Shown here: positions 1-35,691 of the stretch, in pieces
Layout of the letters: each line of letters opens with the position of its first letter
Numbering within the stretch: the stretch's first letter is position 1
Virus record (IMG/VR): IMGVR_UViG_3300022413_000025
Location: 1-35,691 of that record
Source: a virus
DNA: 35,691 bases
Direction: 5' to 3' (one strand)
The notes under the pieces: generated by a model
The model's database searches: none
What the model saw: the letters and a program-made list of their open reading frames with translations, nothing else
Told to the model about the DNA's origin: nothing
Program-made: the position numbers and the translations under genes

Positions 1-45
1 GCCCAGCGCTATATGGCCTAAACTTTGCTTATACCCCTCTCCCCC

Positions 46-345
46 CTAAAACCTCCTCTTCTTATCCGCATTCGTCTTGCTGTTATGACACGATTGGCAC
101 AGTGGCTGTAGGTTCCATTCGTCATGAGTCCCGCCTGCCCTCACAGGTATGATATGGTCAACGCTACTCGCCTTCCCTCCACAGGATATGCACATCGGGA
201 ATGTTCGCAGGAAGTTCCGACTAATCTTCGCCCACCCTAGCCCATACCCACGCGCCGCCATGCTCGGTCTCGCCTTCTTGACAGGTTTCGGTACGTTCAT
301 CTGTGACCTCGTGGGGTCGTTACTGTATTTGGGTTTCTGTGGCAT
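46..345 (-). CDS. HNH endonuclease
   Basis: A 99-residue HNH nuclease of the kind often encoded next to terminase genes, where such proteins help DNA packaging or cleavage. The sequence shows a treble-clef: CISC, then VDHIIPV with the general-base His, then NLQPLC and CHNSK. The N-terminal 35 residues are basic (KPVKKARPS), as expected for DNA contact. An in-frame TTG lies just before the ATG at 345; the ATG is preferred because a GGGTGA element sits about 8 bases upstream. It overlaps the end of the upstream gene at 320 by 26 bases. It is the last gene before the left edge. If the genome is circular or permuted it would precede the packaging genes at the right edge, which is the usual place for this family. 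Confidence 0.9.
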   Translation of the reverse strand: MPQKPKYSNDPTRSQMNVPKPVKKARPSMAARGYGLGWAKISRNFLRTFPMCISCGGKASSVDHIIPVRAGGTHDEWNLQPLCQSCHNSKTNADKKRRF

Positions 346-628
346 CAAATATCACCCACCCATATTTAGAGAGAATGTCAGCACTCAAACTTACTAAGGC
401 TGTCGGCTCCACCTCATCAGAGGTAGGAGGACACGCAAAGAATTGAATCATGTCACATAACGTCCGCAACTCTGCCCTTGCATCATGCAGATCTCTAATC
501 ATGGCTGTCTCCTCAAGCATTGATTGAGGCATTGGATCATCCTGGGTTAATGCCACATCAGGGAAATTACACGTCAACGCCCGTCGATGACTTAGCACCT
601 TCTCTGAGACTCGTGGTTCTTTAATCAT
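320..628 (-). CDS. hypothetical protein, 102 aa
   Basis: Not recognised. The start is supported by TGGAGGATTC directly upstream of the ATG at 628. The protein has a helical middle section (ETAMIRDLHDARAELRTL) and no membrane segment or cysteine cluster. It lies between the helicase gene (15 bases upstream) and the HNH gene, which it overlaps by 26 bases, so it is read as part of the same operon. Function unknown. Confidence 0.7.
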   Translation of the reverse strand: MIKEPRVSEKVLSHRRALTCNFPDVALTQDDPMPQSMLEETAMIRDLHDARAELRTLCDMIQFFACPPTSDEVEPTALVSLSADILSKYGWVIFDATETQIQ

Positions 629-643
629 GAATCCTCCAGTAAG

Positions 644-1588
644 TTAAGGCTGAAATGAACTCTGTTCGCTAAACCGGCCAGTCATAAGGTCGAAATCAAG
701 CTGGACCTTCCCAAGCCTCCCATTCTCCGAAAACCGAACCTTTTGAATGTGGATATCAGAGAGTCTTGCACCCTCTTGCGGTCGATGAACCGTTAAGGAG
801 AAATCCGCCTTATTCCTGAAATGCGCCGAACCACTCACGTCCCAAGGCGTCGGGATATGATAGGCATTTTCATCTGATCCAGGTATCCGCTGCATCTTCT
901 GAGGATGAGCCACAACCCACGTATGTACCTGAGAATGACGACAAAACCGACGGATATCGCCCAACTCCTCCCCAATTAACTGCGTTTCCGTTTGGCTTCG
1001 CCTGGCAACGTGGCTAATTTCATTCCATGGGTCAAGAACAACCCCCTGAAATGGCTCATTTTTATGTTCCTCACGAAGCGCAGCTAACAACTCAGCAACC
1101 GATGGGGCATCAAGCCCTGGGTCAAGATACTTGCAATGAGCATCAAGAAAATCCATCCCGTCAGCCACCTCCTCTTTCGTCAACCTTGTGTTGAATCCAT
1201 GATGGAATGGTTTTCCTAAATAACACGCCAACAATCGAGCTGTGAAATTTTCATGGGGTAAATTCTCCGCTGAATACACGATAAATTTCCAGTCATGTTG
1301 TGCCATAAGATTGACCATTAACGCCGTCAAAAACGAGCTTTTCCCATGCCCAGGAATCCCCGTCACCAATGTCCATTGACCGAGAGGGACACGGTAACAC
1401 TCATCAAGCGAACCCCATCCAGTTGACACCCCACGAGGGAGACCATTCACCCTGAGACGGTCAACAGCCTCCGCTAACCCGCTAAACCGCTTGACCATGC
1501 CCTTTGCCTTCTCATCAGCTTCAACTTCCCTGGAAAAATCCTCGAAGCTCAACCCCTCCTCATCCTGAGTCATTTCTGCAAAGTCCAT
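644..1588 (-). CDS. DnaB/Twinkle-type replicative helicase (RecA-fold domain)
   Basis: A 314-residue ATP-dependent helicase-like protein, expected to unwind DNA at the phage fork. Residues 77-84 form the Walker A motif GIPGHGKS and 182-190 the Walker B strand GVVLDPWNE. VVAHPQK near 225 and the segment near 250-269 (DVSGSAHFRNKADF) match the sensor and arginine-finger region of the DnaB/Twinkle C-terminal domain. The DnaB N-terminal domain is absent; only about 55 residues precede the ATPase core. The start is backed by AGGAGG about 10 bases before the ATG. Its 5' end overlaps the primase-like gene by 19 bases, and the two gene products probably act together. Confidence 0.9.
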   Translation of the reverse strand: MDFAEMTQDEEGLSFEDFSREVEADEKAKGMVKRFSGLAEAVDRLRVNGLPRGVSTGWGSLDECYRVPLGQWTLVTGIPGHGKSSFLTALMVNLMAQHDWKFIVYSAENLPHENFTARLLACYLGKPFHHGFNTRLTKEEVADGMDFLDAHCKYLDPGLDAPSVAELLAALREEHKNEPFQGVVLDPWNEISHVARRSQTETQLIGEELGDIRRFCRHSQVHTWVVAHPQKMQRIPGSDENAYHIPTPWDVSGSAHFRNKADFSLTVHRPQEGARLSDIHIQKVRFSENGRLGKVQLDFDLMTGRFSEQSSFQP

Positions 1589-2112
1589 AAATCAACACCC
1601 TCCTGTTCCCGCAAATGCCGTTGAACATAAAACATTTGGTCCTCAAGCTCCTCAACCTTAGCCAAACTTCTATAAATACCCCCAATTTCGTCCATAACCA
1701 CGTAAAATTCCTCATCTGATGATTTATCTATATCAAGGCACTCATAAGAAGACAATCTCTTGTATAAGGATTCTTGTGCAAAATTCAGGTAATCATCAAT
1801 TTGAGCTGCTTGTGAGCGCCAATCCCAGAAATGCGGACGAAGATTCGCATGGCCGGACGTTTCAGGTTGTATAGGCCGTTCGTATTCCCGTGGCTCATAA
1901 AACACGTCATCCCCTGACAGATCCAACGCCTCACAGATTTCGTCAAACGTGCAACCCGCCCAACACTTCAACAAGATGCCGCTATGCCCCTCTTTGACCG
2001 TGAGGCTTGGTGTTTTGTCAGCATGTGCTGGACACTTGGCTTGGTACGCGCCACCCGTTGAGGCTCGCACCCCATCGAGCTTTCCCAACACATTCGCAAG
2101 AATATTGCCCAT
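1570..2112 (-). CDS. primase-type CHC2 zinc-binding protein, no TOPRIM domain
   Basis: A 180-residue protein whose first 75 residues match the zinc-binding domain of DnaG-like primases: KCPAHADKTPSLTV supplies Cys and His, and LLKCWAGCTFDEI supplies two more Cys. In primases this domain recognises template DNA. The remaining roughly 105 residues are acidic and helical and contain no TOPRIM motifs, so the primer-synthesis centre is missing. The ATG at 2112 overlaps the upstream stop codon as TGATG; an in-frame GTG at 2115 is the alternative. It may act as a DNA-binding partner of the helicase encoded immediately downstream, or recruit host primase; that role is inferred. Confidence 0.8.
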   Translation of the reverse strand: MGNILANVLGKLDGVRASTGGAYQAKCPAHADKTPSLTVKEGHSGILLKCWAGCTFDEICEALDLSGDDVFYEPREYERPIQPETSGHANLRPHFWDWRSQAAQIDDYLNFAQESLYKRLSSYECLDIDKSSDEEFYVVMDEIGGIYRSLAKVEELEDQMFYVQRHLREQEGVDLWTLQK

Positions 2113-2870
2113 CACATCACAAACTTTGTCGGAATCCTGCCGTTGTAGAATTCATTGATTTCACGTTTTGGCTGCATAAGCCCTTCGTCATTCCACCGTT
2201 CGCCATTCAACCAAGTTAAAGGATGTGGGATAAACTTGCCGTCGCCGTCCACCCATTCTTTGCTTTTCAAGCAGATCGCGATAGATTGAACCATCTTTTC
2301 CGTGAGGGCTTCATCCGGTTGTTGTTTCTCCCACCATTTTTCACAATTCTTTTTTCCGATTTTCTTTGGGTAGGCATTCCAAAAGATCTTAAAGTTTGTT
2401 GCTAGCGCTTTTTCTTTAGACTCTTTCTTAAGAGTCTTTTCTTTCTTTGAATCTGACTCTGACTCTGACTGTATCAATTCTGTCAATTTCGATCCACATT
2501 TTTCAACACGTTTTCTACTTCTGTTGTTAGCTGCCCATATTCTTTTATATTCTCTCAGGTCATCGGCATCCATTTTTTTTCGGTAATGCTCCGAATTCAG
2601 GAGCAGCCAACCCCCATCGGCGTCCTCAATTCTTCTCCCGTCATGCTCATGGCTTCTAGAGAATTGATCTGGAGCTTTTAGCACTTTTAAGGCTTCTTGA
2701 CATTGTTCCAGTGACACTCTCGCGGCATCTGCTAACCCCGGGATTGAGGCTTGGACTGTTCCATCGCGCTCTTTCATGGCTAGCATCGTGATCCAAACCA
2801 ACCGGATATGGTCCGGCTCACGCCATATTGTTGAATGAATAATACTGGAAAACAACTTGGTATAGTGCAT
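2112..2870 (-). CDS. phage replication initiator-like protein
   Basis: A 252-residue protein resembling phage replication (O/DnaD-like) proteins. The N-terminal part, with YTKLFSSIIHSTIW and a run of short helices to about residue 85, looks like a winged-helix DNA-binding domain. A basic, serine-rich linker follows (SESESDSKKEKTLKKESKEK). The C-terminal domain has the usual FWNAYPKKIGKKNCEKWW and IPHPLTWLNGERW motifs. The ATG at 2870 is chosen over an upstream in-frame ATG at 2993 because TGAGGT lies 6 bases before it and the extra 41 residues fall in promoter-like sequence. The genes for the zinc-binding protein and helicase follow directly, giving an initiation module. Confidence 0.82.
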   Translation of the reverse strand: MHYTKLFSSIIHSTIWREPDHIRLVWITMLAMKERDGTVQASIPGLADAARVSLEQCQEALKVLKAPDQFSRSHEHDGRRIEDADGGWLLLNSEHYRKKMDADDLREYKRIWAANNRSRKRVEKCGSKLTELIQSESESDSKKEKTLKKESKEKALATNFKIFWNAYPKKIGKKNCEKWWEKQQPDEALTEKMVQSIAICLKSKEWVDGDGKFIPHPLTWLNGERWNDEGLMQPKREINEFYNGRIPTKFVM

Positions 2871-2879
2871 AAATACCTC

Positions 2880-2930
2880 ACATTTTTTGTTGATAATTAA
2901 TTCCATTCTGTCAAAAAGGACATTTTTTGT
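2880..2930 (-). repeat. 11-bp direct repeats (ACAAAAAATGT) 40 bp apart
   Basis: Plus-strand ACATTTTTTGT occurs at 2880-2890 and again, identically, at 2920-2930, exactly 40 bases start to start. Each copy is itself an ACA/TGT inverted repeat. They flank a sigma70-like promoter and lie just upstream of the replication gene, so they are candidate operator or initiator-binding sites. Their role is inferred. Confidence 0.55.
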
Positions 2931-2933
2931 CAA
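2905..2933 (-). promoter_or_regulatory. putative sigma70 promoter for replication genes
   Basis: On the minus strand TTGACA (2928-2933) is followed after 17 bases by CAGAAT (2905-2910). The -35 is perfect and the -10 matches four of six consensus bases. The start of transcription would fall about 30 bases before the replication gene ATG at 2870. Confidence 0.5.
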
Positions 2934-2943
2934 CTTGTGTCTT

Positions 2944-3039
2944 TTATGCCATTCCACTCCATGGACAGTTCTCATGAGGTTCGTCGTCCTCATCGTGCTC
3001 CTCCTCCTCCTCTTCCTGTGGCTCCTTATTACACATCAT
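2944..3039 (-). CDS. very acidic 31-aa micro-ORF (candidate)
   Basis: An open frame beginning ATGATG inside the last codons of the alpha-CTD-like gene. The product is about 31 residues with a run of six Glu followed by HDEDDEPHENCPW, so roughly half the residues are acidic. There is no strong ribosome binding site, so translation would rely on coupling with the preceding stop codon. Short acidic phage proteins can mimic DNA, but nothing here proves expression or role. Confidence 0.3.
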   Translation of the reverse strand: MMCNKEPQEEEEEEHDEDDEPHENCPWSGMA

Positions 3040-3373
3040 GCCAGTTACCCAATAAGAATCCTGTTTCACGCTTAACAATGGCGTACACTTCATCTTTGAC
3101 TTTCACGCCTAACCCTGGAGCTTTGTTGATCTTTTGGGTTGATAGCACACTCGCATCCCACACGTTGAGAATGTCGTTTTTCACAAGCGCGTTCCTTGCC
3201 CGTGTAGATAACTCAAACTTCTCCCAAGTCATCGCCTTGAGTCCTGTTTTTCTTAATAGACTCAACACTTTTAACCACGAAATATCATCTATAACTTTAA
3301 GTTCATCGTAAGCTGGCAATGGCCAATCACCCTTTTCAGATCGCGCAAAAATCCCTAGTTCATTTGGTTGCAT
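3029..3373 (-). CDS. RNA polymerase alpha-CTD-like helix-hairpin-helix protein
   Basis: A 114-residue protein whose C-terminal half (about residues 50-105) aligns without gaps to the C-terminal domain of bacterial RpoA. FELSTRARNALVKNDI matches ELTVRSANCLKAEAI, and INKAPGLGVKVKDEVYAIV matches LLKTPNLGKKSLTEIKDVL. Five of the seven E. coli residues known for UP-element DNA contact appear conserved: R265, N268, G296, K298 and E302 correspond to R58, N61, G89, K91 and E95. C269 and S299 are replaced by A and V. The start at 3373 is supported by AAAGGA 7-8 bases upstream. It lies between the RuvC-like and replication genes. It could bind promoter DNA or RNA polymerase; a generic helix-hairpin-helix DNA-binding role is the alternative. 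Confidence 0.75.
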   Translation of the reverse strand: MQPNELGIFARSEKGDWPLPAYDELKVIDDISWLKVLSLLRKTGLKAMTWEKFELSTRARNALVKNDILNVWDASVLSTQKINKAPGLGVKVKDEVYAIVKRETGFLLGNWHDV

Positions 3374-3386
3374 GTGTATTCCTTTC

Positions 3387-3890
3387 TTATGAGAGACGCG
3401 CCCGTAACTCGTAAGCATAACGAGCAATCAGGATAGCTTCCCCTCGATTGTGATCTTTTTTCCGTGATAGCTCATCTATTGCATCAGGATAGTATTTTCT
3501 CGCTAACTCAAGAGACGCAGACTTTTCCTGCCCAATCAAATTAAAATGCGTCTTCCAATGCTGTGGAAGAACGTAGCATGGACGGACTTGCCTGACTGTC
3601 ATGCAGGCTGTTTCTAAGGCTCCCATCAACCTTCCTGCCTTGTAGCTAGAGGAAACCCCTTCACCTGGCCTTGCCCACCCCTGCTCAATCATCACCGTGA
3701 GCGCGTATCCATTCAGGTCGGCATTGTTGACTATTTCAACAAAAGGTCTCACCGCCAGCCTCCATTGTGGCTTCCCTTGACTGGACATTGTGTAGGTCTC
3801 GATAGGGAGATCCTTGACTGCCACAAGCACTCCCGCGTCTGTCATTATGGCAATTGCGCCCGTTTTGCCTGGGTCGATGCCAATAATCAT
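3387..3890 (-). CDS. RuvC-like Holliday junction resolvase
   Basis: A 167-residue RNase H-fold nuclease. The first strand MIIGIDPGKTGAIAIM carries the leading catalytic Asp, MIEQGWARPGEG the Glu, and the C-terminal KKDHNRGEAILIARYA the closing Asp/His pair, in the order typical of RuvC. Length is close to cellular RuvC (about 170 residues). It should resolve branched DNA arising during replication and recombination before packaging, complementing the ERF protein encoded upstream. Its ATG abuts the stop of the 67-residue gene (TGA-ATG), which suggests coupled translation. Confidence 0.88.
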   Translation of the reverse strand: MIIGIDPGKTGAIAIMTDAGVLVAVKDLPIETYTMSSQGKPQWRLAVRPFVEIVNNADLNGYALTVMIEQGWARPGEGVSSSYKAGRLMGALETACMTVRQVRPCYVLPQHWKTHFNLIGQEKSASLELARKYYPDAIDELSRKKDHNRGEAILIARYAYELRARLS

Positions 3891-4094
3891 TCAGATAGTC
3901 TTTCCGGTATACACCTTAAAATGTTTTGGGCGAATGCCAGTCCGTCCCCGGTTCGTATCTCCGCGCCCTAATTTGTGAACTTCTCGTAGGTGCTTGGCTT
4001 TGCTGGCCTCTCCAAAGCCCCGTGGTGGGTTCGGGGAGCATATCGTACACACCCATGATTCATGTGCTGCCACTCTGTTTTTTCCGTTTCCCAT
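3891..4094 (-). CDS. small zinc-finger-like protein, 67 aa
   Basis: A 67-residue basic protein with WVCTIC followed 18 residues later by HLREVH, a C2H2-like spacing. A GGGGGG tract precedes the ATG by 2-4 bases. Its stop codon touches the start of the RuvC-like gene. Zinc binding and nucleic-acid contact are inferred from the cysteine and histidine pattern; the family is not recognised. Confidence 0.65.
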   Translation of the reverse strand: MGNGKNRVAAHESWVCTICSPNPPRGFGEASKAKHLREVHKLGRGDTNRGRTGIRPKHFKVYTGKTI

Positions 4095-4105
4095 TACCCC
4101 CCCTT

Positions 4106-4372
4106 TTATCCATTCCCGCGTTTGTATTCATTCATTTCACGCAATTCCCTATGACGTTTTTCTAGTAACTCAGCTCGACGCACCGACGAACATTCTGTGC
4201 ATCTATCATCTTTTGTTCGGGTTGGCGCTCGGTGCCCATTCCTGCATGGGACTCCGGTGTTATAGTGTCGCGTTCCCAATAACATCGCGACCCCTCGGTC
4301 AATTGGCAGTCCATCAATCGCTGGCACCTTTTTCCCTCTCCATTCCTTGGAAGCAAACTTTCCACTCGGCAT
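4106..4372 (-). CDS. small Cys/His protein with YNTGxPCxxGH motif
   Basis: An 88-residue protein. The motif HYNTGVPCRNGHRAP followed by DDRCTECSSVRR is a zinc-binding knuckle that recurs in phage proteins, often fused to homing-endonuclease-like nucleases; here it stands alone with a basic helical C-terminus (RRAELLEKRHRELREM). AAAGGAG lies 9 bases before the ATG. No catalytic HNH residues are visible, so it is probably a DNA-binding accessory protein rather than a nuclease. Confidence 0.7.
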   Translation of the reverse strand: MPSGKFASKEWRGKKVPAIDGLPIDRGVAMLLGTRHYNTGVPCRNGHRAPTRTKDDRCTECSSVRRAELLEKRHRELREMNEYKRGNG

Positions 4373-4386
4373 CGCGTATTTCTCCT

Positions 4387-4620
4387 TTATGCCTCTAATG
4401 GCTTGCCATACCGCCGCCAGTTCTTTGCTTTATGATGCCCCGTCAACCCAACATTCTTATAGTTCATCTTTAAGGTTGGATGGCATTTCTCCATATGTTC
4501 CTTGTATGACTTCCTGCCTATCCCCTTCACCATGGGAAAACACAACACCGAGCATGTCCATGGATCAATTTCTGATGATGGGTTTGCTGTCTGTCTCATC
4601 GCTTTATTTGATCGTGGCAT
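4387..4620 (-). CDS. small Cys/His protein, 77 aa
   Basis: Not recognised. It has CSVLCF then HMEKCHP, again a zinc-knuckle-like spacing, in a basic protein. GGGGG lies 5-6 bases before the ATG at 4620, and the gene overlaps the 3' end of the secreted protein gene by 17 bases. It belongs to a run of small Cys-rich early genes. Confidence 0.62.
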   Translation of the reverse strand: MPRSNKAMRQTANPSSEIDPWTCSVLCFPMVKGIGRKSYKEHMEKCHPTLKMNYKNVGLTGHHKAKNWRRYGKPLEA

Positions 4621-4951
4621 GTATATCCCCCTTCTCTTGAATCCCCTTCACCATGCAGCGCCTCACAAGGTCCCATCCCCCATCAGCCAATAAGGTCTCT
4701 TGGCATTTCTTGTAAATAGACGGGAATTCACCAAGGTTTGTTGCACTCCATTGGAATCCGTCAGTATCTCTTTCGATGCAATAGGCCGCCACTTTTGTAT
4801 TTCCATGGTCATTGATTGTGTCCATGCACCGAAGAATGATCTGGTTGGAAAGCGCATCCACCATTTCTTGCTGTTTAGGACTCAACCTCTCTGTGGCATA
4901 CGCCATTGACGCTAGAAGTATGCACGCTACTGTCATCATGAGTAGTTTCAT
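4604..4951 (-). CDS. secreted protein of unknown function
   Basis: A 115-residue protein with a clear signal peptide: MKLLMMTVACILLASMAYA, with an AYA cleavage site before TERLSPK. The mature part has four Cys spaced for two possible disulfides (CMDT, YCIE, CQET, RCMV). GGAGGG lies 5 bases upstream, and the ATG overlaps the nuclease stop codon as ATGA. It is translated with the exported thermonuclease and may act with it in the periplasm; it could be an inhibitor or a cofactor, but no family was recognised. Confidence 0.72.
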   Translation of the reverse strand: MKLLMMTVACILLASMAYATERLSPKQQEMVDALSNQIILRCMDTINDHGNTKVAAYCIERDTDGFQWSATNLGEFPSIYKKCQETLLADGGWDLVRRCMVKGIQEKGDIHATIK

Positions 4952-5436
4952 GGCTTCCCTCCTAATTTTGAGTAATAATTTCTGTTAGCCTTTCGATACA
5001 CCCAAGGCGGGATTGCCAGGGAATCCTCCCAAAGCCCGGTTCGTGATCTCTTCGCTTGAACTTCCAACCCACCGAGGTACGCATCTTTTGAATACTTATA
5101 AAACCACCATGTCAGCCCTGCTTTCAGCATTTCATGACTGACGTTCTGGCCGTCAGGAGTGATCACTGTCGCGATTGTCCGACCGTACTTCCCCTTTTTT
5201 AAGGGAAACACCGTGACAGTTTTCTTATAAATAAGATCCTTCATAAACGCTTTAGCCTTCCCCCCGTAGGCTTGTCCTTTTTCGGGGGAATCAATACCGC
5301 TCAATCTAATGGTTATTCTTGCTTTGTCCTGGTCTACGATTGTGACTGTATCGCCATCAGAAACATGAATAACCTCAGCCTTATATTCTGCGTGGGCTGT
5401 ACTCACAAAAAACAATGCAATAATGAAATGTTTCAC
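4948..5436 (-). CDS. secreted thermonuclease (staphylococcal nuclease-like)
   Basis: A 162-residue Ca2+-type nuclease of the SNase family. GTG at 5436 is chosen because GGAGGAG lies 6 bases upstream and it overlaps the preceding stop as GTGA; an ATG 15 bases earlier would add MEEQV. Residues 1-16 form a signal peptide (KHFIIALFFVSTAHA, cut before EYKAE). The catalytic set of the staphylococcal enzyme is present: VSDGDTV, ITIRLSGIDSPE (Arg44, Asp49, Glu52) and GKYGRTIA (Arg86). Export suggests it degrades DNA outside the cytoplasm, for example to exclude other phage DNA or to salvage nucleotides; which one is inference. Confidence 0.9.
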   Translation of the reverse strand: MKHFIIALFFVSTAHAEYKAEVIHVSDGDTVTIVDQDKARITIRLSGIDSPEKGQAYGGKAKAFMKDLIYKKTVTVFPLKKGKYGRTIATVITPDGQNVSHEMLKAGLTWWFYKYSKDAYLGGLEVQAKRSRTGLWEDSLAIPPWVYRKANRNYYSKLGGKP

Positions 5437-5789
5437 CACTTGCTCCTCCATACCGCCGCTTGGCGATTGCTTGTCGTTGGGCGACGTTCGCCGGAATCCT
5501 CGATCTCTCCACTAATGCGAAGATCCGACACGCGCTTGGTAATTTGCCAATAACTTAACGGGGTCTCAGTCGATTTCAGTTCAAGCTCAAGCTCTTGGCT
5601 TGTCAATCCCGCTGGGTTCCGTCTTAATGCAGCCAAAATGACTTTCATATGCCTGCCTGCAACCTCGCCCGCGTGCCTTGCTGCATCAATAGACGTATCA
5701 GGATCGCTTGACCTTACATGCGGGGTTGCATCCCATAAACCCTGGCACGGTTGCTTATCTGGCGCTAGATCTGGGAACAAACTTTCCAT
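5433..5789 (-). CDS. winged-helix protein, 118 aa
   Basis: A 118-residue protein with a conserved phage-type N-terminus (SSDPDTSIDAARHA) and a winged-helix core, KVILAALRRNPAGLTSQEL followed by YWQITKRVSDLRISGEI. Such small proteins are frequent in phage early regions and probably bind DNA, but their role is not established. AAGGAGGGTGATCT directly before the ATG is a strong ribosome binding site. The stop overlaps the nuclease GTG start. Confidence 0.75.
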   Translation of the reverse strand: MESLFPDLAPDKQPCQGLWDATPHVRSSDPDTSIDAARHAGEVAGRHMKVILAALRRNPAGLTSQELELELKSTETPLSYWQITKRVSDLRISGEIEDSGERRPTTSNRQAAVWRSKW

Positions 5790-5792
5790 AGA

Positions 5793-5975
5793 TCACCCTC
5801 CTTTATACGCAAAGAACGTACATCGTGAAAGAATTGATTTTCTTTTCCCAAATTCGGGGGAATCTGGCTGTTGGCATTTCCGACCGCCCACGACATAGAG
5901 CGTATCTGTCCGCCAAAAATGGCACTGTCCGCACTGTGGTTCAAAAAAATTTAATGCGTCTTGTCCTGATTCCAT
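5793..5975 (-). CDS. small CxxC protein, 60 aa
   Basis: A 60-residue protein with CGQCHFW, then single Cys residues in RKCQQ and SRCTFF, a likely four-Cys zinc site. The ATG at 5975 follows GGAAGGGAG by about 5 bases; a longer open frame upstream to 6098 lacks such a site and mostly overlaps the neighbouring zinc gene. Function unknown. Confidence 0.65.
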   Translation of the reverse strand: MESGQDALNFFEPQCGQCHFWRTDTLYVVGGRKCQQPDSPEFGKRKSILSRCTFFAYKGG

Positions 5976-6117
5976 GTGGCTCCCTTCCTTGGAATTCTTC
6001 GTCAACAATATCAGCATTGCATTGCTCGCATTTCTTCTCATCACGGCATGCTTGGCAGTACCGATGGGCACAAATATCAATGCCTTCGTCGCACCCATTA
6101 CACGGACTTTTGCTCAC
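5941..6117 (-). CDS. zinc-ribbon protein, 58 aa
   Basis: A Cys-rich protein with CNGC, CAHRYCQAC and CEQC, enough for two zinc sites, followed by a basic tail (RTRRIKFF). GTG at 6117 is preferred: AAGGTG lies 7-9 bases upstream and it starts one base after the stop of the paralogue gene. A TTG at 6156 would give 71 residues but lies inside that gene. It overlaps the next gene by 35 bases. Probably nucleic-acid binding; family not recognised. Confidence 0.65.
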   Translation of the reverse strand: MSKSPCNGCDEGIDICAHRYCQACRDEKKCEQCNADIVDEEFQGREPHGIRTRRIKFF

Positions 6118-6118
6118 T

Positions 6119-6289
6119 TTAGTCTTCACCTTGTGATTTGTTGTGAATCGTCTCAAATCGCACTGTTCCTCTATAATGAGTAAGTAACTCCATTTGTCTT
6201 TGGTCTGTAAGAGGAATTTTCAACACAACCGTCCCCACGTCGTCCCTATTAAACGACACCCGATCTATGTGGCAGTGCATTTTCATCAT
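6119..6289 (-). CDS. 56-aa protein, paralogue A of a tandem pair
   Basis: A short gene, start ATGATG at 6289 with GGGAG 8 bases upstream and stop at 6119. The product reads MMKMHCHIDRVSF, then GTVVLKIPLTD, and ends NKSQGED. It has the same length as the product of the gene at 6333-6503, with about half the residues identical, including HCHI, RVSF, GTVVLK, PL.D and KSQGED. The strand pattern suggests a small all-beta or ferredoxin-like fold. Function unknown; it lies in the recombination and replication operon just downstream of the ERF gene. Confidence 0.72.
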   Translation of the reverse strand: MMKMHCHIDRVSFNRDDVGTVVLKIPLTDQRQMELLTHYRGTVRFETIHNKSQGED

Positions 6290-6332
6290 GCGCTAATCTC
6301 CCTATCTTTGTCTGTGCCTGTAGGCCGTTGCA

Positions 6333-6503
6333 TTAGTCTTCGCCTTGCGATTTGCTATCAATCGTTAAGAACAACGCTTGTTCTGTGTGCTCAGTCAACA
6401 AGGCCACTTGCTTGCGATCTGAGAGAGGAACCTTCAAGACAACCGTCCCCTCTCCGTCTTTATCAAACGACACTCGATGGATGTGACAATGTAGCTGGAT
6501 CAT
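6333..6503 (-). CDS. 56-aa protein, paralogue B of a tandem pair
   Basis: ATG at 6503 overlaps the ERF stop codon as ATGA, and GGAG lies about 8 bases upstream. The product starts MIQLHCHIHRVSFDKD, continues GTVVLKVPLSDRKQ and ends SKSQGED, a clear duplicate of its downstream neighbour. Translation coupled to the ERF protein suggests a role near DNA recombination, for example as an accessory subunit, but no domain was recognised. Confidence 0.75.
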   Translation of the reverse strand: MIQLHCHIHRVSFDKDGEGTVVLKVPLSDRKQVALLTEHTEQALFLTIDSKSQGED

Positions 6504-7441
6504 GCGTTCATCTCCACGTCTTCGCCTACACATCTAGTGCTAACGGAATGCAACGTGTATTGTTGCTGCCCACGATATTCTTTTTCTGAAATGCGATACC
6601 ATATGGGTTGTCCTATCAAGTCTGTGTAGTCTTCAATACCATGCACCGACGCTGCATCCCACATTTTTGCAGAGAAGTTTCTATCCTTACTCGCTAGCGA
6701 GAACACCCACCATGTTTTTGACTCATCACGTGATTTCTTTTCCTCTACGCTTACCACTTGAGCTATTCCAAAATTTCCAACCACAAACATATACAAATCT
6801 ATTTCCTCTTCACTTGCGCCACTGTCTACAGGCTCCACCCTCGGCGCGTTCAAGACATATGTTTGTGTTGGAACGGCTTTCTGTAACGCTTGCGCTTCAT
6901 TGCCCTGTTCCGCTTGAGCAGGCTTTATATACGTGACTGAACTTGCCTCTATTTTTACTGGGATACCAACAGTATGATCTCTCTGGGAAGCAGTATTGCC
7001 ATCGTCATCTTCGCAAGGAATCGAAAGTAGCGATAATAAGCTGTATCTCCGGGCATAACTCACAGCTTTTCCGTATTCCTGGCTATCAAGTTTGCCCACA
7101 GGGAAATCCACCGAGGACGATAACCATTCCCCTGACTCATGCGTCAACAAGGTCGTCACCACTACACCTTTTTCCCCTGTCGCGATAGGTTGTAAGAAAG
7201 CAATCCCGTTATTATTCAATGCGTCCTTACACACTTCAATAACTTCGGCAAGGTCCGCATACTTGCTCTTAAGTAATGGGTTATTGGCTCCCTTGTGTGC
7301 GACACCCATTTGCGATTGTGCGGCAACAATGGCTTTAAATAGCTCAACCACTGTTTCTGAGAATTGCACATCACGAGGACCGGATCTTATGGCCCATTTC
7401 AGCGCCTCCTCTTCTGTATCAATAAATTCCTTACGGCTCAT
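6500..7441 (-). CDS. erf: ERF-family single-strand annealing recombinase
   Basis: A 313-residue protein. Residues about 25-155 match the ERF family: AIVAAQSQMGVAHKGANNP, KSKYADLAEVIEVC, then GEWLSSSVDFPVGKLDSQ and the signature GKAVSYARRYSLLSLLSI followed by acidic EDDDGN. ERF proteins anneal complementary single strands during phage recombination and genome circularisation. After a linker, residues about 215-300 form a second beta-rich domain resembling an OB fold (NFGIAQVVSVEEK, WWVFSLASKDRNFSAKMWD). AAGGAG lies 8 bases before the ATG, which overlaps the upstream stop as ATGA. No separate SSB gene was recognised in the window. Confidence 0.9.
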   Translation of the reverse strand: MSRKEFIDTEEEALKWAIRSGPRDVQFSETVVELFKAIVAAQSQMGVAHKGANNPLLKSKYADLAEVIEVCKDALNNNGIAFLQPIATGEKGVVVTTLLTHESGEWLSSSVDFPVGKLDSQEYGKAVSYARRYSLLSLLSIPCEDDDGNTASQRDHTVGIPVKIEASSVTYIKPAQAEQGNEAQALQKAVPTQTYVLNAPRVEPVDSGASEEEIDLYMFVVGNFGIAQVVSVEEKKSRDESKTWWVFSLASKDRNFSAKMWDAASVHGIEDYTDLIGQPIWYRISEKEYRGQQQYTLHSVSTRCVGEDVEMNA

Positions 7442-7719
7442 TGTTGGTTCTCCTTATGTAGTGAATATCCAAACCCAAATTTAATTAACTCTAGCGTCAC
7501 CGTGGGACAACCCCGCTCGATTAACCAACAAATCATGAATTCCCCATACTCTCTTGTCGGGGACGTAAATATACATTGGTTAGCCCAGAAACCCCATGCG
7601 TAGATTCGCTCTGCTTTTTCGCGTGTTGCTCTATCAGGTAATCCGTTACACCATTCATTGAATTCGCCCGCATGGGCCAGGGCGAGGTCTTGATATACCG
7701 CTCCCACAGCAACATCCAC
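7438..7719 (-). CDS. hypothetical protein, 93 aa, overlapping the membrane protein gene
   Basis: This frame ends in an ATGA overlap with the ERF gene. It contains protein-like sequence such as EFNEWCNGLPDRATREKAER and IYAWGFWANQCIFTSP. No ATG is well placed; GTG at 7719 has GAGGA 6 bases upstream and is the best start. It overlaps the gene at 7533-7838 in another frame for 187 bases. Either both are translated, or a frameshift joins them into one membrane-anchored protein. Function unknown. Confidence 0.55.
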   Translation of the reverse strand: MDVAVGAVYQDLALAHAGEFNEWCNGLPDRATREKAERIYAWGFWANQCIFTSPTREYGEFMICWLIERGCPTVTLELIKFGFGYSLHKENQQ

Positions 7720-7838
7720 TGTTCTTCCTCGGTAAGTTTTCGGTTCCCTTTGTCCTCCTTGGCTATCCTCCATACGTAAGCCCAAAGGATCATGAGAATG
7801 GCCGCCATCGCTACTAGAAAAATGAGTTGAATGTCCAT
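7533..7838 (-). CDS. single-span membrane protein
   Basis: A 101-residue protein with an N-terminal transmembrane helix (IQLIFLVAMAAILMILWAYV) and a charged cytoplasmic part (RIAKEDKGNRKLTEEEQW). GGGGAG precedes the ATG by about 10 bases. The last 60 residues overlap another open frame, and they are less protein-like than that frame, so the true product may be shorter or continue by frameshift. Function unknown. Confidence 0.55.
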   Translation of the reverse strand: MDIQLIFLVAMAAILMILWAYVWRIAKEDKGNRKLTEEEQWMLLWERYIKTSPWPMRANSMNGVTDYLIEQHAKKQSESTHGVSGLTNVYLRPRQESMGNS

Positions 7839-7857
7839 GACACATAGCTCCCCCTTG

Positions 7858-8067
7858 TTAGTCAGTGCTTACACGAACAGGGCCACGTTGTGCGCTGACG
7901 TATTCTGGTCCCAACAGACTGTTCTGATAGGCCCGTGTTAATAAATCTGCAATATCTAATGTTGCTCCCCCTGGGATTTCATAGGTGCTCGCCTGGTTCA
8001 TGCTCGGCTGCTTGCATCCCTTTGGAGAGAATCCGCTTCGTGTTTTAAACCGTGGAAAGTCGTTCAC
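7858..8067 (-). CDS. hypothetical protein, 69 aa
   Basis: Not recognised. GTG at 8067 is preceded by GGGGTGA four bases upstream. The protein has a basic N-terminal part (FPRFKTRSGFSPKG) and a motif with TLDIADLLTRAYQNSLLGPE. No membrane segment or Cys pair. It sits between two membrane protein genes in the early operon. Confidence 0.6.
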   Translation of the reverse strand: MNDFPRFKTRSGFSPKGCKQPSMNQASTYEIPGGATLDIADLLTRAYQNSLLGPEYVSAQRGPVRVSTD

Positions 8068-8070
8068 GTT

Positions 8071-8190
8071 TCACCCCATCAAATAATTCAATAAGCACCA
8101 TAGTGTTGCCAGGAAGATCGCCCAGGCACCCACCGCAAGCCCTAGCGCCACAAGAATGTTTCCTGTACGAATGTCTTTAGGCGTGATCAT
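8071..8190 (-). CDS. 39-aa membrane peptide
   Basis: A short open frame from ATG at 8190: MITPKDIRTGNILVALGLAV, continuing as a hydrophobic stretch to LLNYLMG. One long or two short membrane helices are predicted. It overlaps the zinc-ribbon gene upstream by 14 bases, and the GTG of the next gene lies three bases past its stop. Tight packing supports it being a real gene; function unknown. Confidence 0.6.
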   Translation of the reverse strand: MITPKDIRTGNILVALGLAVGAWAIFLATLWCLLNYLMG

Positions 8191-8425
8191 TGGACGATTC
8201 CTTTCTTTTGATCAATTGCGGGAAATAGTGACGATAACCATCAAGACTTAACCGAGCAGGTGAGTCCTCAGGCAATGCCTGATTAACAAGAATCACTGGG
8301 TCAATCCGATTTCCGCATATGATACAGAGCATTTGGATAACCTCCTCACCCTTCCCTTGCAAGTCGAACACCTCTGACTGAACAAGTAGCCCGTCGCATC
8401 GTGGGCAGTTAGATTTGGTTGTCAT
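8177..8425 (-). CDS. zinc-ribbon protein, 82 aa
   Basis: An 82-residue protein with NCPRCDG and LCIICGN, a two-knuckle zinc ribbon spanning residues 7-37, followed by a helical segment. GGGGGAGG about 9 bases upstream supports the ATG at 8425, which overlaps the stop of the ribbon-helix-helix gene as ATGA. Likely DNA or protein binding; exact role not known. Confidence 0.7.
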   Translation of the reverse strand: MTTKSNCPRCDGLLVQSEVFDLQGKGEEVIQMLCIICGNRIDPVILVNQALPEDSPARLSLDGYRHYFPQLIKRKESSNDHA

Positions 8426-8598
8426 GAATGTTGCCTCCCCCTTTTTTGGTTAAAGTGTTGAGCAATAATCTGTCTAATTTGTCTACTACGGCTGTGTCCA
8501 GACTCCCTAGCTACCTTATCAACCTTGGCGAGTTGCAAAGAGTTGAGACGTAAGGCGATCAAGGCGTCTTTTCTGTGTTGTGTGTGTTTACGTTTCAT
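8422..8598 (-). CDS. ribbon-helix-helix (CopG/Arc-type) regulator
   Basis: A 58-residue protein, first gene of the early operon. A basic arm (KRKHTQHRKD) leads into ALIALRLNSLQLAKVDKVAR and then SGHSRSRQIRQIIAQHF, the beta-strand, helix and SRS..IR..I pattern of ribbon-helix-helix repressors, which bind DNA as dimers. No ribosome binding site precedes the ATG, but a promoter with its -10 only 7 bases upstream would produce a leaderless mRNA. It probably controls its own promoter and perhaps other phage promoters; that is inferred from its position. The gene is shorter than a 60-residue cutoff and is easily missed. Confidence 0.82.
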   Translation of the reverse strand: MKRKHTQHRKDALIALRLNSLQLAKVDKVARESGHSRSRQIRQIIAQHFNQKRGRQHS

Positions 8599-8605
8599 AT
8601 TTAAA

Positions 8606-8634
8606 TGTATAACATTTTAAATTATAGTTGGCAA
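8606..8634 (-). promoter_or_regulatory. early promoter (leaderless transcript)
   Basis: Minus-strand TTGCCA (8629-8634), a 17-base spacer, then TATACA (8606-8611). The predicted transcription start is at or within a base or two of the ATG at 8598. The spacer and the region after the -10 each carry a TTTAAA core. Confidence 0.6.
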
Positions 8635-8665
8635 GGCTTTGAACAACTTTTTTTTCAATGCCTTG
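8632..8665. promoter_or_regulatory. inverted repeat overlapping the early promoter -35
   Basis: CAAGGCTTTGAA at 8632-8643 and TTCAATGCCTTG at 8654-8665 form a 12-base inverted repeat with one mismatch and a 10-base centre. Neither strand has a U-tract after the hairpin, so an operator is more likely than a terminator. The rest of 8599-8727 holds no convincing gene. Confidence 0.5.
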
Positions 8666-8727
8666 CTTGGGTGAGGTGCTTATGTGTGAAGTGAAGACAA
8701 CCGAGAGGAGGGAACCGACTGTGTGTA

Positions 8728-9165
8728 TTAGATTTCTGTTGCTCCGGTACTTGTGGTGCGTGACATGAGTTCGGTGAGTTCGACGGCCCGGGTACCTACC
8801 TGTAAATACCATCGGCTTTCTTTCATTTCTTTTGCCGCTAGCTCCCAATTGTTAAATTCTAGCGCCGTCCAAAACCGCACAAAATCCCGCAATCGTGGCC
8901 ATCCGAGGTTAAACCCCATGTTTACCACAACAAGACGCGCTGAATAGGGTAGCATTCTCCAAAAAGGTTTATGCCGATCAAGCTCCGTCATCACAAGGTA
9001 GATGTCATCTTCAAGAATATGCGCTGCTGCCTCAATCGAAATGGGGCAGTTCAAGTTGTGTCCATACCCTAGCGTAGGAACGCCTACAGCGTCCTTGTAT
9101 ATCTCTAATGATAACCCCTCATGACGTTTTAACATCGCCGTCAATGACGACATAAACTTATCCAT
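8728..9165 (-). CDS. endolysin, GH24 lysozyme (T4-type muramidase)
   Basis: A 145-residue muramidase that cuts peptidoglycan at lysis. RHEGLSLEIYKDAVGVPT contains the T4 lysozyme catalytic triad as Glu16, Asp25 and Thr31, followed by LGYGHNL. The C-terminal half shows VVVNMGFNLGWPRL and ESRWYLQVGTRAVEL, typical of the family. ATG at 9165 overlaps the previous stop and follows AAAGG by 9 bases; in-frame TTG and GTG codons lie just upstream. There is no signal peptide, so release should need a holin. Confidence 0.93.
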   Translation of the reverse strand: MDKFMSSLTAMLKRHEGLSLEIYKDAVGVPTLGYGHNLNCPISIEAAAHILEDDIYLVMTELDRHKPFWRMLPYSARLVVVNMGFNLGWPRLRDFVRFWTALEFNNWELAAKEMKESRWYLQVGTRAVELTELMSRTTSTGATEI

Positions 9166-9436
9166 TTCCACCAACCTTTGCTAATTGATTTTCATCGATA
9201 ACAGGCACGAAGCATTTCCCCTTAAAACTCCATGGCCCAGGGATAATGCCACTCAGGGATTGTGTATCGTTGCGTATTGAGTCAACAATTTCCCTTGCCC
9301 GTGTCGCGCAATCGTCTAAAGTGTAATAGTGAACGACTGGCCGATCAAAAAACTTCAGGCATGTTGGCCCCGTGTCATGATCGCCAACAAAGCCCGCGTT
9401 AATGGAACAAACGATAACTAACGCTACATAAAACAT
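9158..9436 (-). CDS. secreted or membrane-anchored small protein
   Basis: A 92-residue protein with an N-terminal hydrophobic segment (FYVALVIVCSINAGF) that could be a signal peptide. The mature part has Cys residues in PTCLKFF, DDCATRA and KGKCFVP. It follows the previous stop by two bases and overlaps the lysozyme start. A periplasmic role in lysis is possible from context only. Confidence 0.6.
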   Translation of the reverse strand: MFYVALVIVCSINAGFVGDHDTGPTCLKFFDRPVVHYYTLDDCATRAREIVDSIRNDTQSLSGIIPGPWSFKGKCFVPVIDENQLAKVGGNG

Positions 9437-9438
9437 CG

Positions 9439-9741
9439 TTATGGATGCAACGCCTCAGAGATGCGTTTTCGTAATTGGTTTACGGTGTCTCTTTTTTTGG
9501 GAAGTGGTTCCAGGTTTTTCTCTCGGATGCCCTGCAATCGTGGCCCCCAGTCGGTTAAGAATTTCACAGTGTACGGGGTATTCGGCCCAGGTTCAACGCC
9601 ATTGCCGAGCCGCTGGACTTTCACGACTGTACAGTGGTCGCCAGCCTCAATAAGATCACGGAGTTTTGCAGAGCTAAAGTCCACTTCCCCGCCCTTTTTT
9701 AACCGTAATACTTGTCCAACATGGTATTTAAGTTTGTTCAT
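9439..9741 (-). CDS. hypothetical protein, 100 aa
   Basis: ATG at 9741 is chosen for AAAGGG 5-6 bases upstream and for its ATGA overlap with the lipoprotein stop. The product is basic, with beta-strand patterns (YHVGQVLRLKKGG, DHCTVVKVQRLG, YTVKFLTDWG) that suggest a small SH3-like barrel. Family not recognised; it lies in the lysis region but has no membrane segment. Confidence 0.6.
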   Translation of the reverse strand: MNKLKYHVGQVLRLKKGGEVDFSSAKLRDLIEAGDHCTVVKVQRLGNGVEPGPNTPYTVKFLTDWGPRLQGIREKNLEPLPKKRDTVNQLRKRISEALHP

Positions 9742-9944
9742 AAGGCCCTTTCTACCGGGCAACTTTCGAGCTTGACTGGCCCTGTCCCAGTGATCGTCCC
9801 AAGGTTTACGCTAAACCATGCGGTATTGGGGGCCGTGATATTCAGGTTCCCCCCCTCAGCGATATCAAGCATGACGCATTTCTCTTTTAGTGAAGCGCAC
9901 CCGCTCAACACTACTAATAGAATTACGGCGCATGTTGTAAGCAT
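9738..9944 (-). CDS. small lipoprotein, outer-spanin candidate
   Basis: A 68-residue protein with a lipoprotein signal ending in VVLSGC, giving lipidation at Cys16; Ala at position +2 favours the outer membrane. The mature part is short and has two more Cys. It overlaps the end of the neighbouring single-span protein gene by 22 bases, the arrangement of Rz/Rz1-type spanin genes. It lacks the proline-rich character of classical Rz1, so the spanin call is inferred from context. Confidence 0.55.
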   Translation of the reverse strand: MLTTCAVILLVVLSGCASLKEKCVMLDIAEGGNLNITAPNTAWFSVNLGTITGTGPVKLESCPVERAL

Positions 9945-10291
9945 ATTTCCCGCTCCTCTCGTGTATTGGCCGTGTTAACGCATGTTCGTTGCTGATAAAA
10001 CACGCTGTCTTTAATGAGGTCTTGATTGACTTCAAGTTGTAACGCCTGCTTATCTAATCCGCCTTTCACTTGTATCCACATTTCATCAATCTGGTTCTCA
10101 ATCATCGAGCCAATGTCCTTAATAACTTCATGCTCTTGTTGATACACATTGTTAAAGTATCCACTGCGATCTAACCACAACACAGCAGTCGTGATGAACG
10201 GAAAGGCAAACGCAATAATCAGGACCGTGATAGCTACTTTCTGGTAACGCTCAATGAGCCATTGAAGGGTAGAAAATGTCTTGTCAACCAT
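9923..10291 (-). CDS. single-span membrane protein, inner-spanin candidate
   Basis: A 122-residue protein with one N-terminal membrane helix (VAITVLIIAFAFPFITTAVL, residues about 19-38), then a helical, charged external domain and a C-terminal Cys pair (TCVNTANTREEREICL). The topology fits an inner-membrane spanin pairing with the overlapping lipoprotein gene. The ATG overlaps the upstream stop as TGATG. The upstream gene product has the same layout and Cys spacing, so the two look like duplicates. Confidence 0.5.
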   Translation of the reverse strand: MVDKTFSTLQWLIERYQKVAITVLIIAFAFPFITTAVLWLDRSGYFNNVYQQEHEVIKDIGSMIENQIDEMWIQVKGGLDKQALQLEVNQDLIKDSVFYQQRTCVNTANTREEREICLQHAP

Positions 10292-10713
10292 CAGTGTGAG
10301 TCTCCTGGTACAGCAACATTATCGAATAGATGCATCTTGTCACAAATGTTATGTTTGATATTTTTGGCGTCATCCATGCAGGCTTTATACACAAAAAAGG
10401 CGAGCATCCGGTCCTTTTTTAGACTTTGATCATTGTGGTTGGTTATCGTGCGTAGGATTGTATTCTGCACTATCGCAATTTCTCCTTGAGCATCCGCCAC
10501 CGCCTCCGCGACAGAGGTTTGGCCTTGATGTTCGGCCCGCCTGTATGACATCTCTTCCATAATAGGAGTGACCCAGATTCCACGCGACTCCATATATAAT
10601 ACGACAGCCGCTAGCGGCCAAGCCGCCGCACCGACAATGATTAGCATTAACGTTGTATGCTTATACTCAGTTGTAAACCATTTAATCCCCTCAAGAATCA
10701 CACTTGTTCCCAT
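10291..10713 (-). CDS. single-span membrane protein, related to its neighbour
   Basis: A 140-residue protein with a membrane helix (TLMLIIVGAAAWPLAAVVLY), an external helical region (SVAEAVADAQGEIAIVQN) and a C-terminal Cys pair (ACMDDAKNIKHNIC) spaced almost as in the next gene. GGGAGGT is 4-5 bases before the ATG. It may be a holin-like or spanin-like protein; the call rests on topology and position. Confidence 0.5.
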   Translation of the reverse strand: MGTSVILEGIKWFTTEYKHTTLMLIIVGAAAWPLAAVVLYMESRGIWVTPIMEEMSYRRAEHQGQTSVAEAVADAQGEIAIVQNTILRTITNHNDQSLKKDRMLAFFVYKACMDDAKNIKHNICDKMHLFDNVAVPGDSH

Positions 10714-10750
10714 GCTACCTCCCTCTACACTTCCGCCCGTGGTTGTACTG

Positions 10751-10933
10751 CTAACCCTGCTTCATCTTAATGGCTTTATGTAAAGCGCCTACACCTGCAA
10801 TCACGCCTCCCGCCTCAATAAGTGGTTGGCCAATTTCCGTCATCCCGGCCACGTCTAACGCTGAGCCTATGCCTAAAATCACCAGACCAATAATCTGTTT
10901 GTACCCGTTAATGATATTTAATGGATCTCTCAT
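10751..10933 (-). CDS. holin-like small membrane protein
   Basis: A 60-residue protein with two hydrophobic segments (YKQIIGLVILGIGSAL and QPLIEAGGVIAGVGALHK) and a basic tail (KAIKMKQG). ATG at 10933 has a perfect AAGGAG 7 bases upstream. Size, charge and position upstream of the muramidase fit a small holin; a minor structural membrane protein cannot be excluded. Confidence 0.55.
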   Translation of the reverse strand: MRDPLNIINGYKQIIGLVILGIGSALDVAGMTEIGQPLIEAGGVIAGVGALHKAIKMKQG

Positions 10934-10997
10934 TTGGTATCTCCTTTGTAATAGCCACAATAATAGATAGAGCCAGTAAAGGCCCTGGGACTGTCAT
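10908..10997 (-). CDS. 29-aa hydrophobic peptide (candidate)
   Basis: ATG at 10997 overlaps the stop of the upstream virion-like gene as ATGA and follows GGTGGAGC. The peptide begins MTVPGPLLALSIIVAITKEI and overlaps the holin candidate by 26 bases; the holin ribosome binding site lies inside it. It may be a leader peptide for translational control of the holin, or chance. Confidence 0.35.
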   Translation of the reverse strand: MTVPGPLLALSIIVAITKEIPNERSIKYH

Positions 10998-11767
10998 GCT
11001 CCACCCGTCACCACAGGCGCGGGCACCGCTGCCGGAATCTCCACTGAGTCGGGGGATATGTAAATATTGATATCCGTTCCACGCAATGCCAGCCAGCAAA
11101 TTGGGCCAATATTTGTTGCATTACGTGCAGAGGGACCGCCACCGCTCGCCGTACCGAATACCTTTACCTCAACAACACTCCCATCCGCTGTTCCAAGAAT
11201 GTCGGCGTTCCATGTAAAGGTGACTTCTTGTGATGCATCTGTGACGTTAATTTCTGAACTTGTAGCTAACGCAGACCCGCCGCCATTCTCCCATACCTCA
11301 ATCCTGACAGTCGGGGTCCCTGTTTGGCCTGTGTCAAATTGACCAACCGTCACTTCAATTGCTTGCTCTCCCGTCCCATGCGTCGGTGCCTTTGATGGAG
11401 TCGGCATTGTCACATGACAGGACGTGTCTGTGGTGTTACTCGTGGCTGTCGCTGGATCTCCACTTTCCTGGAAATCGACGAGCGCTGCCGCTGGAGTAAA
11501 CCCTGCGCTGGCTGTTATGGCGTCAGGGAATAACGGTTCCTTGCGTTTCATCTGCCCCGTCATGATCTTATGGTTCGCGCCTTGAGTCTTGGCGTCAACT
11601 AAGTCCGCTAACTCGGCGTCTGTCTCACTCCCGGTAATCGTGACATTGTAAATAGAGCATCCCGTATCTGGCGTTTGTGCAGGGACCGAAGATTCCGCCG
11701 CATCAAAAAACCAAGTGGCACCAACTGCGCCATCGGCGTCGGCATATTCAAAGACATATTTTTTCAT
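10994..11767 (-). CDS. virion-like protein with beta-sandwich domain
   Basis: A 257-residue protein lying just after the tail tip gene. The first 75 residues (MKKYVFEYADADGAVGATWF) may form a cap. Residues about 130-225 have alternating strands (EVTVGQFDTGQTGTPTVRIE) typical of an immunoglobulin-like or jelly-roll beta sandwich. The last residues, SPDSVEIPAAVPAPVVTGG, match one unit of the 23-residue repeat that makes up the protein encoded at 22604-23827. A weak ribosome binding site and a start one base after the fibre stop suggest coupling. It probably decorates the tail tip. Confidence 0.65.
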   Translation of the reverse strand: MKKYVFEYADADGAVGATWFFDAAESSVPAQTPDTGCSIYNVTITGSETDAELADLVDAKTQGANHKIMTGQMKRKEPLFPDAITASAGFTPAAALVDFQESGDPATATSNTTDTSCHVTMPTPSKAPTHGTGEQAIEVTVGQFDTGQTGTPTVRIEVWENGGGSALATSSEINVTDASQEVTFTWNADILGTADGSVVEVKVFGTASGGGPSARNATNIGPICWLALRGTDINIYISPDSVEIPAAVPAPVVTGGA

Positions 11768-11768
11768 A

Positions 11769-14700
11769 TTATTTCAACGTTTCTAGAATAACAATTTTTA
11801 AATTTTTCACAGAAAGACTCTTTGATCCACTTGTTGTCTTTCTTGCTTGTATTCCCCACGTAGAAGAACCAGTATAATTATCGATATCTATTAAGGTGAG
11901 TTGCTTCCCTTGGTCCGGTCCACTGCTGTTGTATTGCACATTGACAATTTCTTCTAACACAGCCCCATGCCCTACAAGCCTAAAGTTATAATCGCCCGTG
12001 TCTCCGGTATTAAAAAAGTTAAAATGCGCATGGACCGTTAACGATCCACCCGATCCCGTATAATTGACCGACAGTAGGTTAAGGTATGTCGTTGACACGG
12101 TAATTGTTTTCGTACTTAATACTGCTTCTGCTTTATTCGATACCGCGTTATTGGCAATCTTAATAGTGCCAACTTGTAAGCTACCAATCTTGGCCGAGGT
12201 AATCGCGGCTGTGCCTATGTGGGCACTGTTAATCAACCCGCTTTGAATTTGTGCGGTATTCGTCAGAAGGGTACCTGTTGATAAATGCGTGGAGGTAATC
12301 GAAGCTGAATTAATCTCACTTGCTCGAACGGCACCCGCTGCAATTTTGCCAAACGTCACGGCATTCGCTGCTATCTCTGACGCCGTGATCGCATTGGCCG
12401 CAATCTCTGAAGCTGTCACCGCGTTTGCTGCAATCTCTGACGCGGTCACAGAATTTGCCGCTAGCTCCGTTGCCGTAATTGACCCAGCCGCAATCTTTCC
12501 CGCAATGACCGCACCAGCTGCAATGGCTCCGGACGTCACCGCACTTGCGGCGATCTCTGTGGCTGTAATAGCATCAGCCGCAATTTTCCCAGCAATGACG
12601 GCACCCGCTGCAATCTTCACTGACGTGACGCTATTCGTGGCGAGTTCTGACGCAGCGATTGCCCCAGCCGCTATTTGGCCAGCCGTGATTGTGTTTGATG
12701 CAATCTCAGTTGCTGTAATGACCCCCGCCGCGATCTTTGCGGCTGTTACCGCGTCTGCTGCAAGCTCAGTTGTATCTACCACGCCCGCGGCAATTTTTCC
12801 CGCCACAATGGCCCCAGCTGCGATTTTCGTGGATGTCACGCTGTTCGTGGCGAGTTCGCTTGCTGCAATGGCCCCCGCTGCTATCTGGCCAGCCGTAATC
12901 GTATTTGCCGCGATCTCCGATGCTGTGATCGTCCCTGCTGCAATCTTCGCCGCGGTGACGGCGTCAGCTGCGAGTTCAGTGGTATCAATGGCACCCGCCG
13001 CAACCTTGCCCGCCACCACAGCTGACGCCGCAATAAGGCCTGACGTGATTGCATTGGCTTGTATTTTGGCGGTACTAATTGCCAGACTACTAATTTTCGT
13101 TTCCGTGACTGCATTCGTTGCTAACTCGCTGGCCTGCACCGCTGATGCTGCGATTTCGCTTGAACCTATTGCCCCTGCTGCCACCTTGGCCGCTGTAATC
13201 GCATCGTCCGCAATTTGTGACGTTCCAAACGTTCCTGTCACATCCGTTGAAGGAATTGTCTCAACCCACACTGACCCGGTATCACGGTATAATTTGTTAT
13301 CTGTTGTAAGGAAAACGACACGTCCCTGAGTCCCCGCTGCTGGCAAACTTCCCAAGACTTCAAGGGGTTTGACTCCTGAGCCAAATTTTCCAATAGTAAC
13401 CGCTAAATCCGCCAATTCACTCGACGTCACCGCACTCCCGGCAATCTTGGCCGATGTAACTGCATTATCAGCAATTTGCGAGCTACTTAACGTTCCGGTA
13501 ATGTCTGTCGATGGGATTGTTTCAACCCATACGGTTCCTGTGTCCCTGTATAGCTTATTGTCCGTCGTAAGAAATACTACGCGGCCCTGGGTTCCTGCTG
13601 CCGGTAAGCTGCCCAACACTTCAAGCGGCTTCACACCTGAACCAAATTTTCCAATCGTTACAGCCAAATCAGCCAGTTCAGTTGACGTCACGGCACTACC
13701 AGCAATTTTCGCTGACGTCACCGCATTTGCCAAAATCTTATCCGACGTCACGCCATCCGTAGCAATCTTCGCCGCATCTACCGCCAAGGCGGCCAGCTCT
13801 GTATTCCCAATCGCCCCCGCTGCGATTTTCAATTGAGTGATTGCATCATCCGTGATTTGAGATGTGACTAATTGCCCTGTTACATCGACCGCCGCCACCG
13901 CTGAAATCCAGGAGCCTCCGTCATACCGATATAGCTTATTATCAGTGGTGAGGTAGGCTGTGCGGCCCTCGAAGTTTCCCGTCCCAGGCAAGGAGCTGAC
14001 AATCTCAACAAGCGCCAATGAGTCTGCCAGCTCCGTGGATGCCACACCGGCAGTTGTTTCATTGACGGTGGCCGTCCAGGCGCTCGTAATTCCTGTCCGA
14101 CGAATCGCCCGCAAGCGATACCACCGCTGAACATTGGGGCCTAAGTCATCAACGTAGGACAAGGCAAAGGCTTTTGTCAGCGTGACAACATTGACCGTAA
14201 ACCCAGAATCATCAGCCCGCTGCAGCTCATATTGGATAACGTCAGTTTCAGCATTGGCGTTCCATGACAGCCCAATCGCTAAGGGGAAGGCTACCGCCGT
14301 CAAGCCTGTCGGAGTCGCAGGAATGCCTGGGTTTTCCGGTGTGGAATCCGTGGAGTAAGACGTGAATGCCGATGTATTGCCTGACGTATCGTAGGCTCTC
14401 ACCCGAACATCGTAAGACGTATTAGGGAGCAACGCACGAATAATTATTGTACTGGCGACAACCACCAAGATCGTCGTCTCGGTGTCCCCGGTTTCTCGAT
14501 ACTCCACATGATAACCCGCTAGATCGCCTTCGGCATTATCAGCCCAATCCGCAATGATATGCGTGGCCCACTGTCCATCATTCGTCACCACACCCCCAGG
14601 GGTTAACGTTAGGCCAGTTGGGGTCGCCGGTGGGGTTGTATCCGCCGCGCCCGCTGATGGCGTCACTGATGCCCCGGCGAACTGTGTTGTATGGAAATCG

Positions 14701-17600
14701 GAAAGGTTCCCGGCGAAGTCTCGTGCCCTGAGCCAGTAAAAATACTGCGTTCCATTCGTCAGGCCACCATCCACAAACGACTCACCCGCCGTCTCGGCAC
14801 TAAAGGATGCTAAGGACGAATCATTGGTGGTATGTCGCCAAATTTCCACGCAACAAAAATCAATAAGCGTGTTTCCAATTTCATCCAAGGGGTTTGTCCA
14901 CGTAAGGTTGGCTGATTTATCCCCAGCCGACGCCACCACACTGGTCGGAGCATCAGGGGCCAAAGTGTCACCCAATACCGTATGTTGGACAATACTTGTC
15001 CATGGGGAAACCAATGAGGCGTTCGCTTTGTTGAGGGTTCGCGCCCTTACTTCATAGACAAGCAAGACCTCAACATCTTGTATTTTTACTTCACCATTCG
15101 TCCCATCAACTAACGTCGAAGTAATCCATGGCTCTGCGCTGTCAGCGTCACTATTATATACACGATATTGTAACTGAAAGAAGACACTTGCTGGGGTAAA
15201 GTTACCCGTGATCGATAAAGGAACAACCATCTGGGCAGAGAATGATCCGTCATCCTGCATGAGCGCAACGGTCTCATCTGAACGGATCGTTCCTATCGTG
15301 GGAGTTGGGGGGAGCGCATTCGCAGGCAAGCTATTGATAGAGATTATTGGTGTATGTGTCGGAATCGTCCCAGTGTCAGCGGTATAGACGCCCGGAGCTT
15401 CAGGTGTGACAATCAGACGGGCATTAAGGTTGCCGTTTTCTCTTGTCGGCTTAACCGATTTGACGATCACCCTTTGAGAGATTTGGCCCCATTCACCAAA
15501 CAAAACAAGATCTCCGACGCTCGGCTGATCGGTCGAATTGGGAATGGCTGTCGTAAACGTCAACAAACTCACTGTGTCAACAGGATTATCAATCTGCTCT
15601 TCTATTTGGATGTTTCCTATGGTCTTTCTGATCTGCACCCCATAGCTTTTCGCTGTCTCCATTGTAACTAATGTATCCACAACAATAGAGATGACATCGG
15701 TGCCACTTGTATTGACTGTGACGACGCGGCCCCACCCTAGTCCGATTAAGATTACATCATGAGCTAAGACAGCTAAGTCCCCCATCGTGACGATTAAATG
15801 CTCGAAGTCTGTGGTGAATTCCCACTCCTCAAAACGCAAACGTCGAGCGGCAAAATCAAACCGGCCTAGCTTCCATGCCTGGTCTGAATCTGTAACGCCT
15901 AAAAATTGGGTGAAATCATATTTCGTCGCATTCCCCGCGTTGTATCCGTCATCAAATACCACGCGCTCATCCTCTTGGTAGTCTAACGCAGAATTACGAA
16001 ATCCCACACGTAACCCATGAGGGGTATCTGGATATGCCATGCGGCCTTCCATCCCCCAAGTCGTTCGTGGTGTAAAATGCTGCTTCACGGCTGCTTGCGT
16101 ATCATCAAAAACAATGACATATGTTCCATCAACGTTATCAAGTATCCCACGCCCAACGGCGGCCACTTGATTCGCAGAAATGAAAAGGTTCCCATCATTG
16201 TCATATATGTGGTTAAACTCAAAGCCCTTCGTCGTGCAGAAGTCAGCAAAAGTTTTAAACGAATCACCGTCAAGCCGCGACTGTGCCAACGGGCGAAGGT
16301 TCCCATTCCCCGTCAATATATCCGCGATTACCCAAGCTGGGTTATGTGTAGCCGCTGCCGCAACCCATGACGACCCGTTATAGCTTTCTAACTCTGATTC
16401 AACAAGACAATTGAGATTCCCAATCAATCCGTTCAGTTGGTCCGTGGCTTTAATCCGAAGGACAATCAACGCCACGTCAGGTTCAAGAACCGGCGTTTCG
16501 TCTCGTATCGTGCGTAAGGCCGTCCAAAAGGTCGCCCCAATATCCCGGCTTCCTTCATCTGCCGTGTTGCGGCGAATTCTGACATCATATTGGCCCTGCG
16601 CGACATCCCACGAATGATTTTTCCTAATAGCTGATGTGCTCTTACCGTTCGTGTTGAACGTGCTCAAACTTGTCCAGGTTGTCGGCTCTGTCGTAAGCTT
16701 GTACTCAATCTCAATCTCAACGCTACGACCCTTCCTGTCCCCATCTTTTTGGATATGCTGAATACCTGAAGGGAACGTCCAGTCAACGCTAATATGATCT
16801 GCGTTAATAGCTGTGGTGCGAGTCTGCCACCCTCCCGCCGCTGTTAACGCTAAACTGAACGCATCCTCAAACACATCACGGGTATAAAGCGTGATGGCGG
16901 GGTCGCCAGCCTTCCCCTCTAAGATCTCAGTCTCAACGTCAGCAAAGGACCCAATCGCCGTATCTCCAATTTTTATATCTGTGATGGACACCGGCCCTTT
17001 GGCCACCAAAAATAACGCCCTGAGATATTGCGAATCGCCGGAGATTTCAGTGTATTGGGTTGGGTATTTTCCTGGCATCTTTGGAAAGACGCGGACCTTA
17101 CCATACACCTTCGGAATAACCCCGAATGGATCAGTCTGATTCCCTGCCCCTGTAATGGAATGGACAAGCGGATCAGATTTTGTTCCACTAGGGCCAGAAG
17201 GTACCGACCCCTTCCCCAGTATCAATCGGTTAGAAAGCGGGGCAAGCGGCCCAAACCCAATTGCAGACCCAGACTGAACAGCAGCGTCGAAATCTTGGGT
17301 AACTGCAAACGTGGCAACGAATCCAGCGGCAAAAGCAGGGTTGGTGCTAGCGGCAATTATCTTTAACCACTGGCCGATACTCGCACCACCGCTTTGCGGC
17401 ACCGCATAGGCAATCACAGTATCCGCGCTTTTGCATGGCGTCGTGGCCCATTGAATGGGGTTGATAAACTCCCCATTGACACTAATCGTCAATGCATCAG
17501 GTTGGGGTGATGTCGCCTCAGCAACATCGGACAGGGTTTCGATCCCACCATTAATGATTTCCGTGTGTCGCTTAAATGGATGAGGCTTAAAAAAGATCAT
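11769..17600 (-). CDS. J-like tail tip/host specificity protein with FN3 domains and decapeptide repeats
   Basis: A 1943-residue central tail protein. Residues 1 to about 760 resemble lambda J: IPKVYGKVRVFPKMPG, SITDIKIGDTAIGSF, NPAWVIADILTGNG and the RRLRFEEWEF region. From about 765 to 1185 come four FN3-like units (APDAPTSVVASAGDKSANL, TPPATPTGLTLTPGG, IPATPTGLTAVAF). From about 1210 there are LTTDNKLYR modules, then about 35 decapeptide repeats of the form AITASEIAAN up to about residue 1805. The last 115 residues form a beta-rich tip likely to bind the receptor. ATG at 17600 overlaps the peptidase stop as ATGA; a GTG at 17639 lacks a ribosome binding site. Confidence 0.9.
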   Translation of the reverse strand: MIFFKPHPFKRHTEIINGGIETLSDVAEATSPQPDALTISVNGEFINPIQWATTPCKSADTVIAYAVPQSGGASIGQWLKIIAASTNPAFAAGFVATFAVTQDFDAAVQSGSAIGFGPLAPLSNRLILGKGSVPSGPSGTKSDPLVHSITGAGNQTDPFGVIPKVYGKVRVFPKMPGKYPTQYTEISGDSQYLRALFLVAKGPVSITDIKIGDTAIGSFADVETEILEGKAGDPAITLYTRDVFEDAFSLALTAAGGWQTRTTAINADHISVDWTFPSGIQHIQKDGDRKGRSVEIEIEYKLTTEPTTWTSLSTFNTNGKSTSAIRKNHSWDVAQGQYDVRIRRNTADEGSRDIGATFWTALRTIRDETPVLEPDVALIVLRIKATDQLNGLIGNLNCLVESELESYNGSSWVAAAATHNPAWVIADILTGNGNLRPLAQSRLDGDSFKTFADFCTTKGFEFNHIYDNDGNLFISANQVAAVGRGILDNVDGTYVIVFDDTQAAVKQHFTPRTTWGMEGRMAYPDTPHGLRVGFRNSALDYQEDERVVFDDGYNAGNATKYDFTQFLGVTDSDQAWKLGRFDFAARRLRFEEWEFTTDFEHLIVTMGDLAVLAHDVILIGLGWGRVVTVNTSGTDVISIVVDTLVTMETAKSYGVQIRKTIGNIQIEEQIDNPVDTVSLLTFTTAIPNSTDQPSVGDLVLFGEWGQISQRVIVKSVKPTRENGNLNARLIVTPEAPGVYTADTGTIPTHTPIISINSLPANALPPTPTIGTIRSDETVALMQDDGSFSAQMVVPLSITGNFTPASVFFQLQYRVYNSDADSAEPWITSTLVDGTNGEVKIQDVEVLLVYEVRARTLNKANASLVSPWTSIVQHTVLGDTLAPDAPTSVVASAGDKSANLTWTNPLDEIGNTLIDFCCVEIWRHTTNDSSLASFSAETAGESFVDGGLTNGTQYFYWLRARDFAGNLSDFHTTQFAGASVTPSAGAADTTPPATPTGLTLTPGGVVTNDGQWATHIIADWADNAEGDLAGYHVEYRETGDTETTILVVVASTIIIRALLPNTSYDVRVRAYDTSGNTSAFTSYSTDSTPENPGIPATPTGLTAVAFPLAIGLSWNANAETDVIQYELQRADDSGFTVNVVTLTKAFALSYVDDLGPNVQRWYRLRAIRRTGITSAWTATVNETTAGVASTELADSLALVEIVSSLPGTGNFEGRTAYLTTDNKLYRYDGGSWISAVAAVDVTGQLVTSQITDDAITQLKIAAGAIGNTELAALAVDAAKIATDGVTSDKILANAVTSAKIAGSAVTSTELADLAVTIGKFGSGVKPLEVLGSLPAAGTQGRVVFLTTDNKLYRDTGTVWVETIPSTDITGTLSSSQIADNAVTSAKIAGSAVTSSELADLAVTIGKFGSGVKPLEVLGSLPAAGTQGRVVFLTTDNKLYRDTGSVWVETIPSTDVTGTFGTSQIADDAITAAKVAAGAIGSSEIAASAVQASELATNAVTETKISSLAISTAKIQANAITSGLIAASAVVAGKVAAGAIDTTELAADAVTAAKIAAGTITASEIAANTITAGQIAAGAIAASELATNSVTSTKIAAGAIVAGKIAAGVVDTTELAADAVTAAKIAAGVITATEIASNTITAGQIAAGAIAASELATNSVTSVKIAAGAVIAGKIAADAITATEIAASAVTSGAIAAGAVIAGKIAAGSITATELAANSVTASEIAANAVTASEIAANAITASEIAANAVTFGKIAAGAVRASEINSASITSTHLSTGTLLTNTAQIQSGLINSAHIGTAAITSAKIGSLQVGTIKIANNAVSNKAEAVLSTKTITVSTTYLNLLSVNYTGSGGSLTVHAHFNFFNTGDTGDYNFRLVGHGAVLEEIVNVQYNSSGPDQGKQLTLIDIDNYTGSSTWGIQARKTTSGSKSLSVKNLKIVILETLK
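12180..13250 (-). repeat. decapeptide (30-bp) repeat array in the fibre
   Basis: The coding sequence is built from units such as TITAGQIAAG, AIAASELATN and SVTSTKIAAG, each ten residues. Seven units also form a 70-residue higher-order repeat (two TITAGQIAAG copies are 70 residues apart). The pattern suggests a regular beta-structured or triple-stranded shaft. Long open frames on the other strand here are by-products of the repeats. Confidence 0.8.
13261..13652 (-). repeat. two near-identical protein repeats with divergent DNA
   Basis: Bases 13261-13391 and 13522-13652 encode nearly the same 43 residues (GRVVFLTTDNKLYRDTG, with one T/S change), a period of 87 residues. By eye about 32 of 131 bases differ, almost all at third codon positions. 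A third, more diverged LTTDNKLYR module lies near 13920-13980. Confidence 0.75.
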
Positions 17601-18049
17601 AGTTGGTGCCGGTAAATCCCTTCTATTCGCAATGCCCACCGCCGAGAGTGGTACTTCTCAATGCAACTCGTCGCACCCTTCTCGACATGAAGAAATGATT
17701 TATTTTCGCAAACCACTCCAATATGGTTTGGATGCCCCGCGATATTCAAAAGAATGAGGTCAAAAGGTTGCGCCGCTAAAGTCTCAACGGAACGCCACTT
17801 CGCTAGGGTATGACGCTTCTCACGGATCATTCGTTCTCCATCACCGCCGATCTCTGTGTCAGAGTATTCCGTGAATGTCGGCAATGAAACCCCAAGCCCT
17901 GCCTGTATGACTTCACGCACTAACCCCCAACAGTCATAGGCTACTGGCCCACGCCCTCGCATAGTATAAGGAAGGCCAACCCACGCAGACCAATCAAAAT
18001 CCGCCAGGGAAGTTAGAAGGCAAGATGCGCCCGCCTGGGAATCCTTCAC
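17597..18049 (-). CDS. NlpC/P60 peptidase, lambda K-like tail protein
   Basis: A 150-residue cysteine peptidase. AYDCWGLVREVIQAGLG holds the nucleophile Cys40, HPNHIGVVCE the His109, and LHVEKG the third polar residue, the NlpC/P60 pattern. In lambda-like phages the K protein carries such a domain and acts in tail tip assembly and peptidoglycan passage. GTG at 18049 has GGAGGA 8 bases upstream, and a TTG sits one codon earlier. The stop overlaps the fibre ATG. The N-terminal Mov34/JAB domain of lambda K is absent. Confidence 0.85.
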   Translation of the reverse strand: MKDSQAGASCLLTSLADFDWSAWVGLPYTMRGRGPVAYDCWGLVREVIQAGLGVSLPTFTEYSDTEIGGDGERMIREKRHTLAKWRSVETLAAQPFDLILLNIAGHPNHIGVVCENKSFLHVEKGATSCIEKYHSRRWALRIEGIYRHQL

Positions 18050-18470
18050 CAAGTAAGTCCTCCAAAGATACCTCGCCAGTCACCGTCGTTCCGGCGTAGG
18101 AAAGGCTCCTCAATTTATAGTCTGCGCCTGTCGTCATTTCAATGGTATTGGGTGCCGCTGCACGAATAACGTCAATTTGTATATCTGGAGCCGTCGCAAC
18201 AGCCCTCAATTCTGCCAATACAGTTTGATCAACGACATCAATAATGATCTGCCATCGTGGAAGTTGATTGGGCGTTTGGTCCGGGAATGATAGATCAAAA
18301 AACGCCGCGTTGTAAGTATCCCCGTTGCTCGTGATATTCGTCCGCCGCCGAGCAAAACGCTGAGTCGCAGAAAAAGACGCGTGGCTTACTGTCAGTAAGA
18401 TAATCCATTCCTCGCTTGTTTCATTCGCAAGGACTGACGCCTCACCTGTTGACGACAACGCTCTAGACAT
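17994..18470 (-). CDS. lambda L-like minor tail protein (DUF1833-type)
   Basis: A 158-residue protein with the layout of the DUF1833 tail family: LLTVSHASFSATQRF, NITSNGDTYNAAFFDLSFPD and PRWQIIIDVVDQTVLAELR. It occupies the place of lambda L, between an M-like protein and the NlpC peptidase, and should help build the tail tip hub. The ATG overlaps the upstream stop (TAATG) and the gene overlaps the peptidase gene by 56 bases. Confidence 0.78.
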   Translation of the reverse strand: MSRALSSTGEASVLANETSEEWIILLTVSHASFSATQRFARRRTNITSNGDTYNAAFFDLSFPDQTPNQLPRWQIIIDVVDQTVLAELRAVATAPDIQIDVIRAAAPNTIEMTTGADYKLRSLSYAGTTVTGEVSLEDLLGEGFPGGRILPSNFPGGF

Positions 18471-18817
18471 TACGGCATAACCTCAAGGACAAATGTCGCC
18501 CGATACAATGGGCCGGTGATGTGCGCGAATTGTGGCGCGTTGACAAACCTAAATGTTTTGCTGGCTGCTGTTCGTGGATGGTTTTCGGTAAACGTGGCAG
18601 AGCCATTCGCTAACGTTGTTGCGTAAAAGGTTACTAAGTCATCGATATTGCCAGAATCATACACTTGGGAAAAGCTCAACTGGTCGTTTGGCGCATCAGG
18701 ACGGGGCCGCGACTTCCCTGGACCTGAATCAGTCTCACTATGATAGCTCGCATCACCAAGAGACTCTTGGTATCCGTCCGTCAATGTTAACGCTGGAATT
18801 GTTGCTGGCCATGCCAT
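18470..18817 (-). CDS. lambda M-like minor tail protein
   Basis: A 115-residue protein starting MAWPATIPALTLTDGYQESL and containing SGPGKSRPRPDAPNDQLSF, a pattern of small siphovirus tail tip proteins. It follows the tape measure gene, as lambda M does. GGGAGGG lies 9 bases before the ATG. The conserved position supports the role more than the sequence does. Confidence 0.7.
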   Translation of the reverse strand: MAWPATIPALTLTDGYQESLGDASYHSETDSGPGKSRPRPDAPNDQLSFSQVYDSGNIDDLVTFYATTLANGSATFTENHPRTAASKTFRFVNAPQFAHITGPLYRATFVLEVMP

Positions 18818-20947
18818 CTATCCAACCCTCCCTGTTCGTCCTAGCCCAAAAGTCCCGGCCATCGTTTGGCCAATGCGCCCACGCCTTATTGAGTTATCCA
18901 CGATATCCTCTATCAAAATATCGATAGTTTTTCCACCGCCTGGTTGGTTGCGCGTTTCAGCCCCAGCCCTGACAGATGATGAAGTATTATTGACTACCAC
19001 GCTGATACCTCCGCGGGCTTGCTGGCTTGGGGTCTCTACCGTCACGCGCTCACCTTGTGAGACGCCTAGGGACACAAGGTTTCGGTCAACCCCACCGCGA
19101 CCATTCACGCGAAAAGACCCACCCTTAGCAAATAATCCAGCGAATCTCCCGCCAGACCCACCGGCACCACCACCCCCAAGAGACCCAAGAGACGTTTGTG
19201 CAATCCCTGGAGCCGCTGGAGCACCGCCACCAAGCGCCACAAGTGTTGCTTGAGCTGCCACCGCTGCGAGGATCTGCACGACAATCCCTTTAATGATATC
19301 AATCGTAGACTCTAGCGAGTCTTTCCAACTCAACGTCCCGCTCTCAAGATCATTAAACAACCCTTGGAACTGTGTCCGAAAGAGTCCTTGCACACCTGAT
19401 GCGAAGTTTTGTGCCACAATTTGTCCGACGCCAAAAGCAATCGTTGAATCCTGCGTGAATCGGGAAAAGGCGTTCTGCCAGCCGTCAGCAAATGTCTCAG
19501 GCGCTTTGTTAAGTTCTGCGATTTCCTCACCTGTGGCCCTTACCGCCGAAGCCCCCTGGCTATCAAAGTCTGCGTTAATTCTGTTTGCATCATTAAGGGT
19601 ACCGCTGATTTCAAACCCGCCACCCTGAAATGATGCAGGCGTGTCCACCCCGAACTTCCCTTTTTCTTTCGCTTCAAGTAACGCGATCTCACGTCGGATA
19701 GCCAACAACCCTTGGTTTGCATTAAGTTCCCTTCTTAAAAACTCAATCTTCGCGTCGCTTGCCAGTTTGTCAAACCCCGCTTGCTCACGCTCAATCTTTA
19801 TTGTTGCTTCCACAACTCTCGCAAGCTCTTTCAGTTTCTCAAGTTTTGTGGCAAGTGAAGTCGCTTCCACCGTAATCGGATCAAGGGTTGTTGTCTCTGC
19901 ATCGTTCCTTCTGGATGTTTCTATTTCTTGCAACTCTTTTAATTCACTATTGACATTTTTGAGCTGCAACTGAAGCCGCTCTAACCCACCCGCTCCGCTC
20001 TCCAGTGATAACGAAAACATATCAAGCGCAGAATTTCCACCAAGCCCAAAGGAATTGATACCCCCTGACGCCTCCCGATCAGCTTGTATTTTCGTGATAA
20101 GGAGCAACAATTGCTCACGACGTTCAAGTAACGTGTTGATTCGCTCGGCATCCGTTAAGTCTCCGCTTAAGAGTGCCCGCATGGCTTGCTGAAACCCAGG
20201 AGCATCCTTCGCCACAAACTTTGAGATAATGTCCGCCATTTTTGTCAAAGCAGGAAGGAACGTAGCCCCAAGGTTTGTCGAAAGCGCCGAAATTGTCCGA
20301 TCAAAATCCACCATCGCATCGTTAAAGGCTTCGGCGTTCTGGATCGTTTCCCCCGAAAGTTTCCCGTTAAGTTTATCAAGAGCTTCAGCTTGCTCATCAA
20401 ACGCCTTCGACCCCTTCCCGACAACCAGATTCATCCGGCGTCCAGATTCAGAGAATAACTCTTGACTAATATTGACCTGCGCCGTCCTATCGCCCAACGT
20501 CGCCATCCGGTCTGAGACTAAGCGCAACGCCTGCTCTGTATTGAGGCCCTGAATGTCCTCTAAGGCAATTCCTAATTCCTCCAATGCCCTCGCCGCTGGA
20601 CCTCCACCATCACGTTTGAACGCCCCCAGCCGCCGCGTAAACGCTGTTAAAGACTTGTCAAGCTCTGCCTGGCTTAACCCCGCCTTCTCGGCTACAAAAC
20701 GATACTCTTGCAACGCGTCGGTACTAAATCCTAACTGTGCCGACATCTTACCGAGTTCATCCGCAAAATCAGCAGTCCGCTTCACGCTACGCGCAATAGC
20801 CCCAGTCACAAACACGCCGGCCACAAGCGAACCGATGGCCCTTACGCTATTGCCGAATTGTGTAAGTTGGCCCCGCGTCTTGCGGAGTTCTCCCACGAAT
20901 TGTGTGGATTGAAGTTTGAGGATCGCTGAAATTTCCGGACGTGGCAT
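18818..20947 (-). CDS. tail tape measure protein
   Basis: A 709-residue, mainly helical protein that sets tail length and is ejected with the DNA. The N-terminal part has FVGELRKTRGQLTQFGNSV and ADELGKMSAQLGFSTDALQE, common in tape measure proteins. A coiled-coil middle (LKELQEIETSRRNDAET) follows, then hydrophobic segments near residues 575-605 (ATLVALGGGAPAAPG region) and a glycine-rich C-terminal part. At about 1.5 angstroms per residue the predicted tail is near 105 nm. It lies directly after the frameshifted chaperone genes, which is the canonical order. Confidence 0.9.
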   Translation of the reverse strand: MPRPEISAILKLQSTQFVGELRKTRGQLTQFGNSVRAIGSLVAGVFVTGAIARSVKRTADFADELGKMSAQLGFSTDALQEYRFVAEKAGLSQAELDKSLTAFTRRLGAFKRDGGGPAARALEELGIALEDIQGLNTEQALRLVSDRMATLGDRTAQVNISQELFSESGRRMNLVVGKGSKAFDEQAEALDKLNGKLSGETIQNAEAFNDAMVDFDRTISALSTNLGATFLPALTKMADIISKFVAKDAPGFQQAMRALLSGDLTDAERINTLLERREQLLLLITKIQADREASGGINSFGLGGNSALDMFSLSLESGAGGLERLQLQLKNVNSELKELQEIETSRRNDAETTTLDPITVEATSLATKLEKLKELARVVEATIKIEREQAGFDKLASDAKIEFLRRELNANQGLLAIRREIALLEAKEKGKFGVDTPASFQGGGFEISGTLNDANRINADFDSQGASAVRATGEEIAELNKAPETFADGWQNAFSRFTQDSTIAFGVGQIVAQNFASGVQGLFRTQFQGLFNDLESGTLSWKDSLESTIDIIKGIVVQILAAVAAQATLVALGGGAPAAPGIAQTSLGSLGGGGAGGSGGRFAGLFAKGGSFRVNGRGGVDRNLVSLGVSQGERVTVETPSQQARGGISVVVNNTSSSVRAGAETRNQPGGGKTIDILIEDIVDNSIRRGRIGQTMAGTFGLGRTGRVG

Positions 20948-20950
20948 AGG

Positions 20951-21705
20951 TTATTTCTTTCTACACTTCGATACGCAAACCATGGTTTCTAGTTTTTGTT
21001 CGTCAAAGTCTGTGAAGAAATTCTGATAGAACTTCAGACAATTGGGGATTTGCTCCCCCTGGCAGGCGTGGCCAAGATGGTATTTAGATTTCGTCTTACC
21101 ATGAGGCTCATCAAATGTGGGGATATCCTCTAGCCCTGCATACCTCATAACGGTCTCCTCAAACATCATTGACCGAGTTGCGACGACAACGTATGGCTCA
21201 AGTTGCGCTTGAGTCAGCCCAAGGACTGCGCTTCTGTATGCTGGGTTGCCTCTCGTAACAATTGCGCAGAGCCGTTCAACTTCTCGCTCGTCGTCCCCGT
21301 CTTGTTTATTCCCTGGAATATCACTGTTAACCTCTCCAAAACTGATATATCCAGGTTGCAAACGAAAAAATCCTCAACCAATTGAATGAAATCTAAATGA
21401 GTAAGATGACTTAAGAATGATTCCCCAGAGTCAACCCCACCAGGGACATGAAGGTTCAATGAATGCGTATGCTGCGATACGCCCTTTGGTACTAACACAA
21501 TCTCTAATACTCGGCCTAGCTGCTCCCCGAGCTGGCCTACGACACTCTCTGGCTTAAGGTCGTTAAAACTCAACCCGTCAAGATATGGGGCAAGCATTGT
21601 TGATTGACCCAATACTAAAGTTTTCTGATAATACGACTGTCCGTCAATTTCATACCAAAACGTTTCGCCCAAACCTTGCCCTAATTTTCTTACAGCAGTT
21701 GCCAT
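20951..21705 (-). CDS. tail assembly chaperone, G-T frameshift product
   Basis: A predicted -1 frameshift product of about 251 residues: the first 114 codons from ATG 21705, a slip at 21364-21370, then 137 residues in the -1 frame (RLQPGYISFGEVNSDIPG to the stop at 20951). In the -1 frame a TGA lies two codons before the slippery site, so this frame can only be entered by slipping. Such fusions bind the tape measure protein and recruit tube subunits. The T part is Cys-rich at its end (MVCVSKCRKK). Confidence 0.8.
21214..21705 (-). CDS. tail assembly chaperone, G-like protein
   Basis: A 163-residue product made when no frameshift occurs, from ATG 21705 (MATAVRKLGQGLGETFWYEI) to the stop at 21214. 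Size, place before the tape measure gene and the frameshift signal identify it as the G-type chaperone. Its C-terminal 49 residues, after the slip site, are low in structure and probably less constrained. The ATG overlaps the previous stop as TGATG. Confidence 0.82.
   Translation of the reverse strand: MATAVRKLGQGLGETFWYEIDGQSYYQKTLVLGQSTMLAPYLDGLSFNDLKPESVVGQLGEQLGRVLEIVLVPKGVSQHTHSLNLHVPGGVDSGESFLSHLTHLDFIQLVEDFFVCNLDISVLERLTVIFQGINKTGTTSEKLNGSAQLLREATQHTEAQSLG
21312..21355 (-). promoter_or_regulatory. frameshift-stimulating stem-loop
   Basis: Eight bases after the heptamer, CCTGGATATATCA (21355-21343) pairs with TGATATTCCAGG (21323-21312): 12 base pairs with one bulged T and a 19-base loop. 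Spacing and stem length fit a frameshift stimulator. Confidence 0.7.
21364..21370 (-). promoter_or_regulatory. -1 ribosomal frameshift slippery heptamer
   Basis: T TTT TTC in the zero frame (codons GAT TTT TTC), matching X XXY YYZ. Re-pairing one base back gives TTT TTT and continues CGT TTG CAA into the T frame. Confidence 0.85.
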
Positions 21706-22085
21706 CAAGTCACCTGTGTTAAATTGTGAATAGTGAAGTCTACTTCCCAATTCCTAAAAATCGTATTGGAATTTGCTGCCATCTTAAACGTCGCTCGATG
21801 TGTTTCAAATTCCCTCAACGGATCAACCATGGTTGTGTCGGCAGGCTGAAGGGTGAATACTAACACCCCCAGCCCCGACACCGTGACATTGTTTGCATTC
21901 AAAATATCCTGGTCCAAGCGACTGTTAATCGTACTGTCATCAGCCCGATTCTTTAGCGTCAACGTCAGCGTATCAATCGACCCCGCCGGAATCTCCGCTG
22001 CGACCTCATCTTGCAAGGTCACGGTATAAGTTGACGACGACCCTTCATCGATGATCTTCGTAAACGCTGTCACGCCAGTCGCCAT
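21705..22085 (-). CDS. beta-rich tail or virion protein, 126 aa
   Basis: A 126-residue protein with strand patterns (STYTVTLQDEVAAEIPAGS, LTLTLKNRADDST, FKMAANSNTIFRNWEVDFTI) of an immunoglobulin-like fold. GAGGAGGC lies 7 bases before the ATG. It sits just upstream of the chaperone pair. It may be a minor tail or decoration protein; the exact role is not recognised. Confidence 0.6.
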   Translation of the reverse strand: MATGVTAFTKIIDEGSSSTYTVTLQDEVAAEIPAGSIDTLTLTLKNRADDSTINSRLDQDILNANNVTVSGLGVLVFTLQPADTTMVDPLREFETHRATFKMAANSNTIFRNWEVDFTIHNLTQVT

Positions 22086-22112
22086 GAAATAGCCTCCTCT
22101 AAATGCTTTCCT

Positions 22113-22556
22113 CTACGTGAGTTGTAAAATTCCTTCTGCATTCCAAGTAATAGTGATATCCCCACCATTCGCCGTCACAGGGAATCCACCTGTATCAATC
22201 CAAGCAATCGGGATAGAAGCAGAAAAACTCGTTACAAACTTATACACCAAGGCTCCTTGAATGTTCCGTGTTCCTGCACCCAAACTCGAAAACGTCAAGT
22301 CTGTTGCGTCAAACTCTCCGCGATTGTTTGCGCCATCTTCGCTGACAGCTTCCCCAGCCAAAGCCGCGCCACCCGCTGTATACCCTGAACCGTCAAAATC
22401 ATCGTCGGTGGTAAACCCTGCAACTGTTGCCGCGCTCTTCTCGGTGTCCGCTGTGGTGTTGGTCATTAGTAGCGCAACCCGAATGTCATCAGTGGAGAAA
22501 TCAATCGTCCCTAATAGCAACTGTTCTTTTGCGTTATCGTAAACATGACTGGCCAT
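22113..22556 (-). CDS. phage structural protein, 147 aa
   Basis: A 147-residue protein of a type seen in many environmental phages, starting MASHVYDNAKEQLLLGTIDF and ending with an amphipathic beta half (ASIPIAWIDTGGFPVTANGG, ITITWNAEGILQL). GAAGGAG lies about 9 bases upstream. It is probably a virion component; no precise function can be given. Confidence 0.65.
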   Translation of the reverse strand: MASHVYDNAKEQLLLGTIDFSTDDIRVALLMTNTTADTEKSAATVAGFTTDDDFDGSGYTAGGAALAGEAVSEDGANNRGEFDATDLTFSSLGAGTRNIQGALVYKFVTSFSASIPIAWIDTGGFPVTANGGDITITWNAEGILQLT

Positions 22557-22603
22557 AATACTCGCTCCTTCTTGTCAGAAATAGCCGTAATAAGTGGGCT
22601 TGA

Positions 22604-23827
22604 TTAAGAAACTAATGTGCCGCCCGAAAGAACCGGACAGGCTAACGTGTGATCACTAAGGATAGCTACGCTTCCTAACGCCCCAAATGACCCAGTTAAG
22701 AGCGGATCGGGGATAATTGACGGAATAGCAACTGGTGCTGGCGTCAACACTACAGCCCCCATCGTTATTGTTGGATCTGGTATCGCCACCGTTACGACCA
22801 CTGAAGCCGGAGTCAGGGTTGTCCCCGCAACGCCAACCGATGGACCAGGAACGACTGACGCGATAGCCACAGGGGAAGGCGTCAGCGTAATCGCGCCTAA
22901 CGTGATCGATGGAGCAGGAATAGACGCCGGGATCGTCACCGCATCAGGCGTGAGAATCGTCCCGCCTTGTGAAACAACCGGATCAGGCGTCACCGAGGAA
23001 ATTGCCACAGGCGAAGGCGTTAACACTAACGCGCCCAACGTAATCGTAGGGTCTGGAATAACCACTGGGATTGTGACAGGACTTGGGATAATCGCCCCGG
23101 CCAATGAAACCGCTGGGGTTGGTAACGCTGTGGGTATTGCGACCGGTGATGGCGTCAACGCCACTGCGCCTACACTGACCGCTGGATCTGGGATTATCAC
23201 AGGAATCGACACCGGGGAAGGTGCAATCGATTGACCAAGAAGGACAACTGGATCAGGGACCACCGCCGGGATTGTGACAGGGGAAGGCGTCACGGAAACG
23301 CTACCTAAACTTACCGCCGGAGCAGGGATAGCCGAAGGGATTGCGACAGGCGAAGGCGTCAACACTGTTGCGCCTTGAGAAACTACCGGATCAGGCAATA
23401 AAGCAGAAACAACAATAGGAGACGGAGTTACCACCACCGCACCCCGCGAAACCACTGGCACAGGAATGGCCGCTGCGATCGCAACCGAGTCAGGTTCTAC
23501 CGTCACAGAACCAAAAGAAACTACTGGAGCAGGCATTAAAGCAGAAACAATAACCGGAGATGGGGTTACTATGGTTGCTCCTAACGTCACCGACCCGGTG
23601 GGTAGAAGCGCCGAAATAACAACAGGCGAAGGCGTGAGGGTAACGGCCCCGACTGTGACGGAGGGAGCAGGGATTGACGATGGAACGGCGACTGCATCTG
23701 GTTCTACAATTTGTGCAGCAGAACCACCGGACTCAATAACCACACCAGATGAAAGGAGTGGGTAAAGGTATGACTCCCCATCCTCTGGGTTATAAACAAT
23801 CCCTTCAAAGTATTGATAATTTGCCAT
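22604..23827 (-). CDS. 23-residue repeat virion protein
   Basis: A 407-residue protein. After about 45 residues it consists of about 15 units of 22-23 residues with consensus TPSPVAIPxxIPDPxVSLGA, for example TPSPVAIPSAIPAPAVSLGS. Prolines recur at fixed places and hydrophobic residues alternate, which points to a repeated beta-strand fibre or solenoid. A short terminal part follows. A shortened copy of the unit ends the virion-like protein encoded at 10994-11767. The gene lies between a beta-helix protein and tail genes, so a tail fibre or decoration role is likely. Start is two bases after the upstream stop. Confidence 0.72.
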   Translation of the reverse strand: MANYQYFEGIVYNPEDGESYLYPLLSSGVVIESGGSAAQIVEPDAVAVPSSIPAPSVTVGAVTLTPSPVVISALLPTGSVTLGATIVTPSPVIVSALMPAPVVSFGSVTVEPDSVAIAAAIPVPVVSRGAVVVTPSPIVVSALLPDPVVSQGATVLTPSPVAIPSAIPAPAVSLGSVSVTPSPVTIPAVVPDPVVLLGQSIAPSPVSIPVIIPDPAVSVGAVALTPSPVAIPTALPTPAVSLAGAIIPSPVTIPVVIPDPTITLGALVLTPSPVAISSVTPDPVVSQGGTILTPDAVTIPASIPAPSITLGAITLTPSPVAIASVVPGPSVGVAGTTLTPASVVVTVAIPDPTITMGAVVLTPAPVAIPSIIPDPLLTGSFGALGSVAILSDHTLACPVLSGGTLVS

Positions 23828-23829
23828 AG

Positions 23830-25146
23830 CTAGCTTACGACCACAAGAGGATCTATATAGTAATTTTCAGAGGTTGCGATAGAAGCCAAGGCATACGCTA
23901 CACGCGCCCGATAAATCCCTACAGTGTTAACCGTGACAGTCACACTAAGTTTTTGGTGATACGTCTGAGAACTAGACCAAGTTGACCCCGTGTCATCGGT
24001 GTTCGCTGTCCCACTCGCAAAATGGTCCGAGTTGCGACCTGTCACGGTAGTCCAGACTGAGCTAGATGCCGTTTCCTTAACTTGGACTTCAAGCCATTGC
24101 TCTGTGTCTGTGGTGTCCCCTGTATTATTTTGAACATGCACCGTGAAGGTTTTGCTACCTGTGGTTCCTATTGGGACCGGATAAATCCATGGGGAAAAAA
24201 ACGGATAATTCTTATCGCAAATTGCCTCTGTAAGAATTGGCCCCCAAGAGACATTTGTGCCCTCTATCGATGCCCCGCCCGTCCTATTCACTGCGCTATC
24301 AGTGACCCTCCCTGTACCAGTGGCATAATACAAATATTCTGGGCTGTCGCCTGATGATCCACAATTTACCGCATTAATGAGGTACATTGGCCTAGGCGGG
24401 GTCGAAGTAGACTCCCACACCCAGCTAGTCTTAAACTTACACCCATAAAAATGATGGTTCATGTTGTTGCTGTTCTCATGGATTACTTCGCACTCGGTCG
24501 CATTAGTAAACGACGAAAAATCGCACCCAGTAGCTTCGATAAGATTGAAAGTTGAACTATTGACAAAGATGCTCCCAGTTCTATTAGACCCATTGGAAAA
24601 CGTGCAATGGTCAAGAATCAGATAAACAGAACCGGTCGAAAGGAGTCCAGTAGAACTCCCCGTTGTATCGTTTGAGCAATCAAACGTACAATCCCTACAA
24701 GTATACTTCGTCCCCCCCGTCACCTGTATTTGGGACCCATGCGCAGGGGTAAATTGGCAATCTTCAGCCCAAAATTCTTCCATAGCTTGCGGCTTAAGTA
24801 TGACATCGCCCTTGGTGTTATTGACTTGGATGCCTTGTAAGTTAAACCCACCATCAAATGTTATATCGTAAGTAGAAGCACCTGTTATCTTGAACTGATC
24901 GGTCGTCGCTGTAGCGTAGGTCGTCGTCCCGCCCGTAACTGAAACAATCCTCGCCGCGCCCGTTGACGGCCCTTGAATGATCTTATGCGCCGTATAAGTG
25001 AAGGCGTCAACGCTATCACTGGCAATATAGACAATCTCACCGTCAGCCAATGTCGGCAAGCTATTAGGGGAAATCCAGGCATTGGCCCAACTTAGCCCGT
25101 CTGTATCGCCACCGCTAAGGCTATCAATATAGTATGGTCCCGCCAT
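23830..25146 (-). CDS. right-handed beta-helix virion protein
   Basis: A 438-residue protein. GPYYIDSLSGGDTDGLSWAN at the N-terminus and repeated strands (DITFDGGFNLQGIQVNN, YTCRDCTFDCSND, LILDHCTFSNGSN, IEATGCDFSSFTN) form a pectate-lyase-like right-handed beta-helix over residues about 80-250. The last 110 residues look like an immunoglobulin-like domain (KTFTVHVQNNTGD, YRARVAYALASIA). Many beta-helix phage proteins are tailspikes that bind or cut surface sugars; no catalytic residues can be assigned here. ATG at 25146 overlaps the upstream stop (TAATG) and follows GGGGGA. Confidence 0.75.
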   Translation of the reverse strand: MAGPYYIDSLSGGDTDGLSWANAWISPNSLPTLADGEIVYIASDSVDAFTYTAHKIIQGPSTGAARIVSVTGGTTTYATATTDQFKITGASTYDITFDGGFNLQGIQVNNTKGDVILKPQAMEEFWAEDCQFTPAHGSQIQVTGGTKYTCRDCTFDCSNDTTGSSTGLLSTGSVYLILDHCTFSNGSNRTGSIFVNSSTFNLIEATGCDFSSFTNATECEVIHENSNNMNHHFYGCKFKTSWVWESTSTPPRPMYLINAVNCGSSGDSPEYLYYATGTGRVTDSAVNRTGGASIEGTNVSWGPILTEAICDKNYPFFSPWIYPVPIGTTGSKTFTVHVQNNTGDTTDTEQWLEVQVKETASSSVWTTVTGRNSDHFASGTANTDDTGSTWSSSQTYHQKLSVTVTVNTVGIYRARVAYALASIATSENYYIDPLVVVS

Positions 25147-25622
25147 TATTCCCCCACCTCCGCTTGAAGGGTAACCCAACCGTCATGCGCCGCTTCAACA
25201 CGTCCTAAAAATGCGTTTCGCTCTGCGTTTGTCATATTCCACGCATTATTCATTTGAGGATTCGTAAAGGTCCCCGCTAGAACTTCACGATGCATCTTAT
25301 ACCCAAGACGCCGGTGTTCTTCTTTTGCGCACTTCTTGTATCGCGCCCTCCACGTCGAAAGATATCGTGGTCTAGCGGCATGATCAGGAACGGCAATCGC
25401 CTCAGTATCTTCCAGCCAATTCTCAATCTCCGCTACACGCGCCTGTTCCTCTAAACTGGCCTGTATGTCAGCATATCGAGTTGCAGGGTCAATCTCTGGG
25501 CTTTCAATGTGCATAGGCCCATATCGGTAGGATTTTGCATTATGATCTTGGCATGTAAAATACACGCGCCGCTGGCCTCTAGCGCCCGGAAATTCTGTGT
25601 AAGAAAAATTAGAGAAAGACAT
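25146..25622 (-). CDS. hypothetical protein, 158 aa
   Basis: Not recognised. TAGGAG lies 4-5 bases before the ATG. The N-terminal part has aromatic and Cys residues (RRVYFTCQDHNAKSYRYG); a helical middle follows (ASLEEQARVAEIENWLED), and the C-terminal part has NAERNAFLGRVEAAHDGW. It lies between the beta-helix gene and the sigma-like gene, and shares their operon. It could be a chaperone or an attachment protein for the beta-helix protein. Confidence 0.62.
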   Translation of the reverse strand: MSFSNFSYTEFPGARGQRRVYFTCQDHNAKSYRYGPMHIESPEIDPATRYADIQASLEEQARVAEIENWLEDTEAIAVPDHAARPRYLSTWRARYKKCAKEEHRRLGYKMHREVLAGTFTNPQMNNAWNMTNAERNAFLGRVEAAHDGWVTLQAEVGE

Positions 25623-25629
25623 AATTCTC

Positions 25630-26568
25630 CTAGTTAATCGTTAGACACAACTGACGTGGTTCGTCGTTCATCGTGACATTAACGCACATACTCGCAGGGG
25701 TAGCGGGGGCCGTAGTGTCAGGCCAAACAAATCCAACTACCTCGCTCGGCTCGCTTGCATTCCCTGATGTGTCATAGGCCGTCATCTGTATTCCATACGT
25801 TGACCCTTCTACAATCGGCAAATCAGCACATGGAAATGTTGTTGCAGTTTTCGCCACATCAACAGGGTCTAACGGCGCACCATCTTTATTAACAAAAACT
25901 TGATATCCCGCAAGATCAGACTCAGTATTAGCTGCCCAAGACAACGTTGCGCACCCGTTAACCATTATTGGTTCCTCAACCGCTTGCGCTAAAGAAACTA
26001 CAGGAAAAGCTAACATCACAATCCCAACAGCAATAAGCACCCTTGTTTTATCTGTTACTTTCTTAATAATTTGACTCACTCGACTCTCCGTTATTCCAAA
26101 GGTCTCACCAGTTGTTTTCATAGAACTGCCCCTCCAATATGTCATAAAAATATTCTTCGTCCTCTTGTCTGGCAATTGGCTTACAGCGACCGATAGCCTG
26201 CGCAAAATGTCTCTCGACTCAAAATCAATTGGTTGAATTACGGGGTCCCAATAATCAGAGTTATATTTTTGAGATGGGGAATCTGGCTTCTCTGTATGCT
26301 TAAACGACTGGAACACCACCCCACGCTTTAGCCTTTTGCTCCACCCAGTTTGAGACCTCATCCAATCAAGCAACCGATGATGAAGGTGCTTCGTGGGGTT
26401 GGTTGGCCACTCTTCAACAAGCTTCGCCACTTCAACCCATGACTGCTGCCTTACATCCTCCCATGAATGCCCATGACGCAAGAGAGTCCCGCAATATTTC
26501 TCCCAGAAAACCCTAGAAACATATGCGACGCTTTGACCTAGTTTCCCGTGATAATCATTATCCGTCAT
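25630..26568 (-). CDS. sigma factor-like protein fused to membrane segment and FN3 domain
   Basis: A 312-residue protein in one open frame. Residues about 10-75 resemble sigma region 2 (WEDVRQQSWVEVAKLVEEW, HHRLLDWMRSQ). Residues 120-176 match sigma region 4 of FliA/WhiG type: LSVAVSQLPDKRTKNIF and ETFGITESRVSQIIKKV. Residues 177-196 (VLIAVGIVMLAFPVVSLAQA) form a membrane helix or signal sequence ending in AQA. Residues about 205-285 form an FN3 domain with SWAANTESDLAGYQVFV and TAYDTSGNASEP, close to an FN3 unit in the phage J protein. The start abuts the tail tube stop (TAA-ATG) without a clear ribosome binding site. It may be a membrane-bound transcription factor, or two overlapping genes fused. 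Confidence 0.75.
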   Translation of the reverse strand: MTDNDYHGKLGQSVAYVSRVFWEKYCGTLLRHGHSWEDVRQQSWVEVAKLVEEWPTNPTKHLHHRLLDWMRSQTGWSKRLKRGVVFQSFKHTEKPDSPSQKYNSDYWDPVIQPIDFESRDILRRLSVAVSQLPDKRTKNIFMTYWRGSSMKTTGETFGITESRVSQIIKKVTDKTRVLIAVGIVMLAFPVVSLAQAVEEPIMVNGCATLSWAANTESDLAGYQVFVNKDGAPLDPVDVAKTATTFPCADLPIVEGSTYGIQMTAYDTSGNASEPSEVVGFVWPDTTAPATPASMCVNVTMNDEPRQLCLTIN

Positions 26569-27516
26569 TTAATTAAACAAGATCGATAATTCGTCATCGC
26601 CCGCCGCCGCGCTTCGGTTCGCCCTCGCTGTGATATTGACCACCGCCGCATTGTCACGCTCGCCTTCAGCAATACCCACATACTGCAACTTTGGACAAGA
26701 AATCGTAAACCGGTTCCCCGCTGTGCTACCAATCGCTAACGATAACGCACCCTCTGTCCCGTCACGCAGCCTCCCGTACCAATCATGCGCCGCAACCGTT
26801 GACATTTCAGCGTCAAACGATATCTCCACAGCGCGCTCGGTCATGATCGCAACACTTTTCCCGTGGGTTTCCGTGATATCACCGGGGAGAGTCACCACCT
26901 GGCCACCGCTAATCGTAATGGTTGAGATTTTTGGACTAAACCCGGCAATCGTAAACGTCACCGCTAACAATTGTGGTGGCTTTAATGTATCGGGCGTGAT
27001 CGAAGCCGGGAGGGCCGTGTCTGTCACGTTGATATACTGGCCTAAAAAATCAAACGTGGCCCCCATGGCTCCACCGATAGACCCCTCTAAGGAGAAGGCA
27101 CCCATGGCCCCAATGATTGTCTTTTTGACAGGGGTTGTTCCGTCTGATAACCACCGTCCTATCGTTACCGTCTCAGTGGGATCTGTCATGTCATAGGTGT
27201 CTGACGTGGACGCAACGTTTGTCACAGACATCCCACACGCACGAAAATAGGCGTCGGTCTCGGGGGGAGTCCCCGCTGTGCCAGATCCCTTCATTTCTGT
27301 TGTGAAACGAATGCGCCGTTCCTTCGCGCCAATAAGTGGGGAGAATTTCGAGAGACTAGAGGTAAGGAAGTTGCGCTCGATTAAGTCAATGTTGTCATCA
27401 ACTTGCGGGTCGCTGATGACCATTGCTGCATCAGCAGCCGCAAGCGTCTCCTCAGTACCCGCCGTTGCTTCAATTTTGCCAGCGATTACGCTTAGTCTTG
27501 GAATGAAAGTTGCCAT
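26569..27516 (-). CDS. major tail tube protein
   Basis: A 315-residue tube protein. GKIEATAGTEETLAAADAAM and VDDNIDLIERNFLTSSLSKF are typical of one family of siphovirus tail tube proteins, with repeated beta sections (KRREIRFTTE-like strand at 84-93, GAMGAFSLEGSIGGAMGATF). It precedes the tail chaperone region and follows the tail-completion gene, as expected. AAGGA lies about 11 bases before the ATG. About 85 bases between it and the previous gene hold no gene. Confidence 0.8.
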   Translation of the reverse strand: MATFIPRLSVIAGKIEATAGTEETLAAADAAMVISDPQVDDNIDLIERNFLTSSLSKFSPLIGAKERRIRFTTEMKGSGTAGTPPETDAYFRACGMSVTNVASTSDTYDMTDPTETVTIGRWLSDGTTPVKKTIIGAMGAFSLEGSIGGAMGATFDFLGQYINVTDTALPASITPDTLKPPQLLAVTFTIAGFSPKISTITISGGQVVTLPGDITETHGKSVAIMTERAVEISFDAEMSTVAAHDWYGRLRDGTEGALSLAIGSTAGNRFTISCPKLQYVGIAEGERDNAAVVNITARANRSAAAGDDELSILFN

Positions 27517-27603
27517 GGTATTAGGGATTCCTTGTTGGATTCCAAAAGGACCATGGGCAAACGCTCGCAGGATTGTAAGCCGGTTATTTGGGTAGTATTC
27601 ATG

Positions 27604-28074
27604 TTATGGAAGCGTTGCGTCTGTCCGTTGATGCCTATAACTAATAGGGTAGCTTAATGTCACAAAAGCATGGCCGTCTATCACTTGACTATAATTTGGT
27701 TCTCGTATTTCTGGTTCGCCTGTATCGCAAGCATTCCCGCCTCGTGTGTGGTCAACTGCCATAATTTTGATAATGTCCGCCACCGCCTCTTCGACTTCCG
27801 TAGGCAACACAGAGACGGTCCCGCCAAGTCCTAGCGTTAAATCAACAGTCATTTCTCTCTTTACTTCATCGCCACTCATGGCCGTCCCAACACCACTCGG
27901 GATATCAGTGACGCCTATGAGGATTGTTGGCCACACATTTTCGCGACCTAACCCTATGGCGCTACGGCTGATTTGGGATGCCTTAAACGTCGTATTATAC
28001 CCCGCCTCTGTCGTTACACCCATCAAGGTCGTCTCGATATTCTCTAGAATTAACTGCCTGATACTCTTGGCCAT
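27604..28074 (-). CDS. tail completion/terminator-like protein
   Basis: A 156-residue protein with an N-terminal helix (AKSIRQLILENIETTL) and strands ending VIDGHAFVTLSYPISYRH, the layout of tail terminator proteins (lambda U or HK97 gp10-neighbour types). It lies between the connector gene and the tail tube gene, the usual place. Its ATG overlaps the upstream stop as TAATG. Confidence 0.65.
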   Translation of the reverse strand: MAKSIRQLILENIETTLMGVTTEAGYNTTFKASQISRSAIGLGRENVWPTILIGVTDIPSGVGTAMSGDEVKREMTVDLTLGLGGTVSVLPTEVEEAVADIIKIMAVDHTRGGNACDTGEPEIREPNYSQVIDGHAFVTLSYPISYRHQRTDATLP

Positions 28075-28529
28075 TAGACCCCGCCTCGCACACGCCGGAT
28101 TAAATTGCTTATCGTTTCTTCCATAATGCGTCGGTGCCTAGATGCGTGGGCAATTGTCTCATTTTCAAACACATGCTTCCCTGGGACAAACCCAAGCGAC
28201 GGGCCACCCTTCTCGCTTCGAAGATGATACCCTTTTTCGTGTAGCCGAATAACATGCGCTTTGTTGCCTTTTCGCCTAATCGCCTCAACTGACGCCTGGA
28301 TAGGCCGTCCAGACATTAAACGCGATGTCGAGATAATTCGCTGAGTGATGCTCTTTAAGCTCTTTCCTGTACGCCTCGTAAGTTTTGAGGCAAACCCTGC
28401 TCTAATAGCTTTCCGAAGTGTGCTCGCAGACTTGCGCAAACCCTTACGAAATTCATTGACCGACTGACGGTCAAGCCCACGAATAAAGGCTTCCCACTTC
28501 CTCGAATCAAGAGCGAACGCCTCAGCCAC
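28074..28529 (-). CDS. HK97 gp10-like neck/tail protein
   Basis: A 151-residue, very basic protein (KGLRKSASTLRKAIRAGFAS, RTGKSLKSI, GNKAHVIRLHEKGYHLRS) matching the HK97 gp10 family of head-tail joining proteins. GTG at 28529 is chosen: it overlaps the previous stop as TAGTG and has GGAGGGG about 8 bases upstream. A longer open frame extends to 28670 inside the previous gene and is not needed. Confidence 0.75.
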   Translation of the reverse strand: MAEAFALDSRKWEAFIRGLDRQSVNEFRKGLRKSASTLRKAIRAGFASKLTRRTGKSLKSITQRIISTSRLMSGRPIQASVEAIRRKGNKAHVIRLHEKGYHLRSEKGGPSLGFVPGKHVFENETIAHASRHRRIMEETISNLIRRVRGGV

Positions 28530-29167
28530 TACAGCATCCCCCTCCGTCGAAACGTGTTCTCGATGAGCATTCGCACCTGTGGCAATAATGGGCCTTGAAA
28601 GTAGCTCACGCTTCCACCTGGGTCGGAAATGCTCGACACTAAATCTTGTGGGTTCTTTAAGCGAAACCACTCATAGCGCACTTGGTCAATACAGGCTTTT
28701 TCTAAAATTGGATAAAGATTATGCACAGCTTGATATCCTGCATTCCAAGTCATCTCTATATTGTTCGTGCCTAACGTCCAAACATTCGACCCTAGCAGCT
28801 TGATTCGTCCTGGAGCCACAAACGTCCAGTCTGCGCTTGTTAACACAACTTGGCTCGCAACATCTAAATCTGCCGGAAGGATCGTGATCGCTGAGACGGT
28901 ATTTAATGGCCATTCTGGGACCTGGAATTCGCTCTCGCTAATCCGATCATCACCATTCAGAACCAGATCCTCTTCTCCAGATACAGCCCCAGTCGGCTTA
29001 TATGTTCGCGCCTTCAATTTCCTATCCGCCGACGACTCCAAGAGGCTTGTGGTGTCATTAATCAACTGGATTAAACGATCGTCTTCCTCGCCCGTCCCAA
29101 TTAAATCAGGTAGCGTCTCACGAACGCGGGCCAAGGTTGTGATCGCAAAAGCTGATAGCGTCGCCAT
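28529..29167 (-). CDS. head-tail connector (HK97 gp6-like)
   Basis: A 212-residue protein of the gp6/YqbG adaptor type. The N-terminal helices (LARVRETLPDLIGTGEEDDR, LIQLINDTTSLLESS) and the later GRIKLLGSNVW, NNIEMTWNAGYQAV and VRYEWFRLKNPQDLVSS segments are characteristic of the ring that docks under the portal. AAAGGA is 5-6 bases upstream of the ATG. Confidence 0.82.
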   Translation of the reverse strand: MATLSAFAITTLARVRETLPDLIGTGEEDDRLIQLINDTTSLLESSADRKLKARTYKPTGAVSGEEDLVLNGDDRISESEFQVPEWPLNTVSAITILPADLDVASQVVLTSADWTFVAPGRIKLLGSNVWTLGTNNIEMTWNAGYQAVHNLYPILEKACIDQVRYEWFRLKNPQDLVSSISDPGGSVSYFQGPLLPQVRMLIENTFRRRGML

Positions 29168-29168
29168 G

Positions 29169-29342
29169 CTATCCTTTCACCAGTTCAAACCGGTTACCAA
29201 GAATTGTTTCGGCTTCACCTGGAGTTACATCGTAGACCTCACCGCACTCGTACACTACGCCCTCAACTGTAGATCCAGTAAGACAGCGAACCTTCACGGT
29301 ACCAGATTTCTTCTCTATCGTTTTCTTTGGTTTGTCTGCCAT
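29169..29342 (-). CDS. small connector-region protein, 57 aa
   Basis: ATG at 29342 has AAAGGA about 9 bases upstream; a longer open frame to 29384 lacks a site. The product has a lysine-rich start (DKPKKTIEKKSGTVKV) and a fold with GEVYDVTPGEAETILGNRFE, common in small proteins between capsid and connector genes. Role unknown, probably structural. Confidence 0.62.
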   Translation of the reverse strand: MADKPKKTIEKKSGTVKVRCLTGSTVEGVVYECGEVYDVTPGEAETILGNRFELVKG

Positions 29343-29417
29343 AAGATATATCCTTTTACTGTTAAGCAGGGGACGGGCTTGCACCCATCCCCCGCCCCTC
29401 AGTTAATTAATCGCCTA

Positions 29418-30713
29418 TTAGGTGGCGCTGTTCGCGTACCATTTAACAGGCTTTATTCCCGCATCAAGCAAATCTCCATCAGACCGCGTGAAGCCCAGGA
29501 ATCCAACCTGTAAATTCGCAGCATACAACTCAGTTAAACGCAAAAGCGTAAATCCTCGAACGTCACGAATCCAATATTTGGAGAAGTCCCCAAAAAGGAT
29601 ACTCTTGGCGTTCGCTGCCATAGTGGCCAGGTCATTATTCACCACATAGGGATAGCCCAATATGGTATCAGGGGCACCAACAGCCAACCCAGGCATAAAC
29701 AAGGGCCGTGAGTTCCCGTCAACAATTTGCTTAATCACAGACAAGGAAGCATCATTCATCATCCACCGAGCGCCAGAAGATCGCCGATACCCAGGGTCAA
29801 CTGAGTGCTCTAACTCAATAAGATCAACATATTTTACGTCAGTAGTTGAACCAGTTGCACCCGTTCGGCCCAATGCAGCAGCCGTCACAACGCCATTAGG
29901 TTTGGAGGAGGCGTCACCTGTCGTAAAATGGGTATTCTGGATTCTGGAAATCCGCTCTCCAAGTTTGCGAGCAATAAATGCCTCAATGTCAACCGCTGTA
30001 TCTTGCAGCAATTGGATTGAAGAGAGGACCCGCTTGGAACTATACATCCAGGCATCGAACACCACTTGACCAAAGACCACATCCTGGGCATCCGTTGCCC
30101 CATTCTCCGCGACAAGCTCACCAGTTTGCGCCGAGTCATTATCGGTTGGCACTGGCATGGCCTGTCCGTTATCGGTAGGAACCACAGTCGAAGCTTGGCG
30201 CATTCCACCAAACTCAACCAATGAACTTTCCACTAAACTCATAAATCGGGAATCTTGAGGTACAGTGAATCCACCAGCCGTAGTTGTCCCCACCGATTGA
30301 GCCGCATAGATCCCAGAATCTTCTTTAATAGACGAAGATTGCAGCCCCGCCATGAAATTTCTAGACTTGGCGCTCAATCCGTCCATACCACCACGCATCC
30401 AAGCTGCGAAAACCTTAGATTCGTCAAACATATTCTGGGCCACTTCATCTTTGCTAATACCAGCCTTAACAATATCTTCGCGACCAGCTTTCATCTCAAT
30501 TTTGACATCAAGATCTGACTCAGCAGCCGCAAGCCGCTCCATTTTGTCAATCTGAGCTTTGATCCCGTCACTATCAGCCATTAACGCATCAAATTTTCTT
30601 TCAACTTCGCCGTCAATTTTACCGTCACTTTCCGTCAGTAATGCCTGGGCTTGCTTCACAAGCCGCGCCCGTTCTTCTCTCTTCTCTCTCATGATTTGAA
30701 TCGTGTCTGCCAT
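29418..30713 (-). CDS. major capsid protein, HK97 fold
   Basis: A 431-residue capsid precursor. Residues 1-75 form a coiled-coil scaffold domain (REKREERARLVKQAQALL). The mature fold shows GGFTVPQDSRFMSLVES, QAMPVPTDNDSAQTGEL, SIQLLQDTAVDIEAFIARKL and TILGYPYVVNNDL, all typical of HK97-type subunits. The upstream protease would remove the N-terminal part after assembly. AAGGAG is 8 bases before the ATG. Gap 30714-30800 contains no gene. Confidence 0.93.
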   Translation of the reverse strand: MADTIQIMREKREERARLVKQAQALLTESDGKIDGEVERKFDALMADSDGIKAQIDKMERLAAAESDLDVKIEMKAGREDIVKAGISKDEVAQNMFDESKVFAAWMRGGMDGLSAKSRNFMAGLQSSSIKEDSGIYAAQSVGTTTAGGFTVPQDSRFMSLVESSLVEFGGMRQASTVVPTDNGQAMPVPTDNDSAQTGELVAENGATDAQDVVFGQVVFDAWMYSSKRVLSSIQLLQDTAVDIEAFIARKLGERISRIQNTHFTTGDASSKPNGVVTAAALGRTGATGSTTDVKYVDLIELEHSVDPGYRRSSGARWMMNDASLSVIKQIVDGNSRPLFMPGLAVGAPDTILGYPYVVNNDLATMAANAKSILFGDFSKYWIRDVRGFTLLRLTELYAANLQVGFLGFTRSDGDLLDAGIKPVKWYANSAT

Positions 30714-30800
30714 TGTTAGGCTCCTTGGTGTAATAGATCCAAGGTGACATTGGCCACGATTCGTAAATGGTAGGCCGTCTAAATGGATATAATGAAAAAA

Positions 30801-30947
30801 CTAATTTAATCGGTGAGGACGGACAATACCCTCTAACGCATCAAGATACTTTTCCCAGGCCGTGAATAGTCCCTTGCCCAGCCTGATGACTTCACGCTGC
30901 AAGAGAATTGCGGGCTTACTAAAGGTTTTCATTGGTGTATCGCTCAT
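30801..30947 (-). CDS. 48-aa protein after head protease
   Basis: ATG at 30947 overlaps the protease stop as ATGA. The basic product (SDTPMKTFSKPAILLQREV, then a short amphipathic helix) is not recognised. Coupled translation with the protease suggests an accessory head-assembly role, but no direct evidence. Confidence 0.5.
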   Translation of the reverse strand: MSDTPMKTFSKPAILLQREVIRLGKGLFTAWEKYLDALEGIVRPHRLN

Positions 30948-31738
30948 ATTTTCGAGTATTCCCCCCGTTTGGCCAATTCTAGCCGCTTGGAGCATGAAAC
31001 AAAGCTAATAGAATCTTCTGCGACTTGCATCTGTGCTTCAACCTCTTGCTCTGTAATTATCTCTGCCTTCTCTCTTAAGGCAGGCTTCGTCTTCATTAAC
31101 CCCTCTGGGACAAAAAATTCCCTAGACTGAGCCTGCGCACTCTCCCCCTCTACAACATCAGCAAACCCTTGGGCTTTCGCTTCTTGCGCCGTCAGCCACG
31201 TCTCTGCCAGCATCAACCGACGCACACCACGAGAGCTAATACCTGTCCTCTCTGAATAAATCCCAGCTAATTCGCCACTCACCTTATTTAAAGTGTCAGC
31301 CATAGCACTATGATCATCGGCATTGCCCAACGTCATCGCCCACGCATCATGGATCATCATCATGGCCCCTTGGCTCATCGTGATCATCTCCCCTGACATA
31401 GCTATGAGACTTGCTGCGCTGGCCGCCAACCCATCAACTACCACATTAACTGTGCCGTCATGCTTGCGAAGCGCGTTGTAGATCGCAATCCCGTCAAATA
31501 CATCCCCACCAGGGCTATTCACGCGAACTTGAAGATTTTTTCCCTTAAGCTCTCCGAGCGCCGACACCATATCCGACGCCGACACACCGCCGGCACCGAT
31601 AAAATCAAAAATCGTGACCTCAACTGGGCCTTCGGCTTTCGCCTGGATCGTGTACCACCCAACCTTAGAAGCCGACTCAGCCTGCCCCGCGTATAATTTT
31701 GCGTAAAATTCCTTCAAAGGGAGCGCCTTACACTTCAT
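30944..31738 (-). CDS. head maturation protease, ClpP-like (S14/S49 type)
   Basis: A 264-residue prohead protease. The ClpP-type core shows VRVNSPGGDVFDGIAIYNAL, the nucleophile Ser107 in VDGLAASAASLIAM and His130 in MMMIHDAWAM, followed by ETWLTAQEAKAQGFAD. It should cut the capsid precursor scaffold domain in the prohead. The start overlaps the portal stop by 11 bases, and the capsid gene follows, the canonical HK97 order. Confidence 0.9.
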   Translation of the reverse strand: MKCKALPLKEFYAKLYAGQAESASKVGWYTIQAKAEGPVEVTIFDFIGAGGVSASDMVSALGELKGKNLQVRVNSPGGDVFDGIAIYNALRKHDGTVNVVVDGLAASAASLIAMSGEMITMSQGAMMMIHDAWAMTLGNADDHSAMADTLNKVSGELAGIYSERTGISSRGVRRLMLAETWLTAQEAKAQGFADVVEGESAQAQSREFFVPEGLMKTKPALREKAEIITEQEVEAQMQVAEDSISFVSCSKRLELAKRGEYSKI

Positions 31739-32978
31739 TTTCGACTCCTATCGTTTCAGGATTCGCCAACGCACCCAAGGGGACCATGGCTCCCTGCATA
31801 AATAATTGACCGCCGTTAGGATCAGGAGGTAAATCTTCAAGCCCCCTGGCTTCATTTGGCGTCATCCACCCATTTTGTATCGCACTCGCATAAAATGACG
31901 CCCTGGCCGTCGAATCACCACGCAACAATCCTTCTAGCTCGAATTTACTACTAAGATCGGTCGGCATCCCCAACCGGTCGAATAACAACTTCCTATTCAC
32001 TTCTTGCTCAATCCTGACAAGCCAGGAACGAAGGGTATATTGCACAAAACCTATGGTTAATTGCTCCAAACCACTCCCCCATGAAGTCGATTTACTTGTT
32101 TCATTGATCATATGGAGTGGAACACGGAAAAAACGAGAAATATCCTCAATAGAAAGACGCATCATTTCCATCAATTGGGCATCCACAGACGACATAGAAA
32201 TAGGCGTGAAGTCCATGTCTTGCTCTAGAATTGGAGTTCCACCACTGTTTTCAGCGCCCATATACCTACGCCAATGCTCTAGAAAGCGCGTTTTAGTGTC
32301 ATTCGTCATGGGATGTTTAGTCTTCAAGATCCCGCTAAGTTTGGCCCCATTGGCAAAGGACTTGCTAGCGTGCTGTTGCATCACGAGCGACAACCCAATC
32401 GAGTTCTTAGCCGCAAACTGAATCACTGAATTACCAACCAGCCCATCAAACCCAAGGCCGGGAATATGAATCATGTCGGCAGACTGGACAACCTCTTCGC
32501 CCCCATCAGCTAGCGCCACACGATAGCGAGTGTTGCCGTTCGCACGCTCTGGAGCCACACGCGAAGGATGTATGGGCAGCAAACTCAATGGCTCAAGGCC
32601 GCGTGACCGCTCGATACGTGCGTACCCGTTACCACTCAGTAACAAGTTACACATGATCAATTCCCAGAAGACAATTGGCGTCATGTACTCATTGGGGGAG
32701 TCATGAATAATAGAATGCACCCTATTGTCGGTATCAGGGATGCGGTCATTGCCTTCTTTACGGACAACGCCAAAGGGAAGTGAGGCTATAGACTGAGCGA
32801 TAATTGAGACTGAGGCATAGACGGCGCTTGACCGCATCGCTGTTGATTCGTTAACAGCTACGCCCGCGTCTGACGCACCACCGCCGTTAGACCAATCAAG
32901 AAACCATTGTGCTGGGTTTTGTGTTGAAGTGGAGGTAGCGCCGAAGATTGAGGAGAACCAATTCCTGATTTTTCCCAA
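31728..32978 (-). CDS. portal protein, HK97 family
   Basis: A 416-residue portal subunit. NESTAMRSSAVYASVSIIAQ, IASLPFGVVRKEG, LSGNGYARIERSRGLEPLSL, FFRVPLHMINETSKSTSWGS and the C-terminal MTPNEARGLEDLPPDPNGG are hallmark segments. Twelve copies form the DNA entry ring. The start is a TTG at 32978 with AAGGGGG 7 bases upstream. A strong promoter lies about 55-85 bases upstream, so the head genes can be transcribed apart from the terminase. Confidence 0.93.
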   Translation of the reverse strand: MGKIRNWFSSIFGATSTSTQNPAQWFLDWSNGGGASDAGVAVNESTAMRSSAVYASVSIIAQSIASLPFGVVRKEGNDRIPDTDNRVHSIIHDSPNEYMTPIVFWELIMCNLLLSGNGYARIERSRGLEPLSLLPIHPSRVAPERANGNTRYRVALADGGEEVVQSADMIHIPGLGFDGLVGNSVIQFAAKNSIGLSLVMQQHASKSFANGAKLSGILKTKHPMTNDTKTRFLEHWRRYMGAENSGGTPILEQDMDFTPISMSSVDAQLMEMMRLSIEDISRFFRVPLHMINETSKSTSWGSGLEQLTIGFVQYTLRSWLVRIEQEVNRKLLFDRLGMPTDLSSKFELEGLLRGDSTARASFYASAIQNGWMTPNEARGLEDLPPDPNGGQLFMQGAMVPLGALANPETIGVENEV

Positions 32979-33024
32979 TCGCTACCCCCTTAAATGAGAA
33001 GTGAAAAGACTTGTGACAATCTTA

Positions 33025-33034
33025 TATACGTATA
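33025..33034. promoter_or_regulatory. palindrome TATACGTATA at the head promoter start
   Basis: A perfect 10-base palindrome lying just after the -10, over the predicted transcription start. It could be an operator for a dimeric repressor; it might also arise by chance in AT-rich DNA. Confidence 0.35.
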
Positions 33035-33063
33035 GTATACATAGCTTTAAAGAAAAATGTCAA
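33034..33063 (-). promoter_or_regulatory. strong sigma70 promoter for head and tail genes
   Basis: Minus-strand TTGACA (33058-33063), an 18-base spacer and TATACT (33034-33039). It lies in the 106-base gap between the large terminase and portal genes. Confidence 0.75.
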
Positions 33064-33077
33064 GCATTGCTTTAAAG
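33040..33077 (-). repeat. direct repeats CTTTAAAGCwATG flanking the -35
   Basis: CTTTAAAGCAATG (33077-33065) and CTTTAAAGCTATG (33052-33040) match at 12 of 13 bases, 25 bases start to start. One lies upstream of the -35 and one fills the spacer. The core CTTTAAAG is palindromic. Candidate regulator-binding sites. Confidence 0.55.
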
Positions 33078-33084
33078 TATGCTT

Positions 33085-34749
33085 TCATACAAAGAATAGG
33101 TCCTGGGTCTCATACACCGACCCACCCTGAATCGGACTCTTTAACACGCCCATGAGCGCCAAGCATAAGGCCGCGATTCCATCAATCTTCCCTTGGCTCT
33201 TCGCTTTATCGGGCATAATATTGCCTGCATGATCCTTCTTGACAGCCACACAGTCCGCCATCCATCGCAAAACAGGGTTTCCCCCATGCTGGATTGTACG
33301 GCTCAAGAGTCTACGTTCCAATTCTTTAGCCGCTGGCGACATAGAAATCATCCCCATTCTACCGGCAATCGTGTTAATCCCATGCTGTTCCCTGAGCCTT
33401 TGCTCGATTTGATGGCCTTGGAAGAGAATATCCATCCACAATTCTTGTATCCTAAACCTCTCAGACAGGACCACAAGGTCGTTTTCTACCCGCTCATAGT
33501 CTAGCGCCTCACCTGGAGTCGTCAGGAGAAACCCTTGCTCCGCCCAGGCTTGGTAATGCCGCTGATAACGATGCTTCACATGCAACCGGGCTTCTGGCAC
33601 CCAGAACCGCATCAGAACCTTTAAAGATTCACCTTCAGGGAACAGCATCGCCAAGGCTGTCATGTCTGACACACTCGCCAAATCTAACCCGGCCCAGCAT
33701 TGGCTCCCCACTAAGTCAACTTCTTTAACATCTCCTTTGCATTCGTCCCATACCTCCAGTGATAGCCAACGGTTTGATTGCTGCACCCACCGATTTAGTA
33801 GGTAGCGCATAAAGGAATTCTGCTCACTTGGGACCTTTACAGCCGTATGGAAATGTTCCTCAAGGTATTCCATTTCTACTGAAACACCAAGATTCGGGTT
33901 TGATTTTACCCATGTGGCCTTATCTGTCCACGTTTCCCCTTCATCCTGACAAGCAATGAAGGCGAACACAGAATCATCCTGGACCGTACCGCGAAGAATT
34001 GTTTCTGAAAGTTGGTGGTAGTCGTAGCACAAAGAATTTGGATCATCTCCCGCCGTAGTGATAATCCACGCTAGCGGGTTTTCACGCGACCCACTAGCCG
34101 TCCGTAACTTCTCCCAAAACGTTCTATCTGTCCATTCGTGGAATTCATCGACAATCACACCGTGAATATTTAAACCATCTGTCGTTTTTGAATCTGAGCC
34201 TAAAGGCAAATACCGACTGGCTGTGTCCTCAATAACGATTGAATTCGTCCAAGTCGTCATGGCTTTACTCAACTCCGGACTCGCCTTCACCATACGCTGA
34301 CTTTCGCTATGAACAATCCGGGCCTGGTCATATTTATTCGCGGCACAATAGACTTCAGCGCCCGCCTCATCGTCGCCCACGAGAAGGTAGAGGCCGATCC
34401 CCGCTGCCCACGTTGACTTCCCTTGCTTACGTGCCACCTCAATGTACACCGTCCGAAAGCGCCGACGTGTCCCCTTATACCACCCAAAAATACACCACAT
34501 GCAGAACTGCTGCCAGGGCGAGAGCACTAACACTTGCCCCGCCCATTTGCCTTTCGAGTGGCGCAAGAATCGAAAGAAGTTAATCGACCGAGCGGCCTTT
34601 TCTTCGTCAAAGTGTAACCCGCGCTTCTTAGCCGTCTTGAGGTCGTTTACGTGACGCTTCACCGCACCTTTCACAAGCGCCCCAGCAACCACCGCGCCGC
34701 TCGTGACGTCTCGCATGTATGTTTCGATATCTGCTTTAATGTCAGCCAT
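33085..34749 (-). CDS. terminase large subunit
   Basis: A 554-residue packaging motor and nuclease. ATPase: VARKQGKSTWAAGIGL (Walker A, about 106-112), GVIVDEFHEW (Walker B, about 198-202) and the coupling motif IITTAGD. Nuclease: WAGLDLASVSDMTALAML (first catalytic Asp near 356) and later MDILFQGHQIE. The ATG overlaps the small terminase stop by 8 bases. It belongs to the HK97-like group paired with P27-type small subunits, often cos-type. Confidence 0.95.
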   Translation of the reverse strand: MADIKADIETYMRDVTSGAVVAGALVKGAVKRHVNDLKTAKKRGLHFDEEKAARSINFFRFLRHSKGKWAGQVLVLSPWQQFCMWCIFGWYKGTRRRFRTVYIEVARKQGKSTWAAGIGLYLLVGDDEAGAEVYCAANKYDQARIVHSESQRMVKASPELSKAMTTWTNSIVIEDTASRYLPLGSDSKTTDGLNIHGVIVDEFHEWTDRTFWEKLRTASGSRENPLAWIITTAGDDPNSLCYDYHQLSETILRGTVQDDSVFAFIACQDEGETWTDKATWVKSNPNLGVSVEMEYLEEHFHTAVKVPSEQNSFMRYLLNRWVQQSNRWLSLEVWDECKGDVKEVDLVGSQCWAGLDLASVSDMTALAMLFPEGESLKVLMRFWVPEARLHVKHRYQRHYQAWAEQGFLLTTPGEALDYERVENDLVVLSERFRIQELWMDILFQGHQIEQRLREQHGINTIAGRMGMISMSPAAKELERRLLSRTIQHGGNPVLRWMADCVAVKKDHAGNIMPDKAKSQGKIDGIAALCLALMGVLKSPIQGGSVYETQDLFFV

Positions 34750-35206
34750 TCTTTAGAAACTCCTGGAATTCGTTTGGCGCTTCGGGTTTTGGAACGCTAA
34801 TCCGGCTCCGAGAGCTAGGTGTCATGCCAAACTCTGTCGAGAATGTTTTGATATTCGCCCAACAATCCTTGGCAATAGAGAACGCGGGATGTTTCACGGG
34901 GCCTCTGTCACCCTGTAAAATCAACCCGTCTTTGTCGAGAATCTTATTGACCGCCTCAAGTCGCGCAATAGAATCACAGAACGCACCGAAGGCAGGCTGA
35001 TCAGCATCCGTGAGAATTCCCAGCTTGACCATCATGGGTTCGTAGTAGTCCCAATAATACTTTGACCGCTTGGCGATCCATTCTGGGTCTAACGCTTTTC
35101 CCATAGGTTCAATCACGTCCTTCGGTTCGCGGCACTTCTGAAATGTACCCTTCAAGACCTTTAAGCTCTTTGGAAGTGGCTTTCGCCCTGTTGATTTCCC
35201 TGGCAT
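34742..35206 (-). CDS. terminase small subunit, P27 family
   Basis: A 154-residue DNA-recognition subunit. MPGKSTGRKPLPKSLKVLKG, AKRSKYYWDYYEPMM, LTDADQPAFGAFCDSIARLE and the C-terminal FGMTPSSRSRISVP are signatures of the P27 family. ATG at 35206 is chosen for GGAGGT five bases upstream; an open frame running to 35275 lies within the methyltransferase gene. Confidence 0.92.
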   Translation of the reverse strand: MPGKSTGRKPLPKSLKVLKGTFQKCREPKDVIEPMGKALDPEWIAKRSKYYWDYYEPMMVKLGILTDADQPAFGAFCDSIARLEAVNKILDKDGLILQGDRGPVKHPAFSIAKDCWANIKTFSTEFGMTPSSRSRISVPKPEAPNEFQEFLKNG

Positions 35207-35220
35207 GTTAACCTCCCTTG

Positions 35221-35691
35221 TTAAAACTCCAACGCTAACACTTCTTGACCTAAACGCTTGGCCGCTATCTCGCAATATTTTTCTTCCATTTCAATACCGA
35301 TGGCTTGCCGACCTAAGTCTTTGGCCGCTCTCAACGTGGTGCCGCTGCCCATGAAGGGATCAAGGATAAGCCCAGGTGCCTTACCAACAAGTTCCTTCAT
35401 CAATGCTAGTGGTTTTTCTGTAGGATGGTTCCTTGCGCTTACAACCCCTTGACACTCTTTTTCGGAAAGATAATGTAGGACACCGGTGCTTCTTGTACCC
35501 TTGAACCCAGTCCCTATAACATAAATTTCCTCAAAATTTGGCTTCCATGGGATACTCAGATCCCCCATCCCCGTATGACAGCCCTTCTCCCATATTAGTA
35601 CCTGCCTAACCCCATTGGGTTTCTCAACTTTCCATGAGCCAAAAACTAAAGCCCTGTCAAAATCTATGATTAATAATAATTTATCCCGCGT
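35221..35691 (-). CDS. DNA methyltransferase (beta-class), N-terminus outside window
   Basis: The frame stays open to the right edge, so the gene is cut: the visible 156 residues are the C-terminal part. They contain DFDRALVFGSWKVEKP, MGDLSIPWKPNFEEIYVIG, HPTEKPLALMKELV, and the AdoMet motif ILDPFMGSGTTLRAAKDLGR followed by AIGIEMEEKYCEIAAKRL. The AdoMet motif at the C-terminal end implies a DPPY-type motif in the missing part, the beta-class order of N4-cytosine or N6-adenine enzymes. It probably protects phage DNA from host restriction. An internal ATG at 35568 would give an incomplete enzyme. Confidence 0.88.
   Translation of the reverse strand, partial: TRDKLLLIIDFDRALVFGSWKVEKPNGVRQVLIWEKGCHTGMGDLSIPWKPNFEEIYVIGTGFKGTRSTGVLHYLSEKECQGVVSARNHPTEKPLALMKELVGKAPGLILDPFMGSGTTLRAAKDLGRQAIGIEMEEKYCEIAAKRLGQEVLALEF

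Follow-up and report, generated by a model that had tools for sequence, protein, structure and literature searches.

The locus studied here raises the question of whether a tailed phage encodes a sigma factor-like DNA-binding module, a membrane segment and an FN3 domain within one protein and, if so, what such a protein would do. The window analysed, a 35,691-base contig from a tailed phage whose principal genes lie on the minus strand, contains the single open frame that the first-pass annotation had claimed at 25630-26568: it lies on the minus strand, runs from an ATG at 26568 to a TAG at 25632-25630 and encodes 312 residues, comprising a sigma-like half, a membrane segment and an FN3 half. 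It is preceded by the tail tube gene (Phage_tube_2 in Pfam), the TAA stop of which directly abuts the ATG of the fused gene, and is followed by a gene encoding a 158-residue product with no assigned function, with the tape measure gene lying further down the operon (18818-20947). The fused gene is real, is conserved in two phages and is unusual, and we found no description in the open literature of a phage-borne membrane-tethered sigma factor, or of one with an FN3 domain.

The second phage (IMGVR_UViG_3300022306_000007) is represented by a contig that is largely syntenic with the window; at the same operon position, after a tail tube that is 93% identical, this contig has a fused counterpart (L003:6985-7938) with 43% identity along its full length. 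Synonymous sites between the two phages are near-saturated (pS is 0.68 even in the capsid gene), and both halves of the fused gene show an excess of third-position changes, with pN of 0.34-0.43 versus pS of 0.71-0.86. The frame is open through the junction in both phages and the indels around the junction are of whole codons; judging from these sequences, chance read-through across the junction appears very unlikely. The possibility that a sequencing or assembly error had joined two genes, put forward at the outset as a way in which the fusion might prove false, did not hold since the frame stays open despite the saturated synonymous sites: with a divergent fusion in another contig against it and no supporting point found, we regard this explanation as ruled out and its probability as negligible.

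Within the sigma-like half, a region 4 with its helix-turn-helix is certainly present, and its likeness to FliA/WhiG was correctly recognised in the first-pass annotation. It spans residues 117-175 (26044-26220, minus strand), of which residues 129-173 match Sigma70_r4 of Pfam at an E value of 6e-7, exceeding the gathering score, whilst the region 4 profile aligned with Escherichia coli RpoE, FecI, FliA and RpoH at an E value of 1e-5 using hhalign, and the recognition helix reads ESRVSQI where that of FliA reads ESRVSQL. TIGR02937 matches the proteins of both phages (6.6e-8 and 1.9e-5), the PDB chains matched by the sigma half are WhiG and sigma28, and the structural model matches SigA region 4 with a Z score of 9.0 and 1.6 Å over 62 residues. 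The protein does not belong to the FliA/WhiG family itself: the NCBIfam WhiG and FliA models match at 6e-8 to 4e-6, far under their family cut-offs (30.2 bits versus 189.6 for TIGR02479), with the region 4 end of the profile alone being matched.

The structure prediction that had been suggested as a check on the domain layout was made with AlphaFold2 from a two-sequence alignment, and the resulting model, of modest confidence (mean pLDDT 57.6), folds as sigma2, sigma4 and FN3; the sigma half folded alone without an alignment gave a poor model (pLDDT 42), which was set aside. The sigma region 2-like helices occupy residues 8-78 (26335-26547, minus strand), with modelled helices at 3-31, 36-53 and 58-74, and D38-x-x-Q41-Q42 occupies the position of the region 2.2 DxxQ/E in the alignment. 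The claim of a region 2-like sequence has support from the helices of the model, but is weakly supported by sequence: region 2 gave no Pfam match in the window protein, the second phage's protein matches Sigma70_r2 at an E value of 0.035, under the cut-off, and hhalign gave E values of 0.05-0.07, with SWEDVRQQSWVEVAKL falling correctly in register on the region 2.2 helix, although 3 of 200 column shuffles scored as well. The weak sequence signal for region 2 makes binding to core RNA polymerase uncertain. Region 3 is absent. Residues 1-186 of the model are matched by the ECF sigma factors SigL and AlgU (Foldseek, VIA-align) with a large rmsd, which probably stems from domain placement. The closest viral models by fold (BFVD) to the N-terminal half are small RpoE-like and sigma70-ECF-like proteins of uncultured phages, which share this N-terminal fold but are mostly of 140-260 residues and are annotated as sigma subunits only.

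The hydrophobic segment described in the first-pass annotation as ending in AQA was likewise found, at residues 177-195 (25981-26040, minus strand), with the signal peptidase I-type AQA at 194-196 and a basic flank, KKVTDKTR, on its N-terminal side. Its Kyte-Doolittle mean of 2.38 is reached nowhere else in the protein (the runner-up stretch has 0.73); the counterpart in the second phage is hydrophobic at the same place (1.90), with AQA common to both. In each phage this segment begins within a few residues of region 4, and Pfam and NCBIfam scans gave no match to an anti-sigma domain, often of zinc-finger type, lying between the two. Sequence and model agree in a sigma module followed by a transmembrane segment and an extracytoplasmic part in one protein, so that the sigma-type reader, single membrane segment and FN3 domain do occur together, in a fusion kept in a divergent phage; this is the membrane-tethered sigma-like layout known from bacteria, here in a phage. 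We infer a single membrane pass, with the sigma module cytoplasmic and the FN3 half periplasmic. Four cysteines are conserved between the two phages (206, 247, 295 and 308), whilst neither the sigma half nor the membrane segment has a cysteine common to both; since all four lie in the FN3 half, they fit its periplasmic location and presumably form disulphides there.

The FN3 domain itself covers residues 204-284 (25717-25959, minus strand) and contains Cys206 and Cys247, and a C-terminal beta hairpin at residues 290-311 (25636-25701, minus strand) contains Cys295 and Cys308. The assignment as FN3 was confirmed by the second phage's FN3 half, which passes the PF00041 cut-off of 25 just narrowly at 25.5 bits, and by the FN3 folds retrieved in structure searches with the model (rmsd about 2.2-2.8 Å over 75-80 residues); the FN3 half also matches a minor-tail PHROG. 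An origin of this external part in the J protein of the same phage, as had been proposed, was not supported: its FN3 is 38% identical to the phage's own J unit versus 48% to an unrelated phage's free-standing secreted FN3 protein (L021:4818-5708 in IMGVR_UViG_3300038829_000094), and the ESDLAGY/AYDTSGN-type motifs that had suggested a special link with J are also found in the FN3 of that unrelated phage. The secreted protein is encoded between portal and capsid genes in a structural operon, and its signal-like segment is immediately followed by the same NTESDLAGY strand. It resembles the fused protein in having a signal-like segment and FN3 and differs in possessing a second FN3-like unit and no sigma part; because it lacks the latter, it represents the FN3 half in split form. 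Were the sigma half inactive, the fused gene would still show a secreted FN3 module moving among phage structural operons. In the same unrelated phage three consecutive genes of the portal-to-scaffold/capsid region (L021:2593-5708), that of the FN3 protein included, begin with signal-peptide-like segments.

The known carriers of the fused gene are the two phages only. The survey of relatives suggested for distinguishing fused from split forms gave the fused form in these two and the FN3 half alone in the unrelated phage. No fused form was found among 50,697 cultured-phage records (tblastn, E values up to 1 or 10), in which the FN3 half matched FN3 units of tail proteins only and the sigma half gave only chance-level matches, one of them to a Bacillus phage sigma factor. 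A WPTNPTK pattern search of viral contigs yielded three other loci, all unrelated, and a pattern scan of the genome collection yielded none; being based on few patterns, these scans miss distant relatives. Among 35 loci related by their major capsid protein, a sigma-profile match occurred only in the second phage already known; the nearest other capsid relative (capsid 55%, tube 62%) ends inside the tube gene, before the position of the fused gene. Several of the capsid relatives have glycosyltransferase-like genes inserted among their head-tail connector genes (L030:12499-14336, L031:12537-14506 and L042:2442-4226).

ToxR and CadC have their DNA-binding half inside the cell, a single membrane pass and a sensor outside, with an OmpR-type winged helix as the reader. 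The proposal of a ToxR/CadC-like layout with a sigma-type reader stands for the overall layout; the OmpR-type reader is absent, the reader being sigma region 4, and a Pfam scan at E values up to 10 gave no match to an OmpR-type winged helix in the fused protein. FliA and WhiG share region 4 and its recognition helix, whereas the fused protein lacks region 3, has a weak region 2 and has gained a membrane segment and FN3. The nearest counterparts in layout are bacterial. IutY of Pseudomonas putida (ECF243) is a sigma factor fused to a membrane-bound anti-sigma factor, and is the only such protein for which activation has been shown, through proteolysis by Prc and RseP (PMC8999054). The fused protein resembles IutY in having a sigma module and a C-terminal membrane part in one frame; IutY differs in serving bacterial cell-surface signalling, in having an anti-sigma part, in having no reported FN3 and in not being of phage origin. 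ECF52 (SCO4117 of Streptomyces coelicolor), ECF48 and ECF53 combine a sigma module with a transmembrane region and an extracytoplasmic ligand-type domain (PMC5826349; PMC8999054), and ECF52, reported to be exclusive to Actinobacteria, has a zinc finger domain, a proline-rich region and a carbohydrate-binding domain. The fused protein shares the layout of these three groups but has FN3 outside and is phage-borne, and, in contrast to both ECF52 and IutY, no recognised anti-sigma domain separates its region 4 from the membrane. Known phage sigma factors such as T4 gp55 and SPO1 gp28 and gp34 act on the timing of infection (PMC9429907), and in the open literature we found no phage sigma factor tied to a membrane.

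Given this layout, we tentatively favour a reading that we nonetheless hold to be somewhat short of probable, in which the product is an inner-membrane protein with a tethered sigma module inside and FN3 outside, the former being freed by proteolysis. The protein would be made together with the tail tube, probably through translational coupling; its compact sigma-like module (region 4, a divergent region 2 and no region 3) would stay in the cytoplasm, whilst the hydrophobic segment, which resembles an internal signal peptide, would anchor the protein and export the disulphide-bonded FN3 to the periplasm. The tether would keep the sigma module mostly inactive, as in the IutY and ECF52 sigma factors. 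A signal peptidase cut after AQA might be the first step, releasing the FN3 part, and further proteolysis within the membrane, influenced by what FN3 meets in the periplasm, could then control release of the sigma module, which once freed would work with host RNA polymerase. Cleavage at AQA, binding of RNA polymerase and the existence of any signal are steps that we infer. If such a membrane-tethered function is true, the phage could make its transcription respond to the condition of the host envelope, and would do so with a very simple membrane sigma layout, in which no anti-sigma domain is interposed after region 4 and before the membrane. We know of no description of a phage coupling its transcription to host envelope state.

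The more specific form of this idea, in which the membrane-held phage sigma factor senses the envelope via its periplasmic FN3 and, at a late stage of infection, diverts host RNA polymerase, we consider quite unlikely, and a sensing and switching role can at present be regarded as a reasonable guess; were it true, triggers might be, for example, an envelope change before lysis or the attachment of another phage. The operon containing the portal gene and the fused gene has a consensus sigma70 promoter upstream, TTGACA-18-TATACT at 33034-33063 (minus strand), between the terminase and portal genes; its counterpart in the second phage, TTGACT-18-TATACT, lies at the equivalent position within a gap that has diverged. 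This is the best promoter match of the region; promoter-like sites across the region are no more numerous than expected by chance, and what matters about this one is where it lies and that it is conserved. Because of this conserved promoter the operon looks to be served by the housekeeping sigma factor, and the proposed late-transcription switch is somewhat weakened, since the operon has its own sigma70 promoter and the fused gene itself lies in the late operon. With the operon promoter being of the sigma70 type, a target site for the phage's own sigma-like protein is at present hypothetical.

Alternatives to a tethered and releasable sigma module differ in what they make of the junction. The gene might yield two products, with signal peptidase I always cutting after AQA so that FN3 is freed and what stays in the membrane is a sigma-half fragment with no link to sensing, the fusion being a way of obtaining two late products from one frame. 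In both phages AQA closes the hydrophobic segment and is preceded by a proline, a pattern seen in signal peptides that are cleaved, and the unrelated phage has a free secreted FN3 protein in its structural operon; an AxA motif is, however, no proof of cleavage, the Sec route does not usually handle a signal that follows about 175 residues of folded protein, and retention of the sigma half in frame is left unexplained. We rate this as a minor but genuine possibility. A short secreted FN3 protein could also arise through translation, in addition to or instead of the full-length product, from an internal in-frame ATG (Met150, 26119-26121, minus strand), giving overlapping genes in the same frame. 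The fused ORF's own ATG has no Shine-Dalgarno sequence and scores zero, whereas most genes of this phage have one, and its translation is probably coupled to the tail tube stop; by comparison the ATG at 26121 has GGAGG at 9 nt, as good as that of real genes of the phage, and codon 140 of the second phage's gene is an ATG with AAGG likewise at 9 nt. A separate short product from ATG 26121 is possible on this basis, but the strong site is missing from the second phage, whose matching ATG has no Shine-Dalgarno sequence, and the region 4 motif also predicts Met150-Lys151. In both phages the sigma half runs on without a stop, so that the first start, if used, still yields the full-length protein; the signal peptide resulting from the internal start would be long, at about 47 residues, and we consider this internal start unlikely. 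A start at the valine of VTDKTR was ruled out, its codon GTA not being a start codon.

The sigma half might instead be a decayed or repurposed DNA-binding remnant with no role in transcription, the periplasmic FN3 doing the work, for example by blocking adsorption of a second phage or serving tail-related attachment. Fast divergence would agree with this, the fused gene being the fastest-changing of those listed in the structural operon (42% by BLAST versus 77% and 93% for its neighbours, with the tape measure next at 49%), as would the weak region 2, the position among tail genes and the sigma70 promoter of the operon. Against decay, pN in the sigma half stays well below pS, and the conserved blocks of this half, WPTNPTK, DYHGKLG and RVSQI, are as strong as those of the FN3 half. 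We judge a remnant improbable, the more so than either of the two preceding alternatives, and retain the tethered sigma module as the preferred reading.

Several other features of the window were recorded. Two adjacent small membrane proteins (10291-10713 and 9923-10291, minus strand) look alike, each with one pass near the N-terminus, and are possibly a duplicated holin-like pair; they adjoin an Rz1-like lipoprotein (9738-9944) and a lysozyme (8728-9174). The gene at 4948-5451 (minus strand), as read from its sequence only, encodes a thermonuclease-like protein with an N-terminal signal peptide. A repeat protein composed of short units such as LTPSPVAIPSAIPAPAVSLGAV is encoded at 22604-23827 (minus strand), and the protein encoded at 10994-11767 (minus strand) seems to end in a single unit akin to these repeats.
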